Source: Natrinema halophilum (lineage in GTDB: Archaea; Halobacteriota; Halobacteria; Halobacteriales; Natrialbaceae). From it: a DNA stretch of 64,000 bases. Below the pieces are notes generated by a model that saw only the letters and a list, made by a program, of their open reading frames with translations, made no database searches and was not told where the DNA came from. A program made the translations under genes and the position numbers. Location: contig NZ_CP058601.1 of assembly GCF_013402815.2 (NCBI RefSeq), positions 248,001 to 312,000 on the forward strand, in the 5' to 3' direction. Positions 1 through 64,000 of the stretch are shown here, piece by piece; position 1 is the first letter of the stretch; the number at the start of each line of letters is the position of its first letter.

Positions 1-660
1 GTCCAGTGACGGCAGGATGTCCTCCAGGGATTCGTGTTCGCGGATTCCCGTTCCGTCCTGTTGCTGATGGAGGTCGTAGACCACCTCGCGGGGTAGTCGT
101 AAGCTCTCGGGGCTGACGAAGTGCTGACGAGTGTCGAAGTTGGTCAACGCGTGGGCCAGTGAGTGGACGGTCCGACCGTATTTCAGGTCGCCCATGATAC
201 CGATCGTCAGATCGTCCAATCCGGCGTTCTCGCGGATCGTATAGAGGTCCAGTAACGTCTGTGTTGGGTGATGGCCGGCCCCATCGCCCGCGTTCAGCAA
301 CGGGACGTCGACGAACTCGCTGGCCATCGTCGCCGATCCCTGCTTTGGATGCCGGAGGACGATTGCATCCGCATACCCCTCGATGACACGGACGGTATCG
401 GCAAGCGTTTCTCCTTTCTTCACGCTCGAGGATTCGATCGATCCCATGTCGACGACGTCACCGCCGAGCCGTTTCATGGCGGTTTCGAAGCTCATCTTCG
501 TCCGCGTACTCGGTTCGAAAAATAGCAGGCCGAGCAAGGTTCCGGCGTGTCGGTCGGCGACGGCCGACGGGTCGGCGGCGATATCGGCTGCATGGTCGAG
601 GACGGTCTCGATGTCTGCCCGCGAGAGTTGTTTGCTCGTGATGAGGTGATCGTGGCGCAT
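1..660 (-). CDS. pyrB: Aspartate carbamoyltransferase catalytic subunit (3' part cut by window edge)
   Basis: Catalyses carbamoyl phosphate + aspartate to carbamoyl aspartate, the committed step of pyrimidine synthesis. The first 220 codons are present, starting at the ATG ending at position 660; the rest lies left of the window. Visible motifs are FEPSTRT (residues 48-54, carbamoyl-phosphate binding), SSSVKKGET (about 77-85) and HPTQTLLD (131-138), all diagnostic of transcarbamylases and specific for ATCase. The family is usually about 300 residues, so roughly a third is missing only because of the window edge. The regulatory pyrI gene often follows pyrB in archaea, but it would lie outside. 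Divergent from the RAD55-like gene. Confidence 0.96.
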
Positions 661-794
661 TCGTTCGTGTAGGCTTGTGCGTGCCCCTTGAATCTCTCCA
701 TTCGACGGTGGCATTCGCGACCCGGTTGCCGTGGTGGTCGACTGGGTGGCAATCTCCCGGATTCGCGGTCAGACACGTTATCCTAGGGCAAAGA

Positions 795-802
795 GTTATA
801 CA
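795..802 (+). promoter_or_regulatory. TATA-like element for the RAD55-like gene
   Basis: An AT-rich TTATAC stretch sits about 28-35 bp before the ATG at 830 in otherwise GC-rich DNA. This spacing matches leaderless haloarchaeal transcription and supports the chosen start over the longer upstream open frame. Confidence 0.45.
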
Positions 803-829
803 GGTTCTACGATAATTGGTGGTACTTGT

Positions 830-1453
830 ATGGTCGGTCGGTTGGATACCGGAATCAACGTGCTCGATCGAAAGCTCGATGGTGGCCTCCCACCGGGTTG
901 TATCGTCGCGTTCACCGCCGAGCCGGCCAGCCAATCGGAGCTCCTCCTCTACGAACTAACGGCCGCTCGCGGAACGCTTTATCTCTCGACGGAACGTTCG
1001 GACGACGCCGTGCGACACGCCATCGAAACCTCCCCGTCGGCCGTCGGCAGTCCAACGATCAGACACGTCGCCAGCGAATCCCCGATCGAGGAGGCAACGC
1101 GGCTCATCGGTGCCTTACCCGACGGGGCCAACCTCATCGTCGATACGATGGACGTCCTCGAGCGATGTAACACGGAAGACTATATCGCGTTTCTCAATGA
1201 GCTCAAATCACAGATGCTCGAGACCGGGAGCATCGCCGTCCTACACTGTCTGAAGGGGGACGAGCCCGCAAACCGATCGCGGACTTACCACGCGGCCGAC
1301 GCCGTCTTCGACCTTCGAACGGAGATCGCCGGGACGGAACTCGAGAACCACTTGACCATCCCGAAGTTCCGCGGCGGCAGCCAGCCAACTGACGCGATCA
1401 AACTCGAGTTGACGGAGGAAGTCGCGATCGACACGAGCCGAGACATCGCCTGA
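830..1453 (+). CDS. RecA/RAD55-superfamily protein with degenerate Walker A
   Basis: 207 residues. The N-terminus (DTGINVLDRKLDGGLPPG) is the typical entry into RAD55/KaiC-type RecA folds, and the later LIVDTMDVLE segment looks like a Walker B strand. Where a P-loop GxxxxGK[ST] should follow (residues about 29-37) the sequence is AEPASQSEL, with no Gly-Lys. Nucleotide binding is therefore probably lost or altered. Haloarchaea carry many such stand-alone RAD55-like proteins, with suggested roles in signalling rather than recombination. The start at 830 is chosen because it begins the domain and has a TATA-like element upstream; a longer frame reaches back to 731. It stands alone, divergent from pyrB. 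The exact role is unknown. Confidence 0.8.
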   Translation: MVGRLDTGINVLDRKLDGGLPPGCIVAFTAEPASQSELLLYELTAARGTLYLSTERSDDAVRHAIETSPSAVGSPTIRHVASESPIEEATRLIGALPDGANLIVDTMDVLERCNTEDYIAFLNELKSQMLETGSIAVLHCLKGDEPANRSRTYHAADAVFDLRTEIAGTELENHLTIPKFRGGSQPTDAIKLELTEEVAIDTSRDIA

Positions 1454-1499
1454 CCGAATGTACCGATTTTGTACCCCCTGTACGTCTGGGTGCGGTGTG

Positions 1500-1645
1500 A
1501 CGCTCCCATCACGAGAGCCGGAAACACCAGTCTAAACGATATCGCGACGCCGATCGCGATCGCAAACCGGTTCCCGGTCAGCAGGAACCACTGCTCGATC
1601 GCTGCGATCAGCCGTTTCGACTCCGACTCGGCATGGTCATTCCTC
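1500..1645 (-). pseudogene. Remnant of a haloarchaeal membrane protein N-terminus
   Basis: On the minus strand, a stretch of about 48 codons reads ESKRLIAAIEQWFLLTGNR followed by a hydrophobic helix (FAIAIGVAISFRLVFPALV). From memory this resembles the start of a family of haloarchaeal integral membrane proteins of several hundred residues. There is no in-frame start codon in a sensible place, and the similarity ends after one helix, so it looks like a decayed fragment. The rest of the 364-bp interval 1454-1817 shows no other gene. Recognition rests on pattern memory only. Confidence 0.3.
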
Positions 1646-1817
1646 GAGCTGACCAGTAACTGCGGCGCCTGGATACCTCTCGCTGCACAAAAATTGATCC
1701 ACGCACTATCGTGTGGTCGCCACGGAGAGACCCGCAACCGTAAACCCAATCCCGATCACCGAACCATCGATTTCTGTCGCAGACAACCAAACGCACTCAA
1801 GCGCGGTGTCGCGGTCC

Positions 1818-2798
1818 TTACTCTTCTGCGCCTTCGAGTTCTTCGACGATCTCGTCGGCATCGACGTCGGCGTCCTCGAGGGCCTCCTCGATGTCGCCGC
1901 CGCCCATACCGCCCATGCCGCCCATCATGCCGCCCATTCCCATGCCGCCCATGCCGTCGATGACTTCCTGGACGATGACGCGGTCGACGCCGACCTTGTC
2001 GATGATGTCCTGACCGATCTGCTGTTTGCCCATCATCCACTGCTGGTTCATCGTCATCTGGGGCGTGGCCTCGAGGTAGAGCGTCTCCTTTTCGACGGTC
2101 TCCGTCTCGAACTCGGGTTCTGCGGGTTCGTCATCTTCGCTTTCCTCGTCTTCGTCGGGTTCGACGGGAACCTCCTCCTCGACTTCGTCAGTCTCGATCC
2201 AGAGGTCCGGTTCCATCCCGAGATACATCTCGAACAGGCCGGCCGCCTGTTGTTCGCGGTCATCGACCTCGTCGAGCACCGTGTACTCGTACTCGACGTC
2301 GTCGCCCGCGAGCGGGTGGTTGAAGTCGACGCGGGCGCGCCCACCGATAATCGTACTGATGTAGCCCTGCTGGCCGTCGATCTGGACGTTCGCGCCGGGG
2401 TACCGGTCGTCTTCGTCTATCTTCTCGGCACTGACGGTCTGGACGTCATCGGGATCGTACTCACCGAAGGCGTCCTCAGCTGAGATCGTCACCGAGCCAG
2501 AGTCGCCGACTTCGGAGCCGGTGATGGCGTCTTCGACGCCCTCGAAAATGTGACCCTCACCCAGGACGATCGTTCGCGGCTTGAACTCCTGACCCTGGTC
2601 GTCGACACCCTCCTCCTCGGCGACGTCGGGGTCGGTCGTATCGACCAGCTGTTCGTCTTCGACTGTGTAGGCGGTGTATTCGATCTCGATGAAGTCACCT
2701 TCCTGCAGTCCTTCGGCTTCCTCGGTGTCTTCGTCTGCTACTTCTTCGTCGACGTCATCGGCCTGCTCGTCGAGTTCGGCCTCTTGTTCCTCGGTCAT
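1818..2798 (-). CDS. Long-type archaeal FKBP peptidyl-prolyl isomerase with GGM-rich tail
   Basis: 326 residues. After a strongly acidic leader (1-31) comes an FKBP core (about 33-185): GDFIEIEYTAYT, the EGVEDAI turn, and SlyD-like insert-in-flap features (GANVQIDGQQGYISTI, DFNHPLAGDDVEYEYTV). An acidic linker (about 205-235) and a C-terminal domain follow, as in long archaeal FKBPs. The protein catalyses prolyl isomerisation and acts as a cytoplasmic folding helper. Near the end (282-301) there is a Gly/Met-only tract built from GGM units, then an acidic tail. The ATG at 2798 is used rather than the upstream one because a TATA-like element lies at 2821-2830. Divergent from the CYTH gene with an 88-bp shared promoter region. 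Confidence 0.9.
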   Translation of the reverse strand: MTEEQEAELDEQADDVDEEVADEDTEEAEGLQEGDFIEIEYTAYTVEDEQLVDTTDPDVAEEEGVDDQGQEFKPRTIVLGEGHIFEGVEDAITGSEVGDSGSVTISAEDAFGEYDPDDVQTVSAEKIDEDDRYPGANVQIDGQQGYISTIIGGRARVDFNHPLAGDDVEYEYTVLDEVDDREQQAAGLFEMYLGMEPDLWIETDEVEEEVPVEPDEDEESEDDEPAEPEFETETVEKETLYLEATPQMTMNQQWMMGKQQIGQDIIDKVGVDRVIVQEVIDGMGGMGMGGMMGGMGGMGGGDIEEALEDADVDADEIVEELEGAEE

Positions 2799-2820
2799 AC
2801 GTGGTACGTCCGTCCGTCTA

Positions 2821-2863
2821 CATTTAAGTACCGCGTTTTCGTGCGAGAGCGACCGATACTTAC
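2821..2863. promoter_or_regulatory. Divergent TATA elements between FKBP and CYTH genes
   Basis: Minus-strand TACTTAAATG at 2821-2830 lies 23-32 bp before the FKBP start. Plus-strand gatacttac at 2855-2863 lies 24-32 bp before the CYTH ATG at 2887. Both spacings fit leaderless haloarchaeal promoters. Confidence 0.6.
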
Positions 2864-2886
2864 GACCGCTTTTCGTTACCTCGAGC

Positions 2887-3429
2887 ATGTACGAGGTGGA
2901 GGTGAAGGTCCCAGCCGATCTCGAGGCCGTTCGAAATCGCCTCGCTGAGCTCGAGGCGATGCCCCGAGGCGTGGTCGTTCAGATCGACACCTACTACGAC
3001 GCGCCTCACCGATCGTTTCCCGAGACCGATGAAGCACTTCGGATCCGCGAAGAACGACCCGCCGACGGATCCGAGGAGACGCGACTTACCTACAAGGGAC
3101 CGCTCGTCGACGACGAATCCAAGACCCGCGAAGAGGTCGAAACCCTCGTTGACGACGCCGACGAACTAAACGAGCTCCTGGCGAAACTCGGGTTCGAACC
3201 TGCCGCGACCGTCCGAAAGGAACGGGACTGCTTCGAGTTCGACGGGTACACGATTACCCTCGACGAGGTCGACGGCGTGGGCGAGTACGTAGAAGTCGAA
3301 ACGGACGTCCAGTGCGAGGCCGAACTCGAAGACGCCAGAGAGGGTGCGTACGACGTTCTCGAGCGCCTGGGTCTCGATCCAACCGATCAGATCAGAACCT
3401 CGTACCTCGGATTACTGCTCGACTCGTGA
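2887..3429 (+). CDS. CYTH-domain protein (class IV adenylate cyclase/CyaB-like)
   Basis: 180 residues, the usual size of archaeal CyaB-like CYTH proteins. The signature EVEVK (ExExK, residues 3-7) is at the extreme N-terminus. It is followed by paired-charge strands that line the triphosphate tunnel: DTYYD, EALRIREE, RLTYKGP, FELDG-like EFDGYTITLDEV, and YVEVET. CYTH enzymes act on triphosphorylated substrates (cyclic AMP synthesis, thiamine triphosphate or inorganic triphosphate hydrolysis). Which reaction occurs here cannot be told from sequence. The start is fixed by the motif position and the promoter. Single gene, divergent from the FKBP. Confidence 0.9.
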   Translation: MYEVEVKVPADLEAVRNRLAELEAMPRGVVVQIDTYYDAPHRSFPETDEALRIREERPADGSEETRLTYKGPLVDDESKTREEVETLVDDADELNELLAKLGFEPAATVRKERDCFEFDGYTITLDEVDGVGEYVEVETDVQCEAELEDAREGAYDVLERLGLDPTDQIRTSYLGLLLDS

Positions 3430-3523
3430 CCACTCTCGCCCCGCGTCCAGGTCAGAGAAGACAGTAGCTTTGAGACGGATAACTCACGGCAGTTATGATG
3501 CAACTCCTCAGTCATATCCGCAA

Positions 3524-3530
3524 GTTATAC
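3524..3530 (+). promoter_or_regulatory. TATA-like element for SAM synthetase
   Basis: GTTATAC lies 26-32 bp before the ATG at 3556, the spacing of a leaderless promoter. Confidence 0.5.
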
Positions 3531-3555
3531 GACCACGCTCTGTTAAGGGCCGGCA

Positions 3556-4776
3556 ATGAGCGAGCGGAACATTCGAATCGGCTCTATCGATCGACAGGCA
3601 GTCGAGGATCAAGACGTCGAGATCGTCGAGCGAAAGGGGATCGGCCATCCAGACTCCATTTGCGACGGAATCGCCGAGAGCGTTGCCGGGGCGCTCGCGA
3701 GAGAGTACCTCGATCGTGTCGGTGAGGTGCTACACTTCAACACCGACGAGACCCAACTCGTCGCGGGCGAAGCCGCACCAGCCTTCGGCGGCGGCGAGGT
3801 CATCGATCCGATCTACCTGTTGATTGTCGGCCGCGCGACCAAACACTACGAGGGCCGGACCATCCCCGCCGAAACCATCGCGCTGCGGGCCGCACGGGAG
3901 TATCTCGAATCCGAAATCCCACAACTGACCGTCGGTGAGGACATCGTCGTCGACGTCAAACTCGGCGAAGGAAGCGGCGACCTCCAGGAGGTTTTCGACG
4001 AAGACGATGAGGCGGCGGGATCGGTGGGCGTCCCGATGGCCAACGACACGAGCTTTGGCGTCGGACATGCCCCGCTGACCGAAACCGAGCAAATTGTTAT
4101 CGAAACCGAACGCCGTCTGAACGGAGACTACGCGGCTTCGAATCCGGAACTCGGGCCGGACGTGAAGATCATGGGTAAACGAGAGGGCGAGAAGATCGAC
4201 GTTACCGTCGCAGCGGCGATGGTCGACGAACACATTGCGGATCTGGACGCGTACATCGACGCGGTCGAGTCCGTCCGCGAGTTCGTCGCCGACGTCGCGC
4301 GCGATCACACGGCTCGCGAGGTCGACGTCCACGTCAACACGGCCGACGATTACGAGGAGGGCTCGATCTATCTGACCGTCACCGGAACTTCAGCCGAGCA
4401 GGGCGACGACGGCTCCGTCGGGCGAGGCAACCGCGCGAACGGGCTCATCACGCCCAACCGCTCGATGTCGATGGAAGCCACCAGCGGGAAAAATCCGGTC
4501 AACCACATCGGCAAAATCTACAATCTCCTCTCGACCGAGATCGCCGAGGAGGTCGTCGCCGAGGTCGACGGTATCCGCGATCTGCGTGTCCGCCTTCTCT
4601 CCCAGATCGGCCGCCCCATAGACCAGCCCCACGTCGCTGACGTGCAGGTCGTCACCGACGACGGCATCGCGGTCTCGGACGTCGAACAAGAGGTCAGGCC
4701 GATCGTCGACCGGGAACTCGGCGACGTTACCGAAATCACCCGTCGCGTGATCGACGGCGACCTCTCGACGTTCTAA
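3556..4776 (+). CDS. mat: Archaeal S-adenosylmethionine synthetase
   Basis: 406 residues, matching the archaeal-type methionine adenosyltransferase family (COG1812, about 400 residues), which is only distantly similar to bacterial MetK. It makes S-adenosylmethionine from methionine and ATP. Recognisable family segments are [21 protein letters not shown] near the start (residues about 20-40), the [13 protein letters not shown] region, [27 protein letters not shown] and [11 protein letters not shown]. The cytosolic product feeds methyltransferases, including the one at 46.4 kb. Monocistronic by appearance; its own TATA-like element is upstream. Confidence 0.97.
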
Positions 4777-4924
4777 GGAGCGCCCCCGTCAACGAGGCCG
4801 GTTCGGCTCTGTTCGAGGGTTCTCGACAGTGGTGATCGCTGCCGATCGGTTTTACACCGCCTCTGGCGCGAAAACCGGCAGGTGCGTACGGTGTCGGAAT
4901 CATTTAGATCCGGCCCCGTGTACC

Positions 4925-4984
4925 CCGTCCCGGACCGAAATACGCCGTCTCGAATCCAAACACACCGTCCCGGATCGAAATACG
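4925..4984 (+). repeat. Three tandem 20-bp imperfect repeats upstream of the MFS gene
   Basis: Units at 4925-4944, 4945-4964 and 4965-4984 share the frame ccgtc-cg-a-c-aaa-ac. Units 1 and 3 differ at one position; unit 2 is more diverged. The array ends 12 bp before the GTG start of the MFS gene, where the core promoter and operator would lie. The rest of 4777-4924 shows no gene. Confidence 0.7.
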
Positions 4985-4996
4985 TAGTGACCACCA

Positions 4997-6256
4997 GTGT
5001 CCGACTCGAGTTCTCGATCGACGTCTCGCACGGTCGTGTACGCCGTCGTCGCGAGCACCTTCTTCGTCGGCTTCGGCGGTGGAGTCGTGTTTCCGATTCT
5101 CCCAAATCTCGGCGAAGTAGTCGGGATTTCGGCGTTCGTCGTCGGCATCATCCTCTCGGCGAATCGCTGGACGCGACTGTTCGCGAACGCGCCGGCGGGG
5201 ATGTTGGTCGATCGAATCGGCACTCGCACCCCCTTCGTCGCGGGGCTAGCGATCGAGGGATTCGCAACCTTCGGCTACGTAATCGCGATCCGGTCTCCGG
5301 TACCGGCGTTCTGGTTCGTCCTCGCGCGGATCACGTGGGGCGTCGGTAGTGCGCTCGTGTTTGCGACGGCGTACACGATCACCGCCGACGTCAGCGAGGC
5401 CGACTCGCGGGGAACGAGCATGGGTATCGTCCGAGCGGGAATCACGTTCGGATTTCCCGCCGGGATGGTTCTCGGCGGAATCGTAAGCGAAGTCTACAGC
5501 AACGTCGCCGCGTTCGTCCTCGCGGCTTCGTTCGCCGGTTTTGCGAGCGTGATCGCGTACTTCATCGTCCCGGAGACGCACGTCGACACCTCGGATTCTT
5601 CGATCGGATCGTGGGACCTCGAGATCACCCTCCCGGCGGTGACCATCGGTTTCGTAAACTTCGGGCTCTACTTCGCATACTTCGGCGTCCTCTTCTCGAC
5701 GCTCGTGTTATACCTCGAGGTCGAATCGATGGGGCTCGCGCTCGAGCTAGCAGGAGTCGGTATCGACTACGCCGAACAGGGTACATCCGGACTCCTGATG
5801 GCGATTTCGGCATTTTCTGGAGCGATATTTACGATATTCGGCGGTAAGATCAGCGATAGCGTCGGCGCTCGCGTTCCCGTTTTGCTCGTCTTTCTCGTGA
5901 CGAGTTGTAGCGGGTTTGCAGTCCTCACCCTCGCTCCGTCGCTCGGCACCATCGTCTTCGGGTGTGCTCTGATCGGGGCCGGACAGGGCGGCGTCGGCGG
6001 CCCGTTGACTGCCTTGCTCGCGGATCTCACGCCCGAAGAGCGAATGGGAAGGGCGATGGGAACGAACAACGTTTTCGGTGACGTCGGCGGCGCACTCGGC
6101 CCGCTGATCTCGCTGCCGTTCGCCAACGCGGTCGGGTATGACGTATTGTACGCACTCAGTGCTGTTATTCCGCTATTGGCCGGTGCCGTCCTCGTCGCTG
6201 GAATCTACACTCATACCGGAAGCCTGAGTCCGGCAATCGAAGAGTCGACCGTCTGA
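4997..6256 (+). CDS. MFS transporter
   Basis: 419 residues with about 12 hydrophobic segments, the standard MFS size. The first helix (VVYAVVASTFFVGFGGGVVFPIL) begins near residue 12. The loop between helices 2 and 3 (GMLVDRIGTRTPFV) is the MFS motif A region (G-x3-D-R-x-G-R/T), and a second related loop, FGGKISDSVGARVPV, starts the second half. It is likely a proton-driven exporter of small molecules or drugs; the substrate is unknown. The start is GTG at 4997, giving a short polar N-terminus. Three 20-bp direct repeats directly upstream suggest repressor control. Confidence 0.88.
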   Translation: MSDSSSRSTSRTVVYAVVASTFFVGFGGGVVFPILPNLGEVVGISAFVVGIILSANRWTRLFANAPAGMLVDRIGTRTPFVAGLAIEGFATFGYVIAIRSPVPAFWFVLARITWGVGSALVFATAYTITADVSEADSRGTSMGIVRAGITFGFPAGMVLGGIVSEVYSNVAAFVLAASFAGFASVIAYFIVPETHVDTSDSSIGSWDLEITLPAVTIGFVNFGLYFAYFGVLFSTLVLYLEVESMGLALELAGVGIDYAEQGTSGLLMAISAFSGAIFTIFGGKISDSVGARVPVLLVFLVTSCSGFAVLTLAPSLGTIVFGCALIGAGQGGVGGPLTALLADLTPEERMGRAMGTNNVFGDVGGALGPLISLPFANAVGYDVLYALSAVIPLLAGAVLVAGIYTHTGSLSPAIEESTV

Positions 6257-6338
6257 GTTGGCCCCCCGCGATCGGAGCATCGATCATTTGAAATGGCCAT
6301 CCGCGGATGCTCGAGACCGACACCGACCTCGCAATCCC

Positions 6339-6346
6339 CTTATAGC
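6339..6346 (+). promoter_or_regulatory. TATA box for thiI
   Basis: CTTATAGC lies 22-29 bp before the ATG at 6368 and decides the start against a longer upstream frame beginning at 6293. Confidence 0.55.
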
Positions 6347-6367
6347 TACGGCCGACTATCACATGCT

Positions 6368-7546
6368 ATGCACCCTCCGGGAGCGGATACCGTCCTCGTT
6401 CGTCACGGGGACCTCAACACGAAGAGTAACACCGTCAAGCGGCACATGGAGGGTCTCCTCGTCGAAAATATCGAGGCCCTTCTCGCAGACCGGTCGATTC
6501 CCGGGACGGTCGAACGCCGGTGGAATCGGCCGTTGATCCACACGAAGGAGGATGCAGTGGCGGACGCGACCGCGACAGCGACCGATACGTTCGGCGTCGT
6601 CTCGGCGAGCCCCGCACTGACCGTCAGCACCGAGAAAGGTCGGATTCTGGATGCGCTGGCGGAGACTGCCAATGCGTGCTATGACGGCGGGACGTTCGCA
6701 GTCGACGCGCGTCGGGCGGACAAGACCCTCCCCTACGGGAGCGAAGAACTTGCTCGCGAGGGCGGCACTGCCATCTGGGAGAGCGTCGAGGACGAGTTCG
6801 AACCGGAAGTCAACCTCGACGACCCCGATCTCACGTTCGGCGTCGAAGTGCGCGAGGATCTGGCGTTCATCTACCTCGAGACGGTCCCCGGTCCGGGTGG
6901 GCTGCCCCTCGGTTCTCAGGAGTCGGTGATCGCGCTGGTCAGCGGCGGAATCGACTCGCCGGTCGCGGCCTACGAGATGATGACACGCGGCACTCCGATC
7001 GTGCCGGCCTACGTCGACCTCGGCGATTACGGCGGGATCGACCACGAGGCGCGCGCGATGGAGACCGTCCGAGTTCTCTCGGAATACGCACCGAACTTCG
7101 ACATGCAGGCGTACAAGATTCCCGGCGGCGAGACGGTGGACCTGCTGGTTGGGGAGATGGAACAGGGCAGAATGCTCTCCCTGCGACGGTTTTTCTATCG
7201 CGCCGCCGAGACGCTCGCGGAGCGTGTCGACGCAAACGGAATCGTCACTGGCGAGGCGGCGGGACAGAAGTCCAGTCAAACCGTCCGAAACCTCGGCGTC
7301 ACCAGCCGCGCAACTCGCCTCCCGATCCATCGTCCGCTTTTGACCCGAGACAAGCAAGACATCGTCGCGACCGCCCGCGAAATCGGCACCTTTACCGGCT
7401 CGACGATCGACGCCGGGTGCAACCGCGTCACCCCCGATCGCGTCGAAACGAACGCTCGCCTCGAACCGCTTCTCGAGGCCGAACCTGACGGTCTGCTCGA
7501 GCGGGCCGAGGAAGCCGCGAAGCATGCGAAACTCGTCGAACCGTAA
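6368..7546 (+). CDS. thiI: tRNA 4-thiouridine sulfurtransferase ThiI
   Basis: 392 residues. An N-terminal ferredoxin-like plus THUMP region (about 1-175; DTVLVRHGDLNTKSNTV at the start) is followed by a PP-loop ATPase with SGGIDSP at 192-198, and then the GEAAGQKSSQT and RLPIHRPLLTRDKQDIV segments typical of ThiI. It adenylates and thiolates U8 of tRNA; in some organisms it also supports thiamine thiazole synthesis. The C-terminal rhodanese domain of E. coli ThiI is absent, as is usual in archaea, so the sulfur must be delivered differently. The start at 6368 fits the family and the TATA box. Confidence 0.95.
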   Translation: MHPPGADTVLVRHGDLNTKSNTVKRHMEGLLVENIEALLADRSIPGTVERRWNRPLIHTKEDAVADATATATDTFGVVSASPALTVSTEKGRILDALAETANACYDGGTFAVDARRADKTLPYGSEELAREGGTAIWESVEDEFEPEVNLDDPDLTFGVEVREDLAFIYLETVPGPGGLPLGSQESVIALVSGGIDSPVAAYEMMTRGTPIVPAYVDLGDYGGIDHEARAMETVRVLSEYAPNFDMQAYKIPGGETVDLLVGEMEQGRMLSLRRFFYRAAETLAERVDANGIVTGEAAGQKSSQTVRNLGVTSRATRLPIHRPLLTRDKQDIVATAREIGTFTGSTIDAGCNRVTPDRVETNARLEPLLEAEPDGLLERAEEAAKHAKLVEP

Positions 7547-7599
7547 ACCGAACGACGAAGCCGAAACCGACATTACCCAACCGCACCCACCACAGCGTA

Positions 7600-8229
7600 G
7601 TGACCCGCGTCTGTCTCATCGGCGAAGACGAGAGCACCCTCCGGTACGAGTTGCTCTCCCGGGAAACGGCTCGTGATGCCCTTTCGACGTACGACCTCGA
7701 GCGCCCCTTCGAAAACTCTCTCGCGGTCCGGACGGTGAGCGTCGGCGCTGCCGTCTCGCTGTTGAACGACCTCGATTGGTATCTAACCCGGTTCGTCGAC
7801 GAGGCACTCGTTCAGGAACCGAGCGTCAGCGAAGCGGAGTGGCTCTCACGACCGTTAGCCCGACAACTCCGAAACGGTACGGTCGACTCTGCAGAGACGG
7901 CCGAGTACTGCAAGATCTACGGCCTCGAGCGAGTCGAAACGGCCGTTGAATCGCCCGTCGACGACGGTTCTGGGGACACCGACTCGAGTTCAAACGCGCA
8001 GAGAGGTTCAACTGCCGCTTCCGACGCGACGAGCAACGACGAGAACACATCACCGGCGCGGACGGAGGACTCGAGCGACGCCGACCGGGCGGAGACCACC
8101 GGACCGACCTATCGGCTCGTCGAACCATTGTACGTCCGCCGAACCGACGACGAACTGCCCGAATACGACCTCCGGGACGTCGAGGACGTCCTCGTCGTTC
8201 GTCTGACCGAAGCCGAATACACTCCCTGA
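7600..8229 (+). CDS. Conserved haloarchaeal protein, function unknown
   Basis: 209 residues. The N-terminal half (TRVCLIGEDESTLRYELLSRETARDAL onwards) is dense and ordered. The middle (about 120-170) is a low-complexity Ser/Thr/Asp-rich linker. The C-terminus (RLVEPLYVRRTDDELPEYDLRDVEDVLVVRLTEAEY) is again ordered. No catalytic motif or membrane segment is seen. From memory it belongs to a haloarchaea-restricted family (possibly DUF5804). It starts with GTG at 7600, 53 bp after thiI, and could be co-transcribed with it. Confidence 0.75.
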   Translation: MTRVCLIGEDESTLRYELLSRETARDALSTYDLERPFENSLAVRTVSVGAAVSLLNDLDWYLTRFVDEALVQEPSVSEAEWLSRPLARQLRNGTVDSAETAEYCKIYGLERVETAVESPVDDGSGDTDSSSNAQRGSTAASDATSNDENTSPARTEDSSDADRAETTGPTYRLVEPLYVRRTDDELPEYDLRDVEDVLVVRLTEAEYTP

Positions 8230-8322
8230 TCGCCGCTCACTCGATTCCGCACTCTCGGGATGTCGTGCGCGCCGCCGCGCTGTTGTCGGTGAACCAGAGA
8301 CGGTTCAGCGGTCGGAAACGCG

Positions 8323-9066
8323 TCAGGAATCGACCGACTGACTGTCGCTTCCGCTGCCGTACGACGATTCCTTGCTCGCGCTCGCGGAGGAACTCTCGCT
8401 TGCGATACCGATCCCATGTTCCTGACCGTCCTTGTCGACGATCGTGGCGGAGATCCGTGTCAGCGGCTCCGCCTCGAACGTTGCCCGGACGAGTCGTCCG
8501 ACGGTTCGTACCTGTTGACCGCACATATCGTTCCCGTCGGGGACTTCCCGAACTGCGGCGTCGAGGGCGAGTTCGTCGTCGTCTTCCGTCTCCGAATCAC
8601 CCTCGTCGATATCGATCTCCTCGAGCGTCATCTCGTAGCAAAGATTCGGTCCGGTCGCCTCGAGTGCGACGATAATCGACGTCTCGAAGTCTGTCTCGTC
8701 GACGAACTGGGTGACCGCGTCCGACTGAGTCCCCCGGTCGGCGAACCAATCGTTCGCATCGTTTTGATCGAGAATTAGACCGGCGTCGGGCGACTCGACA
8801 GGCTCTGGGTAGTAGTACGGCTGCGTTTCGCAGTCGGCCAGACCGTCGGGCAGGTCGCCGATCTCGTCGTCGGGGTCAGTCTCCGGAGCCCCGTCGCCGT
8901 CGTCCGTTTCGTTTCCACCGTCACCATCACCGCCACCATCACCGCCACCATCACCGCCACCGTCGCCGTTCGACGCGTTTCCGGGATCGTCGGCGACACA
9001 GCCGGCAGAGAGCGCGATCATCGAGGCGGTACCACACAGCAGACTCCGTCTGGAGGGGCGTGTCAT
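8323..9066 (-). CDS. Tat-exported lipoprotein, function unknown
   Basis: 247 residues. The N-terminus carries a twin-arginine signal (SRR at 5-7) and a lipobox LSAGC (19-23), so Cys23 is the predicted lipidated residue, giving a protein anchored on the outside of the membrane. A flexible Gly/Asp linker follows (about 30-47), encoded by tandem 12-bp units at about 8923-8962 that could expand or contract. The folded part (about 65-225) has two Cys pairs (ADCETQPYYY; PNLCYEM; DMCGQQ). The tail is Ser-rich. The ATG at 9066 is chosen because the signal peptide starts there. Haloarchaea have many such lipoproteins; no specific function can be read. Confidence 0.8.
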   Translation of the reverse strand: MTRPSRRSLLCGTASMIALSAGCVADDPGNASNGDGGGDGGGDGGGDGDGGNETDDGDGAPETDPDDEIGDLPDGLADCETQPYYYPEPVESPDAGLILDQNDANDWFADRGTQSDAVTQFVDETDFETSIIVALEATGPNLCYEMTLEEIDIDEGDSETEDDDELALDAAVREVPDGNDMCGQQVRTVGRLVRATFEAEPLTRISATIVDKDGQEHGIGIASESSSASASKESSYGSGSDSQSVDS

Positions 9067-9166
9067 CGTATCCGATCCTACGAAGGTCTGGGTTAAGGGG
9101 ATTCGGCTAGGTAAAAGAACTTTTTGTGCCAACGGCGGTCCGGAGCCGGGGGCCGTCAGTGGTTGC

Positions 9167-10150
9167 TCAGTCGAAGAGTCCGGTCGAGAGGTACCGTTCG
9201 CCGCTGTCCCAGAAGACGGTGACGACGAGCGGGCAGTCGTCTGGTGTCCGCCCGCCATCGGTTTCCGACGACGCGGGTCGTCCACCGCCGTCGAAGGCGG
9301 TCGGCACGTCCGGACAGTCGACATCGGGATCGGCGATCTGCCGGGCGATTCGCTGGGAAGCAAGACTCGTGGCACCGCTCGATTGGCCGACGAGGACGCC
9401 TTCATCGCGGGCGAGACGTCGGCACTCCTCCTCGGCGTTCTCGAGTTTTACCGTCTCGACCCGGTCGATCAGATCGACGTCGAGGTTATCGCTGACGAAT
9501 CCAGGTCCCATCCCTTGGAACTCGTCCTGTCCCGCCTCGCCGGTCGAGAGAACGGCGTTTCTGTCCGGTTCGACCGCAACGATGTCCATTTCGGGGAACT
9601 CCTCGCGAAGCCGTCGACCGGTTCCCGAGAGCGTTCCCCCGGTCCCGACGCCGGCCACGAACGCGTCGATCTCACGGTCGCCGACCTGCTCGACGATTTC
9701 CTCGCCCGTCGTCCTGTAGTGGGCCTCGGGATTTGCGGGGTTCTCGAACTGCCCGAGCTGGATCGCCCCCTCGGCCTCGAGCTCGTCCGCTCGTTCGCGG
9801 GCGTCTGCCATCTCTCCGTCGACCAACTCGAGGTCGGCCCCGTAGGCGGCCATGATCTGCCGGCGCTCCTTGGACTTCGAGGCCGGCATGACGATCGTCA
9901 GGTCGTAGTCGCGTGCAGCCGCGACCAGCGCGAGGCCGATACCGGTGTTCCCGCTCGTCGGTTCGACCAGGCGGTCGCCTGGTTCGATCAGTCCCTCGCG
10001 TTCGGCAGCCCGGATCATCTCGCGGGCCGGTCGATCCTTGGCCGAGCCGCCGGGGTTGAACGATTCGATCTTGGCAGCGACCGTCACGCCATCGGGCGAA
10101 TCGACCTGGACGAGCGGCGAGCCAATGGTGTCCAGAATGCTCCCTTTCAT
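9167..10150 (-). CDS. cysK: Cysteine synthase / PLP beta-family enzyme
   Basis: 327 residues, normal for O-acetylserine sulfhydrylase/cystathionine beta-synthase fold type II. The PLP lysine sits in NPGGSAKDRPA (residues about 33-43). The TSGNTGIGLA loop binds the substrate carboxylate, and GVGTGGTLSGTGR binds the PLP phosphate. It likely makes cysteine from O-acetylserine and sulfide; cystathionine synthase activity cannot be excluded. A hydrophilic Asp/Gly insert near the C-terminus (about 285-310) is unusual but consistent with halophilic versions. Start at 10150, where the family N-terminus begins. Divergent from the thioredoxin gene. Confidence 0.93.
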   Translation of the reverse strand: MKGSILDTIGSPLVQVDSPDGVTVAAKIESFNPGGSAKDRPAREMIRAAEREGLIEPGDRLVEPTSGNTGIGLALVAAARDYDLTIVMPASKSKERRQIMAAYGADLELVDGEMADARERADELEAEGAIQLGQFENPANPEAHYRTTGEEIVEQVGDREIDAFVAGVGTGGTLSGTGRRLREEFPEMDIVAVEPDRNAVLSTGEAGQDEFQGMGPGFVSDNLDVDLIDRVETVKLENAEEECRRLARDEGVLVGQSSGATSLASQRIARQIADPDVDCPDVPTAFDGGGRPASSETDGGRTPDDCPLVVTVFWDSGERYLSTGLFD

Positions 10151-10377
10151 TGTTCCTGGATTGGGAGCCCAGACGTAAACGCATGCTGGACCGAGGCAGG
10201 ACGTGCCGGCTCGTTGCTGGTCGCCTCCCCTCGCACAACGGTACCCCACGGAGCCGGAGTGTCCAGAACGTCCTCCCCTTCGCCGGTTGGTCACTCATTG
10301 CGATCCCCAGCGGTGCCTCGAGCGATCACCCCGCCAGAAACACCGCGGTTAAGCCGACGGAGCCGCAATCCGTTCGT

Positions 10378-10758
10378 ATGAGTCTCGAGACGATGCGGCC
10401 GAATCCGACGTGGGACGCGGCCAGCTACGATGAGGCGGTCGAGACGCTCGCGGCGCACAGCGACGAACTGACCTACAAGATCTGGGGCGGCGACTGGTGC
10501 AAGGACTGTCGCGCCCTGTTGCCCGACTTCGGCGCGGCGCTCGAAGCCGCCGAGGTTCCCGGCGAGCGCATCGAGGAATTCGCCCTTGACCAGGACAAGG
10601 AGGGTCCGGGGGTCGAAGAGTACGACATCGAACTCATCCCGACGATCGTCGTGGAAAACGACGATGAAGAGGAAATCACCCGGTTCGTCGAGGAAGAAGA
10701 CGTGCCACCGGCCGTCTGGCTCGCCGACGAGATCGAGACCGCGGTCGAGGCGGCATAG
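10378..10758 (+). CDS. Thioredoxin-family protein
   Basis: 126 residues. The active site is WCKDC (Cys41, Cys44), in the right place after a beta strand (YKIWGGDW) and before helix RALLPDFGAAL. The cis-proline segment reads IELIPTIVVEN. It belongs to a haloarchaeal thioredoxin branch with a CKDC rather than CGPC site, so a lower-potential or specialised disulfide exchange is likely. Start at 10378 begins the domain. The preceding intergenic region has a TTAAG element about 30 bp upstream. Convergent with the carboxyltransferase gene, separated by a hairpin. Confidence 0.88.
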   Translation: MSLETMRPNPTWDAASYDEAVETLAAHSDELTYKIWGGDWCKDCRALLPDFGAALEAAEVPGERIEEFALDQDKEGPGVEEYDIELIPTIVVENDDEEEITRFVEEEDVPPAVWLADEIETAVEAA

Positions 10759-10777
10759 CTCGTCAATCGAACGACGA

Positions 10778-10800
10778 AGGCCGGCAAGGCCCGCCGGCCT
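10778..10800. terminator. GC hairpin between convergent genes
   Basis: An 8-bp perfect stem aggccggc/gccggcct with a 7-nt loop lies between the thioredoxin stop (10758) and the carboxyltransferase stop (10800). It may end transcription from either side; no strong T tract follows. Confidence 0.35.
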
Positions 10801-12365
10801 CAGATCGGATCGATCGGCCGCTTCTTGGGCGGCCAGTCGTTCTCCCGCGGTTCGTCAGCTCGAGCGAACGCCTGCAGGATTCGCTTGCGAGTGTCTTCGG
10901 GCTGGACGACGCCGTCGGTTCCGACACGAGAGGACGCACGGACGGCGTCGGTTCTGTCTTTGAACTTCTCGATCAGTTCCTCGCGTCGGGCATCGGAATC
11001 GTCAGCTGATTCGATCTCACGGCGGTAGGCGATGTCGACGGCTCCCTCGATACCCATGGCCGCGACTTCGGCCGTCGGCCACAGCACCGTCAGCTCCGAG
11101 TCGATCGATCGGCCGCCGCCCATGGCCACGTAGCCGAACCCGTAGCCGCGCCGGAGAACGACGTTGGCAATCGGGACCGTCGCGCGAGCGAGTTCGTACG
11201 GAAGTTTTGCGGAATGTCGGGCAATCCCCTCGCGCTCTGAATCGGGCCCCGGCAGAATTCCGGGCACGTCGGTCAGTGTGACGATCGGAAGCCCGTACGC
11301 GTCGCAAACGGCCGCGAAGTGGGCTGCTTTTTCCGAGGCACCCGTATCGATGGCCCCCGCCTTGATCCGGGGGTTGTTGGCAATGATGCCGACCGGCTCG
11401 CCCTCGAGACGGGCGAAGGCGGTGACGATGTTCCGGGCGTAGGTCGGTTTGAGTTCGAACACTGAGTCCCGGTCGACGATTCCCTCGATTATCTCGTCGA
11501 TGTCGTACCCCTTTCGCGGGCTCGAGGGGACGATTTCACGCAACCGCTCGCCGTCGACGGCCGGCGGTCGGGAGTCGGTCGTTGGCGGCTCTCGACGGGA
11601 ATTTCGCGGCAAATACGAGAGAAACGTCCGGATCGCGTCGAGGCAGGCTTCGTCGTCATCGCACGCAAGGTCGGCCATGCCGGTTTCCGTCGTCTGAAAC
11701 CGCGCGCTGCCGAGTTCCGCTTTTGTCCCGTCGACGCCGAGTGCGGCCTCGACGAGCGACGGGCCGGCCACGCCCATCGTGCCTGTCCCTTCGACGATCG
11801 GGACGAAGTCCGATAGTGCCGCGAAGTTCGTCGGTGCCGCGAATGCCGGCCCCATCATCGCCGAGACGACGGGAACCCAGCCGGAGAGGGCGGTCTGGAG
11901 TTTCGAGAACCCGTTGTCGCCGCGGGCGAACGGCGCGGCGTCGAGCCCTTCCTGAATGCGGTGGCCACCGCCGTCGTGCAGCATGAGCAGCGGCAATCCG
12001 CGGTCGAGGGCCCGCTCTGCGACGCGGGCCATCTTGCGACCGCCTGCGTGTCCGATCGAGCCGCCCTTGACAGTGAAGTCGGTGGCGAAGAGCGCGACGG
12101 AGCGGCTATCGATCTCTCCGTAGCCCGTGACGACGCCGTCGGTCGGGGCGTCCTCGCGCTCCCAGTCGGTCGTCTCGGGCGTCGTCGGCATCGGTGACGC
12201 GAGGCGGCCAATTTCCTCGAACGTCCCATCGTCGAGCAGGTAGTCGACGCGCTCACGGGCGGTCAATTTGCCGAGTTCGTGCTGGCGCGCAACGGCCTCC
12301 TCGCGCGCATCGTCGGAAAGCGCTCGTTTCGCTTCGGCGATCGTTTCGAACGGATCGTCGGTCAT
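10800..12365 (-). CDS. Acyl-CoA carboxylase carboxyltransferase subunit (propionyl/methylmalonyl type)
   Basis: 521 residues, the standard length of the PccB/AccD5/MmdA beta subunit. The N-terminal acyl-CoA half includes ARERVDYLLDDGTFEEIG and VALFATDFTVKGGSIGHAGGRKM. The C-terminal biotin half includes TYARNIVTAFARLEGEPVGIIANN and the RGYGFGYVAMGGG region. It transfers CO2 from biotin to propionyl-CoA or acetyl-CoA in the cytosol. No biotin carboxylase/BCCP gene is next to it in this window, so the partner must be elsewhere. Its ATG overlaps the stop of the truncated acyl-CoA ligase (ATGA), so the two were one operon. Start 12365 is fixed by that overlap. Confidence 0.93.
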   Translation of the reverse strand: MTDDPFETIAEAKRALSDDAREEAVARQHELGKLTARERVDYLLDDGTFEEIGRLASPMPTTPETTDWEREDAPTDGVVTGYGEIDSRSVALFATDFTVKGGSIGHAGGRKMARVAERALDRGLPLLMLHDGGGHRIQEGLDAAPFARGDNGFSKLQTALSGWVPVVSAMMGPAFAAPTNFAALSDFVPIVEGTGTMGVAGPSLVEAALGVDGTKAELGSARFQTTETGMADLACDDDEACLDAIRTFLSYLPRNSRREPPTTDSRPPAVDGERLREIVPSSPRKGYDIDEIIEGIVDRDSVFELKPTYARNIVTAFARLEGEPVGIIANNPRIKAGAIDTGASEKAAHFAAVCDAYGLPIVTLTDVPGILPGPDSEREGIARHSAKLPYELARATVPIANVVLRRGYGFGYVAMGGGRSIDSELTVLWPTAEVAAMGIEGAVDIAYRREIESADDSDARREELIEKFKDRTDAVRASSRVGTDGVVQPEDTRKRILQAFARADEPRENDWPPKKRPIDPI

Positions 12366-12880
12366 TCGAGGAGTTCCTCCCGGAGTTCGAACTTCCGCAG
12401 CTTGTTCGTCTCCGTCGTCGGAATCTCGTCGACGACGAACGTCTCGTCTGGCTGCATGAACTCGGGGAGTCGCCCGTCCAGGTGGTCGTCGATCGCTGCG
12501 GACGTCACGTCGGCGTCCTGGCGCGGTTCGACGGCAAGGCCGATCTGATCCTCGCCGCCCTCCGGCGCGGGGATCGGGAACGCGGCCGCGGCGTCGACGG
12601 CATCGTGGCTCGAGACCGCGTCCTGGATCTGCATCGAGGAGATGTTTTCCCCTCGGCGGCGACTCACGTCGCCCAATCGGTCGAAGTACACGTTCCCGTC
12701 CTCGTCGCGGTAGGCGGCGTCGCCGGTGTGAAACCAGAGGTTGCCGGTAGCCTCTAGCATCCGCTCGGGTTTGGCGTGGTTGTGATCGAGGAGTATTCGG
12801 GGCTGGTTCGGCCTGATACAGAGTTCTCCGACCGCACCCGATCCCAGTTCTCGTCCGCGTTCGTCGAGCGTGGTGGTCAT
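12362..12880 (-). pseudogene. Acyl-CoA synthetase (AMP-forming), N-terminal two-thirds missing
   Basis: 172 residues from the first available ATG. They correspond to the C-terminal third of an AMP-forming acyl-CoA synthetase: the GAVGELCIR strand, the WFHTGDAAYRDEDGNVYFDR motif (A8 region), GENISSMQIQDAV, and the terminal TNKLRKFELRE with the position of the catalytic A10 lysine. The adenylate-forming core with the P-loop is absent; family members have about 500-550 residues. Upstream of 12880 the frame stays open but has no resemblance to the family, so the 5' part was deleted. The 3' end still overlaps the carboxyltransferase start, showing the ancestral operon. Confidence 0.85.
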
Positions 12881-13090
12881 GATCTCTCGTGAGGTTTGGC
12901 AACAGTGTACAAGAAATGCCGAGAAGCGGTAACATTTTGTGCGAAGTGCGCTCGGACCGCTACCATTGTTTATGCACGAAGCGGATACGAACGAGAGCGT
13001 TCCCTTCGTCATGGGACGACACTCGCCGAGTGGTCGGATCGCAACCCGCACGATGCGTCGAATCCGTTCGAATAAGGCCCGACGGTATTC

Positions 13091-15319
13091 TCAAAACGGG
13101 GCGTCGGCTACGTCGCCCGCCCCCGAACCCTCGTCTGCATCCCCGAGCCACTCGAGCGCGTCCGTCACGTCGTGAGTCGGCGGCGAGCACGTCCGGTCCC
13201 GGCAGACGTACAGCGTCGCCTCACCGTCACGAGCCTCGCGGTGCGCCCAGATCGGGGGAGCCTCAGCGAATCCGAGCATATCGAGCCATTCCTCGAGTCC
13301 CTCTTCGGTCGGCGGCCGCAGCGCAAAGAGCCGGTCCGGGAAATATCGCGACGCGAACTGTTCGCGCCACGCTTCGGGGAACTCGTCGGCGGCTACCGTC
13401 ACCTCGAGAAGCCCCGACCGGAGACGGTCGGCGGCGAGACACAGCGTCGCGTGTTCGAGCGTGTTCGCCTCGATTCGGTTCGCGTGAGTTTCGAGGACGG
13501 TGGCGGCTACGCCTTCGAAATCCTCGTCGACGGCTTCGCCGTCTGCTCGGGGGACCGTCGATCCCTCGCTGGTCGCGAACTCATCGAGCGCGAGCAGCGT
13601 TTCGACCGCGACGCCGGCCGCGGAGGGCGTCGACTGATCGCCGAGCTCCTGGGGCCGCGTAACGAGCGATTCGCCGCTCTCCGGGGTAAAGTAAAGCGTG
13701 CCCCGTTCCGCATCCCAGAACTCGACCTCGATGATGCGAGCCAACTCGAGCGCGAAGGCGAGGTGGTCGACGTCGCCGGTGGCCTGGTAACAGTCCAACG
13801 CCCCCCGTGCGAGGAAGGCGTAGTCCTCGAGGTAGCCGTCGATCGCGACGTCCCCATCCTTGTATCGCCGCGAGAGTCGCTGTTCGTCCTCGTCCCAGAG
13901 TCGATCCCGGACGAACTCGAGGGCGTCGACGGCGGTGTCGGCGTGGTCGTCTTCCCCGAGCACCAGCGCCGCCTCGGCGAACGTCGAAATCATCAATCCG
14001 TTCCAGCTCGCGAGTACTTTCTCGTCGCGGTCGGGCCGCGGGCGCTCTTCTCGGGCCTCGAACAACCGCTGTCGGGCCGACTCGAGTCGCTTCAGGATCT
14101 CGCTTTCCTCGAGATCGAAGCCGACGGCGAGTTCCGACACCGGAGTCACGCGGTTCGGCTGGTTTTGCCCCTCGAAATTACCCGACCGGGAGATGTCATA
14201 CCGCTTGCAAAACAGCGCCGCATCCGCCTCGTCCTCGAGGACGTCCTCGACCTCGTCGGGCGTCCAGACGTAGAACGCACCTTCCTCGCGCTCGCCGGTC
14301 TCGAGGGACTCGCTCTGGGCGTCGAGTGTGCTGAAAAAGCCGCCCTCGTCGTGGGTCAGCTCCCGGTCGACGAACGCGAGCGTTTCGTCGACGACCTCTG
14401 CGTATCGTCCCTTGCCGGTTATCTGGTACCCGGCGAGGAACGCGCGTGGAATCTCTGCGTTGTCGTAAAGCATTTTCTCGAAGTGAGGCACCGTCCAGTC
14501 CCGGTCGACGCAGTAGCGGTGGAAGCCACCGCCGACGTGGTCGTAGAGCCCGCCCGACGCCATCGCGCCCAGGGTCTGCTCGAGTACGTCGAGGTAATCC
14601 TCGTCTCCGGTTCGGTCGTACGCCCGGGCCAGCACCCGGAGACGCGTCGGCTGGGGGAATTTCTGGCCGGAGCCGAAGCCGCCGAACTCCCGGTCGGCGT
14701 TCCGAACGATCGCGTCTGCAGCCGTTTCGAGGATGTCACTTGATGGCGGCTCGGCGCTCGCGCCGGCGTCGGTTCCCGTGGCGTCGGCTGTCTCCTCGAG
14801 CCGATCTTTCGCCGCATCGGTCCACTGCTCGGCGCGGTGTTCCATCTCCTCGCGGTCGTCCCCGTTCGTCCAGGAGTCGCTAATCCGATCGAGCAAATCG
14901 CGAAAACCGGGCTGGCCACGTTGGCCCTCTTTCGGGAAGTACGTGCCGATGAAAAACGGCTTCCCTTCGGGGGTGAGCCACGCCGAGAGCGGCCAACCTC
15001 CCTGCCCGCGGACGAGCTGGCAGACAGTCATGTAGATGCTGTCGACGTCCGGGCGCTCCTCGCGGTCGACTTTGATCGGGACGAAGTTCTCGTTTAGTAC
15101 CTCGGCGACCGCTTCGTCGGCGAAGCTTTCCTCTTCCATGACGTGACACCAGTGACACGCCGAGTAGCCGATGGAGAGGAATATCGGCACGTCCCGTTCC
15201 CTCGCGGCCTCGAGGGCCCGCTCGTCCCACGGCTGCCAGTTGACCGGGTTGTCCGCGTGCTGGCGCAGGTAGGGACTTTCCTCCTCCTCGAGGCGATTTC
15301 GTGACGTGGGGTCGGTCAT
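13091..15319 (-). CDS. DUF255 thioredoxin-fold protein (YyaL/SPATA20 family)
   Basis: 742 residues. The thioredoxin-like domain is at the N-terminus (about 10-170), with the family signature PVNWQPW, then SACHWCHVME (Cys55, Cys58), followed by NENFVPIKVDREERPDVD and GGWPLSAWLTPEGKPF. The remaining about 550 residues form an alpha/alpha-barrel like six-hairpin glycosidases or epimerases (for example VPHFEKMLYDNA and SWNGLMISTFAEAA). Widely conserved, with no settled biochemical function; a redox role is assumed. Start at 15319 begins the family N-terminus. The 210 bp between this gene and the ligase fragment hold nothing recognisable. Confidence 0.93.
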   Translation of the reverse strand: MTDPTSRNRLEEEESPYLRQHADNPVNWQPWDERALEAARERDVPIFLSIGYSACHWCHVMEEESFADEAVAEVLNENFVPIKVDREERPDVDSIYMTVCQLVRGQGGWPLSAWLTPEGKPFFIGTYFPKEGQRGQPGFRDLLDRISDSWTNGDDREEMEHRAEQWTDAAKDRLEETADATGTDAGASAEPPSSDILETAADAIVRNADREFGGFGSGQKFPQPTRLRVLARAYDRTGDEDYLDVLEQTLGAMASGGLYDHVGGGFHRYCVDRDWTVPHFEKMLYDNAEIPRAFLAGYQITGKGRYAEVVDETLAFVDRELTHDEGGFFSTLDAQSESLETGEREEGAFYVWTPDEVEDVLEDEADAALFCKRYDISRSGNFEGQNQPNRVTPVSELAVGFDLEESEILKRLESARQRLFEAREERPRPDRDEKVLASWNGLMISTFAEAALVLGEDDHADTAVDALEFVRDRLWDEDEQRLSRRYKDGDVAIDGYLEDYAFLARGALDCYQATGDVDHLAFALELARIIEVEFWDAERGTLYFTPESGESLVTRPQELGDQSTPSAAGVAVETLLALDEFATSEGSTVPRADGEAVDEDFEGVAATVLETHANRIEANTLEHATLCLAADRLRSGLLEVTVAADEFPEAWREQFASRYFPDRLFALRPPTEEGLEEWLDMLGFAEAPPIWAHREARDGEATLYVCRDRTCSPPTHDVTDALEWLGDADEGSGAGDVADAPF

Positions 15320-15581
15320 GAACGCACGTACGGGCGGTGGTTGTAAAAGAGCGATGTCTGTGCCCGTTCGGCCAACAGCGACGGTCGATCGAAGTGAGCG
15401 ATTCGCAATTCGGTCCGAGCTATGGCGAGGTGCCGTCGAACTGCTTGCAAACCCGACCGTGATGCTCACACTGAGCGATACCTACAGAGTGCGAAGCGAT
15501 CACGAAGACCACTGATCAGGTCGCACGATTCGAAAAATGAATTCGTCGTTCACGGTCGCCGAGGCGACAATGAAATCGAAA

Positions 15582-15776
15582 TTAGTTGCGGACGACGTTC
15601 GTCGCGCGAGGACCCTTGGGGGCCTGTTCGATATCGAACTCGATGTCTGTGCCTTCTTCGAGGTCCGGGCCGCCAACGTCTTCCATGTGGAAGAATACGT
15701 CATCGTCTGCGTCGTCCGTCGAAATGAAACCGTAGCCGCCTGTGTCGTTGAAGAAATCAACCTTACCGTTTGCCAT
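15582..15776 (-). CDS. Cold-shock domain protein
   Basis: 64 residues, a single OB-fold cold-shock domain. The RNP1-like GYGFIS and RNP2-like DVFFHM motifs are both present, and the sequence begins with the classical NGKVDFFNDTGGYGFI. It binds single-stranded nucleic acid and melts RNA secondary structure in the cytoplasm. It is unusually acidic, as in haloarchaeal CspA homologues. Start ATG ends at 15776, preceded by a TATA element. Single gene; 15320-15581 downstream shows nothing. Confidence 0.95.
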   Translation of the reverse strand: MANGKVDFFNDTGGYGFISTDDADDDVFFHMEDVGGPDLEEGTDIEFDIEQAPKGPRATNVVRN

Positions 15777-15804
15777 TACACTACTTCAGAGTGTGACTAC
15801 ACGG

Positions 15805-15812
15805 TTAAGTAT
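15805..15812 (-). promoter_or_regulatory. TATA element of the cold-shock gene
   Basis: Minus-strand ATACTTAA, 29-36 bp before the start at 15776, in an AT-rich stretch. Confidence 0.55.
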
Positions 15813-15913
15813 TCCGTATTTGTTTTCGAACTCCGCTAATAAAGATCAGAAAGGTCTGGAATATAGTATTGCAGTAGATATTCATCCACTATCTCGGCTG
15901 TATCGGGATAATA

Positions 15914-16429
15914 GTGTCCGCTACGGGACGATGGCGAAAGACTTCCGATGTATCCACAGTTTCACGACATCGTGTAGTCCCTGGTCTCGCGGAGTGGTCG
16001 CTGACACCGTCTGCGATGATGTACCGTCGTGTTCAATACATCCTCGTGAGGGGGCACCGAGTCATCTCCACCGTTCGCGATTGTGCTCTTTTCGAGAGAG
16101 ACACCGGACTGGTAAGACACCGCCTCCGAGTGGCCGCGATAGGTGGCTGGGGAACGCCTCGAGTGTTATTTCCGTGGGCGTTGCTCGAGGATGTCACACT
16201 CGTCGTGAGGAGGAGCAAAGTCGGGTAGACGGCCACTATAGTCATCGATTCGCCGCTTCGGCACCGTGCTATCGTTTATTTCGGCGATGCCACGGCTACC
16301 CGACTCGACGAGGTCGTCCTGTTTTTGACGCCCGCCGTCGTACTGCTCGGAGTAGCTCGCTCGGAGATAAGCGGTGGGTTCGCGCAGCCCTCGAGAATCG
16401 CTCGGTCAGTCTCACATAGATCATCGTAA
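15914..16429 (+). pseudogene. Membrane-protein gene broken by an in-frame TAG
   Basis: One reading frame runs from 15914 to a TAA at 16427-16429, interrupted only by TAG at 16226-16228. Before the stop it reads ...RGHRVISTVRDCALFERDTG and LRVAAIGGWGTPRVLFPW. After it, the same frame continues with LDEVVLFLTPAVVLLGVARSE, a good membrane helix. The coherent composition on both sides of the TAG argues for a single ancestral gene of about 170 codons rather than two genes. Its N-terminus is uncertain. Function unknown; it resembles small haloarchaeal membrane proteins. It is convergent with two broken winged-helix genes. Confidence 0.55.
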
Positions 16430-16557
16430 CCCACGAATTCGATCGTTCTTCTTCTCGGGTTTCAATAGATGAATGGCGATTGCCAATTGCACATCCGTAT
16501 CCTGCAACAGTTTTGAGCCAAATGCTTCGACGCAGAAATTACACCGTCCGATTACCA

Positions 16558-16833
16558 CTATTCGTTCGAATTTTCCTCTCTCGGGTCTTCGACGAGTTCG
16601 TAGAGTCCCCTCGAGGGACGGTGAATCCATCTGGCGTCTCAGAGGCTTGGCAGGCAGAACTCGACATTGCTTTTCGAGAGGCCGGTTTCGTCCATCAATC
16701 ACCGCGGATTTGCACGGCCCACGGATCGCCACGATCGCGGCCGTCTTTCAGCGCCTCGAGGATTTGCTCGTCCTTTTCGGTCGGCGAATATCGCCCGTTG
16801 GCATGTCCGGGCGTTTCGTATTCAACCGATGTG
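16558..16833 (-). pseudogene. Broken winged-helix transcription regulator (copy 1)
   Basis: Minus-strand pieces spell a small haloarchaeal winged-helix protein in two frames. The first, in one frame, is YSPTEKDEQILEALKDGRDRGDPW, ending at a stop soon after. The second, in another frame, is DETGLSKSNVEFCLPSL, then a TGA, then DARWIHRPSRGLYELVEDPRE to a proper TAG at 16558-16560. There is no usable start codon. At least one frameshift and one nonsense change are needed to explain it. Intact relatives are about 80 residues and resemble phage PhiH1-type repressors often found beside mobile elements. Same strand and same family as the broken gene at 16919-17151. Confidence 0.7.
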
Positions 16834-16918
16834 AATACTAGGATCTCATCGGCTACGCTATGAAAAACTCGAACGGAAAGGGTACAAACAGCGGAAATTC
16901 CTCGGAAAAACGCTCTGC

Positions 16919-17151
16919 TTACTCGTTTCGTGGGTCGCCCTCGAGTTCGTACAGACCGGTTGTGACTTTATTCACCCATCCAGCGGCGATCAATTGGTTG
17001 AGTGCGTAGTTGATCTGTTGATCGTTGAGATTCGTCCGTTCTTTGAGTTACTTCGGCGTTGCGCGCCCCCCTCGAGAACCTCGAGAACATCGTCTTCGTT
17101 CGTTGTCAGTTCGTACTCTTCGTTCATCGCCAGATGTGAAGGGATACTCAT
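16919..17151 (-). pseudogene. Broken winged-helix transcription regulator (copy 2)
   Basis: Starts well (ATG at 17151 or 17127: MNEEYELTTNEDDVLEVLEG). It then loses frame in the G/C run near the middle, passes a TAA where a Gln codon is expected, and resumes as LKERTNLNDQQINYALNQL then IAAGWVNKVTTGLYELEGDPRNE to the stop at 16919. This is the typical layout of an about 70-residue haloarchaeal winged-helix protein. Two lesions (about +1 shift, one nonsense) inactivate it. The C-terminal GLYEL-DPR signature is shared with copy 1. Confidence 0.75.
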
Positions 17152-17414
17152 CACATTACCAAGTGTGTTATCAATAGTAGTATTAGAAAATTCTATCCGA
17201 GAGTTTTTCTAGCGCTATTAGAGAATATTAAGAACAATTACGTGTACTTCGAAGTAGAGGCACAGGTGTATCGTTCGAGTCGACTCTCGGCCGGGTGGTA
17301 GGATACCCGACCTGTGTCCTCGGTCAGGACAATGAGTGTTCGACAACGCGCTTCCGAAACGGTTTCGGACGCACAGACGACCGACAACTCGAGCCACACG
17401 GAGATCGATCAAGC

Positions 17415-17600
17415 GTGACGACGGACGCAGACGATCATACACGCATTCGTCTCGAGGAACTCCTCGCCGCCGTTCGGACGACCGACGGCCCCCTCATCGA
17501 ACCGCTGTCGCTCGAGCCGGCGATTCGAAACATCGAGGAAACGCTCGAGGCGTACGAGCAACTCGATTCGAGCGCAGTTTCGCCGGAGGACGTCCGATAA
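17415..17600 (+). CDS. Small acidic haloarchaeal protein, function unknown
   Basis: 61 residues from GTG at 17415. It is mostly helical and acidic (TRIRLEELLAAVRTTDG; AIRNIEETLEAYEQLDSS). No metal-binding or DNA-binding signature is visible. The upstream open frame reaches 17295, but its extra residues look random and basic, so the GTG start is preferred. The 263 bp before it (17152-17414) contain an AT-rich stretch near 17160-17240 and no other gene. It could act with the antitoxin-like gene 130 bp downstream, but nothing shows this. Confidence 0.5.
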   Translation: MTTDADDHTRIRLEELLAAVRTTDGPLIEPLSLEPAIRNIEETLEAYEQLDSSAVSPEDVR

Positions 17601-17731
17601 TCGATTCGCGATTGTCGGTCAGCTTTCAGAGCTGATCGACCGTCTCGATACGGGTGATCACGAGGGCCAGTCGGTACCTCTGAACCAAAGGCAAACGTAC
17701 CGGCACCGCGAAAGACACGCAGAGAAAATCC

Positions 17732-17986
17732 GTGGACGAAACGATCCGAGTCAGCGAGTCGGTAACGCGGAAGCTCGACCGATACCGGCGGGACGGTGAG
17801 AGCTACGACGATGCGATCGAACGACTGCTCGAAGAGAAGACTGCCGGTGCCTTCGACGATGGGTTCGGTCGGTGGTCGAACGAGGAGGCCGACAGCGTTC
17901 GCGAGGCGCGCCGAAACTCGAAAGAGATGCGGAACCGGCGGATTCGCGAGCGCGTCGAGGACGATACACAAAATACCCGGACGTGA
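17732..17986 (+). CDS. VapB-like antitoxin
   Basis: 84 residues, GTG start. The N-terminal ETIRVSESVTRKLDRYRRDG and ESYDDAIERLLEE form a short ribbon-helix/AbrB-less antitoxin module common in haloarchaeal VapBC loci. The C-terminal third is charged (REARRNSKEMRNRRIRERVEDD), likely the toxin-binding tail. A normal locus would have a PIN-domain VapC gene overlapping its stop. Here the overlapping frame encodes only 43 residues without a PIN domain. It may now be an orphan regulator. Confidence 0.6.
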   Translation: MDETIRVSESVTRKLDRYRRDGESYDDAIERLLEEKTAGAFDDGFGRWSNEEADSVREARRNSKEMRNRRIRERVEDDTQNTRT

Positions 17987-18110
17987 CGTTTCTTATCGAC
18001 TGTCAGGACTGCGAAGCGGCGACCAGGGTATCGGTATACTCCATCGGCTACCGTCGTGGCGCTCGAGTCCGGAAAAAACAAATCGCGTCTTTCGAGTCCG
18101 CCTGTCCCCG

Positions 18111-18114
<4 letters not shown>
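17983..18114 (+). CDS. Short ORF overlapping the antitoxin stop; possible toxin remnant
   Basis: 43 codons, starting with GTG that overlaps the antitoxin stop (GTGA) and ending in TAG that overlaps the convergent aconitase stop (TTAG). The first residues, TFLID, resemble the beta strand and Asp that open PIN domains, but the rest (CQDCEAATRVSVYSIGYRRG...) does not. It may be what is left of a VapC toxin, or a coincidental frame. The GTGA arrangement is the only positive support. Confidence 0.3.
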
Positions 18115-20843
<2,729 letters not shown>

Positions 20844-21109
20844 ATCCCGACTTGGGACCCGGGGGATTTGAAACCGTCGAGAACAGGGCATAGAGCCCAC
20901 CAATACCCTTTATTTGTCGGATATGGCCTCTCATGGCGTTCTACCGACTGTTCTGCGCACGGAGACTGTGCCGACGAACGCACTACCCGAATTCAGGAGG
21001 GCTGTCGGCTCGAGCTAACGGCGTGTACTCGCCGTCGCGGTCACGGTTCGTCGATTCTTCACCGCTCAGTGCCAAGCCCGGTGGGGAACCAGCCGAACCC
21101 GTCGTGGGA

Positions 21110-21703
21110 CTATGGCGTGTCCGACTCGGAACCGACGCGTTGGACGGATGACTGAAAGAGATTCAGCTGGTTGCTGAACATCTGTGCATCCGCTTCGAAC
21201 TCGTATTCCACACCGGACTCGAGCACCCCCCTGGTGAAAACGAGCGTTGACGCGTCGACCACCCTCCCATCGGCCACCGAGCGCGTAACGTATCCGCGGT
21301 ATTCGTCGGGCCGGGTAAGAACCGACGTCGTTTCGCCCGTGGGGAGCCTGAGTAATCGAATGGTTAGTAGCCGAGGTAGCTGGCCAACCACCCGAAAGCG
21401 CATTCCGGCTCGGTAATTTTGCACCGCAACGAGAACGGATTCGTCGATTCGCTGTGGCGATTGCGCCGCTGGGTTTCGCGAACCGATTTCACGTTCTGCG
21501 ACCGGCTCGAACCCGAGTCCGTACCCGGGCGCCGATTCGATCGCGATCGCATTCGTTGGCGGGCTGGGAGCCGCTTTCCACTGGTGTCGTACGTCTGCAC
21601 CGTTGCAGTCCGTCGTCCGGTTTTCGCGTTCGTTCGAGTTCACGAGCCACACCATGTGCGATTCGGTGGAGTTTATCCCACTATCAGGCGGATAGGTTTG
21701 CAA
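21110..21703 (-). CDS. Divergent third paralogue of a secreted haloarchaeal protein family
   Basis: Up to 197 residues; the start is uncertain (ATG at 21703 or 21655). The C-terminal about 100 residues match the two neighbouring paralogues in order: a VLVAVQNYRAG strand (VLVFSYDYFPG in the others), TRPDEYRGYVTR (QPDEWSGYVIR), STLVFTRG (TTFLFTR) and DAQMFSNQLNLF (DAQMFS--LNLL). Unlike them it has no signal peptide; instead about 90 N-terminal residues look unordered. Either it lost secretion, or it is decaying. It lies 80 bp downstream of the second paralogue on the same strand. Confidence 0.6.
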   Translation of the reverse strand: MQTYPPDSGINSTESHMVWLVNSNERENRTTDCNGADVRHQWKAAPSPPTNAIAIESAPGYGLGFEPVAEREIGSRNPAAQSPQRIDESVLVAVQNYRAGMRFRVVGQLPRLLTIRLLRLPTGETTSVLTRPDEYRGYVTRSVADGRVVDASTLVFTRGVLESGVEYEFEADAQMFSNQLNLFQSSVQRVGSESDTP

Positions 21704-21783
21704 CCGGTTCCGACAAGAGGCAGCTGTCGTCGACGCATTGCCCGGATGAACCGGGTTTCGGATAAAATCTCAATGAGGGGTAG

Positions 21784-22224
21784 TTAATCCAGGTCCGCGG
21801 CGAGAAGATTGAGTGCCGGACTAAACATCTGTGCATCCTCTCCGAGCGATTCGGAGTCGTCTACGCTCAGGTCTTCGCTTCTCGTAAAGAGGAACGTCGT
21901 GACACCTGCGGCTTCGTCGTTTTCCATGTCGTAGCGGATGACATACCCGGACCATTCGTCAGGCTGGGAGATCTCGTCGACCGTTTCGCCGCCGACCACC
22001 AGCATGTCGACGACCGTATTCTGTTGGAGTTCAGAAATGACCTCGAAACTGCCGCCTGGGAAGTAATCGTAGGAGAACACCAGCACTTCGTCGGCGTTGG
22101 TTTCCTGTGCGGCGGCCGTTGCACCGATCGCAGCGGTTCCAGCGGTGCCTGCAGCTATCGTCTTCTTTTTGACGAACGACCGTTCTGTACCATCGTGTTC
22201 GCTATCGTGATTTGTCTCCGTCAT
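21784..22224 (-). CDS. Secreted haloarchaeal protein, middle paralogue (imperfect Tat signal)
   Basis: 146 residues. The N-terminus resembles a Tat signal, ERSFVKKK (14-21), followed by an Ala/Gly-rich hydrophobic stretch and a likely cleavage after AAAQ. The second arginine partner is replaced by Glu, so export by Tat may be weakened. The mature part (about 42-146) is a compact beta-rich domain: VLVFSYDYFPGGSFEVIS, VDMLVVGGETVDEIS, SGYVIRYD, GVTTFLFT, DAQMFSPALNLLAADLD. Function unknown. The ATG at 22224 begins the signal; the preceding gap is 22225-22588. Confidence 0.8.
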   Translation of the reverse strand: MTETNHDSEHDGTERSFVKKKTIAAGTAGTAAIGATAAAQETNADEVLVFSYDYFPGGSFEVISELQQNTVVDMLVVGGETVDEISQPDEWSGYVIRYDMENDEAAGVTTFLFTRSEDLSVDDSESLGEDAQMFSPALNLLAADLD

Positions 22225-22588
22225 GGCTCTCACTGTGCCCCCGCTTTGGGCGATGGTGCGTAGATGTTTCACCTCCATAAGCAAACGCGATCGTTCCATC
22301 TCGTTATGCCCATCTTCCCGAAGGAACGAAACGGTGACCGGCGGTAATCCAACTTTTGAACGGTGCGCGAGGCGGGTTACGAAAGGTGGCGACCAGCAAA
22401 GGCCAACGAGCGCCGCAGTCGAACCAACGGTTGAGACTGGCGTGACGTACTACACCGATCGCAGTGGTCGCTCGATTTGACCGACGACCTGTGTCTCGCG
22501 GAATCGATCGGGCGGACTGCTCGGCGAGCGAGAAAAGGAAGAATAAACCGTTTTCGGCGGCCGGAAGAGTCAGCAGTTTGCCGGTGGC
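22225..22588. other. Intergenic, no gene recognised
   Basis: 364 bp between the first and second paralogues. No coherent frame is seen. A promoter for the 21784-22224 gene is expected here; a weak AT-rich GCTTATGG (minus strand) lies near 22278-22285, rather far from the start. Confidence 0.5.
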
Positions 22589-23113
22589 TCAGTTGCCGCC
22601 GCCACCGCCGCCGGTTTCGTTGCCCGCGGTGTCGCCACCGCCATCGCCACCGTCGCCGCCATCGCCACCGTTGCCACCGTTGATAGACGTCTCGAGTAAG
22701 TTCAGATCGGAACTGAACATCTGGGCGTCTTGGCCCATCGTTCCGCTATCACCGGAACTCAGGCCGTCCTGCGTGAAGAGGAACGTCGTCACACCCGCAT
22801 TTTCTCCACCGTCGTCGTACCGGATCACGTGCCCGTCGTATTCGTCGGGTTGGGTGATCTCGTCGACCGTTTCTCCGTCGACCTGTAGCACGTCGACGGT
22901 CGTACTCTGCTGGAGAGGGGAGACGACCGTGAAGTCCGATCCCGGGAAGTAGTCGTAGGAGAACACCAGAGCGGCAACCGTCTCCTGTGCGGTGGCTGTT
23001 CCAGCGGTAGCGGCTGTGCCGAGCGCGACCGCGCTTGCGGTAGCAGCTCCTTTTTTCATAAACGAGCGTCTCGAATCGCCTGATCGTTCGATCTCGTAGC
23101 TTTCGTCTGTCAT
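22589..23113 (-). CDS. Tat-secreted haloarchaeal protein, first paralogue with Gly-rich tail
   Basis: 174 residues. A full twin-arginine signal (RRSFMKK, 15-21) with a hydrophobic stretch and likely cleavage after TATAQ. The mature domain is homologous to the next gene: LVFSYDYFPGSDFTVVS, VDVLQVDGETVDEIT, QPDEYDGHVIRYD, GVTTFLFTQ, DAQMFSSDLNLLE. It ends in a Gly/Asp/Asn tail (about 148-174), probably a flexible surface segment. The protein presumably acts outside the membrane; no enzymatic motif is seen. An ATG three codons upstream is possible. First of three tandem paralogues. Confidence 0.85.
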   Translation of the reverse strand: MTDESYEIERSGDSRRSFMKKGAATASAVALGTAATAGTATAQETVAALVFSYDYFPGSDFTVVSPLQQSTTVDVLQVDGETVDEITQPDEYDGHVIRYDDGGENAGVTTFLFTQDGLSSGDSGTMGQDAQMFSSDLNLLETSINGGNGGDGGDGGDGGGDTAGNETGGGGGGN

Positions 23114-23609
23114 GTCTCTCACTCAGTATCCCCTCTTCGGGGCACATGACCGTTGGCCGAATTGTTGTAAAAGTGACCGCGATCGTTTCACCATCTACGG
23201 TGAGCAATCCGCCATAAATACCCGGTTTCAGACGATACACTGGCGAAATCGTGGCTGTCAACCCGCTGTTTCGCCCACTGTCAGAAGCGACAATTTATCG
23301 GACGAAACGACGCCCCGGAATCGGGTATCGATTCATTTTGACGAGTGCGGGCGCAGAAAATAACGGATATCGACTGATCTATCGAGCGGGCTCGACACAC
23401 ACTCGTATTCGACCGGGAATACGGCTCTCAAGCGCGTCTACCGGGCGATTTCGACCCGAGACTGCTTACAGACCGGTCGTTCCTGTCTCAAAAACAGGTG
23501 ATTTCTTCGACCAGTCCGGCGACGACGAGCCGAAGGAAACAGGTCTCGGGTGGCGATCGTCAGCGGACGTGACAAGAGAGATCCGACCGGTAATTTCGTT
23601 CCTTCGTGA
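23114..23609. other. Intergenic, no gene recognised
   Basis: 496 bp between the secreted-protein gene and folA. A minus-strand TATTTATGG element at about 23212-23222 could be the promoter of the secreted-protein operon, implying a leader of about 75 nt. No ORF with halophilic composition is present on either strand. Confidence 0.45.
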
Positions 23610-24149
23610 TCAGCGAGTGCGAACGTACTCCACGAACGCAAAACCGTCGCGCTCGTCTCGAGACGTCTCCTCCCACCGACTCCGATCCCACTCCGGAAAG
23701 TGCGTATCGCCCTCTGGGTCGTCGTGGACTTCCGTGACGATCAAGCGGTCGATGGCGGGCAAGAACTGCTCGTACACGGTCGCCCCGCCGGCAACGAAGA
23801 TTCGGTCGGTACCGCCGTGACGGTCTCGTGCGGCCGTGTCGGCCGCCTCGAGGGCGTCCTCGATAGTACGAGCGACTACAGCGCCGTCGGGCGTCTCGAG
23901 GTCGCGACTCGTCAATACGACCGTCGTTCGCCCTGGTAAGGGCTCGCCGAGCGTCTCGATAATCCCTTCGTAGGTCACCCGCCCCATGATGACCGGGTGA
24001 TCGTCGGTGGTTTCTTTGAAGTGCTCGAGATCTGCGGGGATGTGCCAGGGCATCTCACCGTCTACGCCGATGACCTGGTTGTCCGCGAGGGCGACGATAC
24101 CGACGAGTTCCCGGGTAGTGTCGGGGACCGATCGGTCGTCGTCGCTCAT
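23610..24149 (-). CDS. folA: Dihydrofolate reductase
   Basis: 179 residues. It reduces dihydrofolate to tetrahydrofolate with NADPH. DHFR landmarks are VGIVALADNQVIG at the N-terminus, the MPWHIPADLEHFKETT substrate segment, PVIMGRVTYEGI (NADPH binding), and IFVAGGATVYEQFLP. A short acidic N-terminal extension precedes the core. The ATG at 24149 overlaps the thyA stop by 4 bp (ATGA), so translation is coupled and reductase is made together with the synthase that produces dihydrofolate. Confidence 0.96.
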   Translation of the reverse strand: MSDDDRSVPDTTRELVGIVALADNQVIGVDGEMPWHIPADLEHFKETTDDHPVIMGRVTYEGIIETLGEPLPGRTTVVLTSRDLETPDGAVVARTIEDALEAADTAARDRHGGTDRIFVAGGATVYEQFLPAIDRLIVTEVHDDPEGDTHFPEWDRSRWEETSRDERDGFAFVEYVRTR

Positions 24150-25162
24150 TCGGCCACCGAAAACTCGATGCCCTCGTGTGACTCGTAGTCCCGAAGTTCG
24201 ACGTCCTCGTAGGCTAATTCGTCGATCGATACGTCGGCCACCTCGAGCGTCGGGCGTGAACGTGGCTCCCGGGAGAGTTGCTCGAGCAGGCCGGGGACGT
24301 GATCGAGTCGCTCGTCGCCCGCCGCTTCGGCCGGTGCTTCGGACTCGAGCCACGCTCTTACGTCGCGATACTCCTCTCGCTCGTCGACGGTGGCCAGTCG
24401 AGACTGTAGCGCGTCGAGATTGTCCGCGTACCAGTCACCGCGTGCGCCGCGACCGCAGTAGACGTGCGCGTCGACGACGGTGTGAGCGAAGGTACCGGGT
24501 TCGAAGCCGGTTTGCTGGGCGATAACCTTGGTCAGCAGTGAATAGGCTGCGAGGTTGAACGGAACCCCGAGGGCGGTGTCCCCCGACCGTTGGGTCAGGT
24601 GGCAGTTCAGTCGATCGCCCTGTACGTTGAAGACGAACGTGTAGTGACACGGGGGAAGCGTCGAGACGGCCGCGTTCGCTGGATGCCAGGCGTTGACGAC
24701 GAGCCGCCGTGAATTGGGCGTATCGGACAGCGTGTCGATTACGTACTGCAACTGGTCGAACGTCCGGCGACCGTCGGGTTCCTCCGTGATCCACCGATGG
24801 CTTTCGTCGGGCCACGATTCCCCCTCGAGTTGTGCGCTTTCCGCCGGAACCGGAAAGCGTCGCCAGAAGCGGCCGTAAGCCGTATCCAATCGGCCGTCAT
24901 CGTCGGCCCACGCATCCCAGATTTTGGTTTCCTCGCGGAGGTTCCGAACGTGTTCCTCACCGGAGAGGTACCAGCAGACCTCGTGGAGCATCGAGTTCCA
25001 GCGGTAGCCGTCCATCTCTTTCGTCGTAAGCAGCGGATATCCCTCCCGCAGGTCAACCTCGTAGTGTTCGCTGAACGACGAAATCGTGTCGACGCCGGTC
25101 CGGTTCGGCTTGTGGGTCCCGCTCGTGAGGACCGCGTCGACGAGCTCGAGGTACTGTCGCAT
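24146..25162 (-). CDS. thyA: Thymidylate synthase
   Basis: 338 residues. It methylates dUMP to dTMP using methylene-tetrahydrofolate, generating dihydrofolate. The catalytic cysteine is in LPPCHYTF (Cys172). The family regions RSGDTALGVPFNLAAY (folate/dUMP binding), HTVVDAHVYC and the N-terminal NRTGVDTISSF phosphate loop are all present. It is longer than E. coli ThyA (264) because of insertions, as in other haloarchaea. The start at 25162 is the family N-terminus; a longer frame reaching 25321 reads through a MITE and is not coding. First gene of the thyA-folA operon. Confidence 0.97.
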   Translation of the reverse strand: MRQYLELVDAVLTSGTHKPNRTGVDTISSFSEHYEVDLREGYPLLTTKEMDGYRWNSMLHEVCWYLSGEEHVRNLREETKIWDAWADDDGRLDTAYGRFWRRFPVPAESAQLEGESWPDESHRWITEEPDGRRTFDQLQYVIDTLSDTPNSRRLVVNAWHPANAAVSTLPPCHYTFVFNVQGDRLNCHLTQRSGDTALGVPFNLAAYSLLTKVIAQQTGFEPGTFAHTVVDAHVYCGRGARGDWYADNLDALQSRLATVDEREEYRDVRAWLESEAPAEAAGDERLDHVPGLLEQLSREPRSRPTLEVADVSIDELAYEDVELRDYESHEGIEFSVAE

Positions 25163-25220
25163 TGGGAGTGCGTTCAGACTGTGCGAATTTATCGGTATCG
25201 GTCCCGAGAGCAATTGGAGG

Positions 25221-25332
25221 TATAGTAGTCGTTGAAAGTCATTGCACACCCCGCTCGCGAGTTCGCGGCCAGCGAATACTCGCTGGCCGCAGCAGTGCAA
25301 GCGGTGGGTAAATCGTTTCAACGACTACTATA
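25221..25332. mobile_element. MITE copy 1 (112 bp, complete)
   Basis: Perfect 17-bp terminal inverted repeats: tatagtagtcgttgaaa at 25221-25237 and its reverse complement at 25316-25332. Inside is a strong hairpin with an 11-bp arm, gcggccagcga/tcgctggccgc (25264-25289). No coding capacity. Two related copies lie at 31514 and 33745. It sits 58 bp before thyA, between thyA and a divergent membrane-protein gene. Confidence 0.85.
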
Positions 25333-25434
25333 GTTTCGCACTCGAACCGACCGTGGTGGGCCATCACACCGTCGTCTCTTGCCCGCTGCAAACGGACTGC
25401 GGGTTTTAGTGTAACCGGAACGACCTAGCCAGGT

Positions 25435-26019
25435 GTGCTCGAGCGCTTGGTCCACGACGAGCGGACGAATGCCGCCGTCGGGTGGCTACTGGTGGCTATC
25501 GTGGCGCTCGATGGGGTCAGCACGTTTCTGCGGGGCGCTCCGCTGTGGGCCGGTTTCGAACTGGTCATCGCGGTTGTCGCCTCGATCCCGGCGCTGACGA
25601 CGCGTGACTGGACGGCGATGGTTCCATGGCCGCTGCTATCAGTCGCTGCGCTCGCCGTGATCGCAGTCACGATCGGCGCTCCGTTTGAAACGACAGTGTA
25701 CGTCGTCATCGCGACGCTCGCGCTCGCGGTCGTCGTCGAACTCGAGACGTTCACGACGGTCGAACTGAGTCGACGGTTCGCCGTCGCGTTCGCCGTCCTG
25801 ACGACGATGGCTCTTCAGGCGCTCTGGACCATCGTGCAGTTTTACTCGGACCGGTGGCTGGGGACTGACTATCTTCGGTCCCAGACCGAACTCCAGTGGG
25901 ATTTCGTCCTCGTCACCGCCGTGGGACTGGTACTCGGCGGCCTCTTCCAGTGGTACGTTACGCGATTCAAACCGGCTGACGGCGCAACTCGGATTACGGA
26001 CGGCACGGGATCGTCATGA
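25435..26019 (+). CDS. Membrane protein, function unknown
   Basis: 194 residues, GTG start, with five or six hydrophobic helices: TNAAVGWLLVAIVALDGVST, WAGFELVIAVVASIPAL, WPLLSVAALAVIAVTIGA, YVVIATLALAVVVELETF, FAVAFAVLTTMALQALWTIV and DFVLVTAVGLVLGGLFQW. No transport signature is visible. It overlaps the next membrane-protein gene by ATGA, so the two probably form a complex or at least an operon. Haloarchaeal homologues are expected as the same pair, though this cannot be checked here. Confidence 0.78.
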   Translation: MLERLVHDERTNAAVGWLLVAIVALDGVSTFLRGAPLWAGFELVIAVVASIPALTTRDWTAMVPWPLLSVAALAVIAVTIGAPFETTVYVVIATLALAVVVELETFTTVELSRRFAVAFAVLTTMALQALWTIVQFYSDRWLGTDYLRSQTELQWDFVLVTAVGLVLGGLFQWYVTRFKPADGATRITDGTGSS

Positions 26020-26633
26020 CGCTCGGCGACACGCTGGGACTGTCGGACTCACAGGAGCGCTACATCGTTCGCAGCCTCCAACTCGCGCTTTTCTTTCTCC
26101 TCGGGTACGGAGTGACGACGCTCCAATTCGGCGTCGCCGGTACGGCGGGGGTAGCACTCGGGATAACATTTCTGCCGGCGTGGCTACACCGTGAATACGG
26201 GTACTCGATGGACGCAGGCCTCGTCCTGTGGATTACCGTCGCAGTGATTCTCCATACGATCGGCTCACTCTGGATGTACGAGACGTACCAGTGGTACGAC
26301 GAGATCGCCCACACTGTTTCGGCGTCGGTCATCGCCGGGTTGGGATATGCGGCCTTCCGAGCGTTCGAAATTCACTCCGACGAGATGGCCGTCCCGTCGA
26401 CGTTCCGATCCATGTTCATCGTGGTCTTCGTCCTCGCGACCGGCGTCTTCTGGGAGGTTCTGGAATTCGCCCTCGGCGGCGTTGCAGTCACCGTCTACGG
26501 GATTGACGACATCGTGACGGATTTCGTGTTCAACGCGGTCGGAGCGGTGATAGTGGCCATCTGGGGAACCGATTACGTAAGCGGGCTCGTGGGGTTCTTT
26601 AGACAGCGGCTTCGCTCCGGACCCGAAAACTAG
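26016..26633 (+). CDS. DUF2238/YjdF-like membrane protein
   Basis: 205 residues with six hydrophobic helices. The central segment YETYQWYDEIAHTVSASVIAG resembles the conserved DE-H core of DUF2238 (YjdF-type) inner-membrane proteins. The later FWEVLEFALGG and DDIVTDFVFNAVGA segments also fit. The function of the family is unknown; the buried acidic and His residues suggest ion or lipid handling. The ATG overlaps the stop of the preceding gene by 4 bp, so they are translationally coupled. Confidence 0.78.
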   Translation: MTLGDTLGLSDSQERYIVRSLQLALFFLLGYGVTTLQFGVAGTAGVALGITFLPAWLHREYGYSMDAGLVLWITVAVILHTIGSLWMYETYQWYDEIAHTVSASVIAGLGYAAFRAFEIHSDEMAVPSTFRSMFIVVFVLATGVFWEVLEFALGGVAVTVYGIDDIVTDFVFNAVGAVIVAIWGTDYVSGLVGFFRQRLRSGPEN

Positions 26634-26868
26634 ATCCAGCGGGCGTCCTGTTGGCTGCCGAGTTCGCCTCGGCGACGGCGGGATTTCCCCGTCGGCGATG
26701 AGTATCTCGGAGAACTGGACTGGTCGCCGCCCGCGTCGAGTACGTCACGGCAGACGGCCACATACGGCCGAAATCGGCGTCAATCGGATCAATGAATCCC
26801 CACAAACATGGATATTTCCGCTCGAGGAAAGAGCAACGCTTACAGGTTCGTGCGTTCCGCTATCGACT

Positions 26869-28167
26869 ATGCGAGAACACGTCCTGCTGATCGGGGGCGG
26901 CGGTCGAGAACACGCCATCGCTCGCGCGCTCGAAGATAGCGAAGCAGAGCTCTACGCCTGTGCCGGGAACAAGAACCCCGGCATCGCTCGTATCGCGACC
27001 GAGTTCGAAACCCTCGAAACGACAGGTCCTGAGGCGGTCGTCGATTATGCCGAATCGGTCGATGCGACGATTGCCGTCGTGGGGCCCGAAGCGCCCCTCG
27101 AGGCGGGAGTCTCGGACGCACTCGAGAACGCGGGCATCTTCGCCTTCGGGCCGAACAAAGACGACGCACGGATCGAGACTGACAAGGCCTTCCAGCGACG
27201 GTTTATGCAGGAAAACGAGGTTCCGGGCTGCCCGGATTTCGAGACGTTCGACGACATGGATGCTGCATGCGATTATATCGACGACTACGACGGCGACCTC
27301 GTAATCAAGCCCACCGGTCTCACCGGTGGCAAGGGCGTCAAAGTAATCGGCGATCAGGTCACTGCCGAGGAAGGCAAGGACTACATCCGAGAGTCCGACT
27401 ACGACCGGATCGTCCTGGAAGAACGGCTGATCGGCGAGGAGTTTACCGTCCAGGCGTTCGTGGCGAACGGCGAGTTCCGAACCGCGCCAGCGGTACAGGA
27501 TCATAAGCGCGCTTACGAGGGAGACGACGGCCCCAACACCGGGGGAATGGGCAGCTACTCCGCCGCGACGAACCAACTTCCGTTCATGACCGACGAGGAC
27601 TACGACGACGCAGTTTCGATCATCGAGGCCACCGTGGACGCCCTCGAGGATTATCGGGGTATCCTCTACGGTCAGTTCATGCTCACCGCCGAGGGCCCGA
27701 TGGTCGTCGAATTCAATGCACGCTTTGGGGACCCAGAAGCGATGAACACGCTTCCTGTCCTCGAGACGGACTTTCTCGACGTTTTGACCGCCGCTCGCGA
27801 TGGTGATGCACTGCCTGCCCTCGATTTCGCCGAGCAGGCTACAGTGTGCAAGTACGTCGTCCCTGCAGGCTACCCGACGGAGCCCGAAGCCGGTGCCAAA
27901 GTTCGGGTCGACGAGGAGAGTGCGGGTGACGCACAACTGTACTACGCGAGCGTAGACGAACGGGAGGACGGAATCTATACCACGACCTCGCGTTCGTTCG
28001 CGCTGGTCGGCATCGCCGATTCGATCTCGGAGGCCGAAACGATCGCAGAAGATGCGCTCGCTGCCGCCGGGGAAGAGGGACTGCATGTCCGCCACGACAT
28101 CGGCAAAGCAGATCTAGTTCAGCGGCGCATCGATCACGTAAACGACATTCGCGGCGAAAGTCGGTAG
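26869..28167 (+). CDS. purD: Phosphoribosylamine-glycine ligase
   Basis: 432 residues, an ATP-grasp enzyme of purine synthesis that joins glycine to 5-phosphoribosylamine. Visible are the N-terminal LIGGGGREHAIARAL, the GPEAPLEAG segment, LVIKPTGLTGGKGVKV (ATP-binding loop), VQDHKRAYEGDDGPNTGGMGSY split over the substrate region, and VVEFNARFGDPEAMNTLPVL (metal-binding Glu and Asn). Start ATG at 26869, preceded by a CTTACAG promoter-like element about 25-32 bp upstream, rather than the longer frame from 26698. Its glycine substrate can come from GlyA at 40.4 kb. Confidence 0.97.
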   Translation: MREHVLLIGGGGREHAIARALEDSEAELYACAGNKNPGIARIATEFETLETTGPEAVVDYAESVDATIAVVGPEAPLEAGVSDALENAGIFAFGPNKDDARIETDKAFQRRFMQENEVPGCPDFETFDDMDAACDYIDDYDGDLVIKPTGLTGGKGVKVIGDQVTAEEGKDYIRESDYDRIVLEERLIGEEFTVQAFVANGEFRTAPAVQDHKRAYEGDDGPNTGGMGSYSAATNQLPFMTDEDYDDAVSIIEATVDALEDYRGILYGQFMLTAEGPMVVEFNARFGDPEAMNTLPVLETDFLDVLTAARDGDALPALDFAEQATVCKYVVPAGYPTEPEAGAKVRVDEESAGDAQLYYASVDEREDGIYTTTSRSFALVGIADSISEAETIAEDALAAAGEEGLHVRHDIGKADLVQRRIDHVNDIRGESR

Positions 28168-28198
28168 TACCGCGTCGGTCCTCGTTTCGAGGTGGACG

Positions 28199-28609
28199 AT
28201 GACTGACGTCTCGGATACCGCAGAGCGGTTCTGGGACGGTCTAGCCGATGACGTCGTCCGACTTCCGAAGTGTACAGACTGTGGAACGGTTGCGTTTCCG
28301 CCCGGCCTCATCTGTACCGATTGCGGATGCGACGATTTCACGTGGACCGATATCGATCCGGTTGGTACGATACACTCCTTTACACGCCAGCACCGCACGG
28401 CACCGGCATTCGAGTCCCCCATCGTGATGGGAATCGTCGATCTCGACGCTGGCCCACGTTTACTCGCACCTTTCGCTGCGGAGTACGGAGAGCTGTCGAT
28501 CGGCGATCGAGTCCGAATCGAGCCGATCGAGTACGACGCCGACTACGATCGCGGCCGCCGGGCCGATGCCCCATTTTTCCAGGCAGTTCTCGCAGGGTCG
28601 AGCCACTGA
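28199..28609 (+). CDS. Zinc-ribbon OB-fold protein (DUF35 type)
   Basis: 136 residues. An N-terminal helix (AERFWDGLADDVVRLPK) precedes a rubredoxin-like zinc ribbon CTDCG-x8-CTDCG (about residues 23-41), then an OB fold (DPVGTIHSFTRQHR, VMGIVDLDAGPRLLAPF, GDRVRIEPI). DUF35 proteins are acyl-CoA-binding partners of thiolases, and in archaea one is needed for the thiolase/HMG-CoA synthase complex. No thiolase is adjacent here. The nearest thiolase in this window, at 52.9 kb, has its own OB-fold partner. It lies 31 bp after purD. Confidence 0.9.
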   Translation: MTDVSDTAERFWDGLADDVVRLPKCTDCGTVAFPPGLICTDCGCDDFTWTDIDPVGTIHSFTRQHRTAPAFESPIVMGIVDLDAGPRLLAPFAAEYGELSIGDRVRIEPIEYDADYDRGRRADAPFFQAVLAGSSH

Positions 28610-28702
28610 CTCCGTCGGATTCTCGACGCACCCAACTGTCGCGTTTCCTGTGGCTGGACACACGTTGCTCGGGGACGCTGGTCGACACACGCTCGATCGC
28701 GT

Positions 28703-30055
28703 TTACTCCACCTCCGCAACGTCACGGATCGTCTCGAGTAACAACCCGAGACCCAGATCGATCTCCCGTTCGGTCACGTCGAGCGGTGGCAACAACCGAA
28801 GCGTCTTGTAACCGCATCCGAGAGTCAACAGACCGCGCCGGAACGCGGACTCGAGAACCGCATCTCGACGCGGTCTGGTGTCGAATTCGATGCCGAGCAT
28901 GAGCCCGCGACCTCGGACGTCGATCACGCCGGGAGCGTCATCGTCTTCGACGGCGTCCTCGAGTCGCGCTCGAAATTGCTCGCCTCGCTCTCGGACGTTC
29001 GCGAGCAGGTCGTTCTCGTAGATGACGTCGACCGTGAGAACGCCACCCATTGCAGCGATGAGATCGCCGGCACCCCACGTCGAGGAGAGTCGTCCCCGCT
29101 CGGTCGGGAAGACGTCGGAACGCGAAATCGTCGCGCCGACGCGAAGCCCCTTTCCGCTTGCGATGACGTCCGGTGTGAGATCGAGGTGATCGACGGCCCA
29201 CAGCTCGCCCGTGCGACCCAACCCGGATTGGATTTCGTCGGCGATCACGGTGAGATCGTGACTGTCGCGCAGCGCCTCGATATCGCGAGCGAACTCGGGG
29301 TGAGCAACGCGATATCCGCCCTCCCCCTGAATCGGCTCGAGGATCAGGTAGGCGACGTCCCGGGGATCGATCACCCCGCGGTCGGGGTGGAGTGCGTCGG
29401 CGACGACGTTGCCGCCTGGACCGTCTGTCAACCAGCGAGCCTCGTATTCCGCGTCGGTGGATGGATAGGGAACGTTGACGACGCCCGGTATCTCCGGAAA
29501 TCCGCTCCGATGAACGGTCTTCGAGCGATTGAGCGAGAGCGCACCCAGGGTCCGACCGTGGAACGCGCCGTCGAACGTGAACGCGCGGTGGCCCCCCGAA
29601 GCATAGCAGATTTTGATCGCGTTCTCGACGGCTTCGGCCCCCGAATTCGAGAGGAAGACTCGATCCATGTCGTAGTGATCGGTCATCGCGGCCAATCGAT
29701 CCATCAACTGCGTCGGGCCGGGAAAATCGGGTCCTTCAGGTGGACCACCTCCGCTAACGTAGAAGTCCTGCCCCGCGATTTTCAGCGGATCGACGGCACC
29801 GAACGCTTCGAGTCGCTCGAGTACGGCGGGGTTGTTGTAGCCCAACGGGGCGGCGGCGACGTGACTCGTAAAATCGAGTAACACGTTACCGTCGACGTCG
29901 GTACAGAACGGGCCGACGGCCTCGCCGCTCGCATCCCACACGAACTCGTAGACGTACGTACTTGGAGCCGCGAACTGATGGTGGTAGTCGACCCATTCGC
30001 GGGCACGGTCGCCGGGGAGCGAGTCCACGGCGGGAGTTACCGTTGCACGGTCCAT
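28703..30055 (-). CDS. PLP-dependent class III aminotransferase
   Basis: 450 residues. Fold-type I subgroup II (ornithine/GABA/lysine aminotransferase class). Landmarks are the N-terminal DGNVLLDFTSHVAAAPLGYNNP, SNSGAEAVENAIK (PLP phosphate), FHGRTLGALSLNRSK, EPIQGEGGYRVAH, VIADEIQSGLGRTGELWA (Asp binding the PLP nitrogen) and the Schiff-base lysine in IASGKGLRVGA. The exact amino donor cannot be assigned: GABA, ornithine and 4-aminobutyrate-type enzymes all share these. Start at 30055; single gene. Confidence 0.9.
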   Translation of the reverse strand: MDRATVTPAVDSLPGDRAREWVDYHHQFAAPSTYVYEFVWDASGEAVGPFCTDVDGNVLLDFTSHVAAAPLGYNNPAVLERLEAFGAVDPLKIAGQDFYVSGGGPPEGPDFPGPTQLMDRLAAMTDHYDMDRVFLSNSGAEAVENAIKICYASGGHRAFTFDGAFHGRTLGALSLNRSKTVHRSGFPEIPGVVNVPYPSTDAEYEARWLTDGPGGNVVADALHPDRGVIDPRDVAYLILEPIQGEGGYRVAHPEFARDIEALRDSHDLTVIADEIQSGLGRTGELWAVDHLDLTPDVIASGKGLRVGATISRSDVFPTERGRLSSTWGAGDLIAAMGGVLTVDVIYENDLLANVRERGEQFRARLEDAVEDDDAPGVIDVRGRGLMLGIEFDTRPRRDAVLESAFRRGLLTLGCGYKTLRLLPPLDVTEREIDLGLGLLLETIRDVAEVE

Positions 30056-30094
30056 ACATCGTTTTCGATGGCCGTCACGTAAAATTACCGTTCG

Positions 30095-31420
30095 CTATAC
30101 AACCACGAATATCGATGCCAGAGTCCCGCCAATCAGAAGAATCGCACTGTAGGCTGCAACTCGATTCCGAAACCTGTCGTCGGCCGATGTTGCAGCCAGC
30201 AGGGCCTTGACGACGATGCTCGAGACTGTCGCGAGGAGAATAGCGATCGTCGCCTCCGCCGGCCCGAGTTGGCCGCCCCGGTAAAGGACGACCGCCGACG
30301 TGGTCGCCCCGGCGCTCGAGACGAAGCCGCTGGCGACGGCCGTCGCGTAGAACCCGAGCGTCCCGAACCACGTTTCGGCCAGCGATCCGAAGACGAGGAC
30401 GACGAAGAAGACTGCTCCGAACGCGAGCGCGTTTTTCAGCGAGAACGGGCTTTCGAGTTCCATCGGGCCGGATTCGGTCCAGTCAGCGGTGAGGGCGGCG
30501 ACGACGAAGGCGATGACGATGACGGCACCGAGCGGGACGATCGCCTCGACGAGGATGTCGGAATTACTGCCGGCCGTAAAGCCGACCGCGATAGCGAGGT
30601 TCCGGGCGGCCATCGCAGCGTTCGCGAGCAGGATCGCGGCGACGGCGTAAGAAGCGGCTTCCGGTCGCTGATCCACGTGATCGAGCATCGTCCCGACGAC
30701 CGCCGTCGATGAGGCGAGGCCGCCGAAGAAGCCAGTGATCGCGATACCGCGACCGCCGTAGGTCGAGACGATTGCGTAATTCGCGATTCCAATACCCGCC
30801 ACGGCGACGACCATCAGCCAGATCACTTTCGGCTCGAGTGGAATCGCTAGTCCAGCGAACTCGACGGTCGTTTCGGCCGGTAACAGCGGAAAAATGACGA
30901 ACGCGAGGATGGCGAACTCTGACGTCGATCGCATTTCCTCGTGGGTGAGACCCCAGGCGAACTCGTGCAGTTCGCGCTTTAAGACGAGCAACAGCGACGA
31001 GAGAACGGCGACAGTCACCCCCTCGAGAATGAAGCCGATGGTGACCAGAATGCCGACTCCGTACGCGACGAGCATCGAGACGGAAGTCGTCAGCGAGAGT
31101 CCGGCGTCGTCCTCGCTCATGAGGCCCTGCACCGCGAGTAATACGCCCTGAACGATGACGAGGACGCCGCCGAGAACGAGCAGACTTTCGCCGATTGCGG
31201 TCTCCGATTCGGTGACCAACACGGTAAAGACGGACGCCAGCAGGCTGATGAGCGAGAACGTCCTGATACCGGCGGACTTCTGTGACCATTCGCGTTCGAG
31301 TCCGAGGAACATCCCCAGTGCACCGGCCAGAGCCATACGGACGACCGTCTCTTCGAGCGGCGCATCGGCGACCTGCAGCGCAACCCCGTTCACTTCCGAA
31401 GGTTCGCCGCGCCCGCACAT
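30095..31420 (-). CDS. MgtC/SapB-DUF4010 membrane protein
   Basis: About 441 residues with roughly 12 hydrophobic helices. The N-terminal half has the MgtC signature VRMALAGALGMFLGLEREW and GIRTFSLISLLAS. The C-terminal half is DUF4010-like (GGLASSTAVVGTML; SAGATTSAVVLYRGGQL). Homologues are inner-membrane proteins linked to magnesium stress or ion balance; no transport mechanism is established. An alternative ATG lies 10 codons upstream at 31450. A MITE copy is inserted about 94 bp upstream. Confidence 0.85.
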   Translation of the reverse strand: MCGRGEPSEVNGVALQVADAPLEETVVRMALAGALGMFLGLEREWSQKSAGIRTFSLISLLASVFTVLVTESETAIGESLLVLGGVLVIVQGVLLAVQGLMSEDDAGLSLTTSVSMLVAYGVGILVTIGFILEGVTVAVLSSLLLVLKRELHEFAWGLTHEEMRSTSEFAILAFVIFPLLPAETTVEFAGLAIPLEPKVIWLMVVAVAGIGIANYAIVSTYGGRGIAITGFFGGLASSTAVVGTMLDHVDQRPEAASYAVAAILLANAAMAARNLAIAVGFTAGSNSDILVEAIVPLGAVIVIAFVVAALTADWTESGPMELESPFSLKNALAFGAVFFVVLVFGSLAETWFGTLGFYATAVASGFVSSAGATTSAVVLYRGGQLGPAEATIAILLATVSSIVVKALLAATSADDRFRNRVAAYSAILLIGGTLASIFVVV

Positions 31421-31513
31421 AAGCGACCTGCTGGCGGCGACGACTGTCACCCCAACGGCACCGGCTTCGGTCGCGACCTCATCGGTCGACGAATCGATAG
31501 CGACGGGCGTGAA

Positions 31514-31619
31514 TATAGTAGTCGTTGAAACGATGTCCCCACCGTTCGCACTGTTGCGGCCAGGGAAGACTGGCTGGCCGCAAATTCGCGAGCGGGAAGT
31601 GCATTGACTTTCAACGACT
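31514..31619. mobile_element. MITE copy 2 (inverted, one end trimmed)
   Basis: Left terminal repeat tatagtagtcgttgaaa at 31514-31530 is intact. The right repeat stops after tttcaacgact at 31609-31619 and then diverges. Internal sequence matches the reverse complement of copy 1, including the gcggccag/ctggccgc hairpin arms. It abuts the left flank of the tnpB remnant. Confidence 0.8.
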
Positions 31620-31892
31620 TCCTTTCGACAGCGAGAATCCCGCCGTCGTCGGGCTATGCCCGACTGCCTGCGGGATTTTCGAACCCTCTCCGTTCACGCC
31701 GTCCTCAGAACGCTTCGCGTTCTGATGGGCATCGCATCCATCGGTTTGCTCACCAGGTGTGAATCGCGTAAACTCTTGTGAGGAACCGCCATGTTACAGC
31801 TGATCGCGAGTCGCCAACAGTCGCCGACAGTTTCACATTCTATCTGTTTGACTGACATTTGCGTTCCTACTGCTCCTCCCAGCAGTTGGCAG
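31620..31892. repeat. Left flank of tnpB remnant, with nested perfect hairpins
   Basis: Two hairpins are notable in this 273-bp non-coding stretch. At 31636-31677 an outer stem aatcccgc/gcgggatt encloses an inner stem gtcgggc-tat-gcccgac (31648-31664). At 31705-31725 a 9-bp stem tcagaacgc is closed by a ttc loop. No ORF of note. It is probably the left end of an IS200/IS605-family element, whose ends are typically hairpins. Confidence 0.55.
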
Positions 31893-32045
31893 ATGAACCG
31901 GACCAACACGTTCGCCGTGCGACCGCTCTCCGACAGTGGAGAGCAACTGCGACGGGACTTGTTGGACGCTTCCGCCGCTCTCTGGAACGAGGTCAACTAT
32001 CAGCGCCTCATGCAGTACTGAGCGAAGCAACGCTCCGCAATGTTC

Positions 32046-32062
32046 GCAAATCTACGATTTGC
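32046..32062. repeat. Perfect 17-nt hairpin in tnpB remnant
   Basis: Stem gcaaatc/gatttgc with a tac loop, placed just where island 1 of tnpB breaks down, between the first stop and the second coding island. Confidence 0.6.
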
Positions 32063-32277
32063 TTGACAACGACGAGGACGGCGTTGAGGGCGATGTGTGG
32101 GACGCCGACACCGGCAGCCTCGGAGGCTAGTACAAAGGTGTTCCTGGTGGTCCGTATGGATTCGAAGGCCACGCTGACCTCACAGCGTCAGAGACATTCC
32201 TAGAGCGACAGACAGAACAGGCAGTTAGGCCGATGGCACGGCCCCTGTCCTCGGAAATCAAAGAGTTCCGGGATGTC

Positions 32278-32351
32278 GTCAGAAATCAGTCGATTTCTGA
32301 CTGCAAGCGGGATCTTCGATCCCGCAATGCCGAAAACGCTGCGCGTTTTCG
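32278..32351. repeat. Array of three tandem perfect hairpins
   Basis: Hairpin 1, 32278-32301: 10-bp stem, agtc loop. Hairpin 2, 32307-32325: 8-bp stem gcgggatc, ttc loop. Hairpin 3, 32331-32351: 9-bp stem cgaaaacgc, tgc loop. Spacers are 5 bp. Stem sequences are unrelated to each other. They lie inside the C-terminal tail of the tnpB remnant, and the reading frame stays open across all of them. Confidence 0.75.
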
Positions 32352-32477
32352 AGCACGATTCGAGTGGGATGACCACGGCTGGTCGGGGATACCACACCCT
32401 CACGAACGTCCCAAAGAACAGCGCACAGATCCGAGTACCGTCCACCGTGACGGGAATGTTGCTTTCGGGGGATCGTA

Positions 32478-32533
32478 GACCGGCTGGGACTCCCACGGAG
32501 GAAACCGCCGCCGTTTACGGCGCGGAGGATATC
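32478..32533 (+). ncRNA. Possible right end / omega-RNA scaffold of the tnpB element
   Basis: Directly after the tnpB tail stop lies ggctgggactcccacggagg followed by an imperfect stem ccgccgcc-gttta-cggcgcgg. In IS200/IS605 elements the RNA guide scaffold of TnpB is transcribed from exactly this place, overlapping the 3' end. In haloarchaea, sense RNAs from tnpB 3' ends are known. Whether this copy is still transcribed is unknown. It ends at the stop codon of padR. Confidence 0.35.
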
Positions 32534-32807
32534 ATAGGTCGACGTACTGCGCTTCCCACTCTCGACGCGCCTCGAGTTCGCGCCGACCACGGCGGGTGAG
32601 CGTATAAAAGTTCGTTCGTCGGTCACGTCGGCCTTTTTCGACCAGTCCCTTGTCGACAAGTGTATCGAGATTGGGATACAGACGCCCGTGGTGAATCTCT
32701 TTCTCGTAGTACTGTTCGAGTTCCTCTTTGATCGCCAGTCCGTGAGGCTCCTCCTCGCCAGCGATAACGTAGAGCAAGTCACGCTGGAATCCTGTCAGGT
32801 CGTACAT
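32532..32807 (-). CDS. PadR-family transcriptional regulator
   Basis: 91 residues. Typical PadR winged helix: DLTGFQRDLLYVIAGEEEPHG, LAIKEELEQYYEKEIHHGRL, YPNLDTLVDKGLVEKG, and the beta wing RTNFYTLTRRGRREL. It probably acts as a dimeric repressor in the cytoplasm. The start at 32807 follows a strong TATA element. No obvious target gene is adjacent; the next gene upstream is a 48-residue protein. It borders the right end of the tnpB remnant, which appears to end at its stop codon. Confidence 0.93.
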   Translation of the reverse strand: MYDLTGFQRDLLYVIAGEEEPHGLAIKEELEQYYEKEIHHGRLYPNLDTLVDKGLVEKGRRDRRTNFYTLTRRGRRELEARREWEAQYVDL

Positions 32808-32836
32808 TGGGAAAGTACCAGTCTCACTTACTGTCG

Positions 32837-32848
32837 AATTTTAATAAG
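32837..32848 (-). promoter_or_regulatory. TATA element of padR
   Basis: Minus-strand CTTATTAAAATT, 30-41 bp before the start at 32807. Confidence 0.6.
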
Positions 32849-33093
32849 GCTATCGGGTTGTTTCGATCGAAACAGAGGTATTACCATCGAGACGACTCAT
32901 TTCGAACTCGAAGAATCCATAATGTCCGTGATGGATCGACCGATGTACCACACATAATGCGTGGTTCATGTTTACAGTGCATGTATTTTGTTTCGGTACA
33001 ATTACATTGACTGTTCGTTGATAATCGGTTACTCTGATCGGCGAGTATTGAGACAGTTGTTACTGATGAATAAGTAGGTCGAAACAGGAAGCA

Positions 33094-33178
33094 GATCGCG
33101 TGACGGAAAACGTCACGCGATCGCTTGCCGCCCTGAATTGGTCCCCGCTGACGCTTCGGCCCTCCAAGCGAAGCGTCA
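33094..33178. repeat. Pair of long perfect hairpins
   Basis: 33094-33122: 12-bp stem gatcgcgtgacg with a gaaaa loop. 33149-33178: 10-bp stem tgacgcttcg with a 10-nt loop. Spacing 26 bp. Neither resembles an intrinsic terminator (no T tract). Similar in style to the hairpins in the tnpB remnant 0.8 kb away. Confidence 0.7.
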
Positions 33179-33268
33179 CGTGGATGATTCTGCTGGGATG
33201 ACTTAAATGTAACGACAACATCTGCCACGCGGAGATTCGATAGCCGGTACTCGATGCGCCTCGTGCGA

Positions 33269-33415
33269 TCAGATATGTTCTTCCTCGAGTACCCAGCCGA
33301 GTGCACGTTTGTAGTACGTAAACATTTGCTCGACGCCGTCGTGGCGCATTTCGTCGCTTTCGAGATTCTCCTTGAGGAACTCGTACTGCTCTCGAATTTC
33401 TTCTTCGTCGCGCAT
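33269..33415 (-). CDS. Small acidic protein (48 aa)
   Basis: A short gene: it begins MRDEEEIREQYEFLKENLES and ends YYKRALGWVLEEEHI. Very acidic and helical, with halophile-like composition, and it reads as a two-helix hairpin. A TATA element (minus-strand ACTTTTATG, 33439-33447) is 24-32 bp before the ATG, giving a leaderless transcript. Small proteins of this kind are common in haloarchaea; the role is unknown. It is the only ordered frame between padR and the MITE at 33.7 kb. Confidence 0.7.
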   Translation of the reverse strand: MRDEEEIREQYEFLKENLESDEMRHDGVEQMFTYYKRALGWVLEEEHI

Positions 33416-33744
33416 AGCCGCTAGTATTCATTGGGAGGCATAAAAGTCGCCGCACCGAGGCGCGGAGTCAGCACGGAACGCGAGCAGCCGGTTCGGTTCT
33501 GCAGTCTTTCGTCCGGGAAAAACGGCGTTTCCGGCGTGAAACGGTGACGAGCGACTCTCTGGGACCGATACGGACGACGAACGACCGAGGAATGTGTCGG
33601 TTACCACATTTTTCCGGTGCAAAATCGAACGATACGCGCACTAGTAGTATTCGTTTGGCACCCCGTACACGACGGTATAGCCGCAAACGACGAGATGCTT
33701 CCTTGCACATCGCCCCCTCGACACCACGAATTCAGCCGCAACTA
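33416..33744. other. Intergenic; promoter of the 48-aa gene
   Basis: 329 bp with the TATA element cataaaagt at 33439-33447 for the minus-strand 48-aa gene. Nothing else is recognised before the MITE at 33745. Confidence 0.5.
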
Positions 33745-33838
33745 CAGGAGTCATTACACTCCCCGCTTGCGGTTCGCGGCCAGCGAGTGCTCGCTGGCCG
33801 CAGCGGTGCGAACGGCGGGTGAACCGTTTCAACGACTA
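33745..33838. mobile_element. MITE copy 3 (left end lost)
   Basis: Matches copy 1 in the same orientation from gtcatt (about 33750) through the gcggccagcga/tcgctggccgc hairpin to the right terminal repeat tttcaacgacta (33827-33838). The left terminal repeat has degenerated. It ends 81 bp before the zinc-ribbon protein gene. Confidence 0.75.
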
Positions 33839-33919
33839 AGGAATCCGACGACGTTCCGCATCGTGTTTCGAACCCGACGGTTCGGTGGGCCTTTTTGCAT
33901 CCCCACCGTACCACCCTGT

Positions 33920-34630
33920 ATGAAGATTCGGGGTGAACGCGAGTGCAGAGAGTGTGGAACACGCTGGTCGTACTACGAGACGGGCAGCGTCGGCTGTCCG
34001 GCGTGTGGAAGTCTTCGCAGCGTGGGTGTAGATGAGCGAACCGAACACACGGACCTGCAGGCCTCGTTCGATCTCACCCCCGTACGGAGTGCGATAGACG
34101 ACGTCGCGACGGACGATATCGCTGAACGTGCCCGGGATCGCTGTCGCGAGTACGTTCGCCGACGCGGCTTCGTCAATTCCGGTTCACTCCGCGACCTGGA
34201 CGACACCTACCTCGGTGCGATCGAACTTCTGCACGTCGCCGATATCGTCGTCCGCGATATCCGGCTCGAGGACCGTGAGGAACTCTATTTCCTGGCTTTG
34301 CTGCGCGGTGCCGATCGGGGAGACCGCCCGCCCGTCGAGGACATCCCGCAGACGCTGCGGTCTGCACGTGGGCTCGGCTACGCGAATGCGGTCCGCGAGT
34401 ATCGACGAGACGTCCGCACCTGGGCCGAGGACCGCGACCTGACCGCGAGCGAACGGCGTGCCCTCGAGACGCTCGGCGAACACGTCAAACGTATCCGATT
34501 GCTCGACGGTGACGTCGATCCGGAAACCGCCGAACGACTCGTCGAAGCGACTCGCGATCTGGCCAACGGCCTGCGCGGCGACGAATTCGCGTTTACGCAG
34601 GCACAGCAGCGACTAGACGGCCTCGAGTAG
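33920..34630 (+). CDS. Zinc-ribbon haloarchaeal protein, function unknown
   Basis: 236 residues. An N-terminal zinc ribbon reads CRECGTRWSYYETGSVGCPACGS (two CxxC pairs, about residues 7-30), in a TFIIB-like spacing. The rest is a mostly helical domain: DDVATDDIAERARDRCREYVRRR, LDDTYLGAIELLHVAD, and a C-terminal RLVEATRDLANGLRG. It may bind nucleic acid or protein through the ribbon. Conserved in haloarchaea from memory; no function is known. The start at 33920 follows 81 bp after MITE copy 3, so its promoter lies next to or inside the element. Confidence 0.82.
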   Translation: MKIRGERECRECGTRWSYYETGSVGCPACGSLRSVGVDERTEHTDLQASFDLTPVRSAIDDVATDDIAERARDRCREYVRRRGFVNSGSLRDLDDTYLGAIELLHVADIVVRDIRLEDREELYFLALLRGADRGDRPPVEDIPQTLRSARGLGYANAVREYRRDVRTWAEDRDLTASERRALETLGEHVKRIRLLDGDVDPETAERLVEATRDLANGLRGDEFAFTQAQQRLDGLE

Positions 34631-35040
34631 CGTCCGTGATCCGTCTGTGAACGGACGCCGGCACTGATTCGATTCTGCTTTGTCGACGGATTCAGTCACG
34701 TCGTTGCAGCATCCGCCCCGTTCGACTCACAAATCACGTCGTTGTACTAGTCCGAATTTGCGAGGACCGAAGCGCTGCGGTCGCTGTCGGTAGTTGTACG
34801 TTCGTGACGGTAAATCCTCGTTCGTGTTCTACTCGGTCGGCTCGTGTGTATACATTCACTTCGACACACCTTTCACGATATCTGTTGTTGTGTGTGGCAA
34901 TTGCCGCTGCCAACGTGGCGCTCCCTGACCGACCCCGCGCCGCAGGTGAGCCCTCCGACTGGCACGCTCGAGAGGACGGACGAGGTGGTCGCGACGGTCA
35001 CCGCGTTCGACTAGTCGGTAACAAATTACCCACGTGGACT
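34631..35040. other. Intergenic before the OPT transporter
   Basis: 410 bp. An open frame in phase with the transporter extends back to 34804, but its composition is basic and random. A TAACAAATTAC element at about 35020-35030 lies just before the ATG at 35041 and fits a promoter. No other gene. Confidence 0.5.
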
Positions 35041-37035
35041 ATGTCACACGACTCATCGGAAACGGAGACGGAACCTACCGGCAGTCGCAGAGTGAGTGAG
35101 CAAGTATCGCGCGACGGACCCGCTCCGTACGTCCCCGCTGGAAGAAGCGTCGCGGAGCTTACGATCAAGGCAGTCGTGACCGGACTCGGGCTCAACGTAG
35201 TGCTATTGACTGCGAACATGTACCTCGGGATGCGCTCCGGGATGACGATCAGCGCCTCTATTCCGGCCGCCGTCCTCAGCATGGGTCTGTTCTACGGGCT
35301 TCGCCGCGTTTCCGTCGGCGGGACGATCCTCGAGAACAACATCGTTCAGACGATGACCTCCGCCGGCGAAGCGCTGGCAGCCGGCGTGATCTTTACGATC
35401 GCCGGCGTCACGTTCCTCGACCAACAGATCGATATCGCGGGAACTGCAGCAGTCGCAGCGCTGGGTGGCTTTCTCGGTATCTTGTTTATGATACCCATGC
35501 GACGCTACCTCATCGTCGACAAACACGAGGAACTCCCGTACCCAGAGGGGACCGCGTGTGCGGACGTTCTCGAGGCCGGAGACCGCGGCGCGGAGGGGGT
35601 CAAACTCATCTCGCTCGGGTTCGTCGTGAGCAGCCTTTACATGTGGCTGGCAAACGGGATGGCCGTCTTCACGACGACGATCCAGACGGCATTCTCGGCC
35701 GGCGAAACGCGCGGATTTGCGATCGGGGGCGACTTCACCCCTGCGCTCGTCGGCGTCGGCTACATCATCGGTCCCAGGATCGCCGGCTACGTGTTTGGAG
35801 GAGGGCTACTCGCCTGGATGATGTTGATCCCGCTGCTCATCACGGGCGGATTCGTCCCCGAATCAGCCGCCGGCGCGCCCCTTATGGCGCAAGCGGACGC
35901 GGTCTGGGACCAGTACATCCGCTACGTCGGTGCGGGTTCGATGATCGTCGGCGGGTTCTACGCCATCCTCTCGATGCGCGAGACGATCGTGGATGCTCTG
36001 GGGACCGCCGTCGACGAACTCCGCAGCTCCGCGGCGGCTGCGACCGACAAACGTAGGCGTACGCAGCGTGATCTCTCGATGAAACTCGTCGTCATCGGTG
36101 CCGTTCTGATCGGATTCTCACTGGTGGCGCTCCCCCAGGTTCAGGTCGGATTGGTGGGTGGGTTCGTCGCCGTCGTCGCCGCGTTCCTCTTCGTTGCCGT
36201 CTCTGCGTATCTGGTCGGCGTCGTCGGGAGTTCGTCGAACCCCGTCTCAGGGATGGCCGTTGCGACGGTTCTGATCGCTGCACTCCTGTTGAAATCGAAC
36301 GGCGTGACCGATCCAGTCGTTGTGCTGGTGACTGCCTCGATCGTCGCGATCGCCGCGGCGGTCGCGGGCGACACGTCACAGGATCTCAAGACCGGCTACC
36401 TCCTCGGAGCGACGCCCCGCAAGCAACAGATCGCACAGGGTATCGGGATCGCGCTTTCCGCTCTCTTTGCGGGCTGGGTCCTGTCTTTCTTCCACCAGGC
36501 ATACGGTATCGGTGGCGAAACGATTCCCGCGCCGCAAGCCGGAATGATGGCACTCATCTCCGAAGGGGTCCTCACCGGGACCGCCCAGTGGGGGATGATC
36601 CTCATCGGAGCCGTTTTCGCCGCCGTTCTCATCCTCATGAACGTCCCCGTATTACCCTTCGCAGTCGGCATCTACCTGCCAATCACGCTCGCGACACCGA
36701 TCTTCCTCGGCGGTCTGCTGCGCGGCGGGATCGATTCGTACACAGCCAGAAACGACGATGGGGACGGGACGCGCGAGGAATACACTACCTATCGCGGGCG
36801 GATCATCGCGGCCGGGTTGATTACCGGCGAAGCGGTCATGGGAATCGTCGTCGGCGCATTGTACATCCTCGAGATCGGAGCACCCACCGGTCCCCCGTTT
36901 CCGGTCGGAATCAGCGGCGAGACGCGGGCGATACTTGGCGTCGTCGCGGTCGTCGCACTCCTCAGTTTCGTTACGGCCAGCATCCTTCGGAACATGCCGG
37001 AGACGGCTGACTCGGCCGAGACCGCCGAACCATGA
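35041..37035 (+). CDS. Oligopeptide transporter, OPT family
   Basis: 664 residues with about 16 hydrophobic segments, standard for the OPT superfamily (prokaryotic YSL-like branch). Family marks are the first helix region TIKAVVTGLGLNVVLLTANMY with LGMRSGMTISASIPAAVLSM, the ENNIVQTMTSAGEALAAG motif, and EELPYPEGTACADVLEAG. It likely takes up peptides or metal-chelate complexes with protons. Start at 35041 is preferred to the longer frame. It overlaps the next gene by ATGA, so it is translationally coupled to the PqqD-like protein. Confidence 0.93.
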   Translation: MSHDSSETETEPTGSRRVSEQVSRDGPAPYVPAGRSVAELTIKAVVTGLGLNVVLLTANMYLGMRSGMTISASIPAAVLSMGLFYGLRRVSVGGTILENNIVQTMTSAGEALAAGVIFTIAGVTFLDQQIDIAGTAAVAALGGFLGILFMIPMRRYLIVDKHEELPYPEGTACADVLEAGDRGAEGVKLISLGFVVSSLYMWLANGMAVFTTTIQTAFSAGETRGFAIGGDFTPALVGVGYIIGPRIAGYVFGGGLLAWMMLIPLLITGGFVPESAAGAPLMAQADAVWDQYIRYVGAGSMIVGGFYAILSMRETIVDALGTAVDELRSSAAAATDKRRRTQRDLSMKLVVIGAVLIGFSLVALPQVQVGLVGGFVAVVAAFLFVAVSAYLVGVVGSSSNPVSGMAVATVLIAALLLKSNGVTDPVVVLVTASIVAIAAAVAGDTSQDLKTGYLLGATPRKQQIAQGIGIALSALFAGWVLSFFHQAYGIGGETIPAPQAGMMALISEGVLTGTAQWGMILIGAVFAAVLILMNVPVLPFAVGIYLPITLATPIFLGGLLRGGIDSYTARNDDGDGTREEYTTYRGRIIAAGLITGEAVMGIVVGALYILEIGAPTGPPFPVGISGETRAILGVVAVVALLSFVTASILRNMPETADSAETAEP

Positions 37036-37382
37036 GCGTTCACGCGCCGACTGCTGTCCCGAAGCGAACCGTAAGCGAGTGGACGGAGATTTCCGTCGAC
37101 GGCGAACTGCGAGTCATGATCACCTGGACGAAATCTCCGCGGAACCGGCTCGATCGGTTCCTGTTCACCCTCTTCGGAACGAACCGGGAGCACGAACTCA
37201 CCCTCGACGCCGTCGGGTCCACAGTCTGGCGCCAATGCGACGGGACCCACACCGCCAGTGAGATCGCATCGATCCTCGCCGGCACGTACGACGCCGAACG
37301 CGTCGAACCCGTCGAGGAGACGCTCGCGTACTTCCTCATGCAACTCGAGGAACGCGACCTGATTCGATTCGACAGCGAGTGA
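37032..37382 (+). CDS. PqqD-like peptide-binding protein
   Basis: 116 residues. The core ELTLDAVGSTVWRQCDGTHT, ASEIASILAGTYD and VEETLAYFLMQLEERDLI is the PqqD/RRE winged-helix fold that binds leader peptides for radical-SAM or other modifying enzymes. No radical-SAM enzyme or short precursor gene is seen beside it. Instead it is coupled (ATGA) to an oligopeptide transporter. It could capture peptides delivered by the transporter, or couple to a distant enzyme; both are guesses. Confidence 0.85.
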   Translation: MSVHAPTAVPKRTVSEWTEISVDGELRVMITWTKSPRNRLDRFLFTLFGTNREHELTLDAVGSTVWRQCDGTHTASEIASILAGTYDAERVEPVEETLAYFLMQLEERDLIRFDSE

Positions 37383-37430
37383 GCATGTGATTTGACTCCG
37401 AGTAAGAATGCGAAATACTCAGCGAGTGTC

Positions 37431-38324
37431 TCAGGGGAGGTCGACGGCGACGTCCTCCTGCATGCTCGCGGCTTTGACGGTGTTGTAAAGCAGCATCGCA
37501 CGGGTCATCGGCCCGACTCCGCCGGGGACGGGCGTGATCGCGCTCGCCTTCTCTTTTGCACTCTCGAACTCGACGTCGCCGACGAGTTCGTATCCCTTGT
37601 CGGTGTCGGCGTCGACCCGGTTGACGCCGACGTCGATCACGACAGTTCCCGCCGTGAGCATCGAGCCGTCGACGAGTTCGGGAACGCCGACCGCTGCGAC
37701 GACGATATCCGCGTTGCGGGTCTTTGCGCCGAGGTCGTTGGTCCGCGAGTGACAGACCGTCACCGTCGCGTTGCCGTCGTCCGCTTTCTGAAGTAGCAGA
37801 TTCGCGAGCGGTTTGCCGACGATGTCGGATCGACCGACGATCGTGACGTCCTTTCCCTCGGTGTCGACGTCGATCGACTCGAGCAGTTTCTGGACGCCGT
37901 GGGGGGTACACGGACGGAATCTGGCATCTCCGGCGACGAGTCGGCCGACGTTTTCGGGGTGGAAGCCGTCGACGTCCTTGGTCGGATCGACGCGTCGGAT
38001 CACGTCCCGGTAATCGACGTGGTCCGGGACGGGTGCCTGAACGATGTAGCCGTGAATTTCGGGGTCGTCGTTCAGGTCGGCGATGGTATCGAACAGAACC
38101 TGGGGCGGGGCATCGCCGTCGACGTCGACGTGGTGGCTCTCGATGCCGACCTCCTCGCAATCGCGTTGCTTCATGTTCACGTAGGTCTGGCTCGCCGGGT
38201 CGTCGCCCATGAGGACGGTCGCCAGCCCCGGTCGTGCACCGTCGTCGGCGAGGGTCTCGATCGAATCCGTCAACTCGTCTCGGATGTCCTGCGCAACAGC
38301 GTTACCGTCGATGATCTCGGTCAT
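37431..38324 (-). CDS. folD: Methylene-THF dehydrogenase / methenyl-THF cyclohydrolase
   Basis: 297 residues, the usual FolD length. It interconverts methylene-, methenyl- and formyl-tetrahydrofolate with NADP. Landmarks are the N-terminal GLATVLMGDDPASQTYVNMKQ (catalytic Lys region), APVPDHVDYRDVIRRVDP, TKDVDGFHPENVGRL, PCTPHGVQKLL, and the NADP loop VGRSDIVGKPLANLLL, ending with VPGGVGPMTRAMLLYNTV. Works with GlyA (40.4 kb) and ThyA (24.1 kb) in the one-carbon cycle. Convergent with the PqqD gene. Confidence 0.97.
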   Translation of the reverse strand: MTEIIDGNAVAQDIRDELTDSIETLADDGARPGLATVLMGDDPASQTYVNMKQRDCEEVGIESHHVDVDGDAPPQVLFDTIADLNDDPEIHGYIVQAPVPDHVDYRDVIRRVDPTKDVDGFHPENVGRLVAGDARFRPCTPHGVQKLLESIDVDTEGKDVTIVGRSDIVGKPLANLLLQKADDGNATVTVCHSRTNDLGAKTRNADIVVAAVGVPELVDGSMLTAGTVVIDVGVNRVDADTDKGYELVGDVEFESAKEKASAITPVPGGVGPMTRAMLLYNTVKAASMQEDVAVDLP

Positions 38325-38421
38325 TACTCGAGTAGGCGACCGCGAGGCCCATTAATCTCCGGATTCGTGTGCAGAAACGCGCCGTTCCGTCCGCAAATAT
38401 TCAAATACGTGTACAACGCAG

Positions 38422-39234
38422 TCAGAATCGATTCTCGAGGAACGACTCGATTGCGTCGGTGACCGGGTCCGGTCGCTCCAGGGTGGAGGTATGCCCCGCT
38501 TTCGGAATTATCTCCATCTCGGCGTCGGGCAATTCGTCGAGCATCGGCTCCGCCCGCGAGGGATCGATCGAGGGATCTTCTTCGCCGTGGACGATCAGGA
38601 CGGGAACGTCGATTTCGGAGAGTCGGTCGCTGACGTCCGGCCGGTCGAGCCACGAGTGGACTTCGTGGAAAACCGCCGCGCCGGGGTACGTCGCCCAGCG
38701 ATCGACCCACGCTTCGACGAGCTCGGCGTTTTCTTCTCGGGTCGTTTCGCCGAAGAGATAGCCAGTTACGCTTTCGGCTAACTCTCGGGGATTCGATTCG
38801 TGAGATCCTTCGAGCGGCGCGACGAGGTCCCCATAGAGTTCCTGTTCTTCGGGCGTGTGCGGGGCGGCCATCGAATCGATCAGAACGAGTCCGTCGACTC
38901 GTTCGGGGTACTCGAGTGCAAACCGCAGCGCCATGAACCCGCCCATCGACATGCCGGCGATGACGGCACTGTCTTCGCCGATTCCGTCCAGTAGCGCCGC
39001 ACAGTCGTCGGCCAGCTCTCGCAGGTCGTATCCAGGGGCGTATCGGTCCGTACGTGCCCTGAGATCGTAGGCGACGGCTCGGTAGTCGTCCTGGAGAGAT
39101 TCGAGCTGTGGCGCGAACATCGTCCGGTCCATTAGCGTCCCGTGGGCGAAGACGATCGGGTTCCCCTCGCCGACGTCGGTCGTCAGTGCGTCGGTTCGAA
39201 CCCGGTACATCTCCGACGTCGTCTGTGGTGCCAT
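38422..39234 (-). CDS. Alpha/beta hydrolase
   Basis: 270 residues. The oxyanion segment FAHGTLMDRTMF, the nucleophile elbow GMSMGG (Ser near residue 95), the acid in VLIVHGEEDPSI and the His in PKAGHTSTL complete the catalytic triad. It hydrolyses an ester or related bond; the substrate is not evident. It resembles 3-oxoadipate enol-lactonase-like and haloperoxidase-like hydrolases. Start at 39234. Single gene with an AT-rich promoter region upstream (ATTGAAAAATTTACG near 39250-39270 on the plus strand). Confidence 0.9.
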   Translation of the reverse strand: MAPQTTSEMYRVRTDALTTDVGEGNPIVFAHGTLMDRTMFAPQLESLQDDYRAVAYDLRARTDRYAPGYDLRELADDCAALLDGIGEDSAVIAGMSMGGFMALRFALEYPERVDGLVLIDSMAAPHTPEEQELYGDLVAPLEGSHESNPRELAESVTGYLFGETTREENAELVEAWVDRWATYPGAAVFHEVHSWLDRPDVSDRLSEIDVPVLIVHGEEDPSIDPSRAEPMLDELPDAEMEIIPKAGHTSTLERPDPVTDAIESFLENRF

Positions 39235-39344
39235 ATGAGTCGACTTCGATAAACATATTGAAAAATTTACGCAATCCGGAAGCGTTTAGAGTCCTGTTCG
39301 CCGAACGGCCGGTCAGAGCCGGTCGCTCGAATGCTGTGACGGGG

Positions 39345-40280
39345 TCACCGGCTCGCGTCGGTTGCGGTGTCGTCCCATTCGGCGGTATCTCGCGCTTCGG
39401 TCACGACGAGTGCGTACTCGTCGTCGATTCCCTCGTATTTGGTCGTCTCGGCTGCGTCGATCAGTGCTCGACCCTGGCGTTCGTGAATTACCCGTCCGGC
39501 TGCCAACGAATCTTCGTCTACGGCTATCCCCTCGCCCTCGAGTCTGGGACCGAACCGTTCCGACCAGACGCCTTCGGGCAACATGCAGACGACTCGGTCG
39601 TCGGCCGCCAGAGGCGGAACCCCGGCGACGTGATCACCCGTCCCGACGAGGTCGTGTGTCTCGATTGCCTGGAGGATTCCCATCGTGTCAGACGTTGTGG
39701 CGTCGCATTCGGCGAGGGTCGACTCGAAGATTTGCGGATCGATCGGCGCATCCATCGTTTCGGCCCGGGGCATCGGATCGCCGCGGTTCTCGTGGTCGAT
39801 GATCTCCGCCGCGACCGGATCGCTGTCTCCCCCAGTTTCGGGAAGCGGTTCCGGCCGGTAGCTCTCCCCATCGTCGAATCGAATCGGTATCAGTCCGATC
39901 GTCTCGCCGGTGGTGATAGCATCGAACAGCAGCGGGCGCTCCGTATCGTAGGTATCGATGTCGATCCCCATTCCCTCCGGAGGCTCGGCGCGTATCAGGG
40001 GATCTGGGACGGGAGCCACGATGTCACCGTTCTCCTCGCGAAGTTTCCGTGGATACGGCGCGTCGGCGGTGGCAGTTTCCTCGATCCCGCTGAAAACGAG
40101 CATTGGTTGCTCTTCGTGTCGGTCGACGTCCCAGTCGATGTGATCCCCGGCCGAGGCTCCCACGTCTTCGGCCACCGGCGTCACCTCGATACCCAACTTC
40201 GAGGCTGCGGTCGCATCGATCCCGCGGAGCGCGAGCAGCCGGTCGTCGTCCAGAACGGTTCCGGTCGGGCGTGTAGACAT
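39345..40280 (-). CDS. Conserved haloarchaeal protein, function unknown
   Basis: 311 residues from ATG at 40280 (a start 9 codons upstream is possible). The N-terminus (TVLDDDRLLALRGIDATAASKLGIEV) has a helix-hairpin-helix-like look. The remainder is acidic with no membrane segment, signal or known catalytic motif. Paired phrases such as LLFDAITTGETIGLIPIRFDD and DDEYALVVTEARD suggest a folded globular protein. Not recognised further. Single gene between the hydrolase and glyA. Confidence 0.65.
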   Translation of the reverse strand: MSTRPTGTVLDDDRLLALRGIDATAASKLGIEVTPVAEDVGASAGDHIDWDVDRHEEQPMLVFSGIEETATADAPYPRKLREENGDIVAPVPDPLIRAEPPEGMGIDIDTYDTERPLLFDAITTGETIGLIPIRFDDGESYRPEPLPETGGDSDPVAAEIIDHENRGDPMPRAETMDAPIDPQIFESTLAECDATTSDTMGILQAIETHDLVGTGDHVAGVPPLAADDRVVCMLPEGVWSERFGPRLEGEGIAVDEDSLAAGRVIHERQGRALIDAAETTKYEGIDDEYALVVTEARDTAEWDDTATDASR

Positions 40281-40430
40281 TAGCGACGATACGGTCAGGT
40301 CGGGCAAAAGGCGCGTGCCGGCGAGTGACAGGGTTCGATCCCCGTCGGATCGCTATCGAGCGATAACACCCGGTGAGAACTCGAGGAGAGATGGGGGCTG
40401 ATCGCTGTCAACGCGGAGCATCCCGAGTCG

Positions 40431-41678
40431 CTACTCGTAGAGTGGGTTTTCTTCGCACAGGACCGCGACTTCCTCGCGGACGTCTCCGATGACGGCCTCG
40501 TCGTCGGGGCTGTCGACGACGCGAGCGATTAGATCACCGACTCTGCGGCAGTCGTCCTCGTCGAAGCCGCGCGTGGTCAGTCCCGGAGTGCCGGCCCGAA
40601 TGCCGCTGGGATTGAACGCCGAGCGCGTTTCGCCGGGTACAGTGTTCCCGTTGAGAACGATACCGGCGTCCTCGAGGGCTTCCTCGGCGTCGCCGCCGGT
40701 CGTATCCGGATGGCTGTCGCGGAGGTCGACGAGGACGAGGTGGTTGTCCGTCCCGCCGGAGACGAGCGAAAACCCGTTCTCGATAAGGGACTCGCCCAGC
40801 GCTTTCGCGTTTGCGACGACCTGTTCGGCGTAGTCTTCGAACGCCGGCTCGAGGGCTTCCTTGAAGCCGACGGCCTTTCCGGCGATGTTGTGCATGAGGG
40901 GACCGCCCTGTCCGCCGGGGAAAACGGCGGCGTCGATGTCATCGGCGTGCTCCTCGCTCGTCATGACGATACCACCGCGACCCGAGCGGATGGTCTTGTG
41001 GGTCGAACCGGTAACGAAGTCGGCGACGCCGACCGGTGACGGGTGGACGTCCGCGGCGACGAGCCCAGTGATGTGGGCGATGTCCGCCAGGTGGAATGCA
41101 TCGACGTCGTTCGCGACCGTCTGTATGCGCTCCCACTCGATTTCGCGGGGGTACGCCGAGTAACCCGAGACGATGATGTCGGGGTCGAACTCGGCGGCGT
41201 GATCGGCCAGTGCCTCGTAGTCGACGTATCCTGTCTCGGGGTCGACTTCGTACTGCTCGACTTCGTAGAGCTGCCCGGTAAAGTTAGCTGGATGGCCATG
41301 GCTCAGGTGACCACCGTGGGTGAGGTCGAGCGAGAGGACCTTATCGCCCGGCTCGAGCATCGCGAAGTAGACGGCCTGATTCGCCTGCGTGCCCGAGTGG
41401 GGCTGGACGTTGATGTGTTCGGCACCGAACAGCTCTGTCGCACGGTCGATCGCGAGTTGCTCGACTTCGTCGGCGTACTCACAGCCGCCGTAGTAGCGCT
41501 CGCCGGGATATCCTTCCGCGTACTTGTTCGTGAGGGCGCTCCCCTGTGCGTCGAGGACGGCCTCGCTCACGTGGTTTTCACTGGCGATCATCTGCAGCGT
41601 CTCTCGCTGACGGTCTACTTCGCCCTCGAGTGCGTCGGCGACGGCGGGATCGACCTCGCGAACCTGGTCGTGGTCCAT
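40431..41678 (-). CDS. glyA: Serine hydroxymethyltransferase
   Basis: 415 residues. It converts serine and tetrahydrofolate to glycine and methylene-THF with PLP. Landmarks are MIASENHVSEAVLDAQGS, GYPGERYYGGCEYAD, HSGTQANQAVYFA, HGGHLSHGHP, DIAHITGLVAA, and the PLP lysine in TGSTHKTIRSGRGG (Lys228). Start at 41678, 23-32 bp downstream of a TATA box. Divergent from the CHAT-domain gene with 162 bp between starts. Confidence 0.97.
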   Translation of the reverse strand: MDHDQVREVDPAVADALEGEVDRQRETLQMIASENHVSEAVLDAQGSALTNKYAEGYPGERYYGGCEYADEVEQLAIDRATELFGAEHINVQPHSGTQANQAVYFAMLEPGDKVLSLDLTHGGHLSHGHPANFTGQLYEVEQYEVDPETGYVDYEALADHAAEFDPDIIVSGYSAYPREIEWERIQTVANDVDAFHLADIAHITGLVAADVHPSPVGVADFVTGSTHKTIRSGRGGIVMTSEEHADDIDAAVFPGGQGGPLMHNIAGKAVGFKEALEPAFEDYAEQVVANAKALGESLIENGFSLVSGGTDNHLVLVDLRDSHPDTTGGDAEEALEDAGIVLNGNTVPGETRSAFNPSGIRAGTPGLTTRGFDEDDCRRVGDLIARVVDSPDDEAVIGDVREEVAVLCEENPLYE

Positions 41679-41700
41679 ATCCGATGTGCGGACTGGCGAC

Positions 41701-41710
41701 TGTATAAGTG
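41701..41710 (-). promoter_or_regulatory. TATA box of glyA
   Basis: Minus-strand CACTTATACA, 23-32 bp before the start at 41678. Confidence 0.65.
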
Positions 41711-41840
41711 TACCCTTCCCCGGCAAGTCGAGCCACTATCGAGGGTCGTGAAGCGGGCCCGTCGCCACTCGGCGACTTCGAACACCATCCGATCACGGCC
41801 CGATACAACTAACTTGTCGGAGTGACATTCAACCAACTGA

Positions 41841-43985
41841 ATGATAGAGTGGGTGGTAGAGGGCGATACTCTCTACGTCACCGACGCCGACAACGCCGAG
41901 TTGGCGGTCGAGGGTGACGAATTCGATATCGAAGACAGTGACGTCGATATTCCGCGCGCAGTCGACGACACACTCGTCGTCACGACGAACGAACTTCGAT
42001 TTCCCCACGCGGTCGTTTATGCGTTCTCGCTCGGTCTCGAAGACCAGTACGAACTCGACCCCAGCGGGGAGCCACTCTCGTTATCGCCCGGTGAGTACGT
42101 CGTCGACGTCGACACGGATATCAAAGCCTATCTCCGGTTTTCGGGTGGGGCGACGATCGAGAAGACCGACGATTACGAGGAGATCATCGTCTCCTTTCCG
42201 ACCAGGACTCGCGTCGTCCTCGGCGTCCGATGTCGTCACGAGTTCCCCGCCGGAACCATTACCGTTCCCGATCGCCCGTCTGCGATGGCTGACGCCATTA
42301 CACACATGACCGCGTCCCACAAGACCAACGGGCCCGACCGCTCATATCCCACGCTACGGGGCCATCCGTCGCTACTCGAACACGGCGACGTACTCGACAT
42401 TCCCGACTGCATCAGTGCCGACGTCCCCGACAACGGGCCCGAACTAATCGTCCCGCCGGACTACGAATCACTGTTCGTTACGGCCCCCCTCGCGTACTAC
42501 CTCCAGACGACGGTGCGGACGACCGACGACGAACTCGGCAATCGTCCCGGTTCCGCGCCCGATGGGCCGCGACTTCGACTCCCCGATCGTGGGATCGACG
42601 AACCGCTCTCAACGATGCCTGACCTGGAGCGCGACGTCGAACGACTGCTTCGAAAGACGTTGTTCCTCGATTGCCTCGTTCGCAACGCCGGCCCGTACGG
42701 GACGAACCTCTCGGAACTCAGCCTTCTCAAAGCCCTCGATCTCGACGCCGAAACGCTGTACAACGCTACTCCGCAGGACCGACTCGCGACGTACCTCGAC
42801 GTTCCCTTCGCGGCCATCAAACATCGGCTCCCCGACTGGCACCTTTCGACGTACGTCAAGCCGACGTACGACAGCATCGAAACGCTCCCGTTCCTGCTCG
42901 ACCGAATGAGCATGATCTATACGCCACGAACTTCCAAACTCGAAGGACGGGAACTGGTCGAACGGTCGCTCGAAGATTTCTATCGAGGTCCCGGTTCCGA
43001 TTCCCCGGACGAAACTGATCCGCTGTCCAACTCGGGGAGAGCCACCGGTCAGGTCGCCTCCGTCGACATCGTCAAACCAGAACTCCGAACCGGTCGCACC
43101 CACGGCTGGCTCGCAGAGGACGTTCCGATAGACGTCTTCAAATCCGCCCCCGAAGCCTACCACAACCGCCTCGACTTTCTCGAGCGGGCCAGCGACTCGA
43201 CGTCGATCTGCGTCGTGCTGAACGATCCGGAGATGGCGGGCGAACACGACCACGTCGCGGATATTTACCGCCAACGGTCAGAAGAGGTCTCGATCGACGT
43301 TACCGTCGAGGAGTCGCTCGAAACGGCAGCGCTCGCTCGCGTCTTCGAATCTGACCACGACTTCGTTCACTACATCGGTCACTGCGAGACCGACGGACTG
43401 TGCTGTCCCGACGGAACGCTCTCGGCTTCGAGTCTCGACCACTGCAACGTACAGACGTTTTTTTTGAACGCCTGTGGCTCCTTCTACGAGGGGAAAAAAC
43501 TGATCGAGAAGGGGAGCGTCGCTGGCGCGGTGACGTTCACCAAGGTCCTGAACGACCACGCCATCAAGGTCGGCTCGACGTTCGCCAAACTACTCGTCCA
43601 CGGATTCAGCATCGAACGCGCGATGGGCCTCGCGCGCAGGCGTATCATGATGGGAAAAGACTACGCAGTCGTCGGCGACGGGACCCACTCCCTTACGCAG
43701 GGCAAAAGTCGACTGCCGACGACTGCGACGCTCGAAGAACTCGATGGAGACGGAGACGAGCGACAGTACCTGCTCACATTCGACTGTTATTCGACGCGCG
43801 TAACCGGATCGTATTACTTTCCACATACCGAGACCAACGAGTACGCCTACCTCTGTGGGAACGAGTCGAGTTTTACGCTGTCGGAGACGGAACTGGCGAC
43901 CATGCTCAAAGAAACGGAAGCGTCGGTGATCTACGATGGCGATCTCTACTGGTCGAAAGAGCTGTGGTCCCGGTTCGATCGCTAA
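41841..43985 (+). CDS. CHAT-domain (caspase-like) protein
   Basis: 714 residues, no signal peptide or membrane helix. The C-terminal part (about 450-640) has the CHAT peptidase layout: strand DFVHYIGHC with candidate catalytic His514, then LDHCNVQTFFLNACGS with candidate nucleophile Cys545, then EKGSVAGAVTFTKVLND and FAKLLVHGFSIERAMGLARR, the helix after the active site. The region 1-400 has a beta-rich start (about 1-130) and a helical middle (PDLERDVERLLRKTLFLDCL...), not recognised. In other prokaryotes CHAT proteins are death or defence proteases activated by partners; no partner is obvious here. A run of eight T at 43458-43465 precedes the Cys codon. Monocistronic by spacing; divergent from glyA. 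Confidence 0.8.
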   Translation: MIEWVVEGDTLYVTDADNAELAVEGDEFDIEDSDVDIPRAVDDTLVVTTNELRFPHAVVYAFSLGLEDQYELDPSGEPLSLSPGEYVVDVDTDIKAYLRFSGGATIEKTDDYEEIIVSFPTRTRVVLGVRCRHEFPAGTITVPDRPSAMADAITHMTASHKTNGPDRSYPTLRGHPSLLEHGDVLDIPDCISADVPDNGPELIVPPDYESLFVTAPLAYYLQTTVRTTDDELGNRPGSAPDGPRLRLPDRGIDEPLSTMPDLERDVERLLRKTLFLDCLVRNAGPYGTNLSELSLLKALDLDAETLYNATPQDRLATYLDVPFAAIKHRLPDWHLSTYVKPTYDSIETLPFLLDRMSMIYTPRTSKLEGRELVERSLEDFYRGPGSDSPDETDPLSNSGRATGQVASVDIVKPELRTGRTHGWLAEDVPIDVFKSAPEAYHNRLDFLERASDSTSICVVLNDPEMAGEHDHVADIYRQRSEEVSIDVTVEESLETAALARVFESDHDFVHYIGHCETDGLCCPDGTLSASSLDHCNVQTFFLNACGSFYEGKKLIEKGSVAGAVTFTKVLNDHAIKVGSTFAKLLVHGFSIERAMGLARRRIMMGKDYAVVGDGTHSLTQGKSRLPTTATLEELDGDGDERQYLLTFDCYSTRVTGSYYFPHTETNEYAYLCGNESSFTLSETELATMLKETEASVIYDGDLYWSKELWSRFDR

Positions 43986-44417
43986 CCGATCGTCCCGTTC
44001 GGATGCTCGATTTTAGGGACCGCCGTAGGTACTTACCCGTTTTGCTCGCACAGTCAACCGCCCCAGCAGACGAACGACTGCCGCCCCATTTCGCGTTCTG
44101 GAAGCTCTGTTTCGAACTTCCCGTCGTAGTCGAATGTGTCGTACACCCATACGATACTATAATAACACGTTTCCAGTATATAGGTATTGTTGATACGAAG
44201 TTTTGTACGCTAGTAAACACGCCGACGGTTAATTCCCACGACGGCATTCGGTATCGCGGGCATTTCACGGCTGCAGGTGTCAGTGATGACGGCATTTCGT
44301 CGGCGAACTAACGAGATTGGGGACAAAAATTACCGGTTCGACTGCTGGACGAGAAGTTCTGGTGTGCAAACGGCCACCAAAAATAAGTATAATGCCCTCG
44401 ATTACTTCTGTATACGC
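43986..44417. other. 432-bp intergenic region with tbsP promoter
   Basis: Contains two AT-rich tracts: about 44152-44215 (ATACTATAATAACACG and TATATAGG) and AAAAATAAGTATAATG at about 44380-44395, the latter 23-38 bp before the tbsP start. The first tract may hold an extra promoter or a regulator site. No gene. Confidence 0.55.
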
Positions 44418-45236
44418 ATGGCTTCGAATTTACTCAACCACCAGATTGACGATATACTCGAGGCAGTTCTCGAGGATGCAACCGGCGACGTATACATGGT
44501 CAACCCCTCCCGAGATGCGATCGAAGAGTTCATTTCGGTCGCGACAGCGTTCGACGGCGAGTTGCCGTCCGTACACATGCTCGCCGACGAACGAACCCTC
44601 AAAGAGGTTATGGACGACTTCATCGTCGCTTCGAACGCGGCCGACCTCATCAGCGAGGACGTTCTCGTGTTACGAACCCTTTCCGAGGCGCCCGAGAATT
44701 CGCTCCTGATTACCGAGGATCGGATCGTCGCAGTCGTTCACGCCGGCGACCGTGTCGGCGGACTCATCACGGACGACGATAGTTTCGTCGAGGACACCTA
44801 TGATACGTACGCAGCACGCTGGGAGGACGCGAGCGACTTCAACCTCCGGACCCCTCCGATCACGAACGTTCGCGAAACGCTGTCCGACGAAATCAGTCCG
44901 TCGGCCGAGGAGGACTTCACCGCGATTCTGAACTCCCTCGAAACCGCGCGGGGCGACGGCGATGGACTCGACGAAGTCACGATTTCGTTGCTCGTTGCAG
45001 CCAAGAATCAGGCACTGCTGTACGATATCAGCAAGTGGGGGGAGGACGTCGGAATCGCCTCGAAAGCGACATTCTCGCGGACGAAGACGAAACTCGAGGA
45101 TATGGGGTTGATCGACACCGAGAAAGTCCCGATCGACGTTGGCCGCCCGCGGCTGCGACTGAAAATCGGCGACGATAGATTGAGTGAAGCGGACAACGGG
45201 CAACTCGCGACTGTTGCACAGAGCATCCTCAACTGA
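44418..45236 (+). CDS. tbsP: Transcriptional regulator TbsP
   Basis: 272 residues, a match to the haloarchaeal DUF5821/TbsP family. The N-terminal NLLNHQIDDILEAVLEDATGDVYMVNPS is the family opening. The middle has LLITEDRIVAVVHAGDRVGGL. The C-terminal winged helix (about 180-260) reads VTISLLVAAKNQALLYDISKW then GEDVGIASKATFSRTKTKLED. In Haloferax TbsP acts with TrmB on gluconeogenic gapII; a similar metabolic role is likely. Start at 44418 agrees with the AT-rich promoter upstream; the longer frame from 44277 is not used. Confidence 0.88.
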   Translation: MASNLLNHQIDDILEAVLEDATGDVYMVNPSRDAIEEFISVATAFDGELPSVHMLADERTLKEVMDDFIVASNAADLISEDVLVLRTLSEAPENSLLITEDRIVAVVHAGDRVGGLITDDDSFVEDTYDTYAARWEDASDFNLRTPPITNVRETLSDEISPSAEEDFTAILNSLETARGDGDGLDEVTISLLVAAKNQALLYDISKWGEDVGIASKATFSRTKTKLEDMGLIDTEKVPIDVGRPRLRLKIGDDRLSEADNGQLATVAQSILN

Positions 45237-45698
45237 CTCCGTTTTCTCCGACGATGGAGAAAATGCAGACTGCAAGAAATACTGAAGGGGATATCCCTGG
45301 AACGAAACCGTAGGTTCGATCGGTGACGGAACGCCGGTTCCGCCTCGAATCACGGCCTATCGCGACGCATTTCCGTCGCGACTGCAGATTTCATTCTCAA
45401 AAGCGAACGCTATGGGCTCTCTGGTTCACTTCGGTACGGCTAGGTCGTCGGTTAACGAGCGCCGCTACTCGCCGTCTGTATCGCTCTGCTACTTGCTTCT
45501 TCGCGATTCCACGAGAATACGCTGTCCCGACATCTCACCGGGCAACGGAAACTAAAGCGAAGACATCGAGGATCGTGCCGACCGTCGGTCGGATAGCCAG
45601 AGGCTCGTTCGGGCGTATCCTGGCCGTGTGACGCTTCCGCAGCTAACGACTCACCGGATGGCGCAAACCCCAAGTCACCGCCGCGAGACGACTCGAGT
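45237..45698. other. 462-bp intergenic region, nothing recognised
   Basis: Between tbsP and rnp3. It begins with a small inverted repeat (tttctccgac-gatggagaaa, about 45244-45263) just after the tbsP stop, perhaps a terminator. No tRNA, no coherent ORF on either strand. Confidence 0.45.
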
Positions 45699-46403
45699 AT
45701 GTACGAGGCCGTCCACGCCCGACCCGATGGTCGGAGCACGGTCGCCAGATTTGCGCAAACAGCGGCCGATTACGGGTTCGAGGGCGTGGTGGTCCGTAAT
45801 CATTCGGACGCCCGAGCGGACTACGACGCCACACGGATCCGCGACGAATACGGAATCGACGTCGTCGAGGGCGTCGAGATTCGCGCAGACAATCGACAGC
45901 AGGCAAGTGGTTCGGTCGGGAACTACCGGACGTCCGAAACTATCGTCGCGATTCACGGCGGTGGGAACGTTCTGAATCGGTTCGCCGCCGAACAGTCGAA
46001 AGTCGACGTGCTCGCTCATCCGATGGCCGACGATGGCGACGTTAACCACGTGCTGGTAAAAGCCGCCATCGAAAACGGCGTGCGGATCGAATTCGCCCTC
46101 GGCGGCGTCCTCCGAAAGAGCGGGGGCCGTCGAGTCCGAATTATCCAGTCGTTGCGAAAATTGCGGGAGATCGTCGACCACTACGATGCTCCCTACGTCG
46201 TCAGCGCGGATCCAAAGTCACACCTCGAGTTACGTGCACCTCGCGAACTGAAAGCGGTCGGCGAACAAATCGGCTTCTCCGAGGCGTTCATCGAAGCGGG
46301 TCTCGCTGAGTGGGGTCGTCTCGCCGAGCACAACCGACACGTCCAGTCCGAGTCGTTCATTGAGCCGGGGGTCCAACGAGGCAGGTATGAAGAAGAGTCG
46401 TGA
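45699..46403 (+). CDS. rnp3: RNase P protein component 3 (Rpp30)
   Basis: 234 residues. TIM-barrel-like Rpp30: the N-terminal YEAVHARPDGRSTVARFAQT, the strand FEGVVVRNHSD, IDVVEGVEIRADNRQQ, VDVLAHPM and VRIEFALGGVLRKSGGRRV are typical. It is part of archaeal RNase P, which trims the 5' leader of tRNA, and pairs with Rnp2 (Pop5), found 0.6 kb downstream. The 3' end overlaps the methyltransferase gene by 17 bp. First gene of the block rnp3-methyltransferase-rnp2, likely one transcript. Confidence 0.95.
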   Translation: MYEAVHARPDGRSTVARFAQTAADYGFEGVVVRNHSDARADYDATRIRDEYGIDVVEGVEIRADNRQQASGSVGNYRTSETIVAIHGGGNVLNRFAAEQSKVDVLAHPMADDGDVNHVLVKAAIENGVRIEFALGGVLRKSGGRRVRIIQSLRKLREIVDHYDAPYVVSADPKSHLELRAPRELKAVGEQIGFSEAFIEAGLAEWGRLAEHNRHVQSESFIEPGVQRGRYEEES

Positions 46404-47016
46404 GGATCACGCGGCCCGGTTCGACGACAAAGCTGGGGAGTACGACGAATCGCAATCGGACGAGTACCGCGCCTGTGCAAATGCCGTCGTGGAATACGCT
46501 GCACCAGAAGCCGATGACGTCGTTCTGGACCTCGGCACCGGTACGGGAGCGATCGCCCTGGGAGTCGCACCAGACGCTGCCAGGGTCGTCGGCCGCGACA
46601 TTAGCGAGGGGATGCTCGAGGAAGCAGCGCGGAAGGCCAACAAACGCGGCCTCGAAAATCTCACATTCGGCTCCGGGACGTTCCGGGAACCGAACTACGA
46701 TGGGCCGGTCGACACGGTTACCTCGAACTTCGCTCTTCATCACCTCTCTGACGCGGAAAAACGCGAGGCGATTGCGGTCATCGCAGGGTTCGAACCCCGG
46801 AAATTCATCCTCGGGGACGTGATGTTCTTCGGGGAGCCGAATCCAGACGTGCCGTTTTATTCTCCCGACGTCGACGATCCGGCGACCGTCGGGCTGCTGG
46901 CGGATGCCTTTACCGACGCGGGTTTCTCACTGACGGCCGTCGAGCGCGTTCACGATCAGGTCGGCGTGTTGGTGGCAGAGCGTAGTCACACTGCAGCACA
47001 ACGTGGTGCGGAGTAG
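46387..47016 (+). CDS. Class I SAM-dependent methyltransferase
   Basis: 209 residues. Motif I VLDLGTGTGAIALGV (about 48-62), motif II-like VVGRDISEGMLEEA, and post-motif GPVDTVTSNFALHHLSDAEKREA define the Rossmann methyltransferase fold. The substrate is unknown. Its place between the two RNase P protein genes suggests RNA processing or translation. The ATG at 46387 lies inside the rnp3 end, and 11 bp separate its stop from rnp2. Confidence 0.92.
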   Translation: MKKSREDHAARFDDKAGEYDESQSDEYRACANAVVEYAAPEADDVVLDLGTGTGAIALGVAPDAARVVGRDISEGMLEEAARKANKRGLENLTFGSGTFREPNYDGPVDTVTSNFALHHLSDAEKREAIAVIAGFEPRKFILGDVMFFGEPNPDVPFYSPDVDDPATVGLLADAFTDAGFSLTAVERVHDQVGVLVAERSHTAAQRGAE

Positions 47017-47027
47017 GAGAGTCGGGT

Positions 47028-47375
47028 ATGAAACACCTCCCGAAACATCTCCGGCCGCGCTGGCGGTATCTCGCCGTTTCCCTCGAGACCCGATCAGGCG
47101 ACCGGATCGATAGACGGTCGTTCCAGCGAGAAGTATGGTACGCAGGGCAGAATCTACTGGGCGATCCGGGCAGTGCCGACGCAGATCTGACCGTCGTTCG
47201 GTTTGCGTTCGGGGACGGAAGCGGACGGGCGATCGTCAGAGCCCGCCGCGGCGAGACCGACCCCGCTCGTGCGGCACTGGCCTGCATCGACGAAGTCGAC
47301 GGTGCGTCCATAGGAGTATGCGTCCGCGGCAGTAGTGGCACGATTCGCGCCGCCGACGACAAATTCCAGGACTGA
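47028..47375 (+). CDS. rnp2: RNase P protein component 2 (Pop5)
   Basis: 115 residues, normal for archaeal Pop5. The N-terminal LPKHLRPRWRYLAVSLE and the FQREVWYAGQNLLGD, LTVVRFAFGDGSGRAIVRARR segments make the RRM-like fold that binds the catalytic RNA and Rpp30. Encoded with rnp3, so both subunits of the heterotetramer come from one operon. Followed by a 105-bp gap and a candidate small ORF before psmA. Confidence 0.95.
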   Translation: MKHLPKHLRPRWRYLAVSLETRSGDRIDRRSFQREVWYAGQNLLGDPGSADADLTVVRFAFGDGSGRAIVRARRGETDPARAALACIDEVDGASIGVCVRGSSGTIRAADDKFQD

Positions 47376-47480
47376 TCACGAACGGGCCGTTCGTTTGGTC
47401 CCGTTCCGGCGCCGCCACCGCCATCGTGGTAAGAAAACTATTTAGGACGCCGCGGGCAAGATTCGGAAGAGAGAAACGTC

Positions 47481-47588
47481 GTGTTCGGGAACGAGGAGCG
47501 AGTCGCCGTCCTTCGGGATTGCGTTGGGGATTGGCGGCTCGATGAGGCGTTCACGGGTGCGACAGACCTCGATTGCGATTTAGCGTGA
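47481..47588 (+). CDS. Candidate 35-aa acidic ORF upstream of psmA
   Basis: GTG at 47481 opens a frame (FGNEERVAVLRDCVGDWRLD...) that ends in TGA 4 bp before the psmA ATG. It is acidic, contains no rare-looking stretches, and an AACTATTTAGG element lies about 36-45 bp upstream. It might be a small protein, a leader ORF controlling psmA, or chance. It is given low confidence because only composition and position support it. Confidence 0.3.
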   Translation: MFGNEERVAVLRDCVGDWRLDEAFTGATDLDCDLA

Positions 47589-47592
47589 TACT

Positions 47593-48351
47593 ATGCAGGG
47601 ACAAGCCCAACAGCAGGCGTACGACCGTGGCATCACGATCTTCTCGCCCGACGGCCGACTCTATCAGGTCGAGTACGCTCGCGAGGCGGTCAAGCGAGGA
47701 ACAGCTAGCATCGGTGTGCGAACCAACGACGGCGTCGTTCTCGCCGTCGACAAACGAGTCCCGTCCCCGCTGCTTGAGGACTCGAGCGTCGAGAAGATTC
47801 ACAAGGCCGACGATCACGTCGGCATCGCGAGCGCGGGCCACGTCGCCGACGCCCGCCAGCTTATCGACTTCGCGCGCCGCCAGACGCAGGTCAACCAACT
47901 GCGCTACGGCGAGCCGATCGGCGTCGAAACGCTAACCAAGGAAGTCACCGACCACATTCAGCAGTACACCCAGGTCGGCGGCGCCCGACCGTTCGGCGTC
48001 GCGTTGATCGTCGGCGGCATCGATAACGGCGAACCCCGTCTCTTCGAGACGGATCCGTCGGGAACGCCCTACGAGTGGAAGGCACTGGCCGTCGGCGCCG
48101 ACCGCGGAGAACTCCAGAATTACCTCGAGGAGAACTACGACGACGAGGCCGACCTCGATGGCGGTATCCGGCTCGCACTCGATGCGCTCGCATCGGTCAA
48201 CGACGGCTCGTTGCTTCCCAGCGAAGTCGGGCTGGCGACCGTCGACGTCGAAACCGAGTCCTTCGAGATGTTCGAACGCGACCGAATTGCAGACCACCTC
48301 GAGGAGAACGACCTCCTCGATACGGGCGAAGACGACGAACCCGACGAGTAA
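47593..48351 (+). CDS. psmA: Proteasome alpha subunit
   Basis: 252 residues. Alpha-type features: the N-terminal YDRGITIFSPDGRLYQVEYAREAV gate region, RGTASIGVRTNDGVVLAVDKR, the KIHKADDHVG start of the fold, GARPFGVALIVGG, and a long acidic C-terminal tail (about 230-252) typical of haloarchaeal PsmA, where an HbYX-type docking partner binds nearby pockets. It forms the outer rings of the 20S core and gates entry, together with PAN ATPases. Conserved neighbour of RNase P and SBDS genes in archaea. Confidence 0.97.
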   Translation: MQGQAQQQAYDRGITIFSPDGRLYQVEYAREAVKRGTASIGVRTNDGVVLAVDKRVPSPLLEDSSVEKIHKADDHVGIASAGHVADARQLIDFARRQTQVNQLRYGEPIGVETLTKEVTDHIQQYTQVGGARPFGVALIVGGIDNGEPRLFETDPSGTPYEWKALAVGADRGELQNYLEENYDDEADLDGGIRLALDALASVNDGSLLPSEVGLATVDVETESFEMFERDRIADHLEENDLLDTGEDDEPDE

Positions 48352-48361
48352 TCGAGACACA

Positions 48362-48467
48362 GCGGACCGCAGCTTACGAGTCGCGTTTTTACGGTTCCAC
48401 TGTGAGAGTGCGGACCGCAGCGTACGATTCGCGTTTTCTTAGGGGCCACTGTAAGAGTGCGGACCGC
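48362..48467 (+). repeat. 48-49-bp tandem repeat, 2.2 copies, downstream of psmA
   Basis: Copy 1 at 48362-48409, copy 2 at 48410-48458, and the start of a third (gcggaccgc) at 48459-48467. Each unit begins gcggaccgc and ends with a ccactgt-agagt block; copies 1 and 2 agree in about four positions out of five. It lies 11 bp after the psmA stop. The rest of 48468-48610 shows nothing else. Confidence 0.7.
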
Positions 48468-48610
48468 TCGGTGGACTCCCACACCGTCAGACGGCACTTG
48501 CTATCAGCTAGTGGTAGCAGACGGCGTCTGCCGATGGTCGATTCGTGACGAGTCTCTCCCTGAACAGGATCGATCGTGACGGTGTATTCGGTGGCTCGTC
48601 GGGAAACACT

Positions 48611-48619
48611 CTTTAAATT
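48611..48619 (+). promoter_or_regulatory. TATA element of the SBDS gene
   Basis: CTTTAAATT, 20-28 bp before the ATG at 48639; it fixes the start against an upstream frame from 48576. Confidence 0.6.
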
Positions 48620-48638
48620 GGCGGGGAAACCGTTTGGT

Positions 48639-49364
48639 ATGATTTCGCTCGACGAGGCGGTGACGGCGCGACTCGAATCACACGGGGCGCGCTTCGAGGT
48701 GCTTGTCGATCCTGACGCAGCGCTCGCGATCAAACGCAACGAGTTCGAGGGCAACCTCGAGGACGTGATCGCCGCAGAGGACGTCTTCGAGGACGCCTCC
48801 CGGGGCGACCGGCCGGCGGAAGACGACCTCGAGAAAGTCTTTGAGACGACGGACCCGCTCGAGATCATTCCGGCGGTCATCAAGCAGGGCGAGATCCAGA
48901 TCACGGCCGACCAGCGCCGCGAGATGCAAGAACAGAAGCGCAAGCAGCTGATCGACACCATCACGCGCAACGCGGTCAATCCGCAAATGGATAACGCGCC
49001 CCATCCACCGGAACGGATCGAGAACGCACTCGAGGAAGCCGGCTTTACCGTCGATCCGATGGAGCCGGTCCAGCAGCAGGTCGACGACGCCCTGGATGCA
49101 CTTCGCCCGGTGATTCCGATCAGGTTCGAGGAAGTTACCGTCGCCGTCCAGGTGCCGGCCGAACACGCCGGCAGCGCACAGGCCCAGATCCGCCAGTTCG
49201 GCGATCTAGAGCGCGAAGAGTGGCAGAACGACGGCTCGTGGATCGGCGTTCTCACGTTCCCCGCGGGATTGCAAAACGAGTTCTACGACGTGGTCAACGA
49301 ACACACAAGCGGCGAAGCTGAGACGGAGATAATCAAGGACAAGGACGATCTGAAGACGCGATAG
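48639..49364 (+). CDS. SBDS-family ribosome maturation protein
   Basis: 241 residues, three domains. The FYSH domain (about 1-90) includes VTARLESHGARFEVLVDPDAAL and FEDASRGDRPAEDDLEKVFE. The central helical domain (about 91-165) reads ITADQRREMQEQKRKQLIDT and NPQMDNAPHPPERIENALEE. The C-terminal ferredoxin-like domain starts IPIRFEEVTVAVQVP. SBDS releases the anti-association factor aIF6 from the large ribosomal subunit together with a GTPase. Its position after psmA is conserved in archaea. Confidence 0.96.
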   Translation: MISLDEAVTARLESHGARFEVLVDPDAALAIKRNEFEGNLEDVIAAEDVFEDASRGDRPAEDDLEKVFETTDPLEIIPAVIKQGEIQITADQRREMQEQKRKQLIDTITRNAVNPQMDNAPHPPERIENALEEAGFTVDPMEPVQQQVDDALDALRPVIPIRFEEVTVAVQVPAEHAGSAQAQIRQFGDLEREEWQNDGSWIGVLTFPAGLQNEFYDVVNEHTSGEAETEIIKDKDDLKTR

Positions 49365-49403
49365 CGCCTCGCAACGGCCGCGGTTGCGTACCGCGTGTGC
49401 CGC

Positions 49404-49718
49404 TTATCCGCGTTTGAAGCCGATCAGTAAGCCGCCGGTAAAACCCGCGCCAATCGATAGCGTCGAAAGGATCGACTGGATCCAGTGTACGTCGACGTCC
49501 TGTGCACGAGCTTGCGTCTCGAGAAGACCCGCAGAGAGACGGTTCCAGTCGACGATGAGGATTCCCTGCGACTCGAGGTAGCGAAAGACCATCAACTGGA
49601 CGCCGACGATGACTGCCACCAGTTTCGCGATCTTCTTCGCGGCGAACCCCATGAGTCCGCCGATAGCTGCACCGCCCCCGAATTCGATACCGAGTGCCGC
49701 CGGATCGACGTCTATCAT
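49404..49718 (-). CDS. FUN14-family membrane protein
   Basis: 104 residues. Glycine-rich N-terminal helix EFGGGAAIGGLMGFAAKKIAKL, second helix LVAVIVGVQLMVFRYLESQG, and third helix ILSTLSIGAGFTGGLLIGFKRG match the FUN14/FUNDC1 family. Small membrane proteins of unknown function in archaea. The ATG at 49718 begins directly at the family N-terminus. Convergent with the SBDS gene. Confidence 0.92.
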   Translation of the reverse strand: MIDVDPAALGIEFGGGAAIGGLMGFAAKKIAKLVAVIVGVQLMVFRYLESQGILIVDWNRLSAGLLETQARAQDVDVHWIQSILSTLSIGAGFTGGLLIGFKRG

Positions 49719-50163
49719 TATTCATTCCCATTCGAGTCGATACCTATGACTGTTGTGTTGACCGCTTCCCCCGCATAAAGACGCGAGTACGCAATCGCGC
49801 CCTCGATATCGTATGCAATCGACCTCTGTATCACTCGAGTACGGCCACCCATCGAGAGCCACGAACGCGGCGAGTTGTTCGACCGAGTGGCGTTTCGAGT
49901 CGTCGGCCAAGAGAGTCAGGAAGGGCTAACGAGCACGGGATTCAAGACGGTTGGCCGCGTACGGCCAGCTATGAGCTACGCGCGTTCAACGGAGGTGTTC
50001 GACCGGCATCGTTGACGTCTTCGAGGTTGCGTGGCGGTGTCCACCTGGACCTGGTCGCCGCGAGCGGCGCGGACGACGGTCGAATCATCTGATCGACCAG
50101 CGACAGGCGACAGCACGCAAACGCGCGCGACCGACCACGTACGACAGAGACTGAGCTACCTGC
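49719..50163. other. 445-bp intergenic region, nothing recognised
   Basis: Between the FUN14 gene and hflX, which are divergent. Open frames are basic and lack the acidic composition of real genes. No clear TATA element for hflX is seen; its leader may begin anywhere here. Confidence 0.45.
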
Positions 50164-51465
50164 ATGAACACGATCATTGCAAAACGCGTCGATTCAGGCA
50201 CGGCAAACACGAGCGAGATTCGCGATCTGGCCCGAGCGGCGGGATACACCGTCGTCGGTGAGATTACGCAATCGCGACGAGCAGATCCAGCACTCCAGAT
50301 CGGCGAGGGGAAAGCCGAGGAACTGGCCGATATCGCAGCAGAAACTGACGCCACGACCGTTATTTTCGACAACAGGCTAGGCCCCTATCAGACGTACAAC
50401 CTCGGACAGCTTCTTCCGGACGGTGTGGAGGTCATCGACCGGTTTACACTAATCCTCGAGATTTTCGGTCAGCGTGCCCAGACCCGCAAAGCACAGTTAC
50501 AGGTCGAACTGGCCGAACTTCGATACGAACTCCCGCGTGCGGAGGCGAAGACGAGCCTCGCGAAACGCGAGGAACACCCCGGGTTCATGGGGCTGGGTGA
50601 GTACGACGAGAGCCGCGAACGGGACATCAAAGACCAGATCAGCCGGATCAAGGACGAACTCGAGCGAATCGAACAAACCGAACAACACCGGCGGGAGCGT
50701 CGGCGCGATTCGGGGTTCGATCTCGTCGCGCTGGCGGGGTATACGAACGCCGGAAAGTCGACCCTCTTGCGCCGGCTCGCGTCCGATCTCGAGGTTTCGG
50801 AAAACGAGGATCTCCACCCGGATCTAGATGCGACGGCCGAGTCCCAGGACAAGCTGTTTACGACGCTCGGGACGACGACTCGACGCGCCGACCTCGAGCC
50901 GCGGGACGTCCTGGTGACCGACACTGTCGGGTTCATCAGCGACCTCCCCCACTGGCTGGTCGAATCGTTCAAATCAACGCTCGACTCGGTCTACCGTGCG
51001 GATCTTGTCTTGCTCGTCGTCGACGTCAGCGAGCCCGTCGACGAAATCCACGAGAAGCTGGTTACCTCTCACGACACCCTCTACGAGCGCAACGAGGCCC
51101 CGATCGTGACGGTGCTAAATAAGATCGATCAGGTCAGCGACGACGAACTCGCGGAGAAACGAGCGGCTCTTTCGTCGCTCGCCCCGAACCCGGTTCCCGT
51201 CAGTGCCAAGGAGGGGCTGAACGTCGACGGCCTGCTCGAGCGAATCGACGACGAACTTCCGGACTGGAAGTGCGAGCGGCTACTGTTACCGATGACTGAC
51301 GATACAATGAGCGTCGTCTCCTGGCTTCACGACAACGCCCACGTCGAAGACGTAAACTACGGCGACGAGGACGTGGTCGTTTCGTTCGAAGCCCGTCCCG
51401 CGGTGGTCTCCCAAGCACGCTCACGCGCGAGCGAGTTACGGACGGCTGCAGCGGAATCGGCGTAG
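50164..51465 (+). CDS. hflX: GTPase HflX
   Basis: 433 residues. The N-terminal HflX domain (about 1-110; LQIGEGKAEELADIAAET then VIFDNRLGPYQTYNLGQLL), the coiled-coil linker with TRKAQLQVELAELRYELPRA, and the G domain: G1 GYTNAGKST (about 192-200), G2 around FTTLGTTTRRADL, G3 DTVGFI, G4 NKID. It binds the large ribosomal subunit and splits or rescues stalled ribosomes in bacteria; the archaeal role is assumed similar. Single gene, convergent with the damaged permease gene. Confidence 0.95.
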   Translation: MNTIIAKRVDSGTANTSEIRDLARAAGYTVVGEITQSRRADPALQIGEGKAEELADIAAETDATTVIFDNRLGPYQTYNLGQLLPDGVEVIDRFTLILEIFGQRAQTRKAQLQVELAELRYELPRAEAKTSLAKREEHPGFMGLGEYDESRERDIKDQISRIKDELERIEQTEQHRRERRRDSGFDLVALAGYTNAGKSTLLRRLASDLEVSENEDLHPDLDATAESQDKLFTTLGTTTRRADLEPRDVLVTDTVGFISDLPHWLVESFKSTLDSVYRADLVLLVVDVSEPVDEIHEKLVTSHDTLYERNEAPIVTVLNKIDQVSDDELAEKRAALSSLAPNPVPVSAKEGLNVDGLLERIDDELPDWKCERLLLPMTDDTMSVVSWLHDNAHVEDVNYGDEDVVVSFEARPAVVSQARSRASELRTAAAESA

Positions 51466-51479
51466 CGAACGGTCGCATG

Positions 51480-52767
51480 AACACCGACCGCGGGAATCTC
51501 CTGTCCACGGTATCGGATTGGGCTGGCTCCACGGGCGTGTGGTCCCGCACACGGAGTGTTGCGAAGTGCCGGTACAAGGGGGAAAACGAACTCCTCGGCC
51601 AGCCCTCTCACTTTCGTCTCGCCCGCGTAGACGATCACGGGAACGTCAGCGGCTTCTGCGCGGTCGACGACGCGATCCGGAGTGCTTCCGAGGATTCACT
51701 GCCGGAGGCGTCGCGTTCGTGACGCGCCGATGACGAGTATCCCCCCGTTTTCGGCGGCGGTCGTCACGAGTCCGTCCGCGACCGAGGGAGCGGTAACGCT
51801 TTGAACCTGGACGGATTCTGCCTCCGGAAGCGCGTTCAGTGTACTTTCGGGGTCCTCGGCCGTGCCGGCACCGCCCGTGGGGCTAACGTTGATGACGTAC
51901 ACCTCGGAGCCGCCGGCAGCGAGTTCGTTGACGAGCGACAAGAGCGCCTCGTGGTGCGGGCCGCCGCCCGCACCGACGTTGACGGTGGCCGGAATCTCCG
52001 GTACCAGCCCCTCGAACCCTTTCGAGAAGAGTACGTCACAGGGCGCGTCGAACTCGACGCGCTGGGTGATCTCGGGACTCTCCTCGGGAAATCCCATGAG
52101 GATCAGATCGACCGATCGATCTCTGGCCGTCTGGCCGATGCTGAAGCCGACGTCGCGCGAGATGTGTCCCTCGACGGTATACTCCGCGTCGAGGTCGGCG
52201 TCGGCGATGACGTCTCCGATCCGGGATGCGTGATCCTCCGCAGTGTCGACGACCATTTCGATCGGAGTCTGGTCCGGTATGAAGTGACGTTACCGACCCG
52301 AATTATCGTGTCGGACGCATACAGGTTTCCGACCATATCCGCCAGTCGAACGTGGGTCGGCGCGCGGTCGGGTCGTCGAATCGGAACGAGAATTTGATAG
52401 CGCTCCTCGTCCGCGACGGCCTCGTCTTCGCCTCTCGATTCGACCGAGGACGTTTCGACCGCCGAACCGCCGCCGCCGACCGATCCAGCTGCCGCCTCGT
52501 TCGGCGAGTACGGCGAAACGACCTGCTCGAACAGTTCTTCGGTCTTCTGGGTGGCGCCCCAGATCAGATACGCCGCGAGCAACGCGGTGACGAGCACCGA
52601 ACCGGTGATAACGCCGATGATCGGCAGGCTCGTGATGAGCGCCAGATTAGCCCCGATTCCGACGACCGGCAACAGCGCCAGCAGCGTGACACGGACCGGA
52701 CGATCGAGGTCCCCAACCCCAGCGCGAATGCAACCCAGAAACCGAGCGTTCGGGTGTGCTCGACCAT
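51480..52767 (-). pseudogene. Amino-acid permease fused to USP domains, multiply damaged
   Basis: On the minus strand the pieces are, in order: an N-terminal start EHTRTLGFWVAFALGLG (from ATG at 52767); in another frame a last membrane helix pair (LLALLPVVGIGANLALIT then IIGVITGSVLVTALLAAYL); a linker; and DEERYQILVPIRRPDRA, the first universal-stress domain. A frame change follows near 52290, and the second USP domain runs from HFIPDQTPIEMVVDTAEDHA to GGILVIGASRTRRLRQ. There a TGA replaces the expected Trp (near 51703), and the frame goes on (ILGSTPDRVVDRAEAADVPV). Most of the about 12 membrane helices are deleted. Intact relatives have about 740 residues. Confidence 0.8.
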
Positions 52768-52931
52768 ATACGCCGTTCGAGGGTGGGTCGGGTAAACGGT
52801 TAGACGGAACACGCAACCCCAGTGACCGAATCGGCGGAAGATGCAAATGCCGATCGGTCCAGCGAACGCCGGAGATGACCCAGTTTCTCCGAACCACATG
52901 TTATAAATCACTGACTCAAGTCCGCTAACAT

Positions 52932-54092
52932 ATGGACCGTGTTGCAATCATCGGCGCCTCGATGACGCAGTTCGGACAACGCGAGGGCGAGTGGGTCCTC
53001 GATCTCCTCGCAGAAGCCGGAATCGAGTGTCTGGAGGATGCAGGTGTCGATGCCGACGAGGTCGACCATCTCTACGTCTCGAACATGGCAAGCGGGGAGT
53101 TCGAGGGACAGACCGGCGTCCCGAACGCGCTGGCCCACGACATAGACGCGATGCCGGCCTACACCCAACGCGTCGATCAGACGAGTTCCAGCGGCGGCGC
53201 CGGGATGTACGCTGCCTGGCAATCGATCGCCAGCGGGGCGAGCGATATGACCCTGCTCGTCGGCGGGGAAAAAATGACCCATCGAACGACTGGAGAAGCC
53301 ACGGACGTCATCGCTTCGCTGACCCACCCCGTAGAATACAAACACGGCGTGACGTTGCCGTCGTTTGCCGGACTGACGGCCCGCCGCTATCTCGAGCAGT
53401 TCGACGCACCTCGCGAGAGCCTCGCGAAGGTCGCCGTCAAAAACCACAGAAACGGCGTCGATAACCCCCACGCACAGTTCCAGAAGGAAATCGATCTCGA
53501 GACGGTCCTCGAATCACCGATCGTCGCCGATCCGCTCCGGCTGTACGATTTCTGTCCGATCACGGATGGATCGGCGGCGCTTATGTTCTGTCCAGAGTCC
53601 GTCGCGCAGGAATACACGGACGACTACGCGCTCGTGACCGGTATCGACGGTGCGACGGACACCCACGTCGTCCACGAGCGAGACGATCCGACCGTAATGG
53701 GCGGCGTCGTCGACAGCGGACGGGGAGCGTACGAGATGAGCGGTCTCGAGCCCGACGATATCGACGTTGCGGAACTCCACGACATGTTCACCATCCTCGA
53801 ATTCCTGCAGATGGAAGGGCTCGGCTTTGCAGACCAGGGCGAAGCCTGGCAACTCGTTGACGAGGGCTATACGGAACGCGATACCGGCGAATTACCGATC
53901 AATACCTCTGGCGGGTTGAAGTCGAAGGGCCACCCACTCGGTGCCAGCGGCGTCGCTCAGGGCGTCGAGATCTACGAACAACTCGTCGGCGAGGCCGGGC
54001 CACGACAGGTCGATGCGGACGCGGGCCTGTGCTGTAACGTCGGCGGCTTCGGCAACTGCGTTATCACCACGATCATGGAGGCAGCACGATGA
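52932..54092 (+). CDS. Thiolase-fold protein with Ser in place of nucleophilic Cys
   Basis: 386 residues, close to the archaeal thiolase family that works with DUF35/OB-fold partners. It has the N-terminal VAIIGASMTQFGQ, VDQTSSSGGAGMYAAW (84-96), LLVGGEKM, the CPITDGSAALMFCPE region, HDMF near residue 280, GHPLGASG (His334), and GLCCNVGGFGNCV (367-377). At the place of the nucleophilic Cys (normally CASG) there is Ser85, so ordinary Claisen chemistry is doubtful. It overlaps the OB-fold gene by ATGA, showing a complex. Likely acyl-CoA binding. Confidence 0.9.
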   Translation: MDRVAIIGASMTQFGQREGEWVLDLLAEAGIECLEDAGVDADEVDHLYVSNMASGEFEGQTGVPNALAHDIDAMPAYTQRVDQTSSSGGAGMYAAWQSIASGASDMTLLVGGEKMTHRTTGEATDVIASLTHPVEYKHGVTLPSFAGLTARRYLEQFDAPRESLAKVAVKNHRNGVDNPHAQFQKEIDLETVLESPIVADPLRLYDFCPITDGSAALMFCPESVAQEYTDDYALVTGIDGATDTHVVHERDDPTVMGGVVDSGRGAYEMSGLEPDDIDVAELHDMFTILEFLQMEGLGFADQGEAWQLVDEGYTERDTGELPINTSGGLKSKGHPLGASGVAQGVEIYEQLVGEAGPRQVDADAGLCCNVGGFGNCVITTIMEAAR

Positions 54093-54454
54093 CGATGGAA
54101 GCGACGCGCTACGACGACGGCTCGATCAGCTACCCCGGTCACCCGCGCGGACCCGACGGTGCGAAACCGGTAGAAACGGTCGACATAAGCGAGTACACCG
54201 CGGAGGTCGTAACCTGGACGACCAGCACGGCAACGCCGCCGGGCGTCCGCGAACCGAATCATCTCGCAATCGTCGAGTTCGATATCGACGGCGAATCGGT
54301 CCGTGCGATCGGTCAGTTGACCACCAGCGACGTCGAAACGGGCGACGAGGTCCGACCGGTCCACGTCGACGAACTGCGCGAACCCGGTGCGGGCATCAGA
54401 GAACCGGAGAGTCAGCCCTGGGACGGCTATCGGTTCGAACCGGTAGAGAGCTAG
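54089..54454 (+). CDS. OB-fold protein (DUF35-like) lacking the zinc ribbon
   Basis: 121 residues. Strands EYTAEVVTWTTSTATPPGV, HLAIVEFDIDGESVRAIGQL and GDEVRPVHVDEL form the OB fold of DUF35 proteins, but the N-terminal CxxC-CxxC ribbon is missing; residues 1-35 are polar and cysteine-free. It is coupled to the thiolase gene (ATGA overlap), so it is the partner subunit of that complex. Its stop TAG overlaps the stop of the convergent gene in a shared CTAG. Confidence 0.82.
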   Translation: MTMEATRYDDGSISYPGHPRGPDGAKPVETVDISEYTAEVVTWTTSTATPPGVREPNHLAIVEFDIDGESVRAIGQLTTSDVETGDEVRPVHVDELREPGAGIREPESQPWDGYRFEPVES

Positions 54455-55269
54455 CGGTCGGGTTCGTCGCCGCTATTTTCGCCCCCGTAAGCTTCGTCGT
54501 CAGTGTCGGCTCCCTCGGATTCGGTACGATCAACTTTCGGATCGCTGTCATCGACATTGCGTTCGTCTTCGTCGCTCTCGTTCGAGTCCGCCGTCGCATC
54601 TTCGTCGGAGCCGTACCGATCCCGCAGGGTCTCGAGTTCCGCATCGACGTCGACGGCCGAGTCGCGATCGTCTGACGTGCGTTCCGTCTCCGCGTTCTCC
54701 GAATCCGCGTTCGTCCCGACGTCGGCAAGCGGTCCGTTCTCGATGTCGATTTCGACGCCGCGATCGGACGCTGAGGGTGTGCTATCAACCGCTTCCGTCT
54801 CGCCTTCGGCGACGTCCCGAAGGCGACGATCGACGTCGTCGCGGAGTTCCCGCGCCTCCGCGAGCAGGTCGCGAGCCTGTTCGTCAGCCGGCAGCCCACC
54901 GGTCGAGGCGGCCCGTTGTAGCTCAGACAGCACGGTGTCGAGTTGCGAGAGCGTGGTGCGGCGGAGTTCGCTCGTCCGATCGCTCGTCGCCTCGGCGGCC
55001 GCCGACGTTCGATTTCGCGCTTCTCGTCCTCCCTGGACGAGTTTCAGGCTTCGCTGGAACGCCTCGAGCGCACGAACGCTGGTTTCGAGGACCGCAATGA
55101 CTGCGGGAAGCGCGATTTCGTCGGTAAATCGAAGCACCTCGCCGGGCGTCGGTGGTCGAAGCGGTGGCCGTCGGCGAGCGCTCGACTCCTCGAGTTCCGT
55201 CCGAAGCGCGTCGATCGTTCGCGTGAGTTCTCGAACTGCGTCGACGAGTTCGTCGTCGTGGTCGGCCAT
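54451..55269 (-). CDS. Haloarchaeal coiled-coil/acidic protein, function unknown
   Basis: 272 residues. The N-terminal helical part (about 1-165: DELVDAVRELTRTIDALRTE, FTDEIALPAVIAVLETSVRA, LSELQRAAST, ARDLLAEARELRDDVD) looks like coiled coil. From about 170 on the sequence is almost pure Asp/Glu/Ser, disordered by appearance. No membrane segment. Conserved in haloarchaea from memory. Start at 55269 (a start 3 codons upstream is possible). Convergent with the thiolase operon. Confidence 0.72.
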   Translation of the reverse strand: MADHDDELVDAVRELTRTIDALRTELEESSARRRPPLRPPTPGEVLRFTDEIALPAVIAVLETSVRALEAFQRSLKLVQGGREARNRTSAAAEATSDRTSELRRTTLSQLDTVLSELQRAASTGGLPADEQARDLLAEARELRDDVDRRLRDVAEGETEAVDSTPSASDRGVEIDIENGPLADVGTNADSENAETERTSDDRDSAVDVDAELETLRDRYGSDEDATADSNESDEDERNVDDSDPKVDRTESEGADTDDEAYGGENSGDEPDR

Positions 55270-55401
55270 ACGCGACATACGGCCGCCCATATGAAAAGCC
55301 GGACGGTCAGAGAATCCGCCCGCAGAAGCGGGATGACGTCGGCGAGAGTTGTTTCGGATCGCCGAGTAGGCCACAATTTTTATGCGCTATCGTGTGTTCT
55401 T

Positions 55402-56085
55402 ATGAACAGAATGGAAGACGAGCGAGGGGGGCTCGTATCGGATAATGCGACGTTCGCACGGACGCTCGACACGCTCAAGCAAGAGGGGAGCAACATACTG
55501 CTCGTCGGTGCCGATGCGCCCGAAGCACACCAAATGGCCTGTCAGCGTTTGCTCGGGGCGACGGACCGAGACTCTCGGTACCGACTGTTCGTAACCGGCG
55601 GTGAAACCCGCGTTTCCTGCGGGAGAACGGACGGTGCGTCTGACGAACGGGTCCGCACGATCGATTATTCGAATACGAGACTCGATCCTGATGGAACGGG
55701 GGAGGAAGAGTCAGCAGCCGACGGCGGCCTACCGTCGCCGGGAACGATCGGCGTCGCGATCATCGAGGCGATAGACGAACTCGCAGAGACGGCCGAAGGA
55801 TTCGACCCTGCGGAACTACGCGTTTGCGTCGACTCACTGGTGCCGCTTTTGCAAGAACACGACGCGGAGACCATGTTTCGCTTGCTCCACGTGACAACTT
55901 CACGTACCGACAAGGCTCGAGGAATGGGCCACTATCACTTACCGATCCCGGTGGACCACGACGCGGTGAATCTGTTCGAACCGATGTTCGACGCGATCGT
56001 GACGGTCCGTTCTCGCGACGACCGTAGCGAGCATCAATGGTTCCTTCGAGAGACGGAGACGACCACCGACTGGCTCGAACTCTAG
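55402..56085 (+). CDS. Haloarchaeal RecA-like (DUF7504-type) protein, function unknown
   Basis: 227 residues. The shape of a RecA/KaiC-fold protein: NILLVGADAPEAHQMACQRLL at the P-loop position (no Gly-Lys-Ser), VAIIEAIDELAETAEGFDPAELRVCVDSLVPLLQEHDAETMFRLLHVTT (split here only by description: the Walker-B-like strand is LRVCVDSL), and a C-terminal strand FDAIVTVRSRD. The same general class as the gene at 830-1453, again with a degenerate P-loop. A TTTTTATGCG element about 20-28 bp before the ATG at 55402 fits a promoter. Confidence 0.75.
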   Translation: MNRMEDERGGLVSDNATFARTLDTLKQEGSNILLVGADAPEAHQMACQRLLGATDRDSRYRLFVTGGETRVSCGRTDGASDERVRTIDYSNTRLDPDGTGEEESAADGGLPSPGTIGVAIIEAIDELAETAEGFDPAELRVCVDSLVPLLQEHDAETMFRLLHVTTSRTDKARGMGHYHLPIPVDHDAVNLFEPMFDAIVTVRSRDDRSEHQWFLRETETTTDWLEL

Positions 56086-56271
56086 ACCGTCACTCGGTGC
56101 ACAACCTGATCGAACGCAAACAGATACGCGATCCTGACGGTAATCTCCGTTCGAGGATTGCGAACAGAACCGAGCATTCTCCGGTCTATGGGCGATGTTG
56201 CTCCAGTGATATCGGTGTTACGGCACAAGGTCTATATATCGAACGACCTATCCGTTCACAGAGTAGCATAT

Positions 56272-58230
56272 ATGGTCGAAGCCACTACTGAGCTTCTCGC
56301 TGGAATGGCTGTTACCGTTTTCATCGCACTCTTGTTTTTCGGCGTTGTCGTCCTGTGGGACGTGGCGCTTGCCCTGCGAAGCGTCGGCGACAAAATCGAT
56401 AAGCTCGAGGACAACATCGACGACGATCTAACGGACATCTCACACAGTTTAGATGGGATGTCGGCCGGTCGCGGTGGCGGAGGAACGCAACTGCATTTGA
56501 GCGGTGGAACGATCAGTTCTGGTCAGGGTGCAACCCAGCCCCAGCAAGCGCCACAGTCAGCCAACCAGGCAGGAGGTGCAACCCAGCAGGCCGCTCCCGG
56601 TCAGCAGGCCGCTGCCGGTCAGCAGGCCGCTGCCGGTCAGCAGGCCGCTGCCGGTCAGCAAGCCGCTGCCAACCAGCCAGGGCCGCAGGGAGCCGCCGGT
56701 CCACAGGGGGCCGACGGTCCGCAGGGAGCCACCGGTCCGCAGCCCGGCCCACAGCCGAATCACCGCGAACAGGAGACACGGGCGGCCGAGCAGGAGGCGG
56801 AGTCGCCCGAAGAGGGCCGGGAAACCGACCCCGAACCGAACGAAGCTACACGCCCGGAGGGGCAAACCGCCGAGACCGACCACGAAGCGGTCGACCCGGA
56901 CGAGACCGATTCCGGTCATGACGCGGTGGAAGCCGTAGCGGAGAACCCGGCCGATGCGTCGGAACCCGACGATGAACCGGATGACCCACCGCATCCACAC
57001 GCCGAACGCAACCGCGGCCGATTCATCACATCCCCCGATCGAACCGCGTGGTACGCTACGCCGCTGGATCGTGAGGCGATCGCGGCTGCTCGGCCGTCGA
57101 TCGCCGGCGAACTACCGTCGGGATCGGACGACGAAATCGACGAGTCTGACGTGATCGCAGTCGGCCCAGTCGACTCGGATCAGTCGACGCCAGTCGACAC
57201 ACCCGAAGCCGCCGTCGCAGCCGACACCCCAGACGAATCAGACGAGGCCGATTCGGACGTCGATACGACGGTTGACTCGGAAGAGACATCGGAAGGTCGT
57301 TCCGACGAATCGAACGAACGAGCGAACCCGGCCGAAGGCTCCCCCGAATCGTCTGACGAAACGAACGTGTCGGTATCGGCTGACGAAGGGGCCGCCGATC
57401 GCGAACGCGGGGCCGACGACGCCGATATACCGGACTCTCTCGAGGATATTGACGTGCTGTCGTTCGACGAAGAGAGAGACGTCGAATCAGCGGACGGTTC
57501 GACGGTACCCGACGAAACGAACGGCCCGGCCGAGAGCAACACCGAATCCGACAGGGCGGTCGATCGGTCGAACGATACGGCCGCCGGTGGCGAAATCGAC
57601 GATGACGACGTCGCCGCTGACGAAGCCGCTCGAGACGACGGTAGCGATGCCGATGGAAGGGCGGACGTCTCCGACGTCCCTGACGTCGCCGAGGAGTCGA
57701 CCGACCCAGATCCGGCGGCCGGCCAACAGCCCAACGAGTCCGATACCCGGTCCACGGAGGACGGCCGAGTTGCTGACGATGGGAGCGACACAACGGACGA
57801 AGATGACGCACCGTCCGAAGATGCACTCGCCGAATTCGAGTTCGACGACATCGGCGAGCTCGATGACGACGGCGACGACGTAACTGTCGAAGAAGCCGTC
57901 GATACGATGAACGAGGATGCACCTGCTCCGGAACTCTCGAGCCACCGGTTCGACGTAACGGCGGCGGAAACCGACGAAGGAGCTGCGGTGTTGACCGTCG
58001 AATTCGACACCGAATCGGTCGATATTACCGGATCGACGGAGCGGTTGCTCCAGTATCAGATGCGGAGCTTCGCGGACCGTGAATCGACGCCGGACGGTGA
58101 CGTATCCATCGGTCGAGATCGAATCGTTATCGAGATTCCCGACTCGGACGGGGCCGCGATCCAGCAGTGGGGTGAAGCGGCCGTCAGCATTATCGATCGC
58201 ACGCTGTATCTCTCAGACAACAGTAGTTAA
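56272..58230 (+). CDS. Membrane-anchored protein with collagen-like and Gln/Ala repeats
   Basis: 652 residues. One N-terminal membrane helix (about 10-32: AGMAVTVFIALLFFGVVVLW), then a short coiled coil (VGDKIDKLEDNIDDDL). A repeat zone follows (about 85-160): four GQQAAA units, then collagen-like Gly-Pro-Gln-Gly-Ala triplets. A very long Asp/Glu/Ser-rich acidic part (about 160-540) leads to a compact C-terminal domain (about 550-645: SHRFDVTAAETDEGAAVLTV, DITGSTERLLQYQMRSFADR, DRIVIEIPDSDGAA). The C-terminal domain probably faces the cytoplasm or the outside at the end of a long spacer. A TATATATC element lies at 56232-56240. Function unknown. Confidence 0.8.
   Translation: MVEATTELLAGMAVTVFIALLFFGVVVLWDVALALRSVGDKIDKLEDNIDDDLTDISHSLDGMSAGRGGGGTQLHLSGGTISSGQGATQPQQAPQSANQAGGATQQAAPGQQAAAGQQAAAGQQAAAGQQAAANQPGPQGAAGPQGADGPQGATGPQPGPQPNHREQETRAAEQEAESPEEGRETDPEPNEATRPEGQTAETDHEAVDPDETDSGHDAVEAVAENPADASEPDDEPDDPPHPHAERNRGRFITSPDRTAWYATPLDREAIAAARPSIAGELPSGSDDEIDESDVIAVGPVDSDQSTPVDTPEAAVAADTPDESDEADSDVDTTVDSEETSEGRSDESNERANPAEGSPESSDETNVSVSADEGAADRERGADDADIPDSLEDIDVLSFDEERDVESADGSTVPDETNGPAESNTESDRAVDRSNDTAAGGEIDDDDVAADEAARDDGSDADGRADVSDVPDVAEESTDPDPAAGQQPNESDTRSTEDGRVADDGSDTTDEDDAPSEDALAEFEFDDIGELDDDGDDVTVEEAVDTMNEDAPAPELSSHRFDVTAAETDEGAAVLTVEFDTESVDITGSTERLLQYQMRSFADRESTPDGDVSIGRDRIVIEIPDSDGAAIQQWGEAAVSIIDRTLYLSDNSS
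56599..56670 (+). repeat. Four tandem 18-bp units inside the coding region
   Basis: Unit ggtcagcaggccgctgcc at 56599-56616, 56617-56634, 56635-56652 and 56653-56670 (last with one change). Each encodes six residues (GQQAAA). Near-identity suggests recent expansion; copy number may vary between strains. Confidence 0.9.
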
Positions 58231-58252
58231 GACGGACTCGACGTTCTTCTCT

Positions 58253-58366
58253 CCGCCGTAGGCGTTCGCCACTACATCGCAGACTGCAACCCGCCGTAGG
58301 CGTTCGCCACTACATCGCAGACCGCAACCCGCCGTAGGCGTTCGCCACCACATCGCAGACCGTTAC
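58253..58366. repeat. Three tandem 38-bp repeats with alternative hairpins
   Basis: Units at 58253-58290, 58291-58328 and 58329-58366, differing in a few positions. Each holds cgccgtaggcg overlapping ggcgttcgcc, so the central ggcg can pair left or right, giving two mutually exclusive hairpins per unit. The array begins 22 bp after the stop of the collagen-like gene. The remaining 58367-58616 shows no gene. Confidence 0.85.
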
Positions 58367-58616
58367 GGACGAACGGGGCCCGTACTCGGGATAGTTCGGA
58401 TAATCGTCGGGCGTCCGTGACCGGTGAAGACGACCGGTACTGTAGCGATGCTCTCACGAGAGCGGCGGGATACCGGTCCCGTCGGTCGTTACGTTGTCCG
58501 CACGGATGCCGACTGCTCGAGCTATCTCCGCACCCGCGGTGTCGACCGAACCATCGATTTCGCCTTCTGACCGACCCGGCCGCCCCGGACTACTGACCGC
58601 GAGGCGGTACACCCGG

Positions 58617-59132
58617 TTATCGCGCTCGAGCGAACGCTCGCCGCAGAACCGTCAGCAAGACGTACGACTCGTATTTTTGCGTCCGACAGTGAGCGCAGGG
58701 CTCCATCGCTGCGACGATATCGTCGATCGTATCCGCGTATTCGTCCGTGAGCGTCTCGAGGAGCGCTTCGACTTCGGGGCGAGCCGCTTCGACCAACTCG
58801 TCGATTTCGTCGTCGGCGTCTTCCGGGAGCGTATACGAGAGGAGCATCGTGGTTGCGCCGTAGTACTTCGACGTCCCGCCGCGGCCTTCCTCGTACCGGA
58901 CGACTTCGACGAGCCCCGCATCTCGAAGGGTATTGATGTGGTGGCGAACCGTATTTTCCGTCCGGTCGATCCCTCGACTCGTGAGTTCCGCGTCGACGTC
59001 GCCGGCCGTCATCGGCTCGTCGGCGAGCATGTCGAGAATCATCGCTCGAACGGGCTCGTCGACGGCGGTCGAGAGGTCGGCGTCCTGAATCGCGATGTCT
59101 CGAAGCTGAATATCCGGGTCGGACTGATACAT
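58617..59132 (-). CDS. Winged-helix regulator with C-terminal CxxC, next to metal pump
   Basis: 171 residues. An ArsR/Lrp-like winged helix (about 22-82): STAVDEPVRAMILDMLADEP, then MTAGDVDAELTSRGIDRTEN, recognition helix TVRHHINTLRDAGLVEVV, wing YEEGRGGTSKYYG. A helical dimerisation part follows (about 95-140), and at the end MEPCAHCRTQKYESY offers a Cys146-x-x-Cys149 pair (plus His148) for a metal ion. Divergent from the HMA/ATPase genes (173 bp between starts), so it is likely their metal-responsive regulator. Confidence 0.87.
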   Translation of the reverse strand: MYQSDPDIQLRDIAIQDADLSTAVDEPVRAMILDMLADEPMTAGDVDAELTSRGIDRTENTVRHHINTLRDAGLVEVVRYEEGRGGTSKYYGATTMLLSYTLPEDADDEIDELVEAARPEVEALLETLTDEYADTIDDIVAAMEPCAHCRTQKYESYVLLTVLRRAFARAR

Positions 59133-59257
59133 ACGAGGTACTGGGGACGCCAACCCCAAAGGTATCGGCCCGTCCTCAGTCGGCGGGAACTTCGGAGCCG
59201 AAGTCCTAGACGATCCGTCTCACCGGTGAAACGACCGGTCCAACTACCCAAACATAT

Positions 59258-59269
59258 CATATAAAAAAT
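59258..59269 (+). promoter_or_regulatory. Promoter of the metal-efflux genes
   Basis: CATATAAAAAAT lies 37-48 bp before the ATG at 59306, in the divergent region shared with the regulator gene. A ggagg at 59280-59284 could serve as a ribosome site if the transcript has a short leader, though its 21-nt distance is long. Confidence 0.5.
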
Positions 59270-59305
59270 GCTTTTGTCGGGAGGACCCCTTTCTCGACGT
59301 GAACG

Positions 59306-59521
59306 ATGACCCAAACTACGCAGTTTCGCGTCATGGACTTCGATTGCCCGACGTGTGCGAGCAACGTCGAACGGGCGATCGAGTCGACCGACGGCGTCGA
59401 ATCCATCTCTGTCCACTACACGACGGGCCGCGTCGAGATCACGTACGACGAAGACGCGATCGAACCGGCCGCGTTCGAGCGAATGATCGAGAATCAGGGT
59501 TATACGCCACAACCCGCGTAA
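59306..59521 (+). CDS. HMA-domain metallochaperone
   Basis: 71 residues, one heavy-metal-associated domain. The metal site is MDFDCPTCAS (Cys14, Cys17), with the fold segments VERAIESTDGVESISVHY, GRVEITYD and MIENQGYTP. An Asp directly before the first Cys (DCxxC) is the pattern seen in zinc/cadmium/lead-type HMA domains rather than the GMTCxxC of copper ones. It likely hands metal to the ATPase encoded 14 bp downstream, which lacks its own HMA domain. Confidence 0.93.
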   Translation: MTQTTQFRVMDFDCPTCASNVERAIESTDGVESISVHYTTGRVEITYDEDAIEPAAFERMIENQGYTPQPA

Positions 59522-59535
59522 CGGCCTCTTCACCC

Positions 59536-61539
59536 ATGTTACCGAACCGACTGCCGTCCGACTGGCAACGATACTATGCGCAACATCGCACGGCCATCGT
59601 CACGGTCGTCACCGGATTGCTGTACGCGGGTGGCTGGACTCTCGGCGCCGTCACCGATGCCGATCTGGCGGGCGCTGGCGTCCTCGTCGTCGCGACCGTT
59701 ATCGGCGGGTACGACATCGCGAAGCACGGCTACTACGAACTCCGGAACCGAACGCTCGGGATCAAGACGCTCGTGACGGTGGCCGCCGTCGGTGCCATCG
59801 GAATCGGCGCCTACTGGGAAGCCGCGGCCGTCGTCTTCCTGTTCAGCCTCGGCAGTTACCTCGAGGGGCGGACGATGCGCAAGACACGATCGGCCCTCGA
59901 GGAATTGCTCGAGCTGTCGCCGGACACGGCTATCGTCCGTCGGGACGGGTCGCAGGTCGAAGTCCCAGCTCGAGAGGTTCGGGACGGCGAGATCGTGGTC
60001 GTCAAACCGGGAGGGAAGATCCCCGTCGACGGTGAGGTGGTCGACGGCGAAAGTGCGGTCGATCAAGCGCCCGTGACGGGTGAGAGTGCCCCCGTTCACA
60101 AGACCGCCGGTGACGACGTTTTCGCCGGGACGATCAATACGGACGGCGCACTCGAGGTCCGGACGACCGGGACGGGGTCAGACACGACCCTTCAGCGGAT
60201 TATCCGTCGAGTCGAGGAAGCCCAGGAGGCGCAGTCGCCGGCGGAAAGCCTCATCGACCGCTTTGCATCGTATTACACGCCGGCGATACTCGTGCTCTCG
60301 ATCGGTGCGTTCGCGGCGACGCGAGACGCCATGCTGGCGTTGACCCTGCTGGTGATCGGCTGCCCCGGTGCGTTGGTCATCGGTCCGCCCGTCAGCATCG
60401 TCTCGGCGATCGGCAACGCCGCGCGCAATGGAGTGCTGTTGAAAGGCGGCGCGCATCTCGAGACCGCCGGCAAGATCGATCTCGTCGCCTTCGACAAGAC
60501 TGGCACGCTGACAAAAGACGAAACGGCTGTCGTCGACGTCACAGGGTTCGATTGCGACGCGGATCAGGTGCTCCGTCTCGCAGCCGTCGCCGAAAAAAAG
60601 AGCGAACACCATCTCGGGGATGCCATTCTCGAGGCGGCAACCGATCGCGACGATACGACTTCAATCGCTGCCGACGGCGGTGAGCCGAGTGGTTCGAGGC
60701 GACCCTCGTCGGATATGCGGTCCGACGGTGGAGCAGTTGCGACGAATCCGATGCCCGCCGGCAGCGGGTCCGTTCCGGATCCCGACGAGTTCGACGTCAT
60801 CCCGGGCAAGGGCGTCGTCGCCTCCCACGACGGAAACGAGATCGTCGTCGGAAACCGGGCGCTCCTCGCGGCCGAGGCGATTGCAGTGCCCGACGACGTA
60901 GGTGACTACGTCCGCGAGCGCGAATCTGACGGCGAAACTGCAGTCCACGTCGTACGTAACGGGACCGTCGTCGGCATCATCGCCCTTCGGGACGAATTGC
61001 GCGATGCCGCTCCGGACGTCGTACGGTCGGTAAAAGACGCGGGCATCCGGACGGTGATGCTCACCGGCGACAACGAACGGACGGCCGAGGCCGTCGCTCG
61101 AGCCGTCGGTATCGACGACTATCGCGCCGAGTTACTTCCCGAAGAGAAGCAGGCAGCGATCGAAGCGTTTCGTGACGGAGAGACGGCCGGAAAGTCGGGA
61201 CACGTGGTGGCGATGGTCGGCGACGGTATCAACGATGCACCGTCGCTGGCGACGGCGGACGTCGGCATCGCGATGGGTGCGGCGGGCACCGACACGGCCA
61301 TAGAGACGGCCGATATGGCGCTGATGGCCGACGACCTCTCGCGGATCCCCGACGCGATCAGTCTAAGCAAGGCGACGCGCTGGAACATCACCGAGAACGT
61401 CGCCATTGCGGTCCTGACCGTCGGACTCCTGCTCGCGGCCGTCCTCGGGAACGTCGTCCACCTCGCCGGCGGAATGCTCGTCCACGAGGGCAGCGTTCTC
61501 CTGGTTATCCTCAACGGGATGCGCCTTCTCCGGCACTGA
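59536..61539 (+). CDS. P1B-type heavy-metal ATPase with CPG motif
   Basis: 667 residues. P-type landmarks: TGES (181-184, actuator), the helix motif GCPGALVIG (Cys276-Pro-Gly278), DKTGT (Asp320 phosphorylated), and GDGINDAP (562-569). P1B transporters usually carry CPC, and the nucleotide domain normally has an HP dipeptide; here they are CPG and SEHHLG (His358-His359). No N-terminal HMA domain is fused; a separate one precedes it. An acidic/Ser-rich insert (about 370-410) sits in the nucleotide domain. It exports a soft metal ion (zinc, cadmium or copper class). It follows the chaperone gene by 14 bp in one operon. Confidence 0.93.
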   Translation: MLPNRLPSDWQRYYAQHRTAIVTVVTGLLYAGGWTLGAVTDADLAGAGVLVVATVIGGYDIAKHGYYELRNRTLGIKTLVTVAAVGAIGIGAYWEAAAVVFLFSLGSYLEGRTMRKTRSALEELLELSPDTAIVRRDGSQVEVPAREVRDGEIVVVKPGGKIPVDGEVVDGESAVDQAPVTGESAPVHKTAGDDVFAGTINTDGALEVRTTGTGSDTTLQRIIRRVEEAQEAQSPAESLIDRFASYYTPAILVLSIGAFAATRDAMLALTLLVIGCPGALVIGPPVSIVSAIGNAARNGVLLKGGAHLETAGKIDLVAFDKTGTLTKDETAVVDVTGFDCDADQVLRLAAVAEKKSEHHLGDAILEAATDRDDTTSIAADGGEPSGSRRPSSDMRSDGGAVATNPMPAGSGSVPDPDEFDVIPGKGVVASHDGNEIVVGNRALLAAEAIAVPDDVGDYVRERESDGETAVHVVRNGTVVGIIALRDELRDAAPDVVRSVKDAGIRTVMLTGDNERTAEAVARAVGIDDYRAELLPEEKQAAIEAFRDGETAGKSGHVVAMVGDGINDAPSLATADVGIAMGAAGTDTAIETADMALMADDLSRIPDAISLSKATRWNITENVAIAVLTVGLLLAAVLGNVVHLAGGMLVHEGSVLLVILNGMRLLRH

Positions 61540-61591
61540 ACCGTGACGGGACGAAACAACTGACAGTCAACGCCACATGTGATTCAGAACC

Positions 61592-62254
61592 ATGTCATCA
61601 GACTCGAACTCGAACGTCGCACGAACGAACGAATCGCACTGGGCAGTCCACTACGACATCGAACCGATTCGAATTCGCGATCCGGTTGCCGAAGCGCTGG
61701 CCGTCCTCGAGGAAGGAGAGCCGTTCCTCGTCGACTACGAGGATATCGTCACGGTCGCGGGTCACTCGTGCCCGACCGCGGCCGGCGCGTACCGCATCGC
61801 GGAGAAAGGGCTCGAGGCGCTGTACCCCGATTCGCTTCCCGTTCGAAGCGAGATCGAAGTGCTGGCCGCCGGACCCCGTGACGATCCCGGCTACGGTATC
61901 ACCGGGCGACTCATCTCGGTCGTCACCGGCACCGCAGGTGTCGACGGGTTCGGCGGATTGGCGGGTGGCCTGGGCGATCGGCAAGGCCTGCTATCCTTCG
62001 ACGCCTTCGAGACCGATGCGATCGGTCCGACGTTTCGGTTCCGTCGAACGGACACGGAGCGCGGTGTCGAGGTCACGTACCACGTCGGTGACGTGCCCGA
62101 TGGCGGTCCGGCCATCGGGAATTTGCGGGCCATACTCGAGGGAACCGCGACAGACGACCAACGGAATGCGTTTGCTGACGCGTGGCACGATCGAGTACGT
62201 GCCGTCCTCGCAGACGACGACCTCTTTTCGGTCGTCCCGATAGCACCACGATGA
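61592..62254 (+). CDS. FmdE-like protein
   Basis: 220 residues. The motif VAGHSCPTAAGAYRIAEKGL is close to the GHxCPG motif of FmdE/formylmethanofuran dehydrogenase subunit E and related metal-binding proteins. Conserved Cys and His there could bind a metal. The later FGGLAGGLGDRQGLLSFDAF segment is glycine-rich. The rest is acidic. Function unknown; adjacency to the metal ATPase (52 bp downstream, same strand) hints at a metal-related role. Confidence 0.72.
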   Translation: MSSDSNSNVARTNESHWAVHYDIEPIRIRDPVAEALAVLEEGEPFLVDYEDIVTVAGHSCPTAAGAYRIAEKGLEALYPDSLPVRSEIEVLAAGPRDDPGYGITGRLISVVTGTAGVDGFGGLAGGLGDRQGLLSFDAFETDAIGPTFRFRRTDTERGVEVTYHVGDVPDGGPAIGNLRAILEGTATDDQRNAFADAWHDRVRAVLADDDLFSVVPIAPR

Positions 62255-62338
62255 TTCTAGCAGCGTCGGACACCTGAGACCGTCGATCGATCGCGGACGA
62301 TCCAAGCGTTTTTACCCGCGCCGCACCCCTCCACTGGT

Positions 62339-63091
62339 GTGCGAATCGAGAACAGTTTCATTCCAGTACGCGGCGTTGGGGAAACGACCGAACGTCGCCT
62401 CTGGGAGAACGGCATCACCCACTGGGACGAGTTCGATGGTAGCGTGGTCGGGTCGACGCTTTCCGACCGAATCGAGACGTTCATCGAAGAAGGATGGACC
62501 CACCTCGAACGAGGAGACGTCTCCGTTTTCGCCGACGCACTGCCCGCGTCGAGTCGCTGGCGGTGCTACGAGAACGTCAGCGACGAGACCTGCTTTCTGG
62601 ACATCGAAACGACAGGGCTCAGTGCCGCCACGAACGACGTAACGACCGTCAGCCTCCACCGCGGTGGCGAGACGAAAACGTTCGTCAAAGGCTGCGATCT
62701 GACGAGCAGACGCCTCGAGCGGGAACTCGACGACTCAGCCCTGCTGGTGACGTTTAACGGCCAGCGGTTCGACGTCCCCTTCCTCGAGACCTGTTTCGAG
62801 GTCGACATCGACGTGCCACACGTCGACCTCATGTACCCCTGCAAGAAACTTGGCCTCGACGGGGGGCTGAAGGCGATCGAACGCGACCTCGGGATCGATC
62901 GAGATATGCCCGACATCAGCGGCCGCGACGCAGTCCGACTCTGGCACGAGTACGAACGCGGCGACGACGGTGCCCTCGAAACACTCGTCGAATACAACCG
63001 GGCAGACACAGCGAATCTCGAACCGTTGATGGAAATCGTTGCGAATCGCCTCCACGAGGACGTCTTCGAAGCGGCAAGGGCCGGCGACTGA
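62339..63091 (+). CDS. RNase H-like 3'-5' exonuclease domain protein
   Basis: 250 residues. A helix-hairpin-helix-like N-terminus (FIPVRGVGETTERRLWENGI), then an exonuclease fold: TCFLDIETTGLS (DxE, first metal site), LLVTFNGQRFDVPFLE, HVDLMYPCKKLGL, and AVRLWHEYERGDDGALETLVEYNRADTANLEPL (Asp of the last motif; shown here only in part). Belongs to the YprB/RNase_H_2 group seen in haloarchaea; likely a nuclease on DNA or RNA. Start at GTG 62339. Confidence 0.85.
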   Translation: MRIENSFIPVRGVGETTERRLWENGITHWDEFDGSVVGSTLSDRIETFIEEGWTHLERGDVSVFADALPASSRWRCYENVSDETCFLDIETTGLSAATNDVTTVSLHRGGETKTFVKGCDLTSRRLERELDDSALLVTFNGQRFDVPFLETCFEVDIDVPHVDLMYPCKKLGLDGGLKAIERDLGIDRDMPDISGRDAVRLWHEYERGDDGALETLVEYNRADTANLEPLMEIVANRLHEDVFEAARAGD

Positions 63092-63206
63092 TCTCGGTCA
63101 CTGACGTCGAATCGGATGCGCTGTTTCCGTGGCCGCGAACTCTGTCTCACTAGAATCCGACGATGTCCACTCATCTGTACGAGAGGCGTCCCAGAATCAC
63201 TCATAC

Positions 63207-63605
63207 ATGATTGACGATGGGTTTGAAACATCCGTTACCGTTCGAATTCGCGACCTCGATTCCATGGGACACGTCAACAATGCCGTGTATGCGACGTATC
63301 TCGAGCAAGCACGAAACGACTACTTCAGAGAGGTCCTCGGTGTCTCACTGTCTGAGATGGATTCCGTTCTCGCGAGCCTCGAACTCGATTACGCACGCTC
63401 GATCGAGGCAAAAGACGACGTCACCGTCTCGATCACCATCACCGAAATCGGTTCCGCGAGTCTATCGATGGCGTACGAGATTCGCGCAAACGGAGAGCAA
63501 GCGGCGACGGCACGAACCGTTCAGGTGCACACCGATCCCGAAAACGGCGGTTCACGACCGATTCCGTCGTCGTGGCGCTTACGAATCGAACATCGACAGG
63601 GGTGA
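63207..63605 (+). CDS. Hotdog-fold acyl-CoA thioesterase
   Basis: 132 residues from ATG 63207 (an upstream GTG at 63129 would add 26 polar residues). The core ETSVTVRIRDLDSMGHVNNAVYATYLEQARNDYF (quoted in part: RDLDSMGHVNNAVYATYLEQ) is the 4-hydroxybenzoyl-CoA thioesterase/YbgC motif, with Asp in DLDSMGH as the catalytic residue. Hydrolyses acyl-CoA thioesters. Single gene downstream of the exonuclease gene; no promoter motif stands out. Confidence 0.88.
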   Translation: MIDDGFETSVTVRIRDLDSMGHVNNAVYATYLEQARNDYFREVLGVSLSEMDSVLASLELDYARSIEAKDDVTVSITITEIGSASLSMAYEIRANGEQAATARTVQVHTDPENGGSRPIPSSWRLRIEHRQG

Positions 63606-63703
63606 CATCCTCCTCGCCGTAACAGTTGTTGCAAATACGATTTCTTTATTCAGTCTGCGGCGTGATTTTTTCGTGCCGATTCTCCCGTCACACATGAGTT
63701 ATC

Positions 63704-64000
63704 TCACCTGGTGACCTTCGTCTTTTCCTCTGAGTTCTGACACTGATTCGAGCGGGTTTCGACGGGCTTCACTCGGAGCTCTCCGAAGCCGTACTTCGAG
63801 TGACTGCCGACCCGGAGGATGCCGCTCTTCGCGGTCTCCACCGGGCGGTCGCCCTCGTAGGCGACCACCTGCCCGTGGTCCACGGTCTGGAGCTTGTACA
63901 CCTCGCGTTGCTCCAGCACCTTCTCCTCGCGTTCACGGAGATCGCAGCGGTCTTCCTTCCACCACCACGGGACGTCCTGGTCGTGAGCGTTCGGGTACTC
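63704..64000 (-). CDS. C-terminal part of an unrecognised protein (5' end beyond window)
   Basis: 98 residues to the stop at 63704; the gene continues past the right edge. The sequence reads VPWWWKEDRCDLREREEKVLEQREVYK, then HGQVVAYEGDRPVETAKSGI then LRVGSHSKYGFGELRVKPVETR. The GSHSKYGFGELRV stretch resembles a glycine-rich beta loop as in RAMP-type Cas proteins, but nothing else supports that. Much less acidic than its neighbours, which suggests foreign origin. Unknown function. Confidence 0.6.
   Translation of the reverse strand, partial: EYPNAHDQDVPWWWKEDRCDLREREEKVLEQREVYKLQTVDHGQVVAYEGDRPVETAKSGILRVGSHSKYGFGELRVKPVETRSNQCQNSEEKTKVTR

Follow-up and report, generated by a model that had tools for sequence, protein, structure and literature searches.

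The gene at positions 41841 to 43985 of the window, the 64,000-nucleotide stretch of Natrinema halophilum DNA analyzed here, probably codes for an active, regulated cysteine endopeptidase of the CHAT branch of clan CD, with a predicted conserved housekeeping or signaling job in haloarchaea. This interpretation is favored because the modeled protein adopts a caspase fold with an invariant His/Cys dyad, because selection is strongest in the CHAT domain, and because the gene carries a promoter-like block and belongs to a family that is nearly universal in these organisms. The gene, its parts and the related loci are listed in Table 1.

Table 1. Coordinates of the CHAT-fold protein gene, its predicted parts, its neighbors and related genes at other loci.
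Feature	Locus	Positions	Strand	Evidence
Gene for the 714-aa CHAT-fold protein (haloarchaeal family, group A)	Window	41841..43985	+	ORF, homologs, dN/dS
N-terminal beta-sandwich, residues 1-142	Window	41841..42266	+	Model of residues 1-445
Alpha/beta middle region, residues 143-440, possibly in part a pseudo-caspase half	Window	42267..43160	+	Models and structural alignments
Predicted clan-CD (CHAT) catalytic domain, residues 441-625	Window	43161..43715	+	Foldseek, VIA, Pfam CHAT in relatives
His514 codon, predicted catalytic base	Window	43380..43382	+	Invariance and strand 508-512
Cys545 codon, predicted nucleophile	Window	43473..43475	+	Invariance and strand 539-543
C-terminal small beta/alpha domain, residues 626-714	Window	43716..43982	+	Model secondary structure; dN/dS 0.05-0.25
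glyA (serine hydroxymethyltransferase), divergent neighbor	Window	40431..41726	-	Pfam SHMT 8.7e-152
tbsP transcription regulator, downstream neighbor	Window	44418..45236	+	Pfam TbsP_N and HTH_TbsP_C
Conserved probable BRE/TATA promoter block CCCGATACAACTAACTT	Window	41799..41815	+	Aligned upstream regions
Intact CHAT paralog in host genome	L171	8095-10173	-	
Intact CHAT paralog in host genome	L172	8146-10239	+	
Degenerate paralog	L144	6918-8624	-	
Degenerate paralog	L146	6893-8998	-	
DUF7504 (PF24336) gene preceding a group B CHAT gene by 50-100 nt	L140	9788-10492	-	
DUF7504 (PF24336) gene preceding a group B CHAT gene by 50-100 nt	L171	10276-11055	-	

The ORF begins with an ATG codon, comprises 714 codons, and is under strong purifying selection. 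Comparison with six related copies gave dN/dS values of 0.08-0.23 overall, with the lowest values (0.02-0.14) in the CHAT domain. These values, together with homologs in 365 of the 391 haloarchaeal genomes sampled, establish the ORF as the genuine gene that it was first taken to be. Furthermore, the conserved upstream block CCCGATACAACTAACTT supports the conclusion that the gene is real and probably has its own promoter. Most Natrialbaceae copies keep this block with unchanged spacing to the start codon, and other families often have a more typical BRE/TATA-like string at that position. The block occurs once in the window against an expectation of 0.05, and its 14-base core has one exact copy genome-wide. 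A near-copy of the block is located elsewhere in the genome (G000:C1:453167-453180).

A full-length structure was predicted using an alignment of 68 relatives as input, and the resulting model has a pLDDT of 86.4 and a pTM of 0.87. A Foldseek search of the PDB returned SAVED-CHAT (8tl0) as the top match (E 6.8e-8), followed by separase and gingipain R. Alignments with VIA gave a Z-score of 18.4 to SAVED-CHAT (2.3 Å over 170 residues, 450-620), 18.2 to gingipain R (RgpB; 242 residues, 333-659), 17.1 to separase, 12-14 to Craspase, and about 11-12 to caspase-7 and legumain. In clan-CD enzymes, the His and Cys of the dyad sit directly after consecutive core strands. Likewise, His514 in the model directly follows strand 508-512 and Cys545 directly follows strand 539-543, and these are consecutive core strands, which places both residues at the predicted dyad positions of a caspase fold. 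The motif YIGHC begins at residue 511 and NACGS at residue 543, confirming the residue numbering. The spacing of 31 between the two residues lies between the values for human separase (2003/2029) and the TPR-CHAT protein of Craspase (585/627) (PMC9729208).

The dyad is also preserved by evolution. Neither residue varies among the 79 group A orthologs aligned, in the two paralogs of the host genome, or among the 29 members of a second, overlapping ortholog set. The original prediction had placed a caspase-like CHAT fold with an intact His/Cys pair in the C-terminal part of the protein. The Foldseek and VIA matches to SAVED-CHAT, the location of each residue after a core strand in the predicted model, and the absence of free variation at either position all agree with that proposal.

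Comparison with known systems reveals both shared and distinct features. SAVED-CHAT has the same catalytic domain fold, but its match is limited to the region noted above, the 440 N-terminal residues of the window protein differ, and the window protein is the product of a core chromosomal gene. No Pfam match to a SAVED domain was found in the protein, and no CRISPR neighborhood was found at the locus. Separase shares the fold, aligns into the region preceding the active domain, and has a similarly short His-Cys spacing. However, the two proteins are only 13% identical, the window protein lacks separase-like helical repeats, and the Asp residue that binds the P1 Arg in separase appears by eye to be replaced by Asn571. 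Members of the family carry Asn, Asp or Glu at this by-eye equivalent position, and therefore cleavage specificity cannot be predicted from it. Gingipain R (Peptidase C25) appears by eye to share a GD motif after the last core strand, but it is a secreted virulence protease with 8% identity to the window protein. The TPR-CHAT protein (Csx29) of Craspase shares the CHAT domain and the His-Cys dyad. No TPR repeats were detected in the window protein by Pfam at E<=10, and its N-terminus is instead formed by a beta-sandwich and an alpha/beta region. Genes for Cas7-11 (gRAMP), Csx30 and Csx31 are not present beside the gene, and no gasdermin gene is adjacent, as the adjoining genes are glyA and tbsP.

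Membership in CHAT is not apparent from the window protein alone, which has no match in Pfam (none at E<=10), NCBIfam, PADLOC or PHROGs. PDB sequence searches with the single protein or a profile gave chance matches only, as did NCBIfam searches over 68 members. However, Pfam CHAT (PF12770) is matched by 26 of 68 relatives at E<=1, with a best value of 1.9e-5. One distant haloarchaeal homolog (L165) scores 37 bits against this profile, where the curated cut-off is 24, and it aligns with residues 92-708 of the window protein at 32% identity (E 1e-84). Assignment of the window protein to the CHAT branch of clan CD thus rests on homology through such intermediates and on the modeled structure, with its caspase-hemoglobinase fold and its dyad after the core strands. 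When used as a survey probe, PF12770 missed nearly all members of the family. Among 25 plasmid-borne relatives, NCBI annotates two as 'caspase family protein' or 'CHAT domain-containing protein' and most others as hypothetical. We conclude that this is a mostly unannotated clan-CD family that is missed by standard databases.

The region preceding the catalytic domain is less readily classified. Residues 1-142 exhibit a weak likeness to galactose-mutarotase/supersandwich folds, for which the best VIA match is borderline (3dcd; Z 9.0, 3.1 Å, 125 residues). Given that the N-terminal model alone gave weak matches, no function is assigned to it. The separase, gingipain and Craspase alignments reach upstream of the active domain to residues ~200-333, as might be expected for a pseudo-caspase half, yet the N-terminal part modeled alone gave no caspase match in structural searches. 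The model includes a low-confidence stretch at residues 376-406.

Members of the family were identified in 93% of the haloarchaeal genomes and in 78 of 86 genera. The window protein belongs to group A, a clade with 100/100 support that includes eight named families. A second group in the tree, group B, carries the motifs HYIGHI and NACQS. Outside the class, sampling of 247 genomes across the phylum uncovered a diverged version in one other family. In that family, the diverged relatives at loci L175-L178 (genomes G438, G429, G420 and G411) adjoin UPF0146, acetyltransferase and Toprim genes. Three of these retain His and Cys, and the fourth (L176) has lost His, Cys or both and kept the N-terminal half. 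As a point against the preferred reading, group A is dispensable, because neither Haloferax nor one Natrialbaceae genome with an intact glyA-tbsP junction (G137) has it. The protein, described at the outset as stand-alone, is not isolated but belongs to a widespread family with paralogs, degenerate copies and distant relatives.

The original prediction also viewed the protein in the context of death and defense systems. A defense or cell-death effector would kill or stall the cell upon sensing a virus, as do gasdermin-linked CHATs, SAVED-CHAT and Craspase. The closest solved structure is indeed the SAVED-CHAT protein of an antiviral system, paralogs are carried on megaplasmids of several genera, and some genomes have three or four copies. 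However, defense genes are usually patchy in distribution and island-borne, whereas this gene is core, present at a single site, and vertically inherited at a fixed position among core genes, in a family found throughout most of the class. Moreover, dN/dS is low, PADLOC gave no significant match, and no family member was found on viral contigs. We therefore consider a defense role unlikely for this gene.

Another explanation is that the caspase fold serves as a scaffold, or pseudo-enzyme, that binds and does not cleave. Degenerate paralogs at L144, L146, L157 (two copies) and L159 still have the N-terminal half but lack His, Cys or both, suggesting that non-catalytic uses of the fold exist in the family. 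The same copies demonstrate that the two residues are free to disappear when they are not needed, whereas group A retains both without exception and shows its strongest constraint in the catalytic domain. This makes a purely binding function quite improbable for the window protein. The two degenerate genes at L157 are arranged in tandem, and a diverged TbsP-like gene (27-29% identity) is located within a few kb of the degenerate copies in L144 and L146. The two additional intact CHAT paralogs in the host genome (L171 and L172) are ~29-35% identical to the window protein.

Pfam matches to SHMT, TbsP_N and HTH_TbsP_C confirm that the neighbors are glyA and tbsP, as originally proposed. Of 78 group A loci, 76 have glyA nearby and 74 have tbsP, whereas only 36 retain the genes further downstream. 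The CHAT gene resides in a vertically inherited junction of core genes. The linkage with tbsP was evaluated as a strong functional signal and then downgraded, because glyA and tbsP also stand as direct divergent neighbors in genomes that lack group A, among them those of Haloferax and G137. Adjacency of this kind makes the linkage weak evidence for a partner. A dedicated module, with the metabolic regulator TbsP as either the substrate or the controller of the protease, is very unlikely. In its favor, tbsP is directly downstream on the same strand at most loci and across eight named families, and there are CHAT-type proteins in other systems that target transcription regulators (Csx30/sigma, PMC10028731; the anti-sigma factor DdvA is also among the structural matches identified with VIA). 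However, TbsP is present in 192 of 194 genomes regardless, its junction with glyA exists without the CHAT gene, and the CHAT-tbsP gap of 39-844 nt (median 408) means that the two usually do not form an operon.

Returning to the preferred reading of a regulated endopeptidase, residues 1-440 may function as a sensor or regulatory module, by analogy to the N-terminal regions of Csx29 and SAVED-CHAT, and would hold the protease inactive as long as no ligand or partner binds. Binding would then release the CHAT domain for limited cleavage of one regulatory protein or a few of them. In group B, the DUF7504 protein encoded just upstream would be the likely partner of the paralog, whereas TbsP would be no more than a positional partner candidate for the window protein. 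A haloarchaeal CHAT protease system had been raised as a possibility at the outset. The fold and the intact dyad of that proposal stand, and such a protease system is inferred to exist.

The partner proposed for group B is suggested by gene order. Each of 15 Haloferax genomes, whose genus was assigned via a 99% match to an H. larsenii plasmid, carries exactly one family member with intact motifs. In all 15, a gene on the same strand that is assigned to DUF7504 by Pfam PF24336 ends about 50 nt upstream of the CHAT gene. A DUF7504 gene is also located 102 nt upstream of the group B paralog in the host genome. Across loci L140, L171 and L192-L206, DUF7504 genes precede the group B CHAT genes by 50-100 nt. 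DUF7504 has a weak PAXNEB match, which suggests a possible RecA/KaiC-like fold. It is possible that DUF7504 proteins activate group B CHAT proteins, and they offer a better partner lead than glyA or tbsP, albeit one that lies upstream of a paralogous gene and not of the window gene. Homology between TbsP and DUF7504 was rejected by profile comparison (probability 0.1). In some other genera, a sensor kinase or response-regulator gene adjoins the group B gene, and the Haloferax copy has a HalX regulator gene close by.

The single Haloferax copy is relevant to an earlier biochemical observation. Very high caspase-like activity that is sensitive to zVAD-FMK has been reported for Haloferax, Halorubrum and Haloarcula, and in H. 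volcanii extracts it is dominant, with inhibition of up to 95% (PMC3615174). The authors of that study described archaeal genomes as lacking clear caspase-type homologs and called for identification of the responsible protein (PMC3615174). Among the papers searched, none mentions both a CHAT domain and Haloferax or haloarchaea. The CHAT family is the sole clan-CD candidate found in Haloferax, as searches for Peptidase C14, C25 and C11 found none in the 15 genomes, with the C25 result a weak silence given that this search was matchless in control genomes as well. Caspases have a basic S1 residue for Asp, whereas the predicted S1 region of the window protein, judged by eye, has Asn571. Because of this difference, and because Pyrococcus and Sulfolobus are reported to show the same activity and the authors named the proteasome as another possible source (PMC3615174), the proposal that the CHAT family is the enzyme behind haloarchaeal caspase-like activity, with the DUF7504-associated copy responsible in Haloferax, is possible but doubtful.

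With one gene per Haloferax genome, the role of this gene in caspase-like activity is testable by a single deletion. If the proposal is true, the archaeal caspase-fold protease would be a housekeeping stress enzyme, and the family would add a core, non-defense role to those of CHAT proteases.
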